Positions 1 to 64,000 of a DNA stretch of 64,000 nt are shown here, in pieces. The translations under genes and the position numbers were made by a program. The notes under the pieces were generated by a model. It did not search any database. It had not been told where the DNA came from and was given only the letters and a program-made list of their open reading frames with translations. The stretch's first letter is position 1, and the number at the start of each line of letters is the position of its first letter. This stretch comes from Thermomonas beijingensis (GTDB lineage: Bacteria; Pseudomonadota; Gammaproteobacteria; Xanthomonadales; Xanthomonadaceae): the NCBI RefSeq assembly GCF_020034655.1, contig NZ_JAIQDJ010000001.1, forward strand, positions 434,001 to 498,000, in the 5' to 3' direction.

Positions 1-2184
1 CAGAAACTTGAGGCGGCGATCGAGAAATTGCGTGGGGGCGAGAAAGTGACCGACGAAAACGCCGAAGAGGCGCGTCAGGCGCTGGAGAAATACACCATCG
101 ACCTGACTGCCCGCGCCGAGTCCGGCAAGTTGGATCCGGTAGTGGGCCGCGACGAAGAAATCCGCCGCACCATTCAAGTCTTGCAGCGGCGCACCAAGAA
201 CAATCCGGTGCTGATCGGCGAACCTGGCGTGGGCAAGACCGCGATTGTGGAAGGGCTTGCCCAGCGTATCGTCAACAACGAGGTGCCCGAAGGCCTGCGC
301 GGCAAGCGCTTGTTGTCGCTGGATATGGGCGCGTTGATTGCGGGCGCGAAGTTCCGTGGTGAGTTCGAGGAACGCCTGAAGGCGGTGCTCAACGATCTGT
401 CGAAGAACGAAGGCCAGATCATTCTGTTTATCGACGAGCTGCACACGATGGTCGGCGCGGGCAAGGCCGAAGGCAGTATGGATGCCGGCAACATGCTGAA
501 ACCGGCGCTGGCGCGCGGCGAGCTGCACTGCATCGGCGCCACCACCCTGGACGAATACCGCAAGTACGTGGAGAAGGATGCTGCGCTGGAGCGCCGCTTC
601 CAGAAGGTGTTCGTCGGGGAGCCCACGGTGGAGGACACCATTGCCATTTTGCGCGGCCTGAAAGAACGCTACGCGGTGCATCACGGGGTGGAAATCACCG
701 ATCCTGCGATCGTTGCCGCCGCCACGCTCTCCAACCGCTACATCGCGGATCGCCAATTGCCGGACAAGGCCATCGACTTGATGGACGAAGCGGCCTCGCG
801 CATCCGCATGGAGATCGACTCCAAGCCGGAAGAAATGGACCGCAAGGAACGTCGCCTGATTCAGCTGAAAATCCAGCGTGAGGCACTGAAAAAAGAGAAA
901 GACGCCGAATCCAAACAGCGCTTGGCTGATCTGGAAGCCGAGATCAATACGCTGGAGCGCGAGTTCAACGACCTGGAGGAAATCTGGAAGGCCGAGAAGG
1001 CCACCTTGCAAGGGGCCACCAAGGTCAAGGAACAGATCGAAGCCGCACGGCTGGAACTGGAAGCCGCACAGCGCCGGCAGGATTACGCGCGCATGAGCGA
1101 AATTCAGTATGGGCAGATTCCGCAATTGGAAAAGCAGCTTGCCGCCGCGCAGGAAGCCGAGACCCGTGGCTTCACCCTGCTGCAAGACAAAGTGACCGCC
1201 GAGGAAATTGCGCAAGTGGTGGCGCGCTGGACCGGCATTCCAGTGTCCAAGATGCTGGAAGGCGAGCGCGAAAAACTCCTGCAGATGGAAGCACAGCTGC
1301 ACACCCGCGTGGTCGGGCAGGAGGAAGCGATCAAAGCGGTGTCGGATGCGGTGCGCCGTTCGCGCGCAGGGCTGTCTGATCCTGATCGCCCCAGCGGCTC
1401 ATTCCTGTTCCTCGGCCCGACCGGCGTGGGCAAGACCGAGCTGTGCAAGGCGTTGGCCGACTTCCTGTTCGACTCCAGCGATGCGATGGTGCGCATCGAC
1501 ATGAGCGAGTTCATGGAAAAGCACAGCGTCAGCCGGCTGATCGGCGCGCCGCCCGGCTATGTGGGTTATGAAGAAGGCGGCTATCTGACCGAGGCCGTGC
1601 GCCGCCGCCCGTATAGCGTGATCTTGCTGGACGAAGTGGAGAAAGCGCATCCGGATGTGTTCAACATCCTGCTGCAAGTGCTCGACGATGGCCGCCTCAC
1701 CGATGGTCAAGGCCGCACCGTGGATTTCCGCAACGCGGTCATCGTGATGACCAGCAACCTTGGCAGCCATCAGATTCAGGAGCTGGCCGGCGACGATTCA
1801 GCCGAGGCTTACCTCCAGATGAAGGCCGCGGTGATGGGGGTGGTGCAAGCGCATTTTCGTCCCGAGTTCATCAACCGGCTGGATGACATCGTGGTGTTCC
1901 ACCCGCTGGACAAGGCGCAGATCAAACAGATTGCGCGCATCCAATTGCGCAGTCTGGAAAAGCGTCTGGGCGAACGCGGCATTCGCATCGAACTATCCGA
2001 TGCGGCGTTCGACCTGCTCGGGAATGTCGGCTTTGATCCGGTCTACGGCGCCCGTCCGCTCAAGCGCGCCATCCAGCAACAACTGGAAAACCCGCTGGCG
2101 CAGCAAATCCTGTCCGGCCAGTTCGGCAATGGCGACGTGGTCAAGGTGGACGCTGAGGGTGGCAGGCTGGTGTTCGTCAAGTGA
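1..2184 (+). CDS. clpB: ClpB disaggregase, N-terminally cut by window edge
   Basis: AAA+ chaperone that works with DnaK to extract and refold aggregated proteins in the cytoplasm. The reading frame is open from base 1, so the start and roughly the first 140 residues (N domain) lie outside the window. Visible in order: end of the N-domain linker, first ATPase module with Walker A GEPGVGKT and Walker B FIDELH, a long charged coiled-coil M domain (about bases 880-1180), and the second module with [22 protein letters not shown] and the SFLFLGPTG core. The C terminus is intact and ends in TGA. The M domain separates it from ClpA and ClpC. Identity is very secure; only the missing N terminus is unseen. 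Confidence 0.97.
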
Positions 2185-2190
2185 TGCCAT

Positions 2191-2216
2191 GCCCCGGCGC
2201 GGATACCGGCCGGGGC
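2191..2216. terminator. Possible bidirectional hairpin terminator
   Basis: GCCCCGGC (2191-2198) pairs perfectly with GCCGGGGC (2209-2216) in the 42-base gap between the convergent ends of clpB and the secreted-protein gene. The T-run on the plus strand is short and sits seven bases beyond the stem, so intrinsic termination is plausible but weak. Confidence 0.45.
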
Positions 2217-2226
2217 GATGCCCGTT

Positions 2227-2823
2227 TTACCTGGCAACAAATTTGAGCGGGCCTTTGTAGTCTGGCCAACGGATGGACGTTGGCAGCCGCTGGTTGAGGG
2301 CGATCTCTGGCGATGCGCTGTCGCCGTTGGTCGACAGGCTTGCCATCAGGGTGGGCATCCAGAAGTTCACCGCAAACGTCGCGTCCTTGTAGATGACCGG
2401 CTTGATATGCAGCGTGGTGGTTTGGCCTGGCTCGATGCGGAATGCCACCACGTCTTCGTTCACATACGCACCCTTGTCGAGGATCTTTTGCACGCTGAAG
2501 GCGGTCGTCATTTCCAGCCCGATGCCGGTAATTCGATAGTCACCGGCGGGAAGTTCGATCGTCTCGGATTGGCCGTAGCGGGTCATGTGATTGATTGGAT
2601 AGTCGATGAACTGCTTGGCCACCATGGTGAATACCAACAGACCATCCTTCACGCCCCATTCGATGCCGCCACTACGCAGCTGCTTGTCGACTTTCTTTGG
2701 CAGCGTCTGTTCGCTGGTGAATGGTGACACGTCAACCACAAGCTGGCCTGCTTGCTGTGCGAAAGCGCTGCGACTGAACAACATCGAGAGCACCAGTGTG
2801 GCGGCAAGCCAGAATTTCAACAT
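2227..2823 (-). CDS. Hypothetical secreted protein, 198 aa
   Basis: Family not recognised. The ATG at 2823 was chosen over upstream in-frame starts because GGAG lies just before it and it opens directly into a classic Sec signal peptide (K3, hydrophobic core to about residue 20, FAQQ cleavage region). The mature part of about 175 residues has no membrane segment and reads like a beta-rich periplasmic or surface protein (for example LPAGDYRITGIGLEM, which resembles DUF2846-type lipid-exported proteins, although no lipobox is present). It converges on clpB and diverges from the cobalamin-binding gene, so it is probably monocistronic. Coding is well supported; function is unknown. Confidence 0.75.
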   Translation of the reverse strand: MLKFWLAATLVLSMLFSRSAFAQQAGQLVVDVSPFTSEQTLPKKVDKQLRSGGIEWGVKDGLLVFTMVAKQFIDYPINHMTRYGQSETIELPAGDYRITGIGLEMTTAFSVQKILDKGAYVNEDVVAFRIEPGQTTTLHIKPVIYKDATFAVNFWMPTLMASLSTNGDSASPEIALNQRLPTSIRWPDYKGPLKFVAR

Positions 2824-3032
2824 GCGAATCTCCGTGATCGTGGTGAGTTTGCTAGCGTGCGTATGATAGCGGCCGCAATTGTGCGGCAATGCGCGGGGAG
2901 TTCGGATGGTATTCAAGTACGGGAGCGAACACGGCCAAGCCGGGCATTCCGATGCGGGTCGCACTGGAGTGTGGCGGTGACGTGCGGGCCAGGGCTGGTG
3001 CGGTTGTCTGCGCCAGTTCGATCGTGACCGTG

Positions 3033-3821
3033 ATGCGGGTGTTTTCGCATACCTGCTCGAATACCGAAATTGTCTGCGCGTTGGGCTGCGCGCAGATGCT
3101 GGTCGGGGTGGACAGTGATTCGGACTATCCCCCCGATGTGGTGGCCGCGCTGCCTAAGACGGGGCGCGATCTGGACTTGAATATCGACGCGGTGCTGGCG
3201 CTCAAGCCCGAGTTGGTACTGACGTCGCTGACGGTGCCGGGGCATGAGAAGGTAGTACACGCATTGCGCGATGCGGGTCTTGCGGTGCTGGTGTGTGATC
3301 CGCAATCACTGCAAGATGTGTATGCCGATATTCAAGCCATTGCCGATGCGCTGGGCGTGCCCGCACGTGGCGTGGCACTGGTGGCGCAGATGGAGGCTTT
3401 GATGCCGGCTGTGGCAGTGGCAGGTGATCGGCCCAAGGTGTTGGTGGAGTGGTGGCCAAAACCGGTGATTGCGCCCGCCAGGTTCTCGTGGGTCACGGAT
3501 CTGATCGAGCGCGCCGGTGGCTGCAACCCATGGGCCGATGAAGACGCGAAGAGTTTGCCGCTGGACCATCCGCGCGTGCTGGCTGCCGCCCCCGACGTGG
3601 TGGTGATGAGCTGGTGCGGGGTGAAAGAGGAGAACTATCGCGCCGAGATTGTCATTCGGCGCGACGGCTGGGCGGCCCTGCCTGCGCTGCAGCATGGACG
3701 CATCCATGCCATTTCCGAAGCCTATCTGGGCCGCCCCGGGCCGCGTCTGGTGGAGGGCTATCGCCGGTTGCGTGCCTGCATTGCAGAGTTGCAGGAACAG
3801 GGCACGCATTCTGCGATTTGA
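3033..3821 (+). CDS. Cobalamin/iron-siderophore type binding protein (BtuF-like), no signal peptide
   Basis: About 262 residues with the class III periplasmic-binding fold typical of BtuF/FhuD: N-terminal MRVFSHTCSNTEIVCALG, then the DLDLNIDAVLALKPELVLTS lobe and the VLVEWWPKP hinge region. Such proteins deliver vitamin B12 or similar chelates to an ABC importer. No btuC or btuD gene lies nearby and no signal peptide follows the chosen start; an in-frame extension back to 2889 adds only low-complexity residues that do not resemble a leader. Cytosolic members of this family are common in Xanthomonadaceae, so its role may not be classical import. GTG at 3024 is an alternative start. Its TGA abuts the stop of the converging esterase gene. 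Confidence 0.75.
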   Translation: MRVFSHTCSNTEIVCALGCAQMLVGVDSDSDYPPDVVAALPKTGRDLDLNIDAVLALKPELVLTSLTVPGHEKVVHALRDAGLAVLVCDPQSLQDVYADIQAIADALGVPARGVALVAQMEALMPAVAVAGDRPKVLVEWWPKPVIAPARFSWVTDLIERAGGCNPWADEDAKSLPLDHPRVLAAAPDVVVMSWCGVKEENYRAEIVIRRDGWAALPALQHGRIHAISEAYLGRPGPRLVEGYRRLRACIAELQEQGTHSAI

Positions 3822-5471
3822 CTACTCGGCATGGGCTGCCAGTTTGCCCGTCGGTTTCCTTGCGGGCCGTTTGGCGCCGGGCCGAGCGATGGCATACATC
3901 TGCCACGCGATATCTTTCATCAGTGCTTGGCGGTCGCTGCCCTCCACATACAGGTCAAAGTGGGTGCGGCCGGGCACAAAACGGAAATCCGACTTGGCGC
4001 CCAAGCCGTCCAGTACCGCCTTGAGCTTGTAGGCAGCGCCGTCCAGATAGAACGTATCGGCGGTGCCTACATAGAGGTGCAGTTTGCCGTCGAGGTCGGG
4101 TTCGAGTTGCGGCCATTGCGTGCGCAGGATGCGGCCGATGTCGTAATGCGCGCCCCAGTACGCCACGACCTGCGGATCCACCTTGCCGGTGCCACGATCG
4201 AACATCGGGGTTGGACGACCATCGGTGCCGCGTGGCGAGAAGACCCACTCAAACGACGCCAGTTGCCCGCCTATCGGGCCGGTCGTTTCTTCCATCCGGG
4301 CGAATTGTTCGAAGCTGGCTTGTACCTTGCCTTTGTCACGCATGATGGGGTACGGGCTGCCATCCGGTTTGCGATAGACATTGGCATTGGCGGCGTACAA
4401 GTCGATACCGCAGAAGTCATCGAATACGCTGGAGTCGGGCGAGGTGGACCATGTACCGCCAAACAGTTTCGGATAGCGCACTTGCAGCCACAGTGTGGCC
4501 CAGCCACCGGAGGAATGGCCGTTGAGGAAGCGGCCGGAGGCTTTGCCATCCATCCGATAGGTGCTTTCCAGATGGGGGATCAATTCTTCCGTCAATGCTT
4601 GCCCCCACGGGCCGTTATTGACCGAATCGGCAAACTCGTGGGTACCGGTGGCGCTGGATTCGTCCAGCAAGACCCAGATCATCGGTGGCAATTCACCCGA
4701 CTGCATGCCGGTATAGGCATTGACGGCGGTGCCAATCAAGCCGCGTTGGTTGCCGCCAAAGCCGTGGGTGAAATACAGCACCGGGTAGCGCGCCGGTGCG
4801 GCACCGTCGTAGCCGGGGGGCAGGACCACCCAACCGTGCATATGGATGGGGCGCCCCCAGAATGCACTGAGCGCGGGGCTGATGAAATCAATTTCACGGG
4901 TGGCCGCTTTTGCCGCGGGTGCCGCCTTGCGAATGGCCTCGGAAAAGCGAGGAGGCAATTGCCACGGGTCCCCCGCTGCCGGCAGCCGTTGATCCAGTAC
5001 CAAGGTGGTGGGTGTGGCGGCCTTGCCCAGCGTCACTTTGACTGGCGCGCTCAAGATGTCATCGGCACCGCGTCCGCCGTAATTGTCATCGCCGGCCACA
5101 TCCAGCACCGCTTGCACGTAATACTCGCCATCGGCCAATTTCGAAAACGACGTTGGCCACGCGAGCGTGTCGGTATCTACCGCAAGCGATTGCCCGGGGG
5201 CCAAGCGTGCAATATCCATCGCGGCCATGCTGGCGTCGTCGGCACCGCCAAACGGGCTGGCATTGACCTCCAACACGTTGCCATCCTTCGCCTTGGCCAG
5301 TGCCTGCGCGGCAGGTTCCGCAAACAGCAGCAAGCGACCAGCGGCACTGGCCGTGGCGGCGGCGGGCAGTTGCACGCGCAGTGGCGCGGAGGTGTCGGCC
5401 TGCGCGCACGCACACAGGGCCAATAGCAGGGCAGCCAAGGATGAACGATGCAGGAATAGCGCATGGCGCAT
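3822..5471 (-). CDS. Secreted alpha/beta-hydrolase esterase, about 549 aa
   Basis: Predicted exported esterase of the esterase-D/enterochelin-esterase superfamily. Start ATG 5471 has GGAG seven bases upstream and begins a signal peptide (hydrophobic run LAALLLALCACAQA; a cysteine there might allow lipidation but the lipobox is poor). An N-terminal region of about 200 residues precedes the catalytic domain, where GHSSGGW is the nucleophile elbow and RTHFDLYVEG near the end supplies a likely catalytic His. YFTHGFGGN resembles an oxyanion-hole loop. Substrate unknown. It diverges from the deacetylase gene at 5656 and its TAG directly abuts the TGA of the gene at 3033-3821. Confidence 0.8.
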   Translation of the reverse strand: MRHALFLHRSSLAALLLALCACAQADTSAPLRVQLPAAATASAAGRLLLFAEPAAQALAKAKDGNVLEVNASPFGGADDASMAAMDIARLAPGQSLAVDTDTLAWPTSFSKLADGEYYVQAVLDVAGDDNYGGRGADDILSAPVKVTLGKAATPTTLVLDQRLPAAGDPWQLPPRFSEAIRKAAPAAKAATREIDFISPALSAFWGRPIHMHGWVVLPPGYDGAAPARYPVLYFTHGFGGNQRGLIGTAVNAYTGMQSGELPPMIWVLLDESSATGTHEFADSVNNGPWGQALTEELIPHLESTYRMDGKASGRFLNGHSSGGWATLWLQVRYPKLFGGTWSTSPDSSVFDDFCGIDLYAANANVYRKPDGSPYPIMRDKGKVQASFEQFARMEETTGPIGGQLASFEWVFSPRGTDGRPTPMFDRGTGKVDPQVVAYWGAHYDIGRILRTQWPQLEPDLDGKLHLYVGTADTFYLDGAAYKLKAVLDGLGAKSDFRFVPGRTHFDLYVEGSDRQALMKDIAWQMYAIARPGAKRPARKPTGKLAAHAE

Positions 5472-5655
5472 GGGGCGCTCCAGTGGCGGCGATGAAGGAC
5501 GCAGTGTGCGCTGTCCTGCAGTCAGTTGAAAGTTGGACGAGCCTGCCTGAGAGGGATGTTCCAGGCACCGGGCAACGACAGTGCGATGCAGGTCATTGCA
5601 TGCTGCATACGTTAATATGGCGTGAATTGGTGATACCCAGACGTTGAATACCTTT

Positions 5656-6393
5656 ATGGCGGCCAAGGCGATGTACGGTAACGGGTTGCGCATCTTTACC
5701 TATCACAGCATCGACCGCGCACCGGCGGGGACCCCACTGCCCAAGCTGCATGTCAGCCCGGATATGTTTGAGCGCCAGTGTCGCTGGTTGGCCCGATTGG
5801 GCATGCGTGGCGTGTCCATGAGCGAGGGTTATCGCGCTTTACGCGCGGGCAACGCCGGGAAGCTGGTTGCCATCACGCTGGATGATGGCTATCAGGACAA
5901 TGTGCGAAACGCTGCCCCGATTCTGAAACGCCATGGTTTTGGCGCGACGTGCTATGTGGTCACCGACACTATCGGTGGCAACAATGCATGGGATGCCGTG
6001 TTAGGTGTGCCGCGAGCGATGATGAGTGAGGGCGAGTTACGCACATGGCACCAGCAAGGTTTGGAGATCGGCTCGCATACCCGGACCCACCCGCATCTGG
6101 ATCGGTTGGATCCGGCCGCCCTGGTCGCAGAATTGAGTGAGAGCCGGCAACGCTTGCAAGCGTTGACAGGGGCACCGGTTGAGCACTTTTGCTACCCATA
6201 TGGCGACCACAATGCAGCGGTTGTCGAGGCGGCGCGGCAGGCCGGTTATGTCACTGCCACCACCACCCGCAAAGGTATTGCACGGCCAAGTGACGACCCA
6301 CTGCAGTTGCCGCGCATCTCCATCAATGGTGGGCGCGGGATTTCCAAGTTCGTGCTGTATGCGGCCACACCCTATGCCGAGTTGCGCAGATGA
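5656..6393 (+). CDS. Polysaccharide deacetylase (NodB/CE4 domain)
   Basis: Carbohydrate esterase 4 family enzyme that removes N- or O-acetyl groups from a polysaccharide. NodB signatures: TYHSID near the N terminus, the metal-binding TLDDGYQDN, the SHTRTHPHL histidine motif and FCYPYGDHN. About 245 residues and no clear signal peptide, so it probably acts in the cytoplasm or at the inner face on a glycan intermediate. The start is uncertain: ATG 5656 is used, ATG 5671 and TTG 5644 are alternatives and none has a strong ribosome site. Its stop overlaps the start of the next gene by ATGA, so it is co-translated with the glycosyltransferase and both likely act on the same glycan. Confidence 0.85.
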   Translation: MAAKAMYGNGLRIFTYHSIDRAPAGTPLPKLHVSPDMFERQCRWLARLGMRGVSMSEGYRALRAGNAGKLVAITLDDGYQDNVRNAAPILKRHGFGATCYVVTDTIGGNNAWDAVLGVPRAMMSEGELRTWHQQGLEIGSHTRTHPHLDRLDPAALVAELSESRQRLQALTGAPVEHFCYPYGDHNAAVVEAARQAGYVTATTTRKGIARPSDDPLQLPRISINGGRGISKFVLYAATPYAELRR

Positions 6394-7508
6394 ATTTCGT
6401 GTTCGTGGATGCCAGCCGCAAGTTGTGGGGCACCGAGCAGGCTTTTCTGGAGCTTGCGCGTGGGTGCGCCAGTGCGGGTCATGGGGTGATTGCGGTGGTG
6501 CGTGCGGACAGTGAAATGGCGGTCGCGATGCGGCAAGTGCCCGGCATCCAGCTGAGGGAAACCCGCTTTCGCGGCGGTGAAGACCCGCGTGCATTTCGCA
6601 AGGTGCTGCAGGCGGTACGCACGCTGCATGCCGACTGGTTGGTGGCAGCACATGGCAAGCATCATTGGCCGTTGCTGTTCGCTTCGCTGTTCACCGGGAC
6701 GCCGCTGGCTGCGTTTCGTCATCTGACGTATATCCGCAGCCGGGTCACCCGTTATTGGATGCCACGCTTGGCCAAACGCTATTTCGTAGTGTCCGAGTTT
6801 GCGCGCCAACGGTTGATCAACGATGGCGTGCCTGCGCGCTGTCTGCACATCGTGCATAACCCGATTGATATGCGTCGCTTTCATCCATCGGCTGCAGCTC
6901 GCGCAACATTGCGCCGCGAGTTGTGCATTGCGGACGATGTGGTGCTGGCGGGGTTTGTTGGCAGGCATACCACCGGCAAAGGAGTTGCCCCATTGCGACA
7001 AGCGATGATCGAGGTGATGCAAGAGCGTGCTGGTACGGCGATGTTGTGGCTGGGCGAAGGTGCCGAACTTGCGGCCACGCGCGCTGTTGTGGATGCGGTC
7101 GGGCAGGCGGCGCGCCATCACTTCATTCCCTGGTGCGATGACACCGCGGCGGTGTACCCGGCGCTGGATTTGCTAGTGTGCCCTTCCGAGGAAGAGGAAA
7201 CCTTTGGGCGGGTGGTGGCCGAGGCGCAAGCCTGCGGTGTGCCGGTCATTGCGCGTGATCGCGGTGGTCTGCCTGAAGCGATGATCGCCGGCGAGACTGG
7301 TTTGCTGTGGCGTGGCGATGCCCCCCATGATTTGGCTGACTTGATTGGTCGCCTGATCGATGACAGCCCTCGCCGGCAGGCGATGGCGGCGGCGGCCCCC
7401 GCCAGTGCTGCGCGGTTCAGTACCGATCTTGTGGTCAACAAATTCATCGCGCAGCTCACTACGTCAACTGCCGACCGGGCGCGCCCGATCCCCGGGCGAG
7501 TGCGTTAA
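6390..7508 (+). CDS. GT4-type glycosyltransferase
   Basis: GT-B fold retaining glycosyltransferase of 372 residues. The C-terminal donor-binding half has LLVCPSEEEETFGRVVAEAQ, containing the E-x7-E motif of family GT4, followed by CGVPVIARDRGGLPE. The N-terminal acceptor half begins MNFVFVDASRKLWGTEQAFLE. No membrane segment is seen, so a peripheral inner-membrane enzyme is likely. Translationally coupled (ATGA) to the deacetylase upstream; the pair looks like a two-gene surface-glycan or lipid-glycan modification unit. Its TAA overlaps the TAA of ybaL on the other strand. Confidence 0.87.
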   Translation: MNFVFVDASRKLWGTEQAFLELARGCASAGHGVIAVVRADSEMAVAMRQVPGIQLRETRFRGGEDPRAFRKVLQAVRTLHADWLVAAHGKHHWPLLFASLFTGTPLAAFRHLTYIRSRVTRYWMPRLAKRYFVVSEFARQRLINDGVPARCLHIVHNPIDMRRFHPSAAARATLRRELCIADDVVLAGFVGRHTTGKGVAPLRQAMIEVMQERAGTAMLWLGEGAELAATRAVVDAVGQAARHHFIPWCDDTAAVYPALDLLVCPSEEEETFGRVVAEAQACGVPVIARDRGGLPEAMIAGETGLLWRGDAPHDLADLIGRLIDDSPRRQAMAAAAPASAARFSTDLVVNKFIAQLTTSTADRARPIPGRVR

Positions 7509-9184
7509 ACAGCCGCCTTGCTGGGGACACGCCATGGCGGTGAGGCCATCACCATATCCGCCAGCGAGTAGGCCAATTCGCGTTCTGCCAAAACGGCCGC
7601 ATCGGCACCGTGTTCGAGTAAATACCTGACCTGGGTTTCGCTGTGCGCACGCGCCAGGACGCTGATGGCGGGATTAAGCGCTTTCAAGCGCTGGATGGTT
7701 TCGCCAGCTTCCAGGGCTTGCGGAATCGCGAATACGGCAAGCTTTGCGCGTACCGGTGCAGCTTCCTGCAAGACGCGTTGGTTTGCAGCATTGCCGCGCA
7801 CGGTGGGTAGGCCATTGGCGCGTGCTTGTGCCACCAAATCGGAATCATCTTCGATGATGACCAAGGGCACGCCACGTTCACGCAGCAGATGGGCAAGCTG
7901 GCTGCCCACGCGGCCGTAACCCACCACGATGGCGTGGTTGCAAATATCCACCGGTACCACCTCGGGTTCTGGTTCGGCATTGGCGGCGTTGCGTGCGTCC
8001 TCTCGTGCCTGCCAGCGATCCAGCCCCATGAACAGGATCGGGTTGAGCATGATCGAAATCAGTGCGCCGGCCAGCACCAGATCATGGCCTTCCTTCGGCA
8101 GGATTTTAAGTGACAAGCCAAGCCCGGCGATGATGAAAGCGAATTCGCCAATTTGGGCCAGACTGGTGGAAATGGTCAGCGCCGTGGAATTGGGATGCCC
8201 GAATGCCCGCACGATCAGGTAGGCGGCGGCCGATTTTCCAAACACGATGATGAGCGTGGTAGCCAGCACTTGCCACGGATGCTCGACCAGAATATTGGGA
8301 TTGAACAGCATGCCCACCGACACAAAAAACAGCACTGCGAACGCATCGCGCATCGGCAGTGAATCTTGTGCGGCCTGATGGCTGAACTCGGATTCGTTGA
8401 GCAGCATGCCGGCGAAGAATGCGCCCAGTGCGAAGCTCACACCGAACATCGCTGCCGAGCCAAACGCCACGCCCATCGCGATGGACAGCACTGCCAATGT
8501 GAACAATTCACGCGAGCCGGTGCCTGCAATGCGTTCGAGTATCCACGGGATTGCCTTGCGGCCGACGATCAGCATGAAGGCGACGAAGGCGGCGACCTTG
8601 CCAAAGGTGATGGCCAGCGCTTTGAGAATGCCGCCGATGCCTACCGCTTCGCTGCCACCCAGCGCGCCGGCCAGTGCCGGAATCAACACCAGTGCGATGA
8701 CGCAGGCCAGATCTTCTACGATCAGCCAACCCACCGCGATTTTGCCGCGCCGTGTATCCAGCAAGCGACGCTCTTCCATCGCCCGCAGCAGCACCACGGT
8801 GCTGGCGGTGGCCAGCGAAAACCCGAACACCAACCCTTCAAGATGCGACCAGCCCATCAATTCGGCCAAACCCAAGCCCAATAGGGTGGCGACGGAGATT
8901 TGCGCCACCGCGCCGGGGATCGCGATGTTTCTCACCGACATCAGATCGCGTAGCGAGAAGTGCAGGCCGACGCCGAACATCAGCAGGATCACACCAATCT
9001 CGGCCAGCTGGGGTGCCAACTCCGCATCACCCACGAAGCCCGGCGTGAACGGCCCAACGATGATGCCCGCAACCAGGTAGCCAACCAGCGGTGACAGTCG
9101 CAGCCGATTGGCTAGTGCGCCCAGAATAAAGGCCAGCACGAAGCCATACACCAAAATCGCGATCAGGGGGGTGTGATGTGGCAT
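7505..9184 (-). CDS. ybaL: YbaL-type Kef/CPA2 cation:proton antiporter
   Basis: Inner-membrane monovalent-cation/proton antiporter of 559 residues, nearly the length of E. coli YbaL and very close in pattern: SPLVGYLVAGIIVGPFTPGF and FGVGLHFSLRDL near the start, then about 12 membrane segments. After residue about 400 a cytoplasmic RCK/TrkA-N nucleotide-binding domain carries ICNHAIVVGYGRVGSQL. Such proteins exchange K+ or Na+ for protons and are gated through the RCK domain. The gene ends inside the stop codon of the convergent glycosyltransferase gene. It is separated from the upstream TonB-receptor gene by a good terminator, so it has its own promoter in the 9185-9239 gap. Confidence 0.93.
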   Translation of the reverse strand: MPHHTPLIAILVYGFVLAFILGALANRLRLSPLVGYLVAGIIVGPFTPGFVGDAELAPQLAEIGVILLMFGVGLHFSLRDLMSVRNIAIPGAVAQISVATLLGLGLAELMGWSHLEGLVFGFSLATASTVVLLRAMEERRLLDTRRGKIAVGWLIVEDLACVIALVLIPALAGALGGSEAVGIGGILKALAITFGKVAAFVAFMLIVGRKAIPWILERIAGTGSRELFTLAVLSIAMGVAFGSAAMFGVSFALGAFFAGMLLNESEFSHQAAQDSLPMRDAFAVLFFVSVGMLFNPNILVEHPWQVLATTLIIVFGKSAAAYLIVRAFGHPNSTALTISTSLAQIGEFAFIIAGLGLSLKILPKEGHDLVLAGALISIMLNPILFMGLDRWQAREDARNAANAEPEPEVVPVDICNHAIVVGYGRVGSQLAHLLRERGVPLVIIEDDSDLVAQARANGLPTVRGNAANQRVLQEAAPVRAKLAVFAIPQALEAGETIQRLKALNPAISVLARAHSETQVRYLLEHGADAAVLAERELAYSLADMVMASPPWRVPSKAAV

Positions 9185-9239
9185 GTGTACTCCGCAAGGT
9201 CGATGCCACGATCATCGCATGTGCGGGTAACACTTCGAA

Positions 9240-9266
9240 CAAAAAACGCCCCGGATGACCGGGGCG
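9240..9266 (-). terminator. Intrinsic terminator of the TonB-receptor gene
   Basis: Read on the minus strand: CGCCCCGG, a four-base loop, CCGGGGCG and then six T. The 8-bp perfect GC stem plus T-run sits 30 bases past the receptor stop codon and before the ybaL start, so it separates the two transcription units. Confidence 0.85.
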
Positions 9267-9295
9267 CGAAGGTGGAAATGAATAAGGTGTTCAGC

Positions 9296-11686
9296 TCACC
9301 ACTTGTAGCTGACCTTGCCGTAGTAATACGCACCATTGAAGCCATACGGCGAGTACAGGCTGTAAGGTATCAGGCCGAATGTGGAGTTGGCGTAGGTATT
9401 TTGTTCGGGGTATTGGTTCAACGCATTGTCAGCACCCGCTGTAATCGTCCAGTGCTGGTTGGGACGGAAGTTGACGGATAGATCAAGCGTCCATTTGGCC
9501 CCGAAGGTCTGGTCTTGTAGCGGGTTGCTGGCGTTCCGCGCGGTGAACTGGCCATAGCGAGTGGCTCCGGCATTGATCTCCCAATGTTGCAGGGCCCAGT
9601 TTGCGTTCACTGCGAACTTGTCGCGTGGTGCGCCTTCTTCGATGCGGCCACGTTCATCGCGCCCCATCCGTTCCAAATTGGCCCCCAATGCTGTCAACGC
9701 GGCAGGGTTGGGGGCAATGCGTGTGACTTTGGATTTGTTGTAGTTGTAGCTGCCGGTCAGGTTAAGGCTACTGGCCGCCAGCGGCACATTCCAAGTGCCC
9801 ACCACGTCGATGCCCTGCGTACGGGTATCAATCGCATTGTTGAAATAACGCGCACTGGTGACATTGGTGATGCCGAGACTGGCCAACAGTGCCTGTGCCG
9901 CCGCATTGTTGGCGATATTCAGATTGGATGAGAGCACGATGCGGTCATCGACGTTGATCTGGTAGGCATCGATCGTCAGATACACGCGCTCCAACGGTTG
10001 CAACACCAGACCCAAGCTGTAAGACCGTGAGGTCTCCGGCTTGAGCTGCTCTGCACCAAGCGCTTGTGCGGCTGCGCCGGAGGCCGGGAAGGTTCCGGTT
10101 TCAAAGGCCACACCATTATTGATGTTGGTGGTCACCGCCTGATAGTGCTGCTGTGCCAACGAAGGCGCACGAAAGCCGGTGGCGGCGGTGCCACGCAAGG
10201 CCACCTTGTCGGTAAAGGCGTAGCGCAGTGACAACTTGCCGGAGAATTGACTGCCGAAGTCGGAATAGTCTTCGTACCGCCCGGCGATACCGCCCGAGAA
10301 TTTGTCGGACACATCAGCTTCCAGGCCCGCGTACAGCGCATAGTTGTGCCGGTTGTAACTGCCGGCGTTGCGTGGTGTGAATCCGCCAAAGCCCTGTGCA
10401 CCGGAACCGAAATACGAATTGGCCTCACCCGCACGCTGCGCCCAGTCTTCGGTGCGATATTCCGCACCGAAGGAGAGGGTGGCTGGATACGCCAATCCAA
10501 TCCCGATGGGCTTGGAGAAGTCGGCGTTCAACACTTGCTGGGTGTATTGCAGCGAGCCGTCATAGAAGCTGAGTGGGCTGCTCACACCCAAGGCATAGTT
10601 GATGGTGTTCTGGGTGCGAAAGCCCAGCAGACTGTCGCCGAAGTTGTAGCTGAAGTCCCAGTTCAGGCCATTGTCGGCAGTGCCCTTGGCGCCCAGCACC
10701 ACGCTACGGTCGTGCGCATCTTGATTGATTTCAGGTACATAGCCGTTCGGGTAAACCTGCGCCAGCAGTGCGCCTTGCCCGCTGTGGTTTTTGGAGCGAT
10801 AGAACGCGAACGATGTGATGTCGCGGTTGCTGGCCATGGCGGTGACATACAGGCTGGCGTGATCGCCAATGGCCAGATTGGCATTCAATGCCAGTGCTGT
10901 CTGATCCACATCCGGGTCGCCCAGCTTGAATGCTGTTTCGCCCACGCCCGGGAAATTGCCGGTGTTGGGCGCTGTGCCTTGATAGGTACCGGAGCGATTG
11001 GTCATGTCTTGGTGGCCGGTTTGTGCCGCCAAATGGATGGTGCCGCCGCCGCCCAGGGTCAGGCCTGCATCACCAGACAGTTGCCACTGCTGGCCATCGC
11101 CCTTGGAATACTGGCCGCCTCCCAGTGCAATACTGCCTCCAGTGCCGGCGCCCTTGAGCACGATATTGATGACGCCGCCGATGGCATCAGACCCATATTG
11201 TGCAGATGCACCATCACGCAGGACTTCCACGCGTTCGATAGCGGCGACGGGGATCGCGTTCAGATCAACTGCAGACGAGCCACGACCGATCGTGCCATTC
11301 ACATTCACCAGCGCCGAAATATGGCGGCGCTTGCCATTGACGAGCACCAGCGCCTGATCCGGTGACAACCCGCGCAGTTGCGCCGGACGCACACCGCTGG
11401 TGCCGTCGGCCATGCCGGGGCGCGGGAAATTCAGTGAGGGCAGTGCGCGCGCCAAGGCGGTGGCCAGCTCGGTGGTGCCGGTGGCCTCCAGTGTTTCCGG
11501 GGTGATGATGTCGATGGGCGATTGCGATTCTGCCACTGTGCGGTCAGCCACATGGGTGCCGGTGACGATCAGCGTGTCGAGGGTACGGGCATCTTTACTG
11601 GCCGGCGCAGAGGCCTGCTGCGCCAATACCGGGCCGGCGATCAGTAATGAAGACAGCGCCAGAGCAAGGGGGGTCATGCGGGGCAT
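9296..11686 (-). CDS. TonB-dependent outer-membrane receptor, 796 aa
   Basis: Energy-coupled outer-membrane importer for a scarce nutrient; the substrate cannot be told from sequence. ATG 11686 has GGAG upstream and opens a signal peptide (LALALSSLLIAGPVLAQQ). The TonB-box-like DTLIVTGTHV follows, then the plug domain (SPIDIITPETL, LRGLSPDQALVLVNGKRR, VEVLRDGASAQYGSDAIGGVINI) and a long aromatic-rich beta-barrel that ends in Y-K-W, as outer-membrane barrels do. There is no N-terminal signalling extension and no regulator or ABC transporter beside it. It diverges from the ABC-F gene; a 150-base gap holds both promoters. No riboswitch was recognised upstream. Confidence 0.92.
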   Translation of the reverse strand: MPRMTPLALALSSLLIAGPVLAQQASAPASKDARTLDTLIVTGTHVADRTVAESQSPIDIITPETLEATGTTELATALARALPSLNFPRPGMADGTSGVRPAQLRGLSPDQALVLVNGKRRHISALVNVNGTIGRGSSAVDLNAIPVAAIERVEVLRDGASAQYGSDAIGGVINIVLKGAGTGGSIALGGGQYSKGDGQQWQLSGDAGLTLGGGGTIHLAAQTGHQDMTNRSGTYQGTAPNTGNFPGVGETAFKLGDPDVDQTALALNANLAIGDHASLYVTAMASNRDITSFAFYRSKNHSGQGALLAQVYPNGYVPEINQDAHDRSVVLGAKGTADNGLNWDFSYNFGDSLLGFRTQNTINYALGVSSPLSFYDGSLQYTQQVLNADFSKPIGIGLAYPATLSFGAEYRTEDWAQRAGEANSYFGSGAQGFGGFTPRNAGSYNRHNYALYAGLEADVSDKFSGGIAGRYEDYSDFGSQFSGKLSLRYAFTDKVALRGTAATGFRAPSLAQQHYQAVTTNINNGVAFETGTFPASGAAAQALGAEQLKPETSRSYSLGLVLQPLERVYLTIDAYQINVDDRIVLSSNLNIANNAAAQALLASLGITNVTSARYFNNAIDTRTQGIDVVGTWNVPLAASSLNLTGSYNYNKSKVTRIAPNPAALTALGANLERMGRDERGRIEEGAPRDKFAVNANWALQHWEINAGATRYGQFTARNASNPLQDQTFGAKWTLDLSVNFRPNQHWTITAGADNALNQYPEQNTYANSTFGLIPYSLYSPYGFNGAYYYGKVSYKW

Positions 11687-11836
11687 GTTCAACTCCAATG
11701 GAGGGTAAGTCTTGGATCTGTTTAACACTGAATTAACACGATCGCAAACGCTTCAATGGCATAGGGCTATGCCATCGGTTGCAATGCGTGTGTCGGGAAG
11801 GCCGGGTGCTGGCTTAGGCGTTACAATGGCGAGCTC

Positions 11837-13693
11837 ATGATTTCTTTCCGAAATTTCGCCCTGCGTCGCGGCGAACGCCTGCTGCTGTCCAATGTTGACC
11901 TGACCCTGCACGCCGGCTGGCGGGTGGGTGTGATCGGGCGCAATGGCGCTGGCAAGTCGTCGCTGTTTGGTGCCCTGATGGGCGAACACGAGCCCGACAA
12001 GGGCGATCTGGACCTGCCCGGTAAGGCGCGGATTGCGTCGGTGGCGCAGGAAACTCCGCATCTGCCGGACCCGGCGATCGATTTCGTGCTGTCGGGCGAT
12101 AGCGCCGTGCACGCGGCCATCCAGATGGAGGCCAATGCGTTTGCCAATGAGGATTGGGAAGCGGTGGCCGTGGCGCATCAGTTGCTGGAAGAAGTGAACG
12201 GCTACGATGGCACGGCGCGTGCCGGCCGGCTGCTGCATGGGCTGGGGTTTCCGGCCGAGGTGCATGAAAAGGCGGTCTCGGATTTCTCCGGTGGCTGGCG
12301 CGTGCGCCTGAACGTGGCGCGTGCGCTGATGACGCCATCCGATTTGCTGTTGCTCGATGAACCGACCAACCATTTGGATCTGGATGCGGTGGTCTGGCTG
12401 GAAGAATGGCTCAAGCGCTATGACGGCACCTTACTGGTGATTTCGCACGACCGCGAATTTCTCGACAACGTCACCACCCACATCTTGCATCTGCACGACG
12501 GCACCGCGAAGCTGTATTCGGGCAATTACACCGATTTCGAGCGCCAGCGCGCCGAACATTTGCGGCTGCAGCAGATCACCCATCTGAAGGAGCAGGCCGA
12601 GCGCGCCCACCTGCAATCCTTCATCGACCGTTTCAAGGCCAAGGCCAGCAAGGCCAAGCAGGCGCAGTCGCGGATGAAGCGGCTGGCCAAACTGGCCGGC
12701 ACCGAAGCGGTACGCGCCGAGCGCGCGCTGCATATCGATTTCCCCGAACCGCTGCGGCTGCCCAACTCGCTGCTATCGCTACACGATTGCGATTGTGGCT
12801 ATGGCGTCGACGCCAAAATCCTGCATAACGCCAGCTTCGGCCTGGAAGCCGGCGACCGCATCGGCCTGCTGGGCCCCAATGGCGCGGGCAAATCGACCTT
12901 GGTGAAAACCCTGGTGGGCGAGCTGGCGCCGATGACCGGCGAGCGTAAGGCGCATCCGGATTTGCGCATCGGCTACTTCGCCCAGCACACGGTGGAGTCA
13001 CTGGTGGCCGGCACCTCGCCGCTGGATCACTTGCGCAAGCTCGATCCGGATTCGGCCAATCAGGTACTGCGTGATTTCCTCGGCAAATGGAATTTCCCCG
13101 GCGACCGTGCGTTTGAAGTCATCGACACCTTCAGCGGTGGCGAAAAAGCGCGATTGGCGCTGGCACTGATCGCCTATCGCCGGCCCAACGTATTGCTGCT
13201 TGATGAGCCCACCAACCACCTTGACCTGGACATGCGCGAAGCGCTGGCCGAAGCGCTGAGTGATTTCGATGGCGCCATCGTGATGGTCAGCCATGACCGC
13301 CATTTGATCGGTCTGGTCTGCGACAGCTATTGGCGCGTGGCTGGCGGCAAGGTCGAGCCGTTCGATGGTGATCTGGACGAATACGCCGCGTGGCTGCGTA
13401 CTCGCCCGGGCAGTGACAACCCCAAAACACCGGTACCCAAGCAAGAGCCCAAGCGGGTCGTACCCGCACCGGCACCTGCCGCGCCGAAAGCCAGAATCAA
13501 CCCGCACAAGCTGCAAAAAGCCGAAGAGCGCGTGGCGCGCCTGGAAGGCAAACTGGCCGAGTGCGATGCCCAGCTGGCCGACCCGGCGGTGTATGTCGAT
13601 GCTGGCAAAGTGGCTGATTTGGGGCGCACGCAGTTGCAACTGCGCAGCGAGCTGGAGCAGGCCGAGGCCGAGTTGCTGGGGTTGTACGAATAA
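11837..13693 (+). CDS. yheS: ABC-F ribosome-associated ATPase, YheS type
   Basis: Soluble ABC-F protein of 618 residues with two ATP-binding cassettes and no membrane domain; the family binds the ribosomal E site and rescues or regulates translation. Cassette 1: IGRNGAGKSS, VSDFSGGWRVRLN, LLLLDEPTNHLDLDAV. Cassette 2: LGPNGAGKST, DTFSGGEKARLAL, LLLDEPTNHLDLD. The interdomain linker and the charged C-terminal coiled coil (about residues 555-618) are present. The second residues ISFRN and QETPHLPDPAIDFVL match E. coli YheS better than Uup. Monocistronic or leading into the small zinc-ribbon gene 65 bases on. Confidence 0.93.
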   Translation: MISFRNFALRRGERLLLSNVDLTLHAGWRVGVIGRNGAGKSSLFGALMGEHEPDKGDLDLPGKARIASVAQETPHLPDPAIDFVLSGDSAVHAAIQMEANAFANEDWEAVAVAHQLLEEVNGYDGTARAGRLLHGLGFPAEVHEKAVSDFSGGWRVRLNVARALMTPSDLLLLDEPTNHLDLDAVVWLEEWLKRYDGTLLVISHDREFLDNVTTHILHLHDGTAKLYSGNYTDFERQRAEHLRLQQITHLKEQAERAHLQSFIDRFKAKASKAKQAQSRMKRLAKLAGTEAVRAERALHIDFPEPLRLPNSLLSLHDCDCGYGVDAKILHNASFGLEAGDRIGLLGPNGAGKSTLVKTLVGELAPMTGERKAHPDLRIGYFAQHTVESLVAGTSPLDHLRKLDPDSANQVLRDFLGKWNFPGDRAFEVIDTFSGGEKARLALALIAYRRPNVLLLDEPTNHLDLDMREALAEALSDFDGAIVMVSHDRHLIGLVCDSYWRVAGGKVEPFDGDLDEYAAWLRTRPGSDNPKTPVPKQEPKRVVPAPAPAAPKARINPHKLQKAEERVARLEGKLAECDAQLADPAVYVDAGKVADLGRTQLQLRSELEQAEAELLGLYE

Positions 13694-13758
13694 GCTTCGC
13701 CTTGAAATCGCGGCTGCGTGCCGCATGTGTTCTTACTCACCCTGTTCTTGGTAGCGCC

Positions 13759-14082
13759 ATGCCCATCTACGCCTTCGCCTGCGAATTCTGCGGGCATCAC
13801 TTCGATAAATTGCAGAAACTCTCCGACGTCGACCCCAGTGTCTGCCCGCAGTGCGGCAAAGACGGCGGCATCCACCGGCAATTGACCGCGCCACAATTCC
13901 GGCTGGCCGGTGGTGGCTGGTACGAAACCGATTTCAAGAAAGACGGCGAAAAGAAAAGCAATCTGGCCGGCGATGCGGCCAAGCCTGCCGAAGCCAAAGC
14001 CGAGCCAGCAGCCAATGCCAGTGCCAAGTCAGAGAGCCCCAAGCCGGAAGCCGCCAAATCCGCCACCAAGTCGGCCGACTGA
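13759..14082 (+). CDS. FmdB-family zinc-ribbon protein
   Basis: Small protein of 107 residues. The N-terminal half is a zinc ribbon: [21 protein letters not shown] with CxxC, then VCPQCG with a second CxxC. The C-terminal half is a low-complexity Ala/Lys/Pro/Glu tail. FmdB-type proteins are of poorly known function, often found beside aspS, as here where aspS starts 58 bases downstream; the two are likely co-transcribed. A longer in-frame start at 13702 is rejected because the family begins at the MPIYAF motif. Confidence 0.88.
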
Positions 14083-14140
14083 ACCCGTTAAAATGATTGG
14101 CTTGCCGGTGCCCGCCGGCCCGAACCTCCCCGGAGTCTCC

Positions 14141-15907
<1,767 letters not shown>

Positions 15908-15933
15908 TGGGTGATATGGCGTCACTGCGTAAA

Positions 15934-15986
15934 GTGCGCCATGGATGGCGCACGGCGGCGCGTCGAACAGGATGTTCGCCCGCGCC
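15934..15986. repeat. Two adjacent hairpins between aspS and the GNAT gene
   Basis: Hairpin 1: GTGCGCCAT (15934-15942) with ATGGCGCAC (15945-15953), nine perfect pairs around GG. Hairpin 2: GGCGCG then CGAACA (15957-15969), loop GGA, then TGTTCG and CGCGCC (15973-15986). No T-run follows, so this looks like a REP-like intergenic repeat or processing structure rather than a terminator. Confidence 0.6.
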
Positions 15987-16028
15987 GGGGAGCAGTGATG
16001 CCATGTCGCCCGCGCCAGGAGTGCCATC

Positions 16029-16550
16029 GTGCAGGCTTTGATTCGCCGAGCCACCCCCGCCGACGCCGCCACCTTGGCCGCGCTGGGCACGTTTACCTTC
16101 ATCGAAACCTTCGGCCATCTGTACACGCCGGAAGATTTGCAGGCGTTTCTCGACGCAAGCCACAGCGAGGCCGCCTACGCCGCGCTATTGTCCGCCGATT
16201 CCCCGTATGCGCTGTGGCTGGCCGAACGCGACGGTCAGGCCATTGGCTACGCGCAGGCCGGCCCCTGCGGGTTGCCGCACGCCGACGTGCGCGCTGAGGA
16301 TGGCGAAATCAAGCGCCTGTACCTGCGCGGCGATGCGCAAAACAGTGGTGCCGGGCGCGCACTGATGGACGCGATGCTGGCGTGGCTGCTGGCCGATGGC
16401 CCACGGATCTTATGGTTATCGGTGTGGTCGGAAAACTACGGCGCGCAGCGTTTCTACGCCCGCTATGGATTCGAATTTGCCGGCGAATACCACTTTATCG
16501 TGGGTGAGCAGCGCGACCGCGAGTTCATGTATCGGCGCTTGGCCCGCTGA
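16029..16550 (+). CDS. GNAT-family N-acetyltransferase
   Basis: Acetyl-CoA-dependent acetyltransferase of 173 residues; substrate unknown. GNAT elements: N-terminal IRRATPADAATLAAL, central VRAEDGEIKRLYLRGDAQNSGAGRALMDAML (acetyl-CoA pyrophosphate loop QNSGAG), and the C-terminal ARYGFEFAGEY strand. The start is GTG 16029 with AGGAG seven bases before it; no closer ATG fits the fold. It follows aspS by 121 bases and the hydrolase gene begins two bases after its stop, so these are co-transcribed. Confidence 0.87.
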   Translation: MQALIRRATPADAATLAALGTFTFIETFGHLYTPEDLQAFLDASHSEAAYAALLSADSPYALWLAERDGQAIGYAQAGPCGLPHADVRAEDGEIKRLYLRGDAQNSGAGRALMDAMLAWLLADGPRILWLSVWSENYGAQRFYARYGFEFAGEYHFIVGEQRDREFMYRRLAR

Positions 16551-16552
16551 TC

Positions 16553-17200
16553 ATGCAGCCCCGTGTGCTGTTGGTGCATGGCCTGCTCAACGCTTCGTGG
16601 TGGTTGCTGCCGCTGGCCTTGCGCTTGCGCAAGCAGGGGTTTGCCACCGAACTTTTTGACTATTCAAGCGTATGGGAAGGGCCGGAGTTTGCGTTGCCAC
16701 GCTTGCGGAAGCGGCTCTTGGCGCAGCCACCCGATGCCTTGGTAGGGCATAGCCTGGGCGGGCTGATTGCACTCACTGCATTGCAGCAAGCAGAACATCC
16801 CCGCGTGCAGCGTGTGGTGTGCCTTGGATCGCCTCTGCGTGGCAGCGAAACGGCGCGATGCGTGGCGGCGTTGCCGTGGGCGCGCCCGCTGCTGGGCCGA
16901 AGTGCCGGTCTGTTGCAAACGGGTGTGGCGGAGTGGCGCGGTACTGCCGAGGTAGGTGTGGTGGCAGGCATCGCACCGCGTGGGATGGGTTGCCTGTTTG
17001 CGCACTTCAAGGAGCGTTCGGATGGCACCGTGGCTTTGGAGGAAACCCGGCTCCCGTGGTTGGCTGACCATGTCGCGCTGCCTTGCAGCCATTCCGGGCT
17101 GGTGTTATCGCACAGCGCGGCAAGGCAAACCGGCCATTTTTTACATCACGGCCAGTTTGCGCCCACTTCCGAGCACACCAGTCGAGCAGCAGACGTATAA
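16553..17200 (+). CDS. Alpha/beta-hydrolase (lipase/PGAP1-like), 215 aa
   Basis: Predicted serine hydrolase. It opens with [15 protein letters not shown], the HG oxyanion strand of lipase-like hydrolases, and has the nucleophile elbow [11 protein letters not shown]; a late CSHSGLVLS may supply the catalytic His. No signal peptide or transmembrane segment. Substrate unknown. The gene is tightly packed between the GNAT gene (2 bases) and yebC (34 bases). Confidence 0.82.
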
Positions 17201-17234
17201 TTCGCGGCTTCGCCTTTCGGCCGGAAGTACATCT

Positions 17235-17960
17235 ATGGGACGTGGCCCCTCCATCGAAGCCCGCAAGAACGCAGTGGATGCGAAGCGCGGCAAGATTTTC
17301 ACCAAGATCATCCGTGAAATTTCAGTCGCTGCGCGCAGCGGCGGGGGCGACCCGCATGGCAACCCGCGCTTGCGTGCGGCGATCGACAAGGGCCTTGACG
17401 TCAACATGACCAAGGACGTGATCGAGCGCGCCATCAAGAAAGCCACCGGCGAGCTGGAAGGCGTGTCCTACGAGGAAATCCGCTACGAAGGCTATGGCGC
17501 GGGCGGGGTGGCGGTGATTGTGGACTGCCTGACCGACAATCGTGTGCGCACGGTGGCCGATGTACGACATGCATTTGGCAAGTTTGGCGGCAATATGGGC
17601 AACGAAGGCTCGGTAGCCTTCATGTTCAAGAAGCTGGGCGTGCTCAGCTATGACGCCGGTGCCAATGAGGACGCTATCACCGAGGCGGCGATTGAAGCCG
17701 GTGCCGACGATATCGTGGTGTACCCGGAAGATGGCGCCATCGACGTATTGACCTCGCCCGATGCATTTGCATCGGTCAAGGCGGCGATGGAGGCCGCCGG
17801 GCTTGCGCCGGGCTACGCTGAAATCACCATGCGTGCCGACAACGACAGTCCGGTGGAAGGCGAAGTGGCCGAGCAAGTGCAGAAGCTGCTGCGGTGGCTG
17901 GAAGATATGGATGACGTGCAAAACGTCTATGCCAACGCCGATTTCGGCGGCGCTGCGTAA
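17235..17960 (+). CDS. yebC: YebC/TACO1-family translation/transcription factor
   Basis: Protein of 241 residues with the complete YebC fold: [79 protein letters not shown]. The family has been described as DNA-binding regulators and, more recently, as translation factors that relieve ribosome stalling. The start ATG 17235 is fixed by the conserved N terminus; the longer in-frame opening from 16956 runs through the hydrolase gene. It precedes ruvC, a widespread bacterial gene order. Confidence 0.95.
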
Positions 17961-17984
17961 CACGGCAATCGGTCAACCTGCGTC

Positions 17985-18521
17985 GTGACTCGCATCCTTG
18001 GAATCGACCCCGGTTCGCAGCGCACTGGCGTGGGCATCATTGATGTTGATGCCACTGGCAAGGTGAGCCATGTGCATCATCAGCCGCTGGTATTGCTGGA
18101 TGCGGAAACGTTTCCGCTGCGCCTGCGATTATTACTGGATGGCTTGTGGGCCTTGATCGAGGAATACACGCCCGATGAAGTGGCCGTGGAGCAGGTGTTC
18201 CTGTCCAACAATGCCATGAGTGCACTCAAACTGGGGCAGGCGCGCGGTGCGGCGGTGGCCGCTTGCGTGGCGCGTGATTTGCCAGTGAGCGAATACGCCG
18301 CAAAAGAGATCAAACTGGGGCTGGTGGGCAGTGGCGCGGCCGACAAGCAACAGGTGCAACATATGGTGGCGGTGATGCTGGGCTTGTCCGGCAAGTTGCA
18401 GGCCGATGCGGCCGACGCGCTGGCAGTGGCGATTACGCATGCGCATGTGCGCGCCAGTGCACAGCGCTTGGGCGTGGTCGCACGCACGGCATGGGCACGC
18501 AAGGGTAGGGGTCGGCGATGA
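17985..18521 (+). CDS. ruvC: Holliday junction resolvase RuvC
   Basis: Endonuclease that cuts Holliday junctions made mobile by RuvAB. 178 residues starting at GTG 17985 ([17 protein letters not shown]). The four catalytic acidic residues are visible at about D8, E69 (VAVEQVFLS), D141 and D144 ([14 protein letters not shown]). The C-terminal tail is basic. Its TGA overlaps the ruvA ATG (ATGA), giving translational coupling within a ruvC-ruvA-(kup)-ruvB array. Confidence 0.96.
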
Positions 18522-19105
18522 TTGGACGATTGAAAGGCATCCTGATCCACAAGGCGCCGCCGTGGCTGGTGGTGGACGTGCACGGCGTTGGCTATGAGTT
18601 GGAGGCGCCGATGAGCACGTTCTACGACTTGCCGGAGTTGGGGCGCGAGGTGTTTTTGTTCACCCACTACGCGCAAAAGGAAGACAGCGTGTCGCTGTAC
18701 GGCTTCCTGCGCGAGGCCGAGCGCCGCCTGTTCCGCGACGTGCAGAAGGTCACCGGCATCGGCGCGAAGATCGCGCTGGCGGTGCTGTCGGGGACGTCGG
18801 TGGACGAGTTCGCACGGCTGGTGCAGACCGGCGACGTGACCGCGCTGACCCGCATCCCCGGCATCGGGAAGAAGACCGCCGAGCGCATGGTGGTGGAGCT
18901 GCGCGACCGCGCGGCCGACCTGGTCGGCGGGCCGGTCGCCGCCAGTGCCGGGTTGCCCGGCGATCCGCTGGGCGAAGCCATCACTGCGCTGCAGGCGCTG
19001 GGCTACAAGCCGGCGGAAGCCGAGCGCATGGCCAAGAAGGCCGCCGCCGACGGCGACAGTGCCGAAGCCATCATCCGAAAAGCGTTACAGTCCGCCCTGC
19101 GTTGA
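18518..19105 (+). CDS. ruvA: Holliday junction branch-migration protein RuvA
   Basis: Tetrameric junction-binding subunit that loads the RuvB motor. 195 residues: N-terminal OB-fold ([29 protein letters not shown]), two helix-hairpin-helix motifs ([13 protein letters not shown] and [16 protein letters not shown]), and the C-terminal RuvB-binding three-helix domain ([19 protein letters not shown]). Base composition changes inside the gene: the first about 150 bases use mixed codons such as TTG and TTT, and from about 18,670 onward almost every third base is G or C, a pattern that continues through kup. Confidence 0.96.
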
Positions 19106-19146
19106 ACGGGCACGCGGCCATGCGCCGCTCCCGAACAGGAAATTCC

Positions 19147-21075
19147 ATGGTCACGCCTTCTTCTTCCACCCCTCCCCATGCCGCCGCCTCCGGGCAGCAC
19201 GGCCACGGCAAGGCCAGCCTCGCCGGGCTGGTGGTCGGCGCTATCGGCGTGGTGTTCGGCGACATCGGCACCAGCCCGCTGTACACCTTGAAAGAAGCGT
19301 TCTCGCCGCATTTCGGCCTGACCGCCAACCACGACACGGTGCTGGGCATCCTGTCGATGGTGTTCTGGGCGCTGATGGTGACGGTGACCGCCAAGTACGT
19401 GACCATCATCATGCGCGCCGACAACGACGGCGAGGGCGGCATCATGGCCCTGATGGCGCTGGCCCAGCGCACGCTGAAAAAAGGCTCGCGCGCGGCTTAC
19501 TACGTCGGCATCCTCGGCATCTTCGGCGCCTCGCTGTTCTTCGGTGACGGCGTGATCACGCCGGCCATCTCGGTACTGTCGGCCATCGAGGGCCTGGAGG
19601 TGGTGGCGCCCAGCCTGCACCAGTGGATCGTCCCGCTGACCGTGCTGGTGCTGCTGTGCCTGTTCGCCACCCAGCGCCACGGCACGGAGAAAGTGGGCAA
19701 GGTGTTCGGGCCGATCACCATCGTCTGGTTCGCCTCGCTCGCGGCGATCGGCGTGCTGAACCTGTTCCATGCGCCCGAGGTGCTGAAGGCGTTCAACCCG
19801 TGGTGGGCGGCGCGGTTCTTCCTCGAGCACCACTTCCACGGCATCTTCATCCTCGGCGCGGTGGTGCTGGCGGTGACCGGCGGCGAGGCGCTGTATGCCG
19901 ACATGGGCCATTTCGGCGCGCGGCCGATCCGCCTGGCCTGGTATTTCTTCGTGCTGCCGGCGCTGATGCTCAACTACCTGGGCCAGGGCGCCCTGGTGCT
20001 GCAGGATCCGCTGGCCATTCGCAACCCGTTCTACATCGGCGTGCCCGACTGGGCGCGCTGGCCGATGATCCTGCTGGCCACCGCGGCCACCGTCATCGCC
20101 TCGCAGGCGGTCATCACCGGCGCGTTCTCGGTGGCGCGCCAGGCCATGCAGCTGGGCTACATCCCGCGCATGCGCATCAAGCACACGTCCAGCGACACCA
20201 TCGGCCAGATCTACGTGCCGGGCATCAACTGGACGCTGGCGGTGCTGGTGGTGTCGCTGGTGCTGGCCTTCCGCACCTCCACCGCGCTGGCCACCGCCTA
20301 CGGCATCTCGGTGTCCCTGACGATGCTGATCGACACCCTGCTGCTGGCGATGGTGGCCTACGCCCTGTGGCCGCGCTGGCGGCGCTGGGTGCTGCCGCTG
20401 TGCCTGGTGTTCGCCGTGGTCGAGGCGGCATTCGTCATCGCCAACGGCGCCAAGATCCCCGACGGCGGCTGGTTCCCGCTGGTGCTCGGGATGCTGTTGT
20501 TCACGATGCTGCGGACCTGGCGGCGCGGGCGCGAGCTCCTCAACGCCGAGGTACGCAAGGAAGGCATCCAGCTGGACACGTTCCTGCCCGGCCTGATGCT
20601 GGCGCCGCCGGTGCGCGTGCCGGGCACCGCGGTGTTCCTCACCGCCAGCCCGGACGTCGTGCCGCACGCGCTGCTGCACAACCTGAAGCACAACAAGGTG
20701 CTGCATGAACGCAACGTCTTCCTGACCGTGGAGACGCTGGACGTGCCGTACGCCCCGAAGGAGCGCCGGATGCGCATCGAGCCCATCGCCGGGCCCGACT
20801 TCCATCGCGTGATCGTCCGCTACGGCTTCATGGAGACCCCGGACGTGCCAGTGGCCCTGATGCGCAGCTGCGACCAGTGCGACCTCACCTTCAATCCGAT
20901 GGATACCACCTACTTCGTCAGCCGCGAGAGCATCGTCGCCGGCCATCGCCGGGGCATGCCGACCTGGCGCGACAAGCTGTTCGCGTTCATGCACCGCAAT
21001 GCGGCGCCCGCCACCGCCTTCTTCCGGATCCCGGGCAACCGCCTGGTGGAGCTGGGCGCGCAGGTCGAGATCTGA
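19147..21075 (+). CDS. kup: Kup-type low-affinity potassium transporter
   Basis: KUP/HAK/KT K+:H+ symporter of the inner membrane, 642 residues from ATG 19147 (AGGA upstream). Family signatures: [67 protein letters not shown], and the soluble C-terminal domain ([21 protein letters not shown]). About 12 membrane segments. It sits between ruvA and ruvB although functionally unrelated to them. The gene is markedly more GC-rich at third positions than its surroundings, with hardly any TTG leucine codons, and lies wholly within a compositional patch that also covers the adjacent ends of ruvA and ruvB. Confidence 0.96.
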
Positions 21076-21171
21076 CGGCCGGGCGCGCATGTAAGGGGCC
21101 TTGGCGCGCGGTGCGCCGGTGCCGCCACCGCAGGATCGGTAAAAGCGGCCGCATCGCGCGATAATCGGGGC

Positions 21172-22197
21172 ATGACCGATCCCCGCCTCATCGCCCCCGC
21201 CGCCACCCGCGAAGATGACGCGGTCGACGCCAGCATCCGTCCGCGCCGGCTGGACGAGTACCTCGGCCAGCAGCCGGTGCGCGAGCAGATGCAGATCTAC
21301 ATCGAGGCCGCCAAGGGCCGCGGCGAAGCGCTGGACCACGTGCTGATCTTCGGTCCGCCGGGCCTCGGCAAGACCACGCTGAGCCACGTCATCGCCAACG
21401 AGCTGGGCGTGAACCTGCGGGTGACGTCCGGCCCGGTGATCGAGAAAGCCGGCGACCTGGCCGCGCTGCTGACCAACCTGCAGCCGCACGACGTGCTGTT
21501 CGTGGACGAGATCCACCGCCTGTCGCCGGTGGTCGAGGAGATCCTCTACCCGGCGATGGAGGACTGCCAGATCGACATCATGATCGGCGAAGGCCCGGCG
21601 GCACGTTCGATCAAATTGGACTTGCCGCCGTTCACCCTGATTGGTGCCACCACCCGCGCGGGTCTGCTCACTGCACCGCTGCGCGATCGGTTTGGCATCG
21701 TGCAGCGGCTGGAATTTTATTCGCCGGAAGAATTGACCCGCATCGTGCGGCGCTCGGCGCAGATTCTGGGAATTGCCTGCGATGCCGGCGGTGCCGCCGA
21801 AGTGGCGCGGCGCGCACGCGGGACCCCGCGGATTGCCAACCGTCTGCTGCGACGGGTGCGCGATTTCGCGCAGGTGAAGGGCAACGGCATGATTGATGCA
21901 GCCAGTGCGCGTGCTGCCATGGACATGCTGAAAGTCGATCCGGAAGGCTTTGATGAGCTCGACCGGCGCATGCTGGGCATCATCATCGACGCCTTCGATG
22001 GCGGCCCGGTGGGGGTGGAGTCGCTGGCGGCGGCGCTGTCGGAAGAACGCGGCACGCTGGAGGATGTGATCGAGCCCTACCTGATCCAGCAGGGTTTCCT
22101 GATGCGCACCGCGCGCGGGCGCATGGCCACGCCGAAGGCGTACCGGCATTTGGGCTTCAAGCCGAAAGCCGATGCGGCGGAGTTGTTCGATGGCTGA
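21172..22197 (+). CDS. ruvB: Holliday junction branch-migration ATPase RuvB
   Basis: AAA+ motor that drives branch migration on RuvA-bound junctions. 341 residues: [19 protein letters not shown], Walker [11 protein letters not shown] (residues 61-70), Walker [16 protein letters not shown], the sensor and arginine-finger region [17 protein letters not shown], and a winged-helix DNA-binding domain ([17 protein letters not shown]). Codon use shifts abruptly at about 21,600 (near residue 143): very GC-rich before and mixed (TTG, TTT, AAA) after. The 3' end overlaps the ybgC start by eight bases. Confidence 0.97.
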
Positions 22198-22606
22198 GCC
22201 GTTTGTGTGGCCAATACGGGTGTATTGGGAAGACACCGATGCCGGTGGGGTGGTCTATCACGCGCAATATCTGGCGTTCATGGAGCGTGCCCGCAGTGAA
22301 TGGCTGCGCAGCGTGGGCGTGCATCAGGACGTCTTGAAGCGCGATGCCGATCTGGTGTTCGTGGTGCGTGCGCTGCAAACCGATTTTCGTGCGCCGGCGC
22401 GGCTGGACGATCAGCTTTCGGTCAGCGTGGCTCTGCTTGAATGTCGCGGTGCCAGTTTTGTGCTGGCGCAGCGGATTGAACGCAATGGCGCGCTGTTGGT
22501 CGAAGCGACCGTGAAAATCGCAAGTTTGTGCGCATCCACCTTTCGACCCAGTCCAATCCCGGGTTTTCTGTTGTCGCAATTGCACCTTTTGCCGGAGGCT
22601 TCCTGA
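22190..22606 (+). CDS. ybgC: YbgC acyl-CoA thioesterase of the Tol-Pal cluster
   Basis: Hot-dog-fold thioesterase of 138 residues. The family motif [25 protein letters not shown] includes the catalytic Asp (DTDAGG). E. coli YbgC acts on acyl-CoA or acyl-ACP and associates with phospholipid synthesis enzymes; its constant partnership with tol genes suggests an envelope-lipid link. ATG 22190 overlaps the ruvB end; its TGA overlaps the tolQ ATG (TGATG). First gene of the conserved ybgC-tolQRAB-pal-cpoB operon. Confidence 0.95.
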
Positions 22607-23397
22607 TGCCCGTTTCAACCATGCTGCAATCCCTGCCGCAGGCGCTGCCAGACAATGGCGCTACCCAGACAGTGGAGCTGGCCGGCAACGGCGCACAGGC
22701 GGCCTCGGCTGCACCGGTGGATCATGGCCTGAACATCTTGCAGTTGGTGTTGCACGCCAGTATCCCGGTGCAGTTGGTGATGCTGCTGCTGTTGGCGGCA
22801 TCCTTGGCTTCGTGGGTGATTATCTTGCGCAAAAAGCGCGTGCTGGATCGCGCCGAAAATGAAGCCGATCGCTTCGAGGAAACCTTTTGGTCGGGTATCG
22901 AGCTGCCCAAACTCTACGCCACCGCCACCGAGCGCCATCGCAGTATTGAAGGCCTGGAAGCGATCTTCGAAGGCGGCATGCGCGAGTTCAACCGCATTCG
23001 GCAGCGCCGTGGTGTCGACGCACGCATGCAGCTGGAAGGCGCGCAGCGGGCGATGCGGGCCACCACCTCGCGTGAACTGGACGGGCTCGAGCGCAATCTG
23101 GAATTTCTTGCCAACGTGGGCTCGATCAGCCCGTATGTGGGCCTGTTCGGCACCGTATGGGGGATCATGATTTCGTTCCAGGGCTTGGCCTCGATGAAGG
23201 AAGCCACCATTGCCACGGTGGCGCCGGGGATCTCGGAGGCGCTGGTTGCCACCGCGATGGGCCTATTCGCGGCGATCCCGGCGGTGTGGGCGTACAACCG
23301 CTTCGCCACCCGCGCCGAGCGCATGGCGGTGCGCTACGAGACCTTCGGCGAAGAATTCGCGTCGATCCTGCAGCGTCAGACCCATTCGGACGACTGA
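22606..23397 (+). CDS. tolQ: Tol-Pal inner-membrane proton-channel subunit TolQ
   Basis: MotA/TolQ/ExbB-family subunit that, with TolR, turns the proton motive force into work on the outer membrane during division. 263 residues from ATG 22606, preceded by CCGGAGG. Three membrane segments: about residues 45-65, then a pair around the conserved LANVGSISPYVGLFGTVWGIM and ISEALVATAMGLFAAIPAVWAYN. The N-terminal 35-residue periplasmic stretch is somewhat longer than in E. coli. Coupled to ybgC by overlap; tolR follows after four bases. Confidence 0.96.
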   Translation: MPVSTMLQSLPQALPDNGATQTVELAGNGAQAASAAPVDHGLNILQLVLHASIPVQLVMLLLLAASLASWVIILRKKRVLDRAENEADRFEETFWSGIELPKLYATATERHRSIEGLEAIFEGGMREFNRIRQRRGVDARMQLEGAQRAMRATTSRELDGLERNLEFLANVGSISPYVGLFGTVWGIMISFQGLASMKEATIATVAPGISEALVATAMGLFAAIPAVWAYNRFATRAERMAVRYETFGEEFASILQRQTHSDD

Positions 23398-23401
23398 GCG
23401 C

Positions 23402-23860
23402 ATGGCCGCGACCTCCAATCGCCGTGCGCGCAAGCGCAAACTCAAGGCCGAAATCAACGTCGTGCCTTACATCGACGTGATGCTGGTACTGCTGATCATC
23501 TTCATGGTCACTGCGCCCTTGCTCAATGTCGGCGTGGACGTGAACCTGCCGCAGGCCAATGCCAAATCACTTGAACAAAAGAAAAAACAGCCACTGGTGG
23601 TGCAAGTGTTCAGTGATGGCAAATTGGGGCTGATGTACGAAGGCCTCAACCGCCCGCAAGCAATGGACGAAGCCGCACTGCTGATCAAAGTAGCCGCCTT
23701 TGTCCATGCCGACCCGGATGTATCGGTGTATGTGGCGGGCGATGGCGACGTGCGCTATCAGGTGGTGTATGCGCTGATGGGCAAGTTGCAAAGCGATGCC
23801 AAAGTGTCACGGGTCAGCCTGATGGGCGCGCCACCGGCAACGGCCAAACCGGGCAAGTGA
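23402..23860 (+). CDS. tolR: Tol-Pal subunit TolR
   Basis: ExbD/TolR family protein of 152 residues with one N-terminal membrane helix (VPYIDVMLVLLIIFMVTAPL) carrying the key proton-path Asp at about residue 25, and a periplasmic domain. The N terminus is a basic cytoplasmic tail (NRRARKRKLKAE). It pairs with TolQ and contacts TolA. Start ATG 23402 was chosen because upstream in-frame sequence belongs to tolQ read in another frame. Confidence 0.96.
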   Translation: MAATSNRRARKRKLKAEINVVPYIDVMLVLLIIFMVTAPLLNVGVDVNLPQANAKSLEQKKKQPLVVQVFSDGKLGLMYEGLNRPQAMDEAALLIKVAAFVHADPDVSVYVAGDGDVRYQVVYALMGKLQSDAKVSRVSLMGAPPATAKPGK

Positions 23861-23870
23861 TAGGCGATTT

Positions 23871-24755
23871 GTGAAGCAGACCCGCGCCGATACCAGCATT
23901 GCTCTCATGCAGGCCATTGGCTTGCATGTGCTGCTGTTTGCGCTGCTGTTTGTCGGGCTGAAGCTGTCGCGGGAGGTGCCGATGCAAGCGGCGCAAGGTG
24001 ACCCGATCGAGGCTGATTTGGCCACCGCCAGTGACCTCAGTGCGCAAATGCAGCGCGCCTTGCAACGCAAGCCGGTGGAGCAGGCACTTGCCCCGGTGCC
24101 AGTGCCGGAGCCGCTGCCAACACCGATTGAAGAGCAGCCCACGCCGCCAAAATTGACCGAACTGCCGCCACCGGTGCCTGACCCTGCGCCGGTCGAACAG
24201 GAAAAAGTGCAGCGCGATGCGGTAACGCCAGCGACCACCAAGGTGCTGCAAGAGCAAGAAGAAAAGCGCAGGAAACCTGAGCAGGCCGAGCTGGACTCAC
24301 AAAAACAGGAATTGTCTGCACGCGAAAAGCTGTTGCAGGAAATCCGCAAACAACGGGAGTTGGCCGCACGCGATCGCACGATGGCCGAGCAGCGCGCTCA
24401 GCAATTGGCCGATGCCCGCACCAGTGCCGCGCCACCCAGCCGGCCGCCACCGGGCGACCCCAATAGCCGGCTGCGCAAAAGTGCCAGCTACCAAGTGGCA
24501 CTGATGAATGCGATTTTGCGGCAGTGGACACGCCCGGATTCGGTCAAGCTGGGGCAGACCTGCGAGGTCCTGATCAAGCAGATTCCGGGTGGCGAGGTGG
24601 TCTCGGTGCAGGTGTCGCCAGGCTGCCCGTACGACGATCTGGGCCGGCGCTCGGTGGAAGCGGCGGTGATGAAGGCCTCGCCGTTGCCGTATGCCGGCTT
24701 CGAGGACGTGTTCGTGCGTGACCCGGTGTTGAAGTTCCGCGCCGAAGACCTGTGA
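23871..24755 (+). CDS. tolA: Tol-Pal envelope-spanning protein TolA
   Basis: Inner-membrane-anchored protein that spans the periplasm to reach TolB and Pal. 294 residues from GTG 23871: one membrane helix (about 11-30), a proline-rich stretch (about 60-120), a charged helical domain rich in E, K, R and Q (about 120-190), and a globular C-terminal domain with two Cys (GQTCEVLIKQIPGGE, SPGCPYDDLGRRSVEAAV) typical of TolA domain III. It is shorter than E. coli TolA because the helical domain is short. Confidence 0.93.
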   Translation: MKQTRADTSIALMQAIGLHVLLFALLFVGLKLSREVPMQAAQGDPIEADLATASDLSAQMQRALQRKPVEQALAPVPVPEPLPTPIEEQPTPPKLTELPPPVPDPAPVEQEKVQRDAVTPATTKVLQEQEEKRRKPEQAELDSQKQELSAREKLLQEIRKQRELAARDRTMAEQRAQQLADARTSAAPPSRPPPGDPNSRLRKSASYQVALMNAILRQWTRPDSVKLGQTCEVLIKQIPGGEVVSVQVSPGCPYDDLGRRSVEAAVMKASPLPYAGFEDVFVRDPVLKFRAEDL

Positions 24756-24850
24756 TTGGTGTGAAAACCGTGGCTTGGTCCGCAACTGTTCACCCTATCG
24801 CAGCGCAAATAGGCGATCCTGTTCATCTTGCTGACCGATTGTGAAGCCGC

Positions 24851-26155
24851 ATGCACAAGATCGCCCGCCGATTGCTATTGCCGTTGTTATTGCTGCCCTG
24901 CTGTGCCGCGCTGGCGCAGTCACGCGGTGGCTTGGAAATCGATATCGTCGGCGGTAATGCCGCAGCGCTGCCGATTGCGGTGGTGCCGTTTGGCGGCGAT
25001 TGTGGGCAAACCGATGTTGGCGGCGTGGTGCGCGCTGATCTGGGCCGGTCCGGCCAGTTCCGCACGCTGGATCCGGCGGCCCTGCCCGAGCGCCCCACCG
25101 AGGGTAGCGAAGTCGCGTATCCCACCTGGCGCATGCTCAAACAGGATTTTTTGCTGGTGGGCCGTTGCGTTCCCAATGGCGGCGATTACCGTACCGAGTA
25201 TGAATTGTTCGATGTCGCCAAGCAGCAGCGTCTGCTGGGCTTTGCATTGACCGCGCCGGGCGCTGCGCAGCGCGATGTGGCGCACCAGATCAGCGATGCG
25301 GTGTACGAAAAAATCCTCGGCGTGCGGGGCGCATTCTGGACGCGCATTGCCTATGTCACATCCACCGGTTTGGGCCGCGAGGCCAAATATTCTCTGGTGG
25401 TGGCCGATGCCGATGGCTTCAATCCGCGTACCGTGGTCAATTCCAGCGAGCCGTTGCTGTCACCGTCGTGGAGCCCGGATGGGCATAAGCTGGCGTATGT
25501 CAGTTTTGAAGGCGGCAATTCCGGCATCTGGATTCAAGATATCGCCACCGGTAGCCGCGAAAAAATCACCAACTTCCGTGGCATTAATGGCGCGCCAAGT
25601 TTCTCGCCAGACGGCACCCGCATGGCGATGACCCTCTCGAAGGGTGGCAACCCCGACATCTACGTGATGGACTTGGCCAGCAAACACCTGACCCAGATCA
25701 CCAATCAATTCAGCATCGACACCGAAGCCACTTGGAGCCCGGACGGCAGCAGCCTGTACTTCACCTCCGATCGTGGCGGGCGACCGCAGGTGTACCAAGT
25801 CTCCGCCAATGGTGGCAGCGCCAGCCGCGTGACGTTTGACGGTAGTTATAACGCCAGCCCGTCGCTGTCGTTTGATGGCAAGAAGCTGGCCACCGCGCAA
25901 GGGGCTGGCAATGTCTATCGCATCGCCCTGATGGACCGCAGCACCGGCAGCCCGCGTTGGAGCATGCTCTCGCCCGGCTCGCTGGACGAATCCCCCAGTT
26001 TTGCCCCGAATGGCGCGATGGTGCTGTATGCCGCGCGCGAAGGCCAACGTGGTGTGCTGTATGCAGTGTCGGCCGATGGTCGCGTGCGGCAACGCTTGGT
26101 CCTGGCCAGCGGCGACGTGCGCGAACCGGCGTGGTCGCCGTTCCGACAGAAATAA
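24851..26155 (+). CDS. tolB: Periplasmic Tol-Pal beta-propeller protein TolB
   Basis: 434 residues with a Sec signal peptide ([16 protein letters not shown]), an N-terminal alpha/beta domain (about 25-165), then a six-bladed propeller with repeated SPDG-type WD40-like motifs ([38 protein letters not shown]). It binds Pal and is displaced by TolA, controlling outer-membrane constriction. A 95-base gap separates it from tolA, which may hold a secondary promoter as known for tolB in other species, but no convincing -35/-10 was identified. Confidence 0.96.
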
Positions 26156-26246
26156 GCGCGAGATGCCGGCATAGGACCGCCGTATTCACATCGCAATGAC
26201 TACACTGCTGCAACTCACCCCGAACTCACGAACAGAGGTATCCACC

Positions 26247-26780
26247 ATGAAGGCTTCCATCCCCCAGATCGCCCGTATCCTGACCATTGCCGGCCTGACT
26301 GCATTCGTTGCCGTGGGTTGCGCCAAGAAGGTCAAGGAAACGCCGCCGCCGACCAATGCGGTGGACACCACCACCACCGCACCGATCACCGAGACCCCGC
26401 GCGCCGGTGTGTACACCCCCGCCGACCTCGATAGCGATGCCTGCCTGCGTCAGCGCGTGGTGTACTTCGATCTGGATCAGGATGCGTTGAAGCCGGAATT
26501 CCAGGCCATCATGAATTGCCACGCCAAGTACCTGCGCGACCGCCCGAGTGCGCGTCTGCGCCTGGAAGGCAATGCCGACGAGCGCGGCAGCCGCGAATAC
26601 AACCTGGGTCTGGGGGAACGCCGTGGCAATGCGGTGTCCTCCGCACTGCAAGCCAATGGCGGCGGCAGCAGCCAGCTATCGGTGATCAGCTACGGCGAAG
26701 AGCGTCCAGTCTGCACCGAATCCAACGAGGCTTGCTGGAGCAAGAATCGTCGCGTTGAACTGGTGTACAGCGCCAAGTAA
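26247..26780 (+). CDS. pal: Peptidoglycan-associated lipoprotein Pal
   Basis: Outer-membrane lipoprotein of 177 residues that ties the membrane to peptidoglycan. The lipobox FVAVGC gives lipidated Cys25; a proline/threonine-rich linker follows; the OmpA-like domain has YFDLDQDALKPEF, LEGNADERGSREYNLGLGERR and SYGEERPVC. ATG 26247 is the start that yields a proper signal peptide; the in-frame extension to 26196 does not. The pal TAA overlaps the cpoB ATG (TAATG). Confidence 0.96.
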   Translation: MKASIPQIARILTIAGLTAFVAVGCAKKVKETPPPTNAVDTTTTAPITETPRAGVYTPADLDSDACLRQRVVYFDLDQDALKPEFQAIMNCHAKYLRDRPSARLRLEGNADERGSREYNLGLGERRGNAVSSALQANGGGSSQLSVISYGEERPVCTESNEACWSKNRRVELVYSAK

Positions 26781-27559
26781 TGCGTACCTTCGCATCCATT
26801 GGCGTACTTGCGGCGGCACTGATCGTGTCGCCGCAAGTAATGGCCCAGCGTGCCAGTTTGGCCGATCGGGTGGCGGTGCTGGAGCAGCGTGCTGCCGGTG
26901 AACAAAACGGCACCGAGCTGGTCAATCAGATCAGCCAATTGCGCAGCGAAGTGCAGGAGCTGCGTGGCCAGCTGGAGCAACTGCAGCAGCAGCAAGAGCA
27001 AGCCAAGCAAAGCCAGCGTGCGCAATATCTGGACCTGAGCGGGCGCCTGGATCGCTTGGAAAATGGCAGCACTGCGCCAGCCGGTACCGTGGCGGTACCG
27101 CCACCCGTCTCGACATCTGCAACCGCCACTGCGCCAACCGCAGCGGCGGCTGGCAGCGGGCTGGCCGGCAAGGACGAGCAAACCGCCTATGGATATGCAT
27201 TTGATGCCCTGAAGAGTGGCGACTACGTGGAATCGGCGCGCCGCCTGCGGGACTTTCTGGCTGCATTTCCGGGCGGCCAGCTGGCCCCCAATGCCTTGTA
27301 TTGGTTGGGTGAAAGTTATTACGTCACCCAGAACTATGCGATGGCAGGCGATCAGTTTCGTGCCCTGCTGGATCGTTACCCCAGCCACGACAAAGCGCCG
27401 GGAGCCTTGCTCAAACTGGGGCTGACCCAATACGGGCAGAAACAATATCCGCAGGCCGAAGCCACCTTGCGGCAGGTGTTGCAGCGTTACCCCGGTACCG
27501 ACGTGGCACGCACCGCGCAGGATCGGTTGCGTTCCATGCAGATCGCCGGCAACCGCTAA
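26780..27559 (+). CDS. cpoB: Cell-division coordinator CpoB (YbgF)
   Basis: Periplasmic TolA- and PBP1b-associated protein of 259 residues that couples peptidoglycan synthesis to outer-membrane constriction. Signal peptide 1-22 (VMAQ end), a trimerising coiled coil rich in Q, L and E (about 25-95), an Ala/Thr/Pro linker, and C-terminal TPR repeats (AYGYAFDALKSGDYVESARR, ALYWLGESYYVTQNYAMAG, ATLRQVLQRYPGTDVA). Last gene of the tol-pal operon proper; its partner PBP1b gene mrcB is elsewhere in this window at 43.7 kb. Confidence 0.95.
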   Translation: MRTFASIGVLAAALIVSPQVMAQRASLADRVAVLEQRAAGEQNGTELVNQISQLRSEVQELRGQLEQLQQQQEQAKQSQRAQYLDLSGRLDRLENGSTAPAGTVAVPPPVSTSATATAPTAAAAGSGLAGKDEQTAYGYAFDALKSGDYVESARRLRDFLAAFPGGQLAPNALYWLGESYYVTQNYAMAGDQFRALLDRYPSHDKAPGALLKLGLTQYGQKQYPQAEATLRQVLQRYPGTDVARTAQDRLRSMQIAGNR

Positions 27560-27568
27560 ACTGTACCG

Positions 27569-28255
27569 ATGAACGACGTCGCCGATGCGGCCGCCGCAGC
27601 GGCGGCCCTCCAGCCCGAGCGCCTCAAGCTCACCGAAATCTTCCTGTCTCTGCAGGGCGAAGCCCGCGATGCGGGTTGGCCCACGGTGTTCGTGCGGTTG
27701 ACCGGCTGCCCCCTGCGCTGCACCTATTGCGACACCACCTATTCGTTTTACGGTGGGCAGTGGTGGGAGATCGACGCTATTCTGGCGGAGGTGGCCAAAC
27801 ACGGCGTGCGCCATGTGTGCGTCACCGGCGGTGAGCCGTTATCGCAAAAACGCTGCCTGACCTTGCTGGAAAAGTTGTGCGATGCCGGTTATGTGGTGTC
27901 GCTGGAAACCTCGGGCGCTATTGCCATCGACGGTGTGGATACGCGGGTGTCGCGGGTGCTGGATATCAAAACCCCGGGTTCGGGCGAAGTGGCGCGCAAC
28001 CTGTGGAGCAACCTGCCGCTGCTGACCGCGCACGACCAGGTCAAGGCAGTGATTTGCTCGCGTGAAGATTTCGATTGGGCCAAACAAATCGTGCTGCAAC
28101 ATCGCTTGTTCGAGGTGTGCGACGTGCTGTTTTCGCCCAGCGCCGGCCAGATCACGCCGCGTATGTTGGCAGACTGGATCATCGAAGAAAAATTACCGGT
28201 GCGCTTTCAGATGCAATTACACAAAGTGTTGTGGGGCGAGGAGCCGGGCCGATGA
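27569..28255 (+). CDS. queE: 7-carboxy-7-deazaguanine synthase QueE
   Basis: Radical-SAM enzyme of queuosine synthesis that converts 6-carboxytetrahydropterin to 7-carboxy-7-deazaguanine. 228 residues; the cluster motif is [13 protein letters not shown], giving C-x3-C-x2-C, followed by VTGGEPLSQ and LETSGA. Start ATG 27569, ten bases after cpoB. Its TGA overlaps the queC ATG (ATGA). The tol-pal to queE-queC to tRNA-Lys order is also known from pseudomonads. Confidence 0.95.
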
Positions 28256-28947
28256 AACCTGCAGTGGTACTGGTGTCCGGGGGCATGGATTCGGCGGTGG
28301 TGCTGGCCATTGCCCGTGAGCAGGGATTTGCGGCACATGCGCTCAGCGTGCGCTACGGCCAGCGTCACACCTCGGAATTGGATGCCGCCGCACGCGTGGC
28401 CATCGCCCTTGGCGCGGTGGCACACAAGACCGTGAATGTGGATCTGCGCAGCATTGGCGGTTCGGCATTGACCGACGATATTGCGGTGCCCACCGACACC
28501 GATGGCCACATCATCGGGCAGGGCATCCCGTCCACCTATGTGCCGGCGCGCAACACCATCATGCTTTCGGTGGCGCTGGGCTGGGCCGAAGTGTTGGGCG
28601 CCACCGACCTGTTTTGCGGGGTCAACGCGGTGGATTATTCCGGCTACCCGGACTGCCGCCCGGCGTTCATCGCCGGCTTCGAAGCGCTGGCCAATCTGGC
28701 CACCAAGGCAGGCGTGGAGGGCAGCCACTTCCGGGTGCACGCGCCACTGATGCGCATGAGCAAAGCCGAGATCGCGCGTGAGGGCCTGCGCCTGGGCGTG
28801 GACTTCGCGCAGACCGTAAGCTGCTATCAGGCCGATGCCGATGGTCGCGCCTGCGGCCATTGCGATGCCTGTCATTTGCGTGCACAAGGCTTCAATGAAG
28901 CCGGAATTTTGGACCCAACCCGCTACATGGCGGCGCGATTCGGTTAG
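28252..28947 (+). CDS. queC: 7-cyano-7-deazaguanine synthase QueC
   Basis: ATP-dependent enzyme that turns 7-carboxy-7-deazaguanine into preQ0. 231 residues with the PP-loop [10 protein letters not shown] near the N terminus, [17 protein letters not shown] in the middle and a four-Cys zinc site at the end (SCYQ...[14 protein letters not shown]). ATG 28252 overlaps the queE stop; the upstream in-frame extension to 28075 is out-of-frame queE sequence. Confidence 0.96.
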
Positions 28948-28958
28948 AATGCGCACCC

Positions 28959-28982
28959 CGATGCAATGTCGGGCATCGTTTT
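28959..28982 (+). terminator. Weak hairpin plus T4 between queC and tRNA-Lys
   Basis: CGATGC (28959-28964) pairs with GCATCG (28973-28978) and is followed by TTTT. A competing stem CCCGA/TCGGG uses the same bases. It may partly end queC transcripts ahead of the tRNA. Confidence 0.35.
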
Positions 28983-28988
28983 CCCTGT

Positions 28989-29064
28989 GGGCCGTTAGCT
29001 CAGTCGGTAGAGCAGAAGACTTTTAATCTTTTGGTCGATGGTTCGAATCCATCACGGCCCACCA
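28989..29064 (+). tRNA. tRNA-Lys (anticodon TTT)
   Basis: 76 bases with an encoded CCA. Acceptor GGGCCGT pairs with ACGGCCC, the D arm is GCTC...GAGC, the anticodon loop CTTTTAA has TTT at 29022-29024, and the T arm is GATGG-TTCGAAT-CCATC. It lies downstream of the tol-pal/que genes, a position for tRNA-Lys shared with other gammaproteobacteria. Its last 16 bases are the beginning of the tandem repeats that follow. Confidence 0.97.
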
Positions 29065-29346
29065 TCGAATTCACAAAGAACCCAGGCTGGATTGCCAGCC
29101 ACGCGCTTGCATGCGCGTGGCGTTTGCACAGGCCGCGAACCGGTGGTTCGCAAGCGGCCTGTGCGCACCCATCACGGCCCACCATCGAATTCACAAAGAA
29201 CCCAGGCTGGATTGCCAGCCACGCGCTTGCATGCGCGTGGCGTTTGCACAGGCCGCGAACCGGTGGTTCGCAAGCGGCCTGCGCGCACCCATCACGGCCC
29301 ACCATCGAATTCACAAAGAACCCAGGCTGGATTGCCAGCCACGCGC
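29049..29346 (+). repeat. Tandem 120-bp repeats containing the tRNA-Lys 3' end (about 2.5 copies)
   Basis: The tRNA 3' sequence CCATCACGGCCCACCA occurs at 29049, 29169 and 29289, an exact 120-base period. Units 1 (29051-29170) and 2 (29171-29290) differ at one base (T 29162, C 29282); unit 3 stops after about 56 bases at 29346, seven bases short of the recQ stop. Each full unit holds hairpins: GGCTGG/CCAGCC (29085-29100), GCCACGCGC/GCGCGTGGC (29098-29121), which overlap and exclude one another, and an 11-bp stem GCACAGGCCGC/GCGGCCTGTGC (29126-29164). There is no strong gene in it, though 120 is divisible by three so frames repeat every 40 codons. It resembles the E. coli tyrT repeats that yield rtT RNA. 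Confidence 0.95.
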
Positions 29347-29352
29347 CCGTGC

Positions 29353-31158
29353 TTAGTCTCTTTGCAGCACATCCAACACCGCCTCGCCATAGCGTTCCAG
29401 CTTGCCGGCACCCACGCCGCTGATGGCGGCCAGCGCAGTGAGGGTGTGCGGGTGGTGTTGGGCAATGCTGCGCAAGGTGGCGTCGTGAAAGATCACGTAG
29501 GCGGGCACGTTTTGCTCGCGTGCGGTGCTGCTGCGCCAGTTGCGCAGGGTATCGAAGCGCGCTTCGGCGTCAGGGGAGAGTGCACGGTTGATGCTGGCGG
29601 TGGTGTCATTGCGACGGCGCGTGCGCTCGCGCTTGTTGGGGTCTTCACGCAGGTGAAGCTGGTGTTCGCCGCGCAGCAGCGGGGTGGCGGCTTGGGTCAG
29701 GCGCAATGCGCCAAAGCTGTCGAAGTCGGCCTCCAGCAAGCCGGCGGCCACCAGTTGCCGGAACACGCTGCGCCAGCGCGATGCGTCCAGTTCGCTGCCG
29801 ATGCCGTAGGTGCTGACCGTGTGGTGGCCGAATTGGCGCACTTTGGCGTTGTCGGCACCGCGCAAGACGTCGATCAGATGTGCCGCGCCAAAGCGCTGCC
29901 CGGTGCGATAGGCGCACGACAGCGCTTTGCGTGCAGCCTCGGTGGCATCCCAGACGCGTGGCGGGAGCAAGCAGTTGTCGCAATGGCCGCAGCCACCACC
30001 GTGGGCTTCGCCAAAATAGGCCAGCAGGCTTTGCCGGCGGCAGCCGGTGGACTCGCAATAGCCGATCAGTGCATCCAGTTTGGCGTTTTCCAGGCGCTTG
30101 CGTTCCTCGCTGGCCTCGCCCTCGGCAATCATCTTGCGCAGCAGCACGGCATCACCCAGACCATAGGCCAGCCATGCTTCCGAGGCTTCACCATCGCGGC
30201 CGGCGCGGCCGGTTTCCTGATAATAGCCTTCCAGTGATTTTGGCAGGTCCAAATGCGCAACAAAGCGCACATCGGGCTTGTCGATGCCCATGCCAAACGC
30301 AATCGTGGCCACCATCACGATGCCGTCTTCGTGCAGAAAACGGCGCTGATGGGTGGCGCGTGTGGCCGCATCCAGCCCGGCGTGATACGGCAGCGCGTTG
30401 ACACCTTGCTCGACCAGCAGCTCCGCAGTGGCCTCGACCTTGCGCCGCGACAGGCAATAGACGATGCCGCTTGCGTTGGCATGGCCCTCCAGAAAATCCA
30501 ACAGCTGGCGGCGGCTGTTGTGCTTGGCGGCAACGTTGTAGCGGATGTTGGGGCGATCAAACGAGCTGACAAATTGGCGTGCGTCTTCCAGCGCCAGACG
30601 CTCCACGATTTCCCGCCGGGTGGGCGCGTCGGCGGTGGCAGTCAGTGCGATGCGCGGTACCTGCGGCCAGCGTTCGTGCAGCAAGGTGAGCTGGCGATAC
30701 TCGGGGCGGAAATCATGGCCCCATTGCGACACGCAATGCGCTTCATCGATGGCGAACAGGGCAATCTGCGTGCGTTCCAGCAGCGCCAGAAAGCGCGCTG
30801 TCAGCAGGCGTTCGGGGGCGACGTAGAGCAGGTCCAGCCCGTCATCGACAAGTTGCTGTTCCACTTGCGCGGCGCTGCGGGCATCCAGACTGGAATTGAG
30901 GAAGGCGGCGCGCACGCCCAGCTGACGCAAGGCCTCCACTTGGTCTTGCATCAGCGCAATCAGCGGCGACACCACAATCGCGGTACCGGCGCGCAGCAAC
31001 GCCGGCAGTTGGTAGCACAGCGATTTGCCGCCGCCGGTAGGCATCAGCACCAGCGCATCACCGCCGCCAGTGACGTGCTCGACAATCTGGCCTTGCTCGC
31101 CGCGGAAGCGGTCGTATCCAAAGACGTGGCGAAGTGTATCGAGTGCGGCGGAAGGCAT
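29353..31158 (-). CDS. recQ: RecQ DNA helicase
   Basis: 3'-5' superfamily 2 helicase of recombination repair, 601 residues from ATG 31158 ([22 protein letters not shown]). Motif [13 protein letters not shown], motif [22 protein letters not shown], motif [14 protein letters not shown], a zinc-binding region with [12 protein letters not shown] and CGHCDNC, a winged-helix domain, and a C-terminal HRDC domain ([16 protein letters not shown]). An in-frame extension to 31218 is not supported. The gene converges on the tRNA-Lys repeats and ends seven bases from them. Confidence 0.96.
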
Positions 31159-31207
31159 CCGCCTAGAGTAGCAAGCGTTGCTGTTCGCCCGATACGCGCA
31201 CCATGCA

Positions 31208-31233
31208 GCCCCTCCCATCGCGCCGGGAGGGGC
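31208..31233 (-). terminator. GC hairpin after dps
   Basis: GCCCCTCCC (31208-31216) pairs with GGGAGGGGC (31225-31233), nine perfect pairs with an eight-base loop, in the 84-base gap between dps and recQ. No T-run follows on either strand, so it could end dps transcription only with help or could stabilise the dps mRNA end. Confidence 0.35.
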
Positions 31234-31242
31234 GGGGTACGC

Positions 31243-31794
31243 TCACTCCAGCAGCGAACGCAGCATCCATGCGTATTTTTCGTGGGTCTGCAGGCGTGTG
31301 GTGAGCAGGTCAACGCTGGGGTCGTCGCCGGCGCTATCGGCAGCTTTCAGTACTTTGCGCGCGGTGCGGCAAAAGGCTTCGTTGCCACTGACCAGTTGTT
31401 GCACCATGTCATGCCACGCCAGCGTGCCGGTTTGGCCGGGCGTTTCCTTGATCGACGAGAGCTGCGCGAATTCGGTGTAGCTACCGGGGGCATTGAAGCC
31501 CAATGCGCGGATGCGTTCGGCGATTTCGTCAAGCGCGGTCCATTGTTCGCTGTATTGGGTTTCGAACATGGTGTGCAGGGCATTGAACATCGGCCCCGTC
31601 ACATTCCAGTGGAAGTTGTGGGTTTTCAGGTACAGCGTGTAAGCATCGGCGAGCACATGCGATAGGCCATCGGCAATCTCGGCGCGATCACCGCCGCTGA
31701 TGCCGATATCAATGGTGGCTGTTGTGGCGGAAGCCTTGCCGGGCTTCTCGCTATGCTTGTTGCTGGATTTAGCGCTGGGCTTGCTCTTGGCCAT
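31243..31794 (-). CDS. dps: Dps-family DNA-protecting ferritin
   Basis: Dodecameric mini-ferritin of 183 residues that stores iron and shields DNA in stress. The ferroxidase site pattern is present: HNFHWNVTGPMFNALHTMF with two His, then ALDEIAERIRALG with Asp and Glu. An unusually long Lys/Ser/Ala-rich N-terminal tail of about 25 residues (MAKSKPSAKSSNKHSEKPGK) is the type that contacts DNA. The start at 31794 has AGGAG upstream. It diverges from hrpA. A candidate promoter (TTCAAG, 17-base spacer, TATTGT) lies in the shared gap. Confidence 0.93.
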   Translation of the reverse strand: MAKSKPSAKSSNKHSEKPGKASATTATIDIGISGGDRAEIADGLSHVLADAYTLYLKTHNFHWNVTGPMFNALHTMFETQYSEQWTALDEIAERIRALGFNAPGSYTEFAQLSSIKETPGQTGTLAWHDMVQQLVSGNEAFCRTARKVLKAADSAGDDPSVDLLTTRLQTHEKYAWMLRSLLE

Positions 31795-31888
31795 GACCGA
31801 CTCCTGCAGGTGTGAAAAAGCGGGCTTGCGGCGACAATACGCGGGTTTTGCGACAACTTGAAATTCAACATATCACTGTCATTCATAG
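31795..31888. promoter_or_regulatory. Divergent dps/hrpA promoter region
   Basis: 94 bases between divergent starts, AT-richer than the flanks. On the minus strand TTCAAG and TATTGT are 17 bases apart and could serve dps. No clear OxyR or Fur site was recognised. Confidence 0.4.
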
Positions 31889-34800
31889 ATGCGCGCTATC
31901 GATACTCAATTCAAGCCAGGGGCCGTGCAAACACCGCGCCAGGCAAGGGCGTGGATCAGCGCCGCGTTGACGCGTGACCGTGGGCGTTTGCTGGGGCTGC
32001 TGTCGAAATGGCAGGCCAACCCTGCAGATGCCGCACTGCGCGCCGCAATGGTTGAAGCGTTGCAAGTCTCGGTGGCCGCCTGTGCGCAGCGCGCCACGCA
32101 GCTTCCCGGCGCAACCATCGATGACAGCTTGCCGATTGCCGCCCACGCCGACGACATCATCGAATTGATCCGCCGTCACCAGGTGGTGGTGATTGCCGGT
32201 GAAACCGGCAGCGGCAAGACCACGCAACTGCCCAAGCTGTGCCTGTTGGCCGGGCGCGGCGCGGCCGGGGTGATTGGTTGCACCCAGCCGCGCCGGATTG
32301 CGGCGCGTTCGGTGGCGCGGCGGGTGGCTGAAGAATTGCAGGTGCCCATCGGCGGTGCGGTGGGGTTTCAGGTGCGCTTCAACGATGCGGTGAGCGAGCA
32401 AACCGCGATCAAGTTCATGACCGACGGTATCTTGCTGGCGGAAATCCAGACCGACCGTTGGTTGTCGAAGTACGACACGCTGATCATCGACGAAGCGCAC
32501 GAGCGCAGTCTCAATATTGATTTCCTGCTGGGCTATCTGAAGCAACTGCTGCCGCGGCGACCCGACCTGAAGCTGCTTGTCACCTCGGCCACGATTGATA
32601 CCGGGCGTTTCTCCGCACACTTCGGGGGTGCGCCCGTGGTGAGTGTCGAGGGGCGCGGCTATCCGGTGGAGATGCGCTATCGGGACATGGGGTCAGAGTC
32701 GCTGTCTGATGCAACCCAATCGGGAAGCAAGCAGGCGTTGGCAAGAAGTGATCCTGACCCTGTTTCCGGCATCGTCGCCGCCTGCGATGAAATCCAGCGC
32801 GAGAAATCCATTGGCGATGTGCTGATTTTCTTGCCCGGTGAGCGCGAAATTCGCGATGTGCACCAAGCACTGGAACGGCGCAAATATCGGCATACCGAAG
32901 TACTGCCGCTGTATGCGCGGTTATCGGCCAAAGACCAGGATCGTGTGTTCCACCCCGGTCCGCAGCGACGCATCGTGTTGGCCACCAATGTGGCGGAAAC
33001 CTCGTTGACGGTGCCACGCATCCACTTCGTCATCGACCCCGGCGTGGCGCGAGTGAAGCGTTACAGCCCGCGCCAGAAGTTGGATCGCCTGCATATCGAA
33101 GCGGTGTCGCAAGCCAGCGCCAATCAGCGTGCTGGCCGCTGCGGGCGGATTGCGCCGGGTGTGTGTTTTCGCTTGTATTCCGAAGCGGAATTTTCAGCAC
33201 GCCCCGAATTTACCGATCCGGAAATCCGCCGCGCCGCATTGGGTGGCGTGATTTTGCGGATGCTGTCGCTGGGGTTGGGTGACATCGAGCAGTTTCCATT
33301 TTTGGAGCCACCCGATCCGCGTGCGATTGCCGATGGTTGGCAGCAGTTGTCCGAGTTGGGTGCCGTCGATCCGCAGCGCAAGCTCACTGCGATTGGCAAG
33401 CAGATGGCCAAACTGCCGGTGGACGTCAAGCTCTCGCGCATGTTGGTGGCCGCACGCACGCATGGCGTGCTGCACGACATGCTGGTAATTGCCAGTTTCC
33501 TGGGCATCCAAGACCCACGCGAGCGCCCTGCCGATGCGCGCGGTGCAGCCGATGCCGCGCATGCGGAATTTGTCGATGGCAAGTCCGAGTTTGTGGGTAT
33601 TTTGAAGCTGTGGCAGGCCTACCGCACGGCGCATGAAGAGCTCACCCAATCGCAATTACGCAAATGGGCCGACAAACATTTCCTTGGCTTTTTGCGCTTG
33701 CGCGAATGGTGGGAACTGCATCGGCAATTGAAGTTGCAGTGCGAGGAGCTTTGGGCGAAAACGGGGTCAGAGAACAGGTCCCGGCAACCGAAGTCGGGCG
33801 TGGATGAATCCCGCAAGGAAATGTTGCCGGGAACAGTGCCAAAAGCGGATGCGAGCACTCTTTCCAATGGGGGGGCAGCGCAGTTCTGCGCCCTCCACCG
33901 TGCACTGATCGCCGGCCTGCCCACGCAGATTGGCCATCGCAGTGACAAAGGCGTGTTCGATGGCCCACGTGGGCGCAAATTTGCCTTGTTCCCCGGTTCG
34001 AAATTGGCATCCAAGCCGCCGCCATGGGTGCTTTCGGCCAACCTGCTGGATACCGAAAAAGTGTGGGCGCTGACCAATGCCGGGATCGAGCCGGATTGGG
34101 TGATCGCCGAATTGCCGCATTTGTTGGCGCGCCGCCAGCACGACCCGCATTGGTCGCGCGCGCAGGGCCGCGTATTGGGCAGCGAGCAGATCAGCTTGTT
34201 CGGTTTGGTATTGGCGCCGAAAAAACCCATTCACTATGGCGCGCTGTTTCCCGAAGAGAGCCGCGCCATCTTTGTGCGCGATGCGCTGTTGACCGGCGAG
34301 ATCAACATGCGCAGCAGCTTTGTTGCGCGCAATTTGCGCACCTTGGAATTAGCGCAGCAGGAAGAAGCCAAGCAGCGGCGTGTGGGACTGGTGGTGGATG
34401 AAGACTGGCAGGCGCGTTGGTATCTGGATCGCTTGCCGGTGCACATCCACAACACGCAGGCATTGGAAGCATGGTTCGGGACATTGTCGAAAGAGCAGAA
34501 AGCGGCGCTGGAGTGGAGCCGCGACGAACTCTTGGTGGCTGACCAGAGCGATGCAGCGCGCTTCCCTGCGTATCTGCCATTGGGCGATGCGCGGCTGGCG
34601 GTGCACTACCGCTTCGAGCCGGGCGCGGTGGACGGCGGCATGACGGTGGTGGTGCCGCTGCATCTGTTGAATGCGCTGGATGCGGCGCGCTTGTCGTGGC
34701 TGGCGCCTGGGTTTGTGGAAGACAAGGCGGCGGCGTTGATCAAGACATTGCCGAAAGTCATTCGCCGCAATGTCGTGCCGGCCCCCGAATTTGCGCGGGC

Positions 34801-35926
34801 CTTCGCGGATGCGTTTCCGCAACCGGATGCCGATGCCATCGACGGTGCATTGGCGCGCTTCCTGAAAAAACTTTCCGGCGTGGAGATCGGTGCGATGGAC
34901 TTCGATGCCGCCGCGTTGGAGCCGCATCTGCACGCCAATCTGCGCCTGTTGGAGGGCAACCATGTGCTGGCCGAATCCCGCAATCTGGACGACTTGCGGG
35001 CACGCTTTGGCAAGCGCGCGGCCGATGCGTTTGCGCAACATGCCGCACAAGGCATGACTACGGAAGGCATGACCCAGTTTCCGCTGCAACCGGTACCGCA
35101 CACCGTGCCCGGCGTGGGGGGGGTGCCGGCGTACCCGGCCTTGCAGGACGATGGCGCAACGGTGTCGCTGCAGGTGCATGCGCAGCGCGAAATGGCCGAG
35201 CGTCTGCACCCACAGGGGGTGCGCCGGTTGCTGGCGATTGCACTGGCCGATAAATGCAAACAGGCGCGCAAGCAATTGCCGGTGCAGCCGAAGATTTCAC
35301 TGCTGTATGCGGCGATCGAGTCGGCTGCGCCACGCAAGGATGGCTTGAAGGATAGCGATCGCTTGCGCGCCGATTTGGTCGATGGCGCGTTTGCTGCGTT
35401 GAGTGCCGATGGCTTGCTGGACGTGCGCGATGCCACTGCCTTCGGCCAGTGCTGCGATGTCATCGGCAAAGGCGTGTTTGCAGAAGCGATGCAGCGGCTG
35501 AAACAGGCCGATGCGATTCTGACCCTGGTGGCCGAGGTACGCGGCAAATTGGAATCAACGTTGATGGGCTGGGCCAGCGCCAACCTGGATGACATGCGTG
35601 GCCAGTTGGAAGCGCTGACGCCGCCCGGCTTTTTGCGCGATACGCCGGCGCAAGCCTTGGCCGAATACCCGCGCTGGTTGAAAGCGCTCTCGCTGCGCGG
35701 CGAACGCGCCCAGCGCGACCCGGTGCGCGATCAGGCGCGGCTGCTGGAACTCAAGCCATTTGCCGATGCGCTGGCAAGCGCGAATCCCGCCGACCCCGAA
35801 ACGCAGGCGTTGCGCTGGGAGCTGGAAGAACTGCGCGTGCAATTATTTGCACAGGAATTGGGCGTGAAAGGCGGGGTGTCACCGAAACGTCTGGCCGCAC
35901 GCGTGCAGCGCTTGCAGCGTCATTGA
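31889..35926 (+). CDS. hrpA: HrpA DEAH-box RNA helicase with two in-frame inserts
   Basis: 1345-residue ATP-dependent RNA helicase (E. coli HrpA about 1300). Walker A GETGSGKTT (residues 104-112), DEAH (201-204), TSATIDTGRF, LATNVAETSLTVP and QRAGRCGR, followed by the HA2/OB region and the long HrpA-specific C-terminal domain. HrpA resolves stalled ribosomes and processes fimbrial mRNA in E. coli. Two stretches break the expected family pattern: about residues 267-293, beginning GSESLSDATQSG, and about 624-662, beginning TGSENRSRQPK. Both start from the DNA GGGGTCAGAG and look like repeat elements inserted without loss of frame. ATG 31889 is the first plausible start; the ribosome site is weak. 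Confidence 0.95.
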   Translation: MRAIDTQFKPGAVQTPRQARAWISAALTRDRGRLLGLLSKWQANPADAALRAAMVEALQVSVAACAQRATQLPGATIDDSLPIAAHADDIIELIRRHQVVVIAGETGSGKTTQLPKLCLLAGRGAAGVIGCTQPRRIAARSVARRVAEELQVPIGGAVGFQVRFNDAVSEQTAIKFMTDGILLAEIQTDRWLSKYDTLIIDEAHERSLNIDFLLGYLKQLLPRRPDLKLLVTSATIDTGRFSAHFGGAPVVSVEGRGYPVEMRYRDMGSESLSDATQSGSKQALARSDPDPVSGIVAACDEIQREKSIGDVLIFLPGEREIRDVHQALERRKYRHTEVLPLYARLSAKDQDRVFHPGPQRRIVLATNVAETSLTVPRIHFVIDPGVARVKRYSPRQKLDRLHIEAVSQASANQRAGRCGRIAPGVCFRLYSEAEFSARPEFTDPEIRRAALGGVILRMLSLGLGDIEQFPFLEPPDPRAIADGWQQLSELGAVDPQRKLTAIGKQMAKLPVDVKLSRMLVAARTHGVLHDMLVIASFLGIQDPRERPADARGAADAAHAEFVDGKSEFVGILKLWQAYRTAHEELTQSQLRKWADKHFLGFLRLREWWELHRQLKLQCEELWAKTGSENRSRQPKSGVDESRKEMLPGTVPKADASTLSNGGAAQFCALHRALIAGLPTQIGHRSDKGVFDGPRGRKFALFPGSKLASKPPPWVLSANLLDTEKVWALTNAGIEPDWVIAELPHLLARRQHDPHWSRAQGRVLGSEQISLFGLVLAPKKPIHYGALFPEESRAIFVRDALLTGEINMRSSFVARNLRTLELAQQEEAKQRRVGLVVDEDWQARWYLDRLPVHIHNTQALEAWFGTLSKEQKAALEWSRDELLVADQSDAARFPAYLPLGDARLAVHYRFEPGAVDGGMTVVVPLHLLNALDAARLSWLAPGFVEDKAAALIKTLPKVIRRNVVPAPEFARAFADAFPQPDADAIDGALARFLKKLSGVEIGAMDFDAAALEPHLHANLRLLEGNHVLAESRNLDDLRARFGKRAADAFAQHAAQGMTTEGMTQFPLQPVPHTVPGVGGVPAYPALQDDGATVSLQVHAQREMAERLHPQGVRRLLAIALADKCKQARKQLPVQPKISLLYAAIESAAPRKDGLKDSDRLRADLVDGAFAALSADGLLDVRDATAFGQCCDVIGKGVFAEAMQRLKQADAILTLVAEVRGKLESTLMGWASANLDDMRGQLEALTPPGFLRDTPAQALAEYPRWLKALSLRGERAQRDPVRDQARLLELKPFADALASANPADPETQALRWELEELRVQLFAQELGVKGGVSPKRLAARVQRLQRH
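32689..32761 (+). repeat. Palindromic REP-like insert 1 inside hrpA
   Basis: Left end GGGGTCAGAGTC (32689-32700); right end GATCCTGACCC (32750-32760), an imperfect inverted copy (9 of 11). The roughly 72 bases are read in frame and fall in a variable linker after the RecA1 domain. Confidence 0.55.
33763..33840 (+). repeat. Palindromic REP-like insert 2 inside hrpA
   Basis: Starts GGGGTCAGAG like insert 1 and contains the perfect inverted repeat TCCCGGCAAC (33779-33788) / GTTGCCGGGA (33823-33832). A right-hand CTGACCCC end is missing, so the copy is decayed or truncated. Confidence 0.5.
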
Positions 35927-35936
35927 ACGACGTGCT

Positions 35937-37724
35937 TCAAGTAGGGTCATCCACGCGCTCACCCAGCAATTCGCGCTGCTGGCGTTCCAATTCTTCGGCA
36001 TAACGCTTGCGGACGAAGCGTTCCGATAGCACCCCAAGCACGTGCCGCTGTTCATCCAGCACTGCAAGTTCGTCGCTTTGGCTGCTATCAAATTGCCGCA
36101 TCACTGCAAGTGCATCAGCATCGGCGGCCAAGGCATTGGCGCGGCTTTGCGCGTAGTCCTGCACGGGGGCCTGCAGCTTGACGCCGTCGGCATAGAGATC
36201 GGCCAGCACCACAATCCCGACGTAATGCGCCTGCGCATCCACCAATACGATGCGGGTAGTGGCACCCAACGGTAATTTTTGCCGCGCTTGCGCCACCGTC
36301 ATCGACGCCAACATGGTTTCTGGGCCGCGCCGCATCATCTTGCCGGCGGTGAGTGCGCTGACCCAGCCCACGTCACGTGCGCTACGGATTTCAGCGCCGC
36401 GCAGATGGAAGCGCCAAGTCGAGAACGAGAACCCGAAGATCCGGCGGGTCATCGAACTGGACACCAGTACCGCTGCGATTGCGCCGCTGGTGAGTGCGAA
36501 ATCGTGGGTACTCTCCAGTACCAGCATGGCCATGGTCATGGGCGCGCCCACAATCGCCGCCGACAGTGCCGCCATCCCAATCAGTGCCGCACCGGTTTCA
36601 TCCAGCGGCGGGTGCCCGAACGCCAGCGCCAGCAGTTTGGCGAATACCGCGCCGAGTAGGGTGCCGGTGAACAGGGAGGCGAAAAATAATCCGCCGCGAA
36701 AGCCAAAACCCAGTGAGATGGCCGAAGCCAGGCACTTCAGTGCCAGCAGCAGTGCCAGCCATTGCAACGGCTGCTGGACGGTCAGGTCCACATGCTGCGC
36801 ACCGTGGCCGGACGAGAGTACCTGCGGGGTCCACATGGCCAGCGGGATCAGCAGGAAACCGCCCATCATGGGCCGCAGCCAACGTGGCAGGCGGGTACGT
36901 TCAACCCCCTGTTCAATCAACGTCACCAGTCGCATGATCGCAATACCTACCAGCGCACTGGCCACGCCCAGCAGGATGTAGAGCGCGTAGTCGCGAAACT
37001 CCAGACCGATGTCGGCAGGGGCAGGCAGCATCGGCAATTGCACTCCAGCGGCGGCGCGCACGGCCACCGCACCCAGCACCGCCACGGCAACCGGCGCCAG
37101 TGCAGCCGGTGTGTAGGCACCGATGACTACTTCGAAGCCATAAAACGCGCCGGCCAGCGGGGCGTCGAATGCGGCGGCAATAGCGGCAGCGGCGCCGGTG
37201 CCGACGAGAGTACGGATGTCGGCACGCCGCAGGCGCAATACGCGGCCCAGTTGCGAGCCGACCCCCGCGCCCATCTGCGCGTAAGCAGCTTCCAGCCCTA
37301 CCGAGGCGCCGCAGCCGTTGGAGAGGATGGTTTGGGTTGCCACGATCAGGTTGTCGCGCATCGACATGCGGCCGCCATGCAGGGCATTGGCTTCCACCGC
37401 ATCCACCAACTGGCGCTTGCGGGCGCGGGCAAACAGGCTGATCAGACCAATGGGGATGCCAAACAGCGGCAGCGCCAACAGCTTCCACGCGTTTAGGTGC
37501 GTCAGTGCACTTAGCCGGTCCCCGTCACCCGGCAGGCCATACCACCAGGCTTGCAGCGCGTGGGCCAGCGCGCCTTGCAGCAGTGACAATGCGCCCGCGA
37601 GCAGGCCGACCAGCAAGGCCAGCAACAGGAAGGCGTCGTCGCGGGTACGAAAACTCTCGCGTAGCAACGATGCCAGCGAGCGCACATGCCGGCGCGCAGA
37701 CATTCGATCGGCGTCAAGCTGCAT
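35937..37724 (-). CDS. ClC-family chloride channel/antiporter with CBS region
   Basis: 595-residue inner-membrane protein with the ClC architecture (about 10-12 segments, residues 30-430) and a C-terminal CBS-pair region (about 445-575). The selectivity segments are variant: NGCGASVGLEAAYAQMGAG stands where GREGP-type sequence is expected, keeping a Glu that could act as gate, and FRGGLFFASLFTGTLLG replaces GxFxP. Such proteins move Cl- alone or in exchange for H+. The start is uncertain; ATG 37703 (MSARRHVRSLAS) is an alternative. It converges on hrpA ten bases away. Confidence 0.85.
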   Translation of the reverse strand: MQLDADRMSARRHVRSLASLLRESFRTRDDAFLLLALLVGLLAGALSLLQGALAHALQAWWYGLPGDGDRLSALTHLNAWKLLALPLFGIPIGLISLFARARKRQLVDAVEANALHGGRMSMRDNLIVATQTILSNGCGASVGLEAAYAQMGAGVGSQLGRVLRLRRADIRTLVGTGAAAAIAAAFDAPLAGAFYGFEVVIGAYTPAALAPVAVAVLGAVAVRAAAGVQLPMLPAPADIGLEFRDYALYILLGVASALVGIAIMRLVTLIEQGVERTRLPRWLRPMMGGFLLIPLAMWTPQVLSSGHGAQHVDLTVQQPLQWLALLLALKCLASAISLGFGFRGGLFFASLFTGTLLGAVFAKLLALAFGHPPLDETGAALIGMAALSAAIVGAPMTMAMLVLESTHDFALTSGAIAAVLVSSSMTRRIFGFSFSTWRFHLRGAEIRSARDVGWVSALTAGKMMRRGPETMLASMTVAQARQKLPLGATTRIVLVDAQAHYVGIVVLADLYADGVKLQAPVQDYAQSRANALAADADALAVMRQFDSSQSDELAVLDEQRHVLGVLSERFVRKRYAEELERQQRELLGERVDDPT

Positions 37725-37849
37725 GCAGGGCGGGCAAAGCGTCAGAGGGAGGGGGCGGGTAGTCTAGAGCAAGCGCGCTACACGTCGTGTGATGCCATGA
37801 ACGGCCCGGAATGCTGGCCGCTGTCGCAGCGGGCCGCTACTGTAGGCAG

Positions 37850-40009
37850 ATGTCGAAAGCAATCCTGACCCCATCGTATGCCAATGCGCTGGCGCACCTG
37901 CCAAAGGATGCGCTGCCTGCGGCATTGGCCGGTTTCTGGTTGGCGCAAGCCGACGCTGGCGTGCCGATGCGTGACCGCGCCGATGTGCTGGCGGATACAT
38001 TGACCGTCCTGGCCGGACTGAATGCAGATGCCGAAGTGCTGGCGGCCACCTTGCTGGACGCGCTGGTCGATGTGGAAGTGCTTGCCAAACAGGCTGCGGT
38101 GGAAATCCCGGAGCGCTTGCATGTTTTGCTGGAAGGCCAGCGCGCTGCCAGCCGGGTGTGGGCCTTGCATCGCAGCCACGGTGGCGGCCGCAATCCGGAG
38201 GGGATGCGGCGGCTATTGCTGGCGCTGGTGCGCGATTTGCGGGTGATCCCGATTGTGTTGTCGCGCCAACTCTCACGCATGCGTGCAGCGTGGCGCTTGC
38301 CGCTGGAGGAGCAGCGCGCACTGGCGAAAATGACCCGCGATATTCATGCGCCGCTGGCCAACCGGCTGGGTATCTGGCAACTCAAGTGGGAGCTGGAGGA
38401 TCTGGCGTTTCGCGTCTTGCAGGCCGATGACTATCTGCGCATTGCGCAATCGCTGGACGATAACCGCAGCGGCCGCGAGCGCTATATCGAACTGGTCAAG
38501 GCACAATTGCGGGACAGCGTGGCCGAGCAAGGCATCCACGCCGATGTGGCTGGCCGGCCCAAGCACATCTACAGCATCTGGAAAAAAATGCAGCGCAAGG
38601 CGCTGCCGATAGAAGAGCTGTACGACCTACGTGCACTGCGCGTATTGGTGGATGACCTGCCCACCTGCTATGCGGTATTGGGGTTGGTGCATGCCTTGTG
38701 GGTGCCGATCCCCAGCGAGTTTGATGATTACATCGCACGCCCAAAACCCAATGGCTATCGCTCCTTGCATACCGCCGTGATTGGCCCTGAAGGCAAAACG
38801 GTGGAGGTGCAAATCCGCACCCGTGAGATGCATGCGCAGTCGGAGCTGGGCGTGGCCGCGCACTGGCGCTACAAGGAAGGCAGCAGCGCCGGCGGGGCGG
38901 CGATGGACAAGCGCATTGCATGGATGCGCAACATGCTGGAGCAGGCTGCAGATGCCGCCGGTGAAGGGGATGCGGTGCCGCTGCAAGGCATCGACAGCGA
39001 CCTGATCGAAGATCGTGTGTACGCGTTGACACCCAAAGGCGAGGTGCTGGATCTGCCGCAAGGTGGGACCGTGCTCGACTTCGCCTATGCCATCCACAGC
39101 ATGGTGGGCCACCGCTGCCGGGGTGCAAAAGTGGATGGCCGCATCGTGCCGCTGACCCATGCGCTGCGCACCGGTGAGCGCGTGGAAATCCTGACTGGCA
39201 AAGTGGCGGAGCCGCGCCGCGACTGGCTGCAGCAAAGCGCCGGCTTTCTGGCCAGCAGCCGTTCGCGCGACAAAGTACGGGCCTGGTTCAACAAGCTGGA
39301 CCGCGCCCGCAATCTGCAAGCCGGGCGCGAATTGCTGGACCGTGATTTGCGCCGGATGGGCCTGCTGCACGCGGAGTTGACGCCGGTGCTGGCGCGCTTC
39401 AACGCGCAGACCGAGGACGACCTGCTGGTGCTGGTGGCACTGGGCGACGTGGGGCCCAACCAGGTGGGTCGGGCCCTGCTGGATTTGGAAAAAGCCGCAC
39501 AAGAGCCCGAACCCGGCATTCCTTTACTGCCAAGCAAGCCCGCGCCACCGGCCACGCCTGGCAGTGGTGCCGTCACCGTACAAGGCGTGGACAACTTGCT
39601 GGTGCAGGTGGCGCGCTGTTGCCAGCCGCTGCCGGGGGAGGCCATCGTGGGCTATCTGACCCGCACCCGCGGCATCAGTGTGCATCGCCCGGAGTGTGCC
39701 GCATTCCTGCGGCTGGCCGGCAAGGAGCCGGCGCGGGTGTTGCCGGTGGAGTGGGGCACGCGCCGCAGCGGGCAAGAGGTCAGCGTGAACATCGAAGCCA
39801 TCGACCGCAAATGGCTGCTCAAGGACATCACCACACTGGTGGCGCAAATCGGCGTGCACGTCACCGGGCTCAATACCGAACACCTGCGCGGCAACCAGGG
39901 CCGGGTGCGCGTGCAGTTGCGGGCACGGGTCAATGATTTCGAACAGTTGGGGCTGCTGCTGGCGCGGCTGGAATCGTTGCCCGGCATCGAGTCTGCGCAG
40001 CGCGCATGA
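37850..40009 (+). CDS. relA: RelA-type (p)ppGpp synthetase
   Basis: Ribosome-associated stringent-response enzyme, 719 residues. The N-terminal HD hydrolase domain lacks the HD metal pair (AATLLDALVDVEVLAKQAAV), as in RelA rather than SpoT. The synthetase domain has GRPKHIYSIWKKM and the EFDD acidic motif typical of RelA (SEFDDYIARPKPNGYRSLHT). TGS (VYALTPKGEVLDLPQGGTVLDFAY), zinc-finger (VQVARCCQPLPGEAIVGYLT) and ACT domains follow. ATG 37850 gives the length usual for xanthomonad RelA. Its TGA overlaps the next start (ATGA). Confidence 0.95.
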   Translation: MSKAILTPSYANALAHLPKDALPAALAGFWLAQADAGVPMRDRADVLADTLTVLAGLNADAEVLAATLLDALVDVEVLAKQAAVEIPERLHVLLEGQRAASRVWALHRSHGGGRNPEGMRRLLLALVRDLRVIPIVLSRQLSRMRAAWRLPLEEQRALAKMTRDIHAPLANRLGIWQLKWELEDLAFRVLQADDYLRIAQSLDDNRSGRERYIELVKAQLRDSVAEQGIHADVAGRPKHIYSIWKKMQRKALPIEELYDLRALRVLVDDLPTCYAVLGLVHALWVPIPSEFDDYIARPKPNGYRSLHTAVIGPEGKTVEVQIRTREMHAQSELGVAAHWRYKEGSSAGGAAMDKRIAWMRNMLEQAADAAGEGDAVPLQGIDSDLIEDRVYALTPKGEVLDLPQGGTVLDFAYAIHSMVGHRCRGAKVDGRIVPLTHALRTGERVEILTGKVAEPRRDWLQQSAGFLASSRSRDKVRAWFNKLDRARNLQAGRELLDRDLRRMGLLHAELTPVLARFNAQTEDDLLVLVALGDVGPNQVGRALLDLEKAAQEPEPGIPLLPSKPAPPATPGSGAVTVQGVDNLLVQVARCCQPLPGEAIVGYLTRTRGISVHRPECAAFLRLAGKEPARVLPVEWGTRRSGQEVSVNIEAIDRKWLLKDITTLVAQIGVHVTGLNTEHLRGNQGRVRVQLRARVNDFEQLGLLLARLESLPGIESAQRA

Positions 40010-41523
40010 GCGCAGCGCGCCCGGGTGCAGACTGGCGCAAGCAATGGCGGGCGCTGCCGCAGCGCTGGCGGCAACTGCTGCTGGTCTTGGCGGCCAGCGT
40101 GCTGCTGGCAGTGCTGGCGGCACTGCTGTTCCACAATGCGCTGGGACGTTGGCTATGGCCGGATCCGCGCTATGACGCACTGCGCCAGCGCGCAGAGCTG
40201 GCCTTGCAGGCCGGCAGGTTAAGCGCTGCCGATGGCAGCGGTGCGCGTGAATTGTTTGAGGCGGCGCTGGCACTGCAACCGGATCAATTGGAAGCGCGCG
40301 AAGGCCTGGAGCGCGTGGCGCAAGCCGCAATGGCGCGTGCCGATGCGCAGATTCGCGCAGGCCACACCGCACAAGCGCAAGCCTCGCTGCAGTTGGCCCA
40401 GACATTGCAAGCCCCGCTGGCGCGTATCAATGCGCTGCAGGCGCGGCTATCGGAGATTCCTACCCGGGCAGACAGCATCGAGCTGCTGCTACAGCGTGCG
40501 CAATCTGCATTGATGCAAGGGCATTTGGACGATGGCCCTGACGCGGCATTGGCGTTGTATCAGCAGGTATTGCTGCGACAACCGCGCAATCAACGTGCGT
40601 TGGATGGGCGCGAAGATGCGTTGGATGCGCTGACACAGCCTGCTGCAAAGGTATTGGCTGGGGGGGATTTGGCACAGATCGCTGCATTGTTGCAGCGGGT
40701 CGAGGCCGCCGATCCGGGGCACCCGGTGCTGCCGGCATTGCATGCAGGACTCACTCAGGCGCAAACACGCCGCAATCAGCAGCTGCAACGCATGTTGCAC
40801 CACCAGCAATGGGAGGCCGCGGTGCAGCTCTGCCAACCTTTATCGGCTGTGCCAGGCGTGCCATTGCCAGAGCTGTGTGCCACCGGGTTGGACGATGCAC
40901 TGCTGCATGCCGCCAACGTGGCGATTGCGGCATCGCGCTTTGATCAAGCCCGGCGTTTGTTGGAGCTTGCCGAACAGGCCGGTGTTGCCACTGACCGCCG
41001 TCAGCAAGTTCAACGCAGCCTGCAGGCGGCCAGCCGCATCCAGCCGCAACGCCCGCAGGTGGTGACTATGCAAGGGCGTGCGAAAGTGGCCAAGTTGCTA
41101 ACCCAGGCCCAGCACGCGCAGGCGCGGGGTCATTGGTTGACGCCACCTGGAGAGAGCGCTTGGGATCGCCTGCGCGAGGCACGTGCATTGGCCCCCAACG
41201 ATCCGCGTGTGCAACATGCGCTGCAGGAAATGCAGTTGGCGGCACACACTTGTCATACCACGGCAATGCGCGATAACAACTTGGGGCGCGCACGCGAATG
41301 CCTGGATGCATGGCGGCAATTGGCCCCCAATGAACCTGCCTTGTTGTCTGCGCAGCGGCGCTTGGCGGAGCGCTGGTTGGCGGTGGGTGATGAGCGCTTG
41401 CGTGCAGGCGATGTCCGCGGCGCACGCACTGCACTGGAGCGCGCGCAGCAAGTGGATGCGGATGTGCCCGGTAGCGAGGCATTGACGCATCGTTTGCAAC
41501 GGATCGGGTCGGCATTGAAGTAG
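40006..41523 (+). CDS. Membrane-anchored TPR-like protein, 505 aa
   Basis: Not a recognised named family. One strong membrane helix near the N terminus (LLLVLAASVLLAVLAALLF, about 24-42), then about 450 residues of Ala/Gln/Leu-rich helical repeats with TPR-like spacing (for example ARELFEAALALQPDQLEAREGL, DAALALYQQVLLRQPRNQRAL, AAHALERAQQ-type units near the end). A single-pass protein with a large periplasmic scaffold is the likely topology. It overlaps the relA stop by ATGA, so it is co-translated with relA, and converges on the glycosyltransferase gene. Partner and role unknown. Confidence 0.75.
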   Translation: MSAARPGADWRKQWRALPQRWRQLLLVLAASVLLAVLAALLFHNALGRWLWPDPRYDALRQRAELALQAGRLSAADGSGARELFEAALALQPDQLEAREGLERVAQAAMARADAQIRAGHTAQAQASLQLAQTLQAPLARINALQARLSEIPTRADSIELLLQRAQSALMQGHLDDGPDAALALYQQVLLRQPRNQRALDGREDALDALTQPAAKVLAGGDLAQIAALLQRVEAADPGHPVLPALHAGLTQAQTRRNQQLQRMLHHQQWEAAVQLCQPLSAVPGVPLPELCATGLDDALLHAANVAIAASRFDQARRLLELAEQAGVATDRRQQVQRSLQAASRIQPQRPQVVTMQGRAKVAKLLTQAQHAQARGHWLTPPGESAWDRLREARALAPNDPRVQHALQEMQLAAHTCHTTAMRDNNLGRARECLDAWRQLAPNEPALLSAQRRLAERWLAVGDERLRAGDVRGARTALERAQQVDADVPGSEALTHRLQRIGSALK

Positions 41524-41542
41524 CCGGTATCCGCCAACAACC

Positions 41543-43633
41543 TCAGTCCAAGAACAGGTGGCGCAGCGTAGGTCTGGCGGACTCGAGCGAAAAATGCTGC
41601 GCCACATTGGCACGACCATTCGCGGCCAGTTGTTCCCACAGTGCGGTGTCGTCGTGCAAGCGAATTACCGCTTGCGCGAAGGCGTTGGCATCGCTGGCTA
41701 CCAGCACATCGCTGCCATCCTGCAGATGCATGCCTTCCACCGCACAGTGCGTGGCGACCACCGGCAAGCCATGCGCCATCGCCTGATTGATCTTGCCTTT
41801 GACTCCCGCGCCAAAGCGCAACGGGGCGACCGACACCAGGCAGGCATCCAGCCATCGCTGCAAATCCGGGACATGGCCATGGATGCGTACACCCGCCGTG
41901 CCAGACAATGCGGCAATACTGTCAGGCACATCCGCACCAATGCAGTGCAGCGCAATGTCAGGGCGTCGGGCATGGATCAAAGGAAGTACATCAGCCACGA
42001 ACCAATGCACCGCATCCACATTCGGTGGATGCCTGAACCCGCCAACAAACAATAAATCGGCTCGTTCCGCCCGGCCCGGCCCGGCAGGCGCTGGTGCATG
42101 CACATTGGACAATACTTGCACTTGGGCGTTCGGCAGTTCTTGTACCAGCAATGCGCGTTCGATATGGCTGACCACCACACTGACATCCGCCCGTGCAATC
42201 AAGCCTAGCTCGGCTTTGCGGGTGAGCTCGGCAGCGCGCAAGCCAGCGGCATCGCCACGTAATTGCGCTGCCCGCTGTTCACGCAAGTAATGCAGATCCA
42301 CGGTGTCGAAAATCAACCGTGCCTGCGGCGCAAATTTGCGCAGTAGCGGGAATAGTTCGCTGGCCACGTAATGCCGGCACGTCATCACCGCATGCAGGCG
42401 CGGACCGTGCTCGCGTAGCCATGCAGGCCAACGTGGCATCGACGGGGCATACCAAACTTCCACGCCCATCGCTTGCAATGCGCGGGTGTAGTCGCCATTG
42501 GCACTACGATTGGCAGGCACGAATAGCACATGCGCACCTTCTTCGATCAGGACTTGGATGATGTTGCGCAGCCGTAGCGAACCGGAGTCGCGATCGGGTT
42601 GCGGGGTCAGCGCATCGATGATCAGGACTTGCCGCTGCTGGCGATGCAACAACCCGGGCGTGGGGATGCTGCCGGCCGCTGGCTGCGTGGCTAACGCGGC
42701 CTGCCACTTGCCGGCAAACACCGCACGATTGCGTACCTGCGCCGCTTTGGGCCCGCAGCTGAGATCGGTTCCGGCACTGCTGCCTTCGTCATGCACCACG
42801 ACTGCGGCGGGCTGATACAACACACGCTTGCCGGCGGCGCGCACCGCGAAGGCCAGGTCGGTGTCTTCGTAATAGGCCGGCGCATAGCGCGTATCAAACC
42901 CGCCCAGTTGTTCAAACAATGCATGCGGGATGGCGATGGCGGCACCGCTGAGGTAATCGGCATCACGCAAATAATTGTATTGGCAGCGCGCCGGGTCATC
43001 CAGGCGTCCGTAGTTCCAGGCACTGCCATCGGCAAATACCACTGCTCCCGCTTCTTGCAAGCGACCATTCGGGTACACCAATTGCGCGCCCACCAAGCCC
43101 GCCTCCGGGTGCTGGGCGAAGGTTGCCAACAGTGCATCCAGCCAACCCGGTTGCGGCACCGTATCGTTGTTGAGGAACACCAGATGTTCGCCTTGGGCCA
43201 GCCCTGCACCATCGTTGCAGGCGGCGATAAAGCCACCATTTTCGCTGCGCGCATGCACTCTTATGCCTTCAATTTGCCGCAGGAGCTGCAAAGAGTCATC
43301 CGGTGAGGCGTCATCTACCACGATGACCTCAAACGGTATCAGGGGTGGGTGCTCGGCTAGCGCGCGCAGGCAGGCCAGGGTATGGGCCCAAGCGCCGTAG
43401 ACCGGAATAATCAGGCTGACCTGCGGCTGCGCTGCACTGGCCATGTGGAATGGCGCAAATGGAGTTGACTGGGGTGCATACAGTGCACGGACACTGGGCG
43501 TTGGATGATGCAAATGCAGTGCAAGCCGTTGTGCACTGGCCGCCAGCCCGCGTGTGCGCAGGCTGGTTACACCGCGTCGCCACAATCCCTGTGCGCGCTG
43601 CCACCAAAAGCGCGCTTCAATCAGGATCGGCAT
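41543..43633 (-). CDS. Two-domain glycosyltransferase (GT2 plus GT4-like), 696 aa
   Basis: The first half is a GT-A fold family 2 transferase: VSLIIPVYGAWAHTLACLRAL, VIVVDDASPDDSLQLL, the SENGGFIAACNDG nucleotide site, VFLNNDTVPQPGWL (DxD-like) and YYEDTDLAFAVRAAG. The second half (about 340-696) is GT-B-like: VLIIDALTPQPDRDSGS, LLFVGGFRHPPNVDAVHWF, ACLVSVAPLRFGAGVKGKI, LPVVATHCAVEGM. Such fusions build surface polysaccharides. Start 43633 is preceded by AGGAG. No glycan gene cluster surrounds it. It diverges from mrcB. Confidence 0.87.
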   Translation of the reverse strand: MPILIEARFWWQRAQGLWRRGVTSLRTRGLAASAQRLALHLHHPTPSVRALYAPQSTPFAPFHMASAAQPQVSLIIPVYGAWAHTLACLRALAEHPPLIPFEVIVVDDASPDDSLQLLRQIEGIRVHARSENGGFIAACNDGAGLAQGEHLVFLNNDTVPQPGWLDALLATFAQHPEAGLVGAQLVYPNGRLQEAGAVVFADGSAWNYGRLDDPARCQYNYLRDADYLSGAAIAIPHALFEQLGGFDTRYAPAYYEDTDLAFAVRAAGKRVLYQPAAVVVHDEGSSAGTDLSCGPKAAQVRNRAVFAGKWQAALATQPAAGSIPTPGLLHRQQRQVLIIDALTPQPDRDSGSLRLRNIIQVLIEEGAHVLFVPANRSANGDYTRALQAMGVEVWYAPSMPRWPAWLREHGPRLHAVMTCRHYVASELFPLLRKFAPQARLIFDTVDLHYLREQRAAQLRGDAAGLRAAELTRKAELGLIARADVSVVVSHIERALLVQELPNAQVQVLSNVHAPAPAGPGRAERADLLFVGGFRHPPNVDAVHWFVADVLPLIHARRPDIALHCIGADVPDSIAALSGTAGVRIHGHVPDLQRWLDACLVSVAPLRFGAGVKGKINQAMAHGLPVVATHCAVEGMHLQDGSDVLVASDANAFAQAVIRLHDDTALWEQLAANGRANVAQHFSLESARPTLRHLFLD

Positions 43634-43739
43634 GTGGCTGAACTCCTGCACAAGAATGGGGGGAAACCGCACATGTAGGCAGCGATGGCTGCGCTAGACT
43701 CATCGTTCATTGTCGCATCCCGCGACCGAATACCCGCCA

Positions 43740-46205
43740 ATGCCCCGTATCCACGACGAAGACGACGACCTGAACGATGCAACTCCCGCAGCCGATGCCG
43801 CCGACGGAACCAGTTGGCGGCGGCGATTGCTGATTGGAGGGCTTGCGGCCACGGCGCTGGTGCTGGGCTTTCTGATCCCCTATCTGCTGTATCTCAATCA
43901 TGAAGTGGGCGAGCGATTCGGTCAGTTGCGTTGGCAGATTCCTACCCGCGTCTATGCGCGCCCGCTGTTGTTGCGACAGGGTTTGGCGATGGACGCGCCT
44001 ACCTTGAAGGCCGAGCTGGATGCCGCCGGTTATCGGCCGGGCGATGGTCGCCGTGCAGGGAGTTATGCGCACAACGGCGCAACTTGGGCAATTTCCAGCC
44101 GGGGCTATGACGATGTTGATGGCCGGGTGGCGCCGATGGCGTTGACGGTAGTGCTGCAAGGCGATCAGGTCACGTCCATTCGCGACAGTGGCGGGCGCCG
44201 TAACCTGCGCAGCGCACGTTTGGATCCGGCGCGGATTGCAACGCTGTATGGCCAAAATCAGGAAGAGCGCCGGCTGGTACGGATTGAGGAAGTGCCCGAG
44301 CTATTGGTCACTGGACTGCAGGCGGTCGAAGACCGTGACTTCAATCATCACATCGGGATTGATGTGGGCGGCATGTTGCGTGCCGTTTTCGTCAATGTGA
44401 AATCTGGTGGCGACACCAAGCAGGGTGCCAGCACCTTGACCCAGCAGCTGGCGCGCAGCGGGTTATTGGGGATCGGCAAAGAGCAAACCTATAGCCGCAA
44501 GTTCAAGGAAATCTTGTACGCCTTGCTGCTGGATGCGCGCTACGACAAGCGCACCATTCTGGAGGCGTATTTCAATCAAGTGGATTTGGGCCAGCGTGGC
44601 TCACAATCGATTCGTGGCGTTGCTGCAGCATCCGAATTCTGGTTCGGCAAGGAGTTGCGCGATTTGTCCACCGAACAAATCGCGCTGATGATTGGCATGG
44701 TCAAGGGGCCGTCTTGGTACAACCCGCGGCGCAACCCGGAGCGCGCCACCGAGCGGCGTAATTTCGTGCTGGGTGAAATGCGCGAAACCGGGCTGATCAA
44801 CGATGCCGAATACCAGCGCGCCAGCAAAGCGCCACTGGGCGTGACGCCCAACGCCGGCAATCTGGCCGCCAATCGCTTCCCGGCGTATGTCGATTTGGTG
44901 CGCAAACAATTGGCGCGCGATTACCCGGCCGATCAACTGTCCGGGGCCGGCCTGTCGGTGATGACCGGGATGGCACCGTCTGCACAGGGCTATGCCGAAG
45001 CGGCGGTAGCGCGCACGCTGAAATCGTTGAGTGTCAAAGGTCGCCCAACCCTGCAATCCGGGCTGGTGGTCACCGATGTGCATAACGGCGACGTGCTGGC
45101 AGTGGTCGGCAGCCGTGAATTCACCGAGGCTGGCTTCAACCGTGCGGTGGATGCGCGTCGGCCGGTGGGTTCGCTGCTCAAGCCGTTCGTGTACCTGTTG
45201 GCGTTGGCGCAACCGGACCAATGGTCGTTGGCCAGCCCGATCAGCGATGCCCCCATCAGTGTGGGTCTGGGCAGGGGCCGCAACTGGACACCCGGCAATT
45301 CCGATGGCCGCAGCCATGGCAGCGTGGCCTTGATGAGCGCGTTGGCGCAAAGTTACAACCAAGCTACCGTGCGCTTGGGGATGCAAGTGCAACCGCAGCG
45401 TTTGGCCAGCCTGATTCGGACTTTGGCCGGGATTGAAGCGCCTCCGCAGCCTTCCTTGATTCTGGGTGCGGTGGATCAAAGCCCGTATGCCATGGCGCAG
45501 CTGTATCAATTTCTTGCCTCTGGCGGTGAAATCCAGCCGCTGCATGCGGTGCGCGGTGTATTGGATGCACAAGGTCGCGCCATCAAACGCTATGACAGCG
45601 ATGCTCCACCGGCACAAAAGGGCGATGCGGTCGCGGCAAGGCTGGTAGGCAATGCGCTGCAATACGTTGTCACCTCCGGCACGGCGCATGCACTGATGCG
45701 GGATGGCCTGGGTCGGTTGGCACCGGCCGGCAAGACCGGCACCAGCAATGACGGTCGCGATAGTTGGTATGCCGGCTACACCGGCGACCAATTGGCGGTG
45801 GTGTGGGTGGGTAACGATCAAAATCTGGCCACCGGGCTGTATGGCGCCACCGGTGGAATGCGGGTGTGGTCGGAGATTTTCCAACACCTGCCAAGCGCGC
45901 CGTTACGGTTGTCCGATGACGGCATTGATTGGCGCTGGATTCAGGACGGGCAGAGCACCGACCCCGGCTGCCCGAATGCGCGCCGCTTTCCATTCGTGGC
46001 AGGTTTTGCGCCGGCTTACCAGCCCTGCCAGTACGCGCCACCGGTGGAAGTGGACGAATTCGGCAATCCGATCACGCCTGCGCCCGACGATGGTAGTAGC
46101 AACCCACTGGAGCGTGCGGGTGAGGCGATCCGCAATTTCTTTGGCGGCGGCGACCCAGCCAAGCGGCCTTCACCGGCAGACACGCCACCCCGGCCCACGC
46201 AATGA
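43740..46205 (+). CDS. mrcB: Bifunctional penicillin-binding protein 1B
   Basis: Class A PBP, 821 residues, that polymerises and crosslinks peptidoglycan at the inner membrane. Short acidic cytoplasmic tail, one membrane helix (about 30-50), UB2H-like region (RVYARPLLLRQGLAMDAPTLKAELDAAGY), GT51 domain with catalytic E197 (AVEDRDFNHHIG) and GASTLTQQLAR, then the transpeptidase: S478-L-L-K481, SYN and K665-T-G-T. The C terminus is Pro/Gly-rich. Its regulator CpoB is encoded at 26.8 kb. Start: ATG 43740; an upstream in-frame TTG at 43710 is less likely. The stop overlaps the helicase start (ATGA). Confidence 0.95.
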   Translation: MPRIHDEDDDLNDATPAADAADGTSWRRRLLIGGLAATALVLGFLIPYLLYLNHEVGERFGQLRWQIPTRVYARPLLLRQGLAMDAPTLKAELDAAGYRPGDGRRAGSYAHNGATWAISSRGYDDVDGRVAPMALTVVLQGDQVTSIRDSGGRRNLRSARLDPARIATLYGQNQEERRLVRIEEVPELLVTGLQAVEDRDFNHHIGIDVGGMLRAVFVNVKSGGDTKQGASTLTQQLARSGLLGIGKEQTYSRKFKEILYALLLDARYDKRTILEAYFNQVDLGQRGSQSIRGVAAASEFWFGKELRDLSTEQIALMIGMVKGPSWYNPRRNPERATERRNFVLGEMRETGLINDAEYQRASKAPLGVTPNAGNLAANRFPAYVDLVRKQLARDYPADQLSGAGLSVMTGMAPSAQGYAEAAVARTLKSLSVKGRPTLQSGLVVTDVHNGDVLAVVGSREFTEAGFNRAVDARRPVGSLLKPFVYLLALAQPDQWSLASPISDAPISVGLGRGRNWTPGNSDGRSHGSVALMSALAQSYNQATVRLGMQVQPQRLASLIRTLAGIEAPPQPSLILGAVDQSPYAMAQLYQFLASGGEIQPLHAVRGVLDAQGRAIKRYDSDAPPAQKGDAVAARLVGNALQYVVTSGTAHALMRDGLGRLAPAGKTGTSNDGRDSWYAGYTGDQLAVVWVGNDQNLATGLYGATGGMRVWSEIFQHLPSAPLRLSDDGIDWRWIQDGQSTDPGCPNARRFPFVAGFAPAYQPCQYAPPVEVDEFGNPITPAPDDGSSNPLERAGEAIRNFFGGGDPAKRPSPADTPPRPTQ

Positions 46206-48229
46206 CGTCGGTCCCACCATCCCGTATTGCCACCAATCACGCAGGCAGTTCCCGATTGGGGCGCGCCAGCTTTTCGGCGCTAGCTGCCGAGTCAGCATTG
46301 GCACAGGCATTGCCAGGCTTTCACCCGCGCCCCGCCCAACAGCGCTTGGCAGTGGCCGTAGCGGATGCCTTCGAAGGGCGTCAATTGCTGCTGGCCGAAG
46401 CGGGGACTGGTACCGGCAAGACCTTTGCCTATCTGGTGCCGGCGCTGTTGTCTGGGATGAAAACGATCATCAGCACCGGCACCCGCGCGCTGCAAGACCA
46501 GCTCTATCAGCGTGATCTGCCGCGTGTGCGCGATGCCTTGGGGGTCGGCCTGAAATCGGCACTGCTGAAAGGCCGCGCCAACTATTTGTGCCGCTATCGG
46601 ATGGAGCAGGCCAAGGGTGAATCACGTTTTCAAAGCCGTGAACAGGTTTCGCAATTCCAGCGCATCGTAGCCTGGAGTGGACGCACCCACAGTGGCGATC
46701 TGGCGGAAATGGACTCATTACCGGAAGATTCGCCATTGTTGCCGATGGTGACCTCCACTACCGATAACTGCTTGGGCACCGACTGCCCATTCTGGGGCGA
46801 CTGTTTCGTGGTGCAGGCACGCCAACGCGCGCAAGCCGCTGATGTGGTGGTGGTCAACCATCATCTGCTGCTGGCCGATCTGGCGTTGAAGCAGGAGGGC
46901 TTTGGCGAAATCCTGCCGGGCGCACAGGCCTTTGTGATCGATGAGGCGCACCAGCTGCCAGAACTGGCCGCCCAGTTTTTTGGCGAAGGCATTGGCGCGC
47001 GCCCCTTGGTGGAATTGGCGCGGGATGCCATTGGCGAATGCAAAGACGTGCCCGGTGCGCTGGCTGCGGTGCAGGCCCCCGCGCAGGCATTGGAAGTGGC
47101 TACCCGCGCCCTGCGTGCGGCGATGGATAACTTGCCGGTGCGTGGCACAGCGTGGCGTGCGTTGGATGAGGTGGATGTCGAGCCGGCACTCGGCATGCTG
47201 CTGGACGCATTGGTGCATCTGCAAGCGGCGCTGGACCCTTTGCGGCAAGCGGCACCGGGGCTGGATGCTTGCCATGTGCGCGCACATGGCCACGCATTGC
47301 GGTTGCGGCGCTGGTTGGGTGATGGAGGAGAAAGAGGCTCAGGTTCAGTGCCCGTGCCGGGAACTGAACCTGAGCCTCTTTCCCGCCTTTCTGTGCATTG
47401 GTACGAACTCACCCCGCGCGGGTTTCGATTGCAGCGCACGCCGCTGGATGTTTCGGCCCCATTGCGCACGCATCGCGAGCAATCCAACGCGGCGTGGGTG
47501 TTCACCTCGGCCACACTCGCGGTGGAGGGGAGGTTTCATCACATGGCGCAGCGGCTGGGGATCGAACAGGCGCAAGAGTTGATCGAGCCCAGCCCCTTTG
47601 ATTGGGATCGGCAAACGTTGTGCTATTTGCCTACCCACTTGCCGGAGCCTGCAATGCGCGACTACGGGCAGGCCATGCTGGCGGCGGTACGGCCGGTATT
47701 GCAGGCATCGGCTGGGCGTGCGTTCTTGCTGTTCGCCTCGCATCGCGCACTACGTGAAGCTGCCGAAGCGCTCAAGGATGCTCCGTGGCCGTTGTTCGTG
47801 CAGGGCAGTGAGCCGCGCCATGTGCTGTTGCAACGGTTTCGCGAGTCGGGTAATGGTGTGCTGCTGGGCACCGCCAGTTTCCGTGAAGGCGTGGATGTGG
47901 CCGGCGATGCCTTGAGTGTGGTGGTGATCGACAAGCTGCCGTTTGCCGCGCCCGACGACCCCGTGTTTGAAGCGCGCCTGGATGCCATCCGGCGTGCTGG
48001 CGGCAACCCGTTCCGCGACGAGCAATTGCCGCAAGCGGTCATTGCGCTCAAGCAGGGCGCGGGTCGCTTGATCCGCACCGAAACCGACCGCGGGGTGTTG
48101 GTGCTGTGCGACCCGAGGCTCACCCAGAAGTCGTATGGCCGGGTGTTTTTGGAGTCTCTACCGCCGCTGCCCATCACGCGTGCATTGGCGGATATTCAAG
48201 CCTTCTTCGCCACGCCCCCGCAGGCTTAG
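46202..48229 (+). CDS. yoaA: YoaA/DinG-type Fe-S helicase with in-frame palindrome
   Basis: XPD-like superfamily 2 DNA helicase, 675 residues. Walker A AEAGTGTGKT (65-74), an iron-sulfur cluster region with four Cys (RANYLCRYRME...NCLGTDCPFWGDCF), the VIDEAHQ box, VFTSATLA, and motif VI IALKQGAGRLIRTETDRG. YoaA acts in replication-repair with the clamp-loader protein HolC in E. coli. A stretch at about residues 377-395 (GERGSGSVPVPGTEPEPLS) is encoded by a perfect palindromic element and interrupts the normal RRWLGD...VHWYEL pattern of the arch domain. Translationally coupled to mrcB. Confidence 0.93.
   Translation: MTSVPPSRIATNHAGSSRLGRASFSALAAESALAQALPGFHPRPAQQRLAVAVADAFEGRQLLLAEAGTGTGKTFAYLVPALLSGMKTIISTGTRALQDQLYQRDLPRVRDALGVGLKSALLKGRANYLCRYRMEQAKGESRFQSREQVSQFQRIVAWSGRTHSGDLAEMDSLPEDSPLLPMVTSTTDNCLGTDCPFWGDCFVVQARQRAQAADVVVVNHHLLLADLALKQEGFGEILPGAQAFVIDEAHQLPELAAQFFGEGIGARPLVELARDAIGECKDVPGALAAVQAPAQALEVATRALRAAMDNLPVRGTAWRALDEVDVEPALGMLLDALVHLQAALDPLRQAAPGLDACHVRAHGHALRLRRWLGDGGERGSGSVPVPGTEPEPLSRLSVHWYELTPRGFRLQRTPLDVSAPLRTHREQSNAAWVFTSATLAVEGRFHHMAQRLGIEQAQELIEPSPFDWDRQTLCYLPTHLPEPAMRDYGQAMLAAVRPVLQASAGRAFLLFASHRALREAAEALKDAPWPLFVQGSEPRHVLLQRFRESGNGVLLGTASFREGVDVAGDALSVVVIDKLPFAAPDDPVFEARLDAIRRAGGNPFRDEQLPQAVIALKQGAGRLIRTETDRGVLVLCDPRLTQKSYGRVFLESLPPLPITRALADIQAFFATPPQA
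47330..47382. repeat. Perfect 20-bp-arm palindrome inside yoaA
   Basis: Left arm 47330-47349 (ends AGGCTCAGGTTCAGT) and right arm 47363-47382 (ACTGAACCTGAGCCTCTTTC) are exact inverse complements. The 13-base centre holds a further CCCG/CGGG stem. The element has an open frame and adds about 18-19 residues to the helicase. Confidence 0.9.
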
Positions 48230-48768
48230 CCTGCCGGCGAGCCATCCGGGTTGTGGTCGATCATCCACAGCCCGGCCCATAATTTCAGGTCCAGCTCGAA
48301 ACCTTCCGCTTGCTTGCGCATCAGCCACGCCGGCGCTTCGCAGCGCGGCACCGCATGCACGATGATGTCCTCGCCATCCACCCCGCCGCCATCGCCCACC
48401 CGCACCAGTTCAAGGGCACGCACGAAGGCGATGCGTTCGTTGCTCATGCCCGAGGACGTGGGGCCAATCAGCAGCACGTCCACCTTGCCCGGTGACCAGC
48501 CGGTTTCCTCGATCAACTCGCGGCGAGCGGCATCCATCAAGGTGTCTTGCGCGTGGTCATCGCCGACCAGGCCGGCTGGCATTTCAATGGTGCGTGCGCC
48601 CAGCGGAATGCGGTATTGCTCGACAAACAGCACCTCATCGGCCGGCGTCACCGCAATCACGATCACCGCCATACCTTGCCCGTGGGTGCGCTCGCAGGAT
48701 TCCCAATGGCCAATCCGCACCAGCCGCAGCCATTGGCCTTCGTACAGGGTTTGTTTGAGGTTGCTCAT
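48226..48768 (-). CDS. Nudix hydrolase (ADP-ribose pyrophosphatase/NudE-like)
   Basis: 180-residue pyrophosphohydrolase of nucleoside-diphosphate derivatives. The Nudix box is recognisable around PAGLVGDDHAQDTLMDAARR and ELIEETGW: G-x5-[D]-x7-REL-x-EE-x-GW. The first Glu of the box is Asp here; the catalytic REUxEE core is intact. IGPTSSGMSNERIAFV matches the ADP-ribose/GDP-mannose hydrolase branch. Its TAA overlaps the TAG of yoaA on the other strand. The 208-base gap upstream holds a large inverted-repeat element. Confidence 0.85.
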   Translation of the reverse strand: MSNLKQTLYEGQWLRLVRIGHWESCERTHGQGMAVIVIAVTPADEVLFVEQYRIPLGARTIEMPAGLVGDDHAQDTLMDAARRELIEETGWSPGKVDVLLIGPTSSGMSNERIAFVRALELVRVGDGGGVDGEDIIVHAVPRCEAPAWLMRKQAEGFELDLKLWAGLWMIDHNPDGSPAG

Positions 48769-48779
48769 GTCTCGATGCT

Positions 48780-48972
48780 AACGCAGGCGTGTGGCGGTGT
48801 GGCGTTCGAGCGCGCCATGGGCGAGCAACCGCTGCCTGCGCAGCATGCTGCGCGTGGTTGCGAACGCCCGGCACCGTGTGCCGGGCCGGACCGCGCAGCG
48901 GGCGCGTGGCCGTGCGTCGAAGCGGGATGTGCAGCCCAAGCGGCGAGCGCCACACCGCCGCACGCCCGCGTT
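48780..48972. repeat. Intergenic element closed by 29-bp inverted repeats
   Basis: Left arm 48780-48808 and right arm 48944-48972 are inverse complements with 26 of 29 matches (core GGCGGTGTGGCG). Inside are the perfect palindrome GCGCAGCATGCTGCGC (48838-48853), hairpin GCCCGGCAC/GTGCCGGGC (48867-48887) and GCAACC/GGTTGC arms flanking the palindrome. It fills the gap between the exonuclease stop (48977) and the Nudix start (48768). No transposase or T-run. Confidence 0.85.
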
Positions 48973-48976
48973 GCAA

Positions 48977-49864
48977 CTACAACGATGCCGCTTCGTACAA
49001 GCGCTTGCGCGTCATCGGGCCGAACTTCACCCAGTCGGCCAGAGCGTCGAGTTCTTCGGCATCGCCGCTGCCACGCGCAAAGTCGCCCTCGGGTAGCGGC
49101 GCATGCAGGGCAATCGTGGTCAGTTGCCGCCACAGCAGGGCATGTTCGCGCTGCTCGCGCAGCCGCAGGGCCAACCCCGCCGCGCCGCGCAGGCGCAGGA
49201 ACGGGATTTCATCAATGCGCGCCAGCAGCGCATCCAGGTTGCCAAAATGCGCCAGCAGCACCGCGGCCGATTTCGGGCCGATACCGGTGACACCGGGAAT
49301 GTTGTCCACCGCATCGCCGGTCAGCGCCAGATAGTCGGCCATCTGCTGCGCATGCACGCCGTGCCGGGCCTTCACCCCGGCAGCGCCCCAGCGTTCGCGC
49401 TTAGCATAGTCGTATTGCTCATCACCATCGCCCAACAGTTGCGATAAATCCTTGTCGGCCGACACGATGACACTGCGAAACCCTTGGCTGCGTGCGCGAT
49501 GCACCGCGCTGCCGATCAAATCATCGGCCTCGAAGTCGGTATGCGCCAAGGTGGTCAGCCCCAAGCCCTCGCACAGCGCCTTGCACCACGCAAATTGTCG
49601 GCGCAGCTCCGCCGGGGCAGGGTCGCGGTTGGCTTTGTAGGCGGGATACAAGGCATTGCGAAAACAACTGTCCAGCGCTTCATCGAAGGCGATGGCGATG
49701 TGTTGCGGGTGCTCGCGTTCCAGCAAATCCAATAGAAAACGCGCAAACCCGTGCACCGCATTGGTGGGCCAGCCATCGGCATCGTGAAATTCATCCGGCA
49801 TCGAGTGCCAGGCGCGGAATACGTACAGCGAGGCATCGACAAGGTGCAAGGTGCGAGAGGACAT
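48977..49864 (-). CDS. 5'-3' exonuclease / flap-endonuclease-like protein
   Basis: 295 residues, resembling the stand-alone 5' nuclease domain of DNA polymerase I (Xni/ExoIX group). Acidic metal-site motifs: LVDASLYVFRAW near the start, AFDEALDSCFRNALYPAYKANR, DFEADDLIGS, VSADKDLSQLL, and the helix-hairpin-helix LTGDAVDNIPGVTGIGPKSAA. It likely trims flaps or binds them structurally in replication and repair. ATG 49864 is the best start; an in-frame extension to 49945 reads through low-complexity sequence. Confidence 0.9.
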   Translation of the reverse strand: MSSRTLHLVDASLYVFRAWHSMPDEFHDADGWPTNAVHGFARFLLDLLEREHPQHIAIAFDEALDSCFRNALYPAYKANRDPAPAELRRQFAWCKALCEGLGLTTLAHTDFEADDLIGSAVHRARSQGFRSVIVSADKDLSQLLGDGDEQYDYAKRERWGAAGVKARHGVHAQQMADYLALTGDAVDNIPGVTGIGPKSAAVLLAHFGNLDALLARIDEIPFLRLRGAAGLALRLREQREHALLWRQLTTIALHAPLPEGDFARGSGDAEELDALADWVKFGPMTRKRLYEAASL

Positions 49865-49888
49865 GGTGAAAAACCCGTAAGCGCAGCA

Positions 49889-49964
49889 AGCTGGCGGGAG
49901 CGTCGGGAGATTCGCGTAGCCGCATTGCAGCGGCGGAGCGAACACCCGGCGTCAGGCGCCAGCT
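49889..49964. repeat. Inverted repeat in the nitroreductase-exonuclease gap
   Basis: AGCTGGCG (49889-49896) and CGCCAGCT (49957-49964) are perfect inverse complements enclosing 60 bases. The right arm touches the nitroreductase stop codon. It could fold in the minus-strand mRNA; no T-run. Confidence 0.4.
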
Positions 49965-50560
49965 CAGGAATGCTCGAAGCGATGGTTGGCGTGTGCGGTC
50001 CAATCGGCAAGCAACGCCGCGGCATCCGGTCGCTCGCGCTCAGGTACCGCCACCAGCGCGGTGCCGATCGCAATGCTGCCCAGCAATTGCTCGTCGGCAG
50101 TCAATCCAAGTGTTTGTTCCAGCAGTGGCCGGTCATACGCTGGCCAGCCGGTCAACCACTGCGCGCCAAAGCCTTCGGCTTGCGCGGCCAGCAACAGTTG
50201 GAAGCACACGCAGGCGGCACTGGAAAACCGTTCGGATGCCGGGATTTTTTCGTCCTCGCCCAACCTGGCAATCACCGCGATCGTGAGCGGTGGCATGGTG
50301 AAGCGACTGCGCAGTTTTTCGATGACGGCAGCACCCGCCTCCGGCTCAAGCTGCAGCAGCCGTGCTTGCGCCGCATCGGCCAATTGGGTGCGGGCATCGC
50401 CCGTGATCCGCAAAAACCGGAACGGTACCCGCTTGCCGTGGTCGGGCACATGCACCGCGGTTTGCAGCATTGCCAGCAGCTGCGCATCGCTGGGGCCGGG
50501 CGCGGCCAGTTGGCGGGTGGGCGTGGACACGCGGCTTAGAAGGGCGTTATGGGTCAGCAT
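49964..50560 (-). CDS. Nitroreductase-family FMN oxidoreductase (YdjA-like)
   Basis: About 198 residues of the flavin nitroreductase fold. RQLAAPGPSDAQLLAMLQTAVHVPDHG, RVPFRFLRITG and the AAQAEGFGAQWLTGWP segment resemble E. coli YdjA, a small NAD(P)H-dependent nitroreductase. Substrate unknown. ATG 50560 is preferred to the in-frame TTG at 50566. Probably first gene of a minus-strand unit with the exonuclease and Nudix genes. It diverges from pntAA. Confidence 0.85.
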   Translation of the reverse strand: MLTHNALLSRVSTPTRQLAAPGPSDAQLLAMLQTAVHVPDHGKRVPFRFLRITGDARTQLADAAQARLLQLEPEAGAAVIEKLRSRFTMPPLTIAVIARLGEDEKIPASERFSSAACVCFQLLLAAQAEGFGAQWLTGWPAYDRPLLEQTLGLTADEQLLGSIAIGTALVAVPERERPDAAALLADWTAHANHRFEHS

Positions 50561-50634
50561 CAGCAAACATCATTGCGGGGAAGTGCCATGGTAGCGGTAG
50601 GATGCAGGGATCGAGACAAGTTGGGGGATACGCA

Positions 50635-51738
50635 ATGGCGGTGATCGTGGGCGTGGCACGGGAAACAGCAACCGGCGAGCGCCGGGTGGCCTTGAGTCCG
50701 GAAACCTGCAAGAAACTGGTGGCCGCCGGTTGCGCGGTGCGCATCCAGCCGGGTATTGGCGCCGGAGCGTACTTTACTGACGCGGCTTATATCGATGTGG
50801 GCGCGCAGTTGGCCGAGGATGCCACCGCCGCCGCCGATCTGGTGCTGTGCGTGCAGCCGCCGGAGCCTGCCGCCATCGCCGGGTTGAAGCACGGCACGGT
50901 ACTGGTGGGCAGCCTGCATCCCCAGGCCGATGCGGCGCGGAGCGCGGCCCTCCAGTCCGCGGGCGTGGTTGCGTTTCCACTGGAGCGCCTGCCGCGGACC
51001 ACCCGCGCCCAGGCGATGGACGTGCTCAGTTCGCAGGCCGGCATGGCTGGCTACAAAGCAGTATTGATTGCCGCGCAACTGGCCCCGCGCTTTTTCCCGA
51101 TGCTCACCACTGCGGCCGGCACCATTCGCCCCTCCAAGGTGCTGATTGTGGGTGCGGGCGTGGCCGGCTTGCAGGCGATTGCCACCGCCAAGCGGCTGGG
51201 TGCGGCGGTGGAAGGCTTCGACGTGCGCCCGGAAACCCGCGAGCAGATTGAATCGCTGGGCGGCAAATTCCTGGACTTGGGCGTGTCTGCCGCCGGCGAA
51301 GGCGGCTATGCACGCCAACTCACCGACGAAGAACGCGCCCTGCAGCAGCAGCGGCTGGCCGATCACCTGAAAGGCATCGACGTGGTGGTGTGCACCGCCG
51401 CTGTGCCGGGCCGGCCTGCGCCGAAAATCATTACCGAGGCGATGGTGGCCGGCATGAAGCCGGGCAGTGTGGTGGTGGATCTGGCTGCCGAAACCGGCGG
51501 CAATTGCGCCCTGACCCAGCCCGGGCAAACCATCGAATCCGCTGGTGTCACCGTCGCCGGGCCGCTGAATCTGGCCTCGATGGGTGCCCAGCACGCCAGC
51601 GAAATGTACGCCCGCAACGTCTTCAACTTCGTCAGCCTGCTGCTCAAGGACGGCGCGCTGCACTTCGATTGGGGCGATGAGCTGCTGGCTAGGAGCGTGT
51701 GGCCGGAACGGGTGGAGGCGGGCGTGACGAAGGCGTAA
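50635..51738 (+). CDS. pntAA: NAD(P) transhydrogenase alpha subunit, part 1 (NAD-binding)
   Basis: 367-residue cytoplasmic domain I of proton-translocating transhydrogenase, which makes NADPH from NADH using the proton motive force. Alanine-dehydrogenase/PntA N-terminal fold (GVARETATGERRVALSPET), LSSQAGMAGYKAVL, the NAD-binding VLIVGAGVAGLQAIATAKRLGA, and the RQD-loop region. It lacks the membrane helices, which are encoded by a separate small gene (pntAB) 1.6 kb downstream. Start ATG 50635 with GGGGGA upstream. Confidence 0.94.
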   Translation: MAVIVGVARETATGERRVALSPETCKKLVAAGCAVRIQPGIGAGAYFTDAAYIDVGAQLAEDATAAADLVLCVQPPEPAAIAGLKHGTVLVGSLHPQADAARSAALQSAGVVAFPLERLPRTTRAQAMDVLSSQAGMAGYKAVLIAAQLAPRFFPMLTTAAGTIRPSKVLIVGAGVAGLQAIATAKRLGAAVEGFDVRPETREQIESLGGKFLDLGVSAAGEGGYARQLTDEERALQQQRLADHLKGIDVVVCTAAVPGRPAPKIITEAMVAGMKPGSVVVDLAAETGGNCALTQPGQTIESAGVTVAGPLNLASMGAQHASEMYARNVFNFVSLLLKDGALHFDWGDELLARSVWPERVEAGVTKA

Positions 51739-51828
51739 ATGTCTTCGGGATAGTTTGGTGGATAGGCGTGCAGGAACAGCGACGGATGGATTCGGGTTGC
51801 TGCTGACTCACGCAGCGTATTGCCATCA

Positions 51829-52290
51829 TCACGGTTTGGATGGCGGCATCGGGGCCGGTGGTGCCGGGTGCGCCTTGACCCATTCGTTGCGTTGCGGTGG
51901 GGTCATTTGCTGCCATTTGCCCATAAAGGCGCGGCGGTCTTCCTTGCTCATGCCATGCACGAAATTGAACACGGCGCGGGCGTGTTCGCGCTGTTCCGGG
52001 GTCATGGCTTCCCAACGTTCCATGCCGCGACGGGCGTGGTCGCGCTGCGGCGGGGGCATGTCTTTCCAGCGCTTGGCGTATTCCATGAATTGCGGGCGGC
52101 GCTCGGGTTCGCGGTTCCAGCGGTCACGCACCGGGGCGATCAGCAGTTCGCGCTGGGCCGGACTGAGTTGCTCCCAGGCCGGCATGGCCTCTGTCGGCGG
52201 TGGCGCGGGTTTGGCGTCTTGTGCATGGGTTGCAAAAGGGGCGAGCGCCAAGCCGGCGAGCAGGACAAGGGTATTGATGCGAGTGGTCAT
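51829..52290 (-). CDS. DUF3106-type secreted protein
   Basis: 153 residues with a Sec signal peptide (TLVLLAGLALAPFATHAQ). The mature part repeats WEQLSPAQRELLIAP, WKDMPPPQRDHARRGM, WEAMTPEQREHARAVF and WQQMTPPQRNEWVKA, the W-x-x-L/M-(S/T/P)PxQR units of DUF3106, comparable to CpxP/Spy-like LTxxQ repeats. Probably a periplasmic envelope-stress or sensor protein. It follows the membrane-anchored protein gene by three bases in a sigma-factor operon. Confidence 0.85.
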   Translation of the reverse strand: MTTRINTLVLLAGLALAPFATHAQDAKPAPPPTEAMPAWEQLSPAQRELLIAPVRDRWNREPERRPQFMEYAKRWKDMPPPQRDHARRGMERWEAMTPEQREHARAVFNFVHGMSKEDRRAFMGKWQQMTPPQRNEWVKAHPAPPAPMPPSKP

Positions 52291-52293
52291 GAC

Positions 52294-52674
52294 TTACTCC
52301 ATTGCCAGTTGGCGGGTTTCCGAAGCACCCAGCCAAGCGTAGAAATCGGGGTCTTCTTCCAATGCGGCGTTGCCACGGGCTGTTGCGGATGCGGTGGTGG
52401 CTTGCGTGGTGATGGCCACCGACGCAGTGACGGCAGGCGACAACGCCGGCTGCGACTGCGGGAAAAACTGCACGCCGACCGCCAAAGCACACACCGAGGC
52501 GAATGCGGCTGCCGCCAAACGCAGGCGGTGGCCTGACTTGGCGATGCCGCTACCACGCAGTGCCGCATTCCGGCGCTGCGCCAGTTGCGCCTGCACCTGC
52601 GGGGACAGCTGCGCCAACGCGGCAGCATGGTGGATGCGCAGGTGGATATCGAAGTTGTCTGTGTTCCCGTTCAT
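52294..52674 (-). CDS. Single-pass membrane protein, probable anti-sigma factor
   Basis: 126 residues: soluble N-terminal part (about 1-55, MNGNTDNFDIHLRIHHAA), one membrane helix (LRLAAAAFASVCALAVGVQFF), then a Thr/Ala-rich periplasmic stretch and a C-terminal EEDPDFYAWLG motif. No sequence family is certain. Its start overlaps the sigma-factor stop (ATGA) and it sits before a DUF3106 gene, the arrangement of sigma/DUF3619/DUF3106 operons seen in betaproteobacteria, hence the anti-sigma inference. ATG 52674 is chosen because upstream frame is sigma-factor sequence. Confidence 0.7.
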   Translation of the reverse strand: MNGNTDNFDIHLRIHHAAALAQLSPQVQAQLAQRRNAALRGSGIAKSGHRLRLAAAAFASVCALAVGVQFFPQSQPALSPAVTASVAITTQATTASATARGNAALEEDPDFYAWLGASETRQLAME

Positions 52675-53249
52675 CGGAACGCCTCCAGTTGTTTCTGCAA
52701 TGCCTCGCGTGCGCGTGACAAATGGGTTTTCACCGAGCCTTCGCTGCAGCCCATCACGCGGGCGGTCGCGGCGACATCCAATTCTTCCAGCACACGCAAG
52801 GTGAAAGCTTCGCGCTGGCGCGCCGGCAGACTGCGCAGCGCGTTGCTGATTTCCTGCCACGCCTCGCGGCTGTCATGGCTGCGCGACGGGTCGGGTGTGT
52901 CATCGGCCCAGTCCACCGCATCGCCGTCCTTGCCGGTGCTGCCCGGCAACAACCAACGCAGGCGAAACAGGCTGCGCCGCTGCATATCGGTGATCTTGTT
53001 GCGCAAGATGCTCCAAAACAGCGGGCTCCATTCGGTTGCCGGATGATCGCGGTAGGCCAGCATTTTCAGCATCGCCTCCTGTACCGCATCCAGCGCATCC
53101 TCGCGATGACGCAGGCCCAATTCGGCAAAGCGGAAGGCGCGTGCATCAATCCCGCGCAAAAACGCTTCCAGCGTTGTTGGCAGGTCAGTCTCGGCTGCGG
53201 GCGGTGCGGTCTTCACCGACCCAAGCTTAGCGGGGGACAGCAGCAACAT
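52671..53249 (-). CDS. ECF-type RNA polymerase sigma factor
   Basis: About 192 residues. Region 2 is seen as AFRFAELGLRHREDALDAVQEAMLKML followed by WSPLFWSILRNKITDMQRR, and region 4 as LPARQREAFTLRVLEELDVAATARVMGCSEGSVKTHLSRARE. It is likely held by the membrane protein encoded next. The start is uncertain: ATG 53249 is used, and a GTG just before KTAPPAAETDLP is an alternative. The gene is divergent from pntAB and lies between the two alpha-subunit genes of transhydrogenase. Confidence 0.88.
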   Translation of the reverse strand: MLLLSPAKLGSVKTAPPAAETDLPTTLEAFLRGIDARAFRFAELGLRHREDALDAVQEAMLKMLAYRDHPATEWSPLFWSILRNKITDMQRRSLFRLRWLLPGSTGKDGDAVDWADDTPDPSRSHDSREAWQEISNALRSLPARQREAFTLRVLEELDVAATARVMGCSEGSVKTHLSRAREALQKQLEAFR

Positions 53250-53381
53250 GCGGATCCACGGTGGCTGACCGGGCGGAATTGCCACAGTCATGCTGCAAAC
53301 GCATGGGCTGCCATCCGGTTGACATGGCATCTGATCGCTCGCCGTGTTTATGATGCAGACAGACAATCGGGGAGGTGGGCT

Positions 53382-53678
53382 GTGGGCGATGGCTTCGTGG
53401 CGTTGTATATCTTTATGCTGGCAGGCATCGCCGGGCACGTGATCATTTCGCGGGTACCGGTGATCCTGCATACCCCGTTGATGTCGGGCTCCAACTTCAT
53501 CCACGGCATCGTGTTGATTGGTGCAATGGTCATGCTGGGTGAGGCGAAAACCCCGCTGGAGCAGGCGCTGGGCTTTGTGGCGGTGCTGCTGGGCGCAGGC
53601 AATGCGGCCGGTGGCTATGTGGTCACCGAGCGCATGCTGGACATGTTCAAGGCCAGCAAGAAAGGGGATGCCAAGTGA
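53382..53678 (+). CDS. pntAB: NAD(P) transhydrogenase alpha subunit, part 2 (membrane)
   Basis: 98-residue membrane part of the alpha subunit: LYIFMLAGIAGHVIISRVP, FIHGIVLIGAMVMLG and EQALGFVAVLLGAGNAAGG form three membrane helices. Start GTG 53382 has GGGAGG upstream; the long in-frame opening to 52722 is antisense to the sigma-factor gene. The stop overlaps the pntB GTG (GTGA). A separate pntAB is common, but here it is cut off from pntAA by three minus-strand genes. Confidence 0.93.
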   Translation: MGDGFVALYIFMLAGIAGHVIISRVPVILHTPLMSGSNFIHGIVLIGAMVMLGEAKTPLEQALGFVAVLLGAGNAAGGYVVTERMLDMFKASKKGDAK

Positions 53679-55072
53679 GCGAAGCGAGCATTCTGACCTT
53701 GGTCAAACTGAGTTATTTTATCGCCGCCACTTTGTTTTTGCTGGGCCTGCAACGCATGGCCAGCCCGAAGACGGCGCGCAGCGGCATCCAGTGGGCGGGC
53801 GTGGGCATGTTGCTGGCTACCGTCGTCACCTTGTTCCTGCCCGGGCTGCACAACATTGCGCTGATGCTGGTGGCGATCGTGATTGGCGTGGGCCTGAACT
53901 GGGTCTGGGGCAAGAAAGTTGCGATCACCGATATGCCGCAGATGGTGGCGCTGTTCAACGGCATGGGGGGGGGGTCGGCGGCGGCGATCGGCGCGGTGGA
54001 GCTGGTGAAGTTTTCCGGCGGTGCGCCGGTACCCTCGCAGTTGGGCCTGGTGTTGGCGGTGGTGGGCGCGCTGATTGGTGCGGTGTCGCTGACCGGCTCG
54101 ATCATCGCCTGGGCCAAGCTCGATGGGCGCATGGACAAGCGTTACACCTTCCCCGGTCAGCAATATTTCAATGCCCTGGTGGCGCTGGCGGCGGTGGTAT
54201 GCGGGGTGATGGCGGTGACCACGCTGGCGATGCCGTGGATCATCGCCTTCTTCCTGCTGGCGCTGGGCCTGGGCAAGTTGATGACCCTGCCGATTGGCGG
54301 CGCCGACATGCCAGTGGTGATCTCGCTATACAACGCGTTCACCGGGCTGGCGGTAGCGTTTGAAGGCTATGTGCTGGGCAACGAGGCGCTGATCATCGCC
54401 GGCACCATGGTCGGTGCGGCCGGCATGCTGCTGACCCGGCTGATGGCCAAGGCGATGAACCGCAAGATCAGCAATGTGCTGTTCTCCAACTTCGGTGGCA
54501 GCTCGGCGGCGATGCAAGAAATCGGGGGTTCGATGAAACCCATCGAAGCGGCCGACGTGGCGGCGATGATGGCGTTTGCCGAGCGTGTGGTGATCGTGCC
54601 CGGCTACGGCATGGCGGTGGCGCAGGCGCAGCACAAGATATGGGAGCTGAGCCAGCGTTTGATCGAGCGCGGGGTGAAGGTAAAATTCGCCATCCACCCG
54701 GTGGCCGGGCGCATGCCCGGCCATATGAACGTGCTATTGGCCGAAGCCGGCGTGCCGTATGACCTGATTGCCGACATGGACGACATCAATCCCGAGTTCG
54801 TGCAAACCGATGTCTCGCTGGTGATCGGCGCCAATGACGTGGTCAACCCGGTGGCCAAGACCGACCCGGCCAGCCCGATCTACGGCATGCCGATTCTGGA
54901 TGTGGTGAACTCCAGGAACACCATCGTCATCAAGCGCGGCAAGGGCACGGGCTTTGCCGGAATTGAAAATGCGCTGTTCTATGCGGATAACACCCGCATG
55001 TTGTATGGCGATGGGGCTGAAGTGGCCAGCGCCTTGGTCAGCGAGTTGAAGGCGTTGGACGGCGGCCACTGA
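53675..55072 (+). CDS. pntB: NAD(P) transhydrogenase beta subunit
   Basis: 465 residues: eight or nine membrane helices (residues about 5-260; GVGMLLATVVTLFLPG, MVALFNGMGGGSAAAIGAVEL, LPIGGADMPVVISLYNAFTGLA) and the C-terminal NADP-binding domain III (VVIVPGYGMAVAQAQHKIWE, HPVAGRMPGHMNVLLAEA, VVNSRNTIVIKRG). It forms the proton channel with the alpha subunit. GTG start 53675 overlaps pntAB. The last 35 bases overlap an antiparallel membrane-protein gene. Confidence 0.95.
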   Translation: MSEASILTLVKLSYFIAATLFLLGLQRMASPKTARSGIQWAGVGMLLATVVTLFLPGLHNIALMLVAIVIGVGLNWVWGKKVAITDMPQMVALFNGMGGGSAAAIGAVELVKFSGGAPVPSQLGLVLAVVGALIGAVSLTGSIIAWAKLDGRMDKRYTFPGQQYFNALVALAAVVCGVMAVTTLAMPWIIAFFLLALGLGKLMTLPIGGADMPVVISLYNAFTGLAVAFEGYVLGNEALIIAGTMVGAAGMLLTRLMAKAMNRKISNVLFSNFGGSSAAMQEIGGSMKPIEAADVAAMMAFAERVVIVPGYGMAVAQAQHKIWELSQRLIERGVKVKFAIHPVAGRMPGHMNVLLAEAGVPYDLIADMDDINPEFVQTDVSLVIGANDVVNPVAKTDPASPIYGMPILDVVNSRNTIVIKRGKGTGFAGIENALFYADNTRMLYGDGAEVASALVSELKALDGGH

Positions 55073-55484
55073 CAACACCTGACCACGCCGCCAGTGCCAA
55101 GCTGGCGGCGTACAGCGCAACGTCTACGCGGTCGGTGGCCAGTTGCACCAACAGCCACGCATAGTCCGGGCCGATTTTCAGCACCGCTTCCCACGGCCGC
55201 ATCCCCAGCGATTTGCCGATCTGGCCGCCGGCAATCAAGCCATTGGCCAATCCAATCACGCCGGCAGTGGATACCAGTGCCAGCAGCATGCGGGAGGCAT
55301 CTGCAGGCCAGCGGCTTAGCCGCAGCAGCAGCACCATATCCATCGCGGCGAGCAGAGCCAGCCAACTGCAGGTGCGATCCAACCTTAATGCCAGCAGCAT
55401 CCAGCCGGCCGCAAATCCACTGGCGCCGAGCAGCAGCAAGGGCAGGGCGTACCAGCGTGGACCGGACTCCGGTTGTGGGGGCAT
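55038..55484 (-). CDS. Small integral membrane protein, 148 aa
   Basis: Unnamed family. Four predicted membrane helices: WYALPLLLLGASGFAAGWMLLAL, CSWLALLAAMDMVLLLRL, MLLALVSTAGVIGLANGLIAG and DVALYAASLALAAWSG. It opens with a Pro-rich tail (MPPQPESGPR). ATG 55484 is preferred; 55526 is an in-frame alternative. The 3' end overlaps pntB by 35 bases on the opposite strand. It diverges from sufT. Function unknown; hydrophobic periodicity makes coding likely. Confidence 0.65.
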   Translation of the reverse strand: MPPQPESGPRWYALPLLLLGASGFAAGWMLLALRLDRTCSWLALLAAMDMVLLLRLSRWPADASRMLLALVSTAGVIGLANGLIAGGQIGKSLGMRPWEAVLKIGPDYAWLLVQLATDRVDVALYAASLALAAWSGVVSGRRPTPSTR

Positions 55485-55593
55485 TGGTTGGCTGATCGAA
55501 GTCAAAGGAATGGGGAATGATCCCATTGCGACGGCTGACGGGCAATTGGATTGGGACTAGAATGGTACGGATTCGATTCCCAGCCTCCTCTCT

Positions 55594-56145
55594 ATGTACT
55601 CCCGCAGTAGCGAACCCGTCCGTTTTGAGCGCGATTGCGCCGCCGTTCTCGTCCCGCAGGGCGATGCAGTGACTTTGCCCGCCGGTACTGTGGGCTATAT
55701 CACCCAAGCCCTGGGTGGCAGCTGGACGGTGTTTGTGGAAGGTAATTTGATGCGAATTGCCGGTGAGGATGGCGATGCTATTGGCAAGCAGCCGGCCGAG
55801 CCTCTGGAGTTGCCGGAAGGGGCCACCGACGAGGACGTGGAGCGGGTGGTGTGGGAGCAGTTGCGCACCTGCTTTGACCCGGAAATCCCGGTCAATATCG
55901 TGGATCTTGGCTTGGTCTATCTGGCTGAGTTGTACCATCCGGAAAGTGGCGAGCGCGGCGTGCGGGTGCGCATGACCCTTACCGCGCCAGGTTGCGGCAT
56001 GGGTGACATCCTGATCGACGATGTACGCAGCAAACTGGAAAAAATCCCGACCGTGGCTGACACCGATATCGAGCTGGTGTTTGATCCGCCGTGGAATCAA
56101 AGCCTGATGTCGGATGTGGCCAGGCTGGAAACCGGGATGTTCTGA
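55594..56145 (+). CDS. sufT: SufT-type Fe-S assembly protein (MIP18/DUF59)
   Basis: 183 residues. An N-terminal extension (FERDCAAVLVPQGDAVTLPAG) typical of SufT precedes the DUF59 domain: VWEQLRTCFDPEIPVNIVDLGLVYL, then LTAPGCGMGDILIDDVRSKL with the conserved Cys, and VELVFDPPW-type ending. It takes part in iron-sulfur cluster maturation in the cytoplasm. No other suf gene is next to it. ATG 55594 follows a short promoter-like gap. Confidence 0.92.
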   Translation: MYSRSSEPVRFERDCAAVLVPQGDAVTLPAGTVGYITQALGGSWTVFVEGNLMRIAGEDGDAIGKQPAEPLELPEGATDEDVERVVWEQLRTCFDPEIPVNIVDLGLVYLAELYHPESGERGVRVRMTLTAPGCGMGDILIDDVRSKLEKIPTVADTDIELVFDPPWNQSLMSDVARLETGMF

Positions 56146-56561
56146 CGCTACGGCGGTGTGTTGGCAAGGGCGCAGGTCGCGAAATGACCTATTGGGTCAG
56201 CGCCGAAGACTTGTGCAATGCAAGAAATTCATGTCATTTGAGGTCGTGTACAGCATGTTTTGCTGCATTGCACGATTGCTGCATCCCCGTGGATCGCCAA
56301 TGCCGATGCGAGGCATGCCTTCTTTATTCCATATTTTCATGTGCGAATAACAAATGGTTTTTGACCAAATCCCTGGGCTGCGCGTGAAGATCCCGCATCG
56401 CTTCCGGATGTGGGGTCTGTCAGCGATAACAACACGTTGCCACGCAGCGGGGCACTGCAGGGGAGCTTTGGCATTTGCCGGCTGCGCAGCGTTCGATGCA
56501 TGTCGATGTCTCGCCTTGCCGCGTCTGCGGCAAGCCACACGTACCCTAGGGGAAATTTTGA
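56146..56561. promoter_or_regulatory. 416-base control region of M4 protease 1
   Basis: No gene is seen. It holds TGACC-TATTG-GGTCA (56185-56199), an inverted repeat GTGCAATGCA/TGCATTGCAC (56213-56222, 56264-56273), an AT-rich stretch, the element ATGGTTTTTGAC (56354-56365) shared with the second protease gene, and a hairpin CTTGCCGC/GCGGCAAG (56515-56534) just before AGGGG and the start codon. Confidence 0.5.
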
Positions 56562-58130
<1,569 letters not shown>

Positions 58131-58184
58131 TCTGATCCGTGCTTGAGCAAAACAGGGCAGCTCGATCGTGGGCCCGCCAGCAAT

Positions 58185-58214
58185 AACAAACCCCGACAAG
58201 CGTCGGGGTTTGTT
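58185..58214 (+). terminator. Strong hairpin terminator after protease 1
   Basis: AACAAACCCCGAC (58185-58197) and GTCGGGGTTTGTT (58202-58214) form a perfect 13-bp stem around AAGC, GC-rich core followed by T-rich arm, 54 bases past the stop. Symmetric enough to work in both directions. Confidence 0.9.
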
Positions 58215-58397
58215 GCTTCATGGCAGAACAACGCGGGGCGTAAAGCCGATTGCCTGAGCGATTTTGGTGATTCGCTGAGCAGTGGCAGAGCATGAACGCA
58301 CTCTTGCTGCTGTGACCAATTTCCCGGGCGCGAATTGTCACAAGCTGACAAATTTCGGCAGCGCACATTGATGTTGCGGTGCAGCATCCGAGTCCGA

Positions 58398-58413
58398 TGT
58401 GACCCAGTTCACT
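58398..58413. promoter_or_regulatory. Candidate CRP/Clp-type operator
   Basis: TGTGA-CCCAGT-TCACT differs at one base from the TGTGA-N6-TCACA consensus of CRP and the xanthomonad homologue Clp, a known activator of extracellular enzymes. It lies about 105-120 bases upstream of the possible -35. Confidence 0.5.
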
Positions 58414-58693
58414 TTTGTGATGGCGTCTTAATAACAGAAAAATAGTTGCTTTAGTGACTGATTTACAAGTGATTTCTGCATTTAATAACTTTTGGTTATT
58501 GTGACATAACGCATGGTTCTTGACTTTGCCGTCAATGCGTCGGAATGTCCGCCATCGCTTTCGACACCGTTCAGGTTCAGGGCGCTGTCTGATGTGCAAA
58601 ACATGGCGATTCACGCTAGGGGCACGCAGGCTAGATGTCGTTGTTTCGTTCGAAACCGCAGATGCGGAAACTCAACCAACAACCCAGGGGTAA

Positions 58694-60925
<2,232 letters not shown>

Positions 60926-60955
60926 TCCAATTCTCAAGCAAACGTGTTGATCTTC

Positions 60956-60984
60956 AACCCCGGCTTCGGCCGGGGTTCTTTTTT
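60956..60984 (+). terminator. Intrinsic terminator after protease 2
   Basis: AACCCCGGC (60956-60964), loop TTCG, GCCGGGGTT (60969-60977), then C and six T. A UUCG-capped 9-bp stem and T-run, 30 bases past the stop codon. Confidence 0.93.
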
Positions 60985-61054
60985 GGGCGTATGCCGCGTG
61001 CAGTCACTGAATGATCCCGCCAGTTGGCGGGATCATGTGTTGCGGCAGCGGTGC

Positions 61055-61543
61055 TTAGCCCAATGCTTCGAAACGGTTGGCGTCCACATTCTTGCGCACG
61101 TTCAGTGGATCCCAGATGCGCCCGTTCATGGCGATATACACGCCACGGGGAAGTGATTGCACGGCGCCAATCGCGCAGCCGATGTTGAACTCGGCATCTG
61201 ACCCGCGAAAGCGCGCCGGGCTGAGTGCACCGGTCATCACGATGGTCTTGTCGGGAATGCTTTGCAGCACTTTGCCGGTGGCCACCATCGAATCGGTACC
61301 GTGGGTCACCAACACATGCCGGGTGGGTTGCGCGGCAATCGTGGCGCGGATCAGTTCGCGGTCGGCATCGGTGATGTGCAGCGAATCCTTGCGCAGGATC
61401 GGGATGACGCTGAAGCGGAAGGTGACGCCCAGTTCACGCAGGATCATGCCGATTTGCGGGTCACCAATCTGGTAGTCCGACTTGTCGTCGAAATAGATCT
61501 TGTCGATGGTACCGCCGGTGGTGACGATCAGTAGGTTGTCCAT
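61055..61543 (-). CDS. One-domain asparaginase-like protein, 162 aa
   Basis: Corresponds only to the N-terminal domain of bacterial L-asparaginase: LLIVTTGGTIDKIYFDD with the first catalytic Thr region, VLVTHGTDSMVATGKVLQ with the second Thr-Asp pair, and IVMTGALSPARFRGSDAEFN. The usual C-terminal domain of about 150 residues, which supplies residues across the dimer, is missing. Short asparaginase-domain proteins of this size exist in gammaproteobacteria; activity is unproven. ATG 61543 begins the motif; the in-frame opening to 62143 is antisense to the next gene. Confidence 0.85.
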   Translation of the reverse strand: MDNLLIVTTGGTIDKIYFDDKSDYQIGDPQIGMILRELGVTFRFSVIPILRKDSLHITDADRELIRATIAAQPTRHVLVTHGTDSMVATGKVLQSIPDKTIVMTGALSPARFRGSDAEFNIGCAIGAVQSLPRGVYIAMNGRIWDPLNVRKNVDANRFEALG

Positions 61544-61572
61544 AGGCTCATTTTCCGACAAAACAGCTGCGC

Positions 61573-63156
61573 TTACAGCATTGGCGAAGTCATCTCCAGC
61601 AGTGTCAATAACGGATTGAGCAATGCGCCATAGGCCAGCGCACGGGCCGCAGTGGCGCGCAGGGGCTGCCGCACTTGCGCGGCGCTGGCCGTGCGGACGC
61701 TGCGCGGGCTTTGATGGAAGGCAAGGCAAACGGGGTCGAATGCCAGCCCGCAATGCGCCAACAGTGCGCGGATCTGCGGTTCCGGCGTATCCAGCAGGGC
61801 TTCGTAATGATGCAAATGGATGCGTGCCGGGTCGCGTTCGCGAAAGCGCTCCATCGCACGCTGGCAGCGTTGCATGTAGGTTGCGATATCGGCCAGGGTG
61901 TTGGCGAAATGTGGCTGGCTGTAGAACTGTTGCTTGAAGCACGACCACGCGGTTTCCAGCGGGTCGCGGCGTGTCTCGATCACCGTGGCACCGGGGAGCA
62001 TGGCACGCAGGATGCCGGCGTGCTTCCAGTTGTCCGGTTGCTTGTCGGTCATGCGCGGGCGGTGTTTGCGCCAGCGTGCAGTGCGCTGCAGGTAGGCCTG
62101 GCCAAGGCGCTGCCAATCCTGCGCACTGGCTTGCGGCACCCATTGTGGGTACGGCATGCCGCGCCGCTGTGATTCTTGTTGCAGCACGATGCCTAAATCC
62201 GGCAGTTCACTGGCCCCTTCCACATCAGGGTGTGCAGCGAGGATTTGCTCGAACAAGGTCGAGCCCGAGCGGGGTAGCCCGACGATGAAAATGACCTCCT
62301 CGCCCAAGCGCGGATCCACCGGTGCGGGCAGCTGTTGGCTGACGGCCAAGGCCTGCTCCACAAAGTGCGTGAAGGCGCCTGCGCTCCACGGTGTCAGCCG
62401 ATGTTGCAGCGCGTTCGCCGCAGAAAATGCGGCCAGTGCGGCGCTGTGCTGGCCACGGTCTTCTTCCAATTTACCCAGCGCATGCCCCATCGCAACCTTG
62501 TCGGTATCGGCACTCTCACGCCGCTGCAATTGCGTGCGCAGGGCGCTGGCATCGGTCTCGGTCAGTGCCACGGTCTTGATGTTGGACAGCCCCCGCCACG
62601 CATCGCCACAGGCCGGATGCAAAGCCAGCGCGGCACGATAGTGCTGTGCCGCCTCGTCAAAGCGGCCAGCATGCACCAATGCATCGCCCAGCAAAATCCT
62701 GGGCGGCAGGGCTTGCGGGGCCAGTGCAACGCCTTGGCTGAGGGCGGCAATCGCGGCGTTTGTATCGCCCAGTTGCTGATGATTGCGGCCCAGGTTGAAC
62801 CACGCCATTGCGTGTTTGGGATCCAGGGTAGTGGCGTGTTGCCAACTGGCCAGGGCGGCATCGATATCGCCCAATGCTGCCTGCGCGCTCCCCAGGTCGC
62901 TATGCAATTGGGCATCGTCGGGGCGGATATGGAGTGCCTGCTGCAGGCTGGCTTGGGCCAGCGCCGGGCGACGCGTCTGCAATTGCACGATGGCCAGATA
63001 GCGCAGCGGCTCGGGATGGTTTGCCGCCTGTTGGCAGGCTTGCAGCAGCAGGGATTCGGCACGGCGCGGGTCGCCATCACGCAAGGCACGTGCACCGGCA
63101 TGCACCGTGGCGATGATGGCCTGTGGCAGGCCTGCCATGCGCGGGTCGATAGTCAC
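61573..63156 (-). CDS. TPR-sulfotransferase family protein, 527 aa
   Basis: N-terminal tetratricopeptide repeats (about 15-190; ALHIRPDDAQLHSDLGSAQAAL, ATTLDPKHAMAWFNLGRNH) followed by a sulfotransferase domain (about 265-527) with the PAPS-binding loop VGLPRSGSTLFEQIL and the second site ATVIETRRDPLETAWS. It probably transfers sulfate to a protein or glycan acceptor, or is a TPR adaptor of that fold; no PAPS-synthesis gene is nearby. Start GTG 63156 overlaps the preceding stop (GTGA), giving coupling with the DUF2069 gene; ATG 63138 is an alternative. Confidence 0.87.
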   Translation of the reverse strand: MTIDPRMAGLPQAIIATVHAGARALRDGDPRRAESLLLQACQQAANHPEPLRYLAIVQLQTRRPALAQASLQQALHIRPDDAQLHSDLGSAQAALGDIDAALASWQHATTLDPKHAMAWFNLGRNHQQLGDTNAAIAALSQGVALAPQALPPRILLGDALVHAGRFDEAAQHYRAALALHPACGDAWRGLSNIKTVALTETDASALRTQLQRRESADTDKVAMGHALGKLEEDRGQHSAALAAFSAANALQHRLTPWSAGAFTHFVEQALAVSQQLPAPVDPRLGEEVIFIVGLPRSGSTLFEQILAAHPDVEGASELPDLGIVLQQESQRRGMPYPQWVPQASAQDWQRLGQAYLQRTARWRKHRPRMTDKQPDNWKHAGILRAMLPGATVIETRRDPLETAWSCFKQQFYSQPHFANTLADIATYMQRCQRAMERFRERDPARIHLHHYEALLDTPEPQIRALLAHCGLAFDPVCLAFHQSPRSVRTASAAQVRQPLRATAARALAYGALLNPLLTLLEMTSPML

Positions 63157-63488
63157 GGCGCAGCCTGCTTGGCGCGACGGGCACGGTAGCCAGGCAGACA
63201 GGCGGCATGGATCACCAGCAGCGCCAGCAAGGTTTCAGCCGCGGCCCAGCCACGGCTGGCGGAGTCGGCCCATAGCAACATCACGCCGTGACTGAACCAC
63301 AACAGTGCAAACACTGCGGCGATAAAGGCAATGCGCGGCCACTGGCGCAGGGCCCCCAGTGCAAGCAAGACCGGTGGTGTGGCAAATGCCAGTAGCCCCG
63401 CCAGCGGTTGCGCATGTTGCAGTGACCACACGACGTACATCGCCGCCAACGCCAGTAGTGCGGTGGCCAGATAGCGTGCGCTGGTCAT
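63153..63488 (-). CDS. DUF2069-type membrane protein
   Basis: 111 residues with about four membrane helices (ATALLALAAMYVVWSL, LAGLLAFATPPVLLALGAL, IAFIAAVFALLWFSHGVMLLW, AAETLLALLVIHAACLPG) and a basic C-terminal tail. Function unknown. Its start overlaps the wrbA stop, and it commonly accompanies wrbA in Xanthomonadaceae and related bacteria. Confidence 0.85.
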   Translation of the reverse strand: MTSARYLATALLALAAMYVVWSLQHAQPLAGLLAFATPPVLLALGALRQWPRIAFIAAVFALLWFSHGVMLLWADSASRGWAAAETLLALLVIHAACLPGYRARRAKQAAP

Positions 63489-64000
63489 GGCTGCAACCGC
63501 TTGGCCAGCGCGGCCACCCGGCGCCCCAGTGCGCGCGCAAGCTGGGCTTCGTCTTCACTCAGCTCGGGGGTGTCTGCTACCCCCGCCACATGGCTGGCGC
63601 CATACGGCGTGCCGCCGCTGCGGGTGGTATTGAGCGCGCTTTCGGTAAACGGAATGCCGGCAATCACGCAGCCGTGGTGCAGCAAGGGCACCAGCATGGT
63701 CAGCAAGGTCGATTCCTGCCCGCCGTGCATCGTCGCGGTGGAGGTGAACACCGCAGCGGGCTTGCCTACCAGGGCGCCACTGGCCCATTCGGCACCCAGC
63801 GTATCCACAAAATATTTGACCGGCGCGGCCATATTGCCAAACCGGGTCGGGCTGCCCAGTAGCAGGCCGGCGCATTCGGCCAAATCATGTTTGTCCACAT
63901 ACGGCGCGCCGCCTTCGGGTTCCGGTGGGGCGGCGGTTTGGGTGATTGGCGCGACCGGCGGCAAGCTGCGCAGGCGTGCTTGCATGCCGCTCACTTCGCC
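63485..64000 (-). CDS. wrbA: WrbA-type NAD(P)H:quinone oxidoreductase, cut by window edge
   Basis: FMN flavoprotein that reduces quinones by two electrons. The frame is open to base 64000, so the start and the FMN-phosphate loop lie outside. Visible: CAGLLLGSPTRFGNMAAPVKYFVDTLGAEW, GKPAAVFTSTATMHGGQESTLLTML and TPYGASHVAG, all WrbA hallmarks. The stop overlaps the DUF2069 start by four bases, so wrbA, the DUF2069 gene and the sulfotransferase gene form one transcription unit. Confidence 0.93.
   Translation of the reverse strand, partial: GEVSGMQARLRSLPPVAPITQTAAPPEPEGGAPYVDKHDLAECAGLLLGSPTRFGNMAAPVKYFVDTLGAEWASGALVGKPAAVFTSTATMHGGQESTLLTMLVPLLHHGCVIAGIPFTESALNTTRSGGTPYGASHVAGVADTPELSEDEAQLARALGRRVAALAKRLQP

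Follow-up and report, generated by a model that had tools for sequence, protein, structure and literature searches.

Tandem tRNA tails behind a Thermomonas tRNA-Lys gene are probably the target duplications of a short mobile element

The window analysed here, a stretch of 64,000 nucleotides from Thermomonas beijingensis (contig NZ_JAIQDJ010000001.1), carries on its plus strand a tRNA-Lys gene with the anticodon TTT (28989..29064; called by ARAGORN and matched by Rfam RF00005 with 77 bits), followed by a tandem array that lies between queC and the convergent recQ. The upstream queC ORF (28075..28947, plus strand; Pfam QueC over residues 63-276) is given as in the ORF list, its true start probably being later than the listed TTG, and recQ (29353..31218, minus strand; ORF list, Pfam DEAD/RQC/HRDC) has its stop 6 bp beyond the array end. 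The last 16 bases of the tRNA (positions 61-76, CCATCACGGCCCACCA, 29049..29064), set off in the gene by the border TTCGAAT/CC, recur at 29169..29184 and 29289..29304, i.e., at a spacing of exactly 120, which bears out an earlier note that had described, from the letters alone, a tRNA-Lys gene followed by 120-bp repeats carrying the tRNA 3' end. The two full units (29065..29184 and 29185..29304, plus strand, 120 bp each, with a tail copy at the end) differ solely at 29162 (T) and 29282 (C), and a partial third unit (29305..29346) extends 42 bases beyond its CCA (58 from the first base of the tail), so that the count of two full units with one difference and a shorter third also stands.

Each full unit contains one copy of a structured sequence that we call element X (29094..29172 and 29214..29292), laid out as hairpin 1, GTTC, a bulged hairpin 2 and a right end TCAC/CC. 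Hairpin 1 of the first copy (29098..29121) has 9 bp and the loop TTGCAT, and hairpin 2 (29126..29164), which rests on the fold and on helix covariation across copies, has 15-16 bp, a 4-base bulge and a GCGAACC/GGTTCGC apex; its lower part, GCACAGGCCGC with GCGGCCTGTGC, corresponds, by eye on the fold, to the 11-bp stem described previously. In the second copy (hairpin 1, 29218..29241; hairpin 2, 29246..29284) the fold confirms that the T-to-C change at 29282 breaks the long stem by opening one A-T pair, and the hairpin-2 pieces go from -24.3 to -20.9 kcal/mol. The overlapping hairpins that had been proposed were likewise recovered, since GGCTGG..CCAGCC, on the minus strand at 29085-29100, forms a short stem that shares bases with hairpin 1. 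The tail copy behind the first X is joined to it at GCAC/CC.

Conventional searches found little beyond the tRNA. The 120-bp unit has no second BLAST match in its own genome at E<=0.001, and the unit without the tail gave there only short, weak matches (E 0.67 or more), so that a covariance model was needed to reveal its relatives. In the window, the tRNA alone exceeded the Rfam thresholds; three sub-threshold matches (E 0.033-1.2; two plastid UTR models on the minus strand of the tRNA, and Atu_C7) were taken as chance. In a phage collection 486 records matched, none covering more than 80% of the query, and the 20 matches listed comprise only the tRNA part, give or take a dozen bases; in a plasmid collection the part after the tRNA had no match. 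The array was found again on an independent MAG contig (L294, JAFEDI010000033.1) with 98.9% identity to the window over 1142 bp, which disfavors the assembly duplication that had been named as a possible refutation. This contig holds one X copy against two in the window, a count that may not be original, as the left side of its array is other DNA and the tRNA is absent from the contig. The DNA on that side (positions 1-3949) encodes a RepB-type primase.

A covariance model (R1) was built from 25 aligned X copies, one of which is the first copy of the window; the two window copies match it with E 1.9e-11 (G000:C1:463094-463172) and 7.2e-11 (G000:C1:463214-463292), respectively. In the alignment, hairpin 1 is followed in most copies by GTTC and then by a variable 8-bp stem that carries the apex GCGAACC-NGT-GGTTCGC; a bulge, AANC, precedes the second strand of this stem, and most copies close with TCACCC. 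Copies with both hairpins were chosen, a choice that leans towards structure, and the apex was the search bait, so that its constancy is uninformative and the variable stems constitute the test. In helix 2 all eight pairs change on both sides in some copies, and 84.5% of cells pair. Over X as a whole, 85.4% of cells are paired, compared with 71.6% in shuffles and 31-43% in slid controls, and 90 cells are changed on both sides, compared with 34 in shuffles; the number of pairs with a both-sided change (13, against 11.7 in shuffles, with 135 of 500 shuffles reaching 13) is not above chance. Collectively, these data show that the hairpins of X are maintained by compensatory change. Stem sequences differ among X copies of one genome, which indicates that many copies are old and is a point against the mobile-element reading favored below.

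X is widespread in the family. Within the genus, R1 found it in 20 of 25 genomes (127 matches in 106 clusters at E<=0.01), and in the family it was detected in 138 of 198 genomes and 45 of 54 genera (E<=1e-5), copy numbers being lower bounds because at most 150 (genus) or 24 (family) candidates were scored per genome. In a class-wide sample only five of 185 genomes matched, and three of these are members of the family. The two outsiders (L347 in G348, L348 in G293) have copies of X-like hairpins in or next to partial tRNA genes, namely the 5' part of a tRNA-Leu (by eye) in a 149-bp tandem and the 5' part of a tRNA-Arg; for tRNA-Arg it is the 5' end of the gene that is duplicated, the start again being TCAC/CC. 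The 17-base palindrome in hairpin 2, searched with up to one mismatch, matched 30 of 99 related genomes, and since the reversed control also matched (9 of 99), single matches with one mismatch were not counted as X. Among 20 palindrome stretches, one lies in a tRNA-Arg(CCG) array with 116-bp units and one, in another genus, in a tRNA-Ser(CGA) array with 109-bp units; ARAGORN found no tRNA on the remaining 18.

The sites occupied by X include intergenic space, an open recB frame and the 5' ends of purA and ruvA. The recB copy (L093, G011:C5:770415-770491) lies within an open frame of 866 codons and appears to be translated in frame. At least 15 of the 106 clusters in the genus follow a same-strand tRNA at a distance of up to about 150 bp, a number that comes from a subset of flanks and represents four tRNA loci rather than independent events. 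Other arrangements were also seen. In the window's genome (G000:C1:1051597-1051882), X-like units that lack an obvious target piece recur in tandem every 69-72 bp beside what is probably the 3' end of guaA (gene name by eye), and similar clusters occur in G004:C6, G012:C233 and G021:C114. In G163 (L269-L284), most of the 22 X copies listed are embedded in another palindromic repeat, CCCCCATCCCAACC..CCCCCGCGGAGCGGGGG, which is C-rich and abundant.

The earlier note knew of no case like this one for tRNA-Lys. In fact, arrays of tail and X are found behind tRNA-Lys(TTT), tRNA-Lys(CTT), two tRNA-Arg types (CCG and ACG) and tRNA-Ser(CGA), and the window's own genome holds a second one, a single unit behind tRNA-Arg(CCG). 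A survey of the 25 genus genomes revealed, among the matches listed, the last 15 tRNA bases repeated in this layout: behind tRNA-Lys(CTT) in G008, G012, G015, G021 and G023 the period is 164-181, and behind tRNA-Lys(TTT) in G011 it is 117. When a collection of named genomes was searched for the X end joined to the tRNA-Lys tail, 16 stretches were recovered. In 12 of them, from Thermomonas, Luteimonas and relatives, a tail array follows tRNA-Lys(CTT); the match in L296, inside what looks like coding sequence, was taken as chance.

Some of these loci show further features. In several tRNA-Lys(CTT) arrays (L018, L020, L023 and the Luteimonas loci L299-L302 and L304) the units contain GGATTCGAACC, the reverse complement of a tRNA T-arm, upstream of X, and in L304 ARAGORN calls a tRNA-Ser-like gene on the opposite strand. 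A different array directly follows tRNA-Lys(TTT) in L012, L014, L015, L016 and L022 (G010, G004, G005, G006 and G013), with units of 71-75 bases that by eye resemble degenerate tRNA-Lys copies: a D-arm-like hairpin, a shortened anticodon loop, and the T-arm and CCA are retained, the 5' strand of the acceptor stem is absent, and there are one to five additional CCACCA ends. The tRNA-Lys of L022 has an extra base in its anticodon loop, which may be a sequencing error, and ARAGORN assigns it no anticodon. In G003 an X unit with a tRNA tail lies 45 kb from tRNA-Lys(TTT) (G003:C1:1821211 and 1866875), and in G023 (L008) unrelated sequence follows tRNA-Lys(TTT).

The clearest indication of how X arrives at a site comes from genomes in which it is missing. 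At the 5' end of purA, G019 carries two 38-bp copies (36 of 38 positions alike) flanking a 109-bp insert with X, and 15 of the 24 other genomes of the genus have only one copy of these 38 bp, as judged from two BLAST matches overlapping by exactly 38 bp in each of the 15. Similarly, at the 5' end of ruvA, where the two copies in G005 are identical over 48 bp, 18 of 24 genomes have a single copy with an overlap of 45-68 bp; among these is G013, 96-97% identical to G005 at this locus, with an overlap of 57 bp and an insert of 114 bp. These counts exclude nine of 24 genomes at purA and six of 24 at ruvA, the latter being G002, G004 and G019, with other or shared inserts, and G020, G022 and G024, which fell outside judgement. 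X was thus inserted at purA and ruvA with a target duplication of tens of bases. A comparable pair exists at tRNA-Arg(CCG), where in G002 the CCA of the tRNA is followed by 15 bp and then ubiA, and in G003 the tRNA precedes a 101-bp stretch that contains X, behind which a 16-bp copy of the tail ends 16 bp short of ubiA; a second, weaker pair (G001 against G009) gives about 33 bp.

Across 14 loci that were compared, mutL (L173) included, the copies are 85-139 bp apart and the duplicated stretch is 16-65 bp long. These duplication lengths are probably minimum values, as diverged noncoding parts no longer align, in which case the insert lengths are overestimated. X itself measures about 85-140 bp, its right end TCAC lying beside a C-run. 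Of 91 X copies, 29 have a repeated 14-mer near the end of the model, the other 62 having none within the range searched, and in most of the 29 the repeat restarts directly after TCAC or a close variant. On the source side it starts with C or CC, which in tRNA-Lys and tRNA-Arg follows TTCGAAT (position 60/61); the border in tRNA-Ser(CGA) is not at position 61, L083, L085 and L099 are more ambiguous, and the repeat of L088 is a fortuitous palindrome. This listing of junctions, which required only a repeated 14-mer, supports a near-constant right end of X; the comparison of the 14 loci is no proof of a constant one, as it took only TCAC, TCGC, TTAC, GCAC or TCAT ahead of the junction.

The window's own locus is the weakest step in the argument for target duplication. 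A clean empty site was sought for it and none was found. The distance from the CCA to the recQ stop is 41 bp in G001 and 49 bp in G009 (counted by eye), and it is 48 bp in the third copy of the window, the left arm of hairpin 1 included; because it contains this arm, the third copy is probably a further unit cut short, and less likely a clean target duplication. In L020, L033 and L099, too, the last copy extends into hairpin 1.

Taken together, we favor, with a probability of roughly two in three, the reading that the array marks the activity of X as a short, non-autonomous mobile element, the tRNA tails being its target duplications, later amplified. X would land just behind or within the 3' end of a tRNA gene, with the duplicated target starting at C61, so that each X is trailed by a further copy of the tRNA tail and the tRNA gene stays intact, its first copy either untouched or rebuilt. 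We infer that the tRNA arrays began by the same mode of insertion as at purA and ruvA and grew by recombination: several units could arise through recombination or slippage between repeats, or through repeated insertion, and arrays could shrink by these routes as well. Judging from its hairpin ends and from the C-C microhomology at the junction, X may be joined as a single strand. Such a strand, of DNA or RNA, would be joined via its 3' end, which would either act as a primer or be ligated at a GG of the opposite strand.

The best surviving alternative needs no insertion. X would already have been present downstream of the tRNA, and during replication the nascent strand would slip from the C-run after hairpin 2 back to an upstream CC. 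Slippage of this kind is provoked by strong hairpins, and both the exact tandem units and the C-rich microhomology of one to five bases seen at junctions would be expected of it. However, X is wholly absent from the empty sites; at single-unit loci the target copy leads straight into the native flank, and X does not occur a second time; and four tRNA types have their source border at position 61 despite nearer CC sites, tRNA-Ser being the exception. The empty sites at purA and ruvA in particular weaken slippage, which we regard as improbable as an origin of the arrays and which could still account for the step from one unit to two.

A somewhat poorer account, also improbable, is the one that the earlier note had drawn from the E. 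coli tyrT locus, namely that the array belongs to the tRNA-Lys transcript and that 3' processing frees structured RNAs of about 120 bases, akin to rtT RNA. On this account the RNAs would have a regulatory role. The parallel holds for the layout. At tyrT of E. coli MG1655 the 178-bp repeats restart at GAGTAAT/CC, compared with GTTCGAAT/CC in the tRNA, i.e., close to the same T-loop/T-stem border as in the window, and both tyrT/tyrV and the present arrays are tandem repeats behind a tRNA gene with units each ending in the tRNA 3' tail. It does not extend to the RNA: RF00391 (RtT), which as a control gave four matches in the tyrTV locus, matched nothing in the window, even at E<=10 over 28980-29360, and none of 12 other loci scanned at its gathering score, and R1 had no match in E. 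coli tyrTV at E<=10. The strong, covarying hairpins would suit a functional RNA, and the plus strand has no terminator-like site from the tRNA to the end of the array, so that a read-through RNA is possible in the window. On the other hand, X also occurs in protein genes and in intergenic space with no tRNA on the stretch fetched, and in Luteimonas saliphila an intrinsic terminator is called between tRNA-Lys(CTT) and X, for which reason the main tRNA transcript of that locus should not include X. A terminator visible by eye behind tRNA-Arg(ACG) (GCCGGCC-TCAG-GGCCGGC-T7) was not called by the scan and was left out of the argument. With X scattered through the family and duplicating its landing site, the tRNA tails are best read as such duplications, not as a purpose-built RNA. 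Finally, the tRNA T-loop is a known crossover site for integration, and G003 and L294 have DNA of foreign appearance that separates tRNA-Lys from the X unit or adjoins the unit, yet tail copies left behind by tyrosine-recombinase islands are a very improbable source of the arrays, given that X measures only about 100 bp, has the same fold at different tRNAs and comes with duplications at the 5' ends of purA and ruvA as well.

If X is mobile, as we favor, the enzyme that moves it is unlikely to be a Y1/RAYT transposase, a candidate rejected on linkage and on presence and absence. None of 24 Y1 loci of the genus had an R1 match better than E 0.41, and none of 30 Y1 loci from X-rich genomes had one at E<=0.01 (up to 1.5 kb on each side in both cases); furthermore, PF01797 was not found in the X-rich genomes G239, G224, G208 and G102, or in the X-carrying G004, G005, G007, G008, G012 and G020 of the genus. 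Some Y1_Tnp loci (L111, L114, L115 and L122) have repeats of the GGGGTCAGGTTCACTT type near RAYT-like genes, in both orientations, which are unrelated to X. X does share with REP sequences, as far as the account in PMC3733652 covers them, that it is short, dispersed and hairpin-forming, with subunits that differ by complementary changes in their stems, and that it is apparently mostly intergenic and sometimes lies in genes: REPs occur at one site within Xanthomonas recB, and X occurs in the open recB frame of G011. The same account describes large REP clusters, tandemly reiterated with their flanking DNA, and super-families that carry GTAG or CGTC tags (PMC3733652). X differs from these in its two unlike hairpins, in its long target duplications and in the foot of its hairpin, for which the majority sequence in the 25 aligned copies is GTTC rather than either tag. 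Known IS200/IS605 elements make no larger target duplications (PMC2817692), whereas X has duplications of 38 bp at purA and 48-57 bp at ruvA. Dispersed and palindromic as it is, X thus fits REP only in the broad sense.

In a literature search, mostly of open-access text, we recognised no description of X or of the tRNA-tail arrays of the family. MITEs, ERIC, Correia and Rickettsia palindromic elements resemble X in being about 100 bp long, palindromic and non-autonomous, some of them lying inside genes; those of them with known target duplications have very short ones, whereas X duplicates 16 to about 60 bp. Eukaryotic SINEs are structured, with a fixed 3' end, a variable 5' end, variable target duplications and short homology at the 3' junction. 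X has duplications of variable length at the two empty-site loci and the 14 compared loci, and its fixed end, in part an input of the script for those 14, rests on the junction listing; it differs from SINE-like retroposons in being bacterial, about 100 bp long and devoid of an A-tail. A tentative version of our reading, unlikely as it stands, is that X represents a bacterial retroposon of the SINE type or moves by another single-strand mechanism. In that case, a structured transcript or strand ending in UCACC would pair with the GG end of a nicked target and be copied in, leaving target duplications of 16 to about 60 bp behind. In more than one lineage of the Gammaproteobacteria, tRNA genes would then be hot spots, and the rtT repeats of E. 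coli could be old marks of a similar process.

These observations extend an oddity seen at a single tRNA gene to an element, probably mobile, that occurs across the family and bears clear marks of insertion. They provide a testable origin at the DNA level for repeats of tRNA tails, perhaps also for the rtT arrays, and, if the long target duplications are true, X would use a route unlike that of any bacterial miniature element known to us. On the MAG contig L294 a tail copy marks the boundary between the array and other DNA, and the spare tRNA tails left by X might serve as landing or decoy sites for integrative elements in these genomes.
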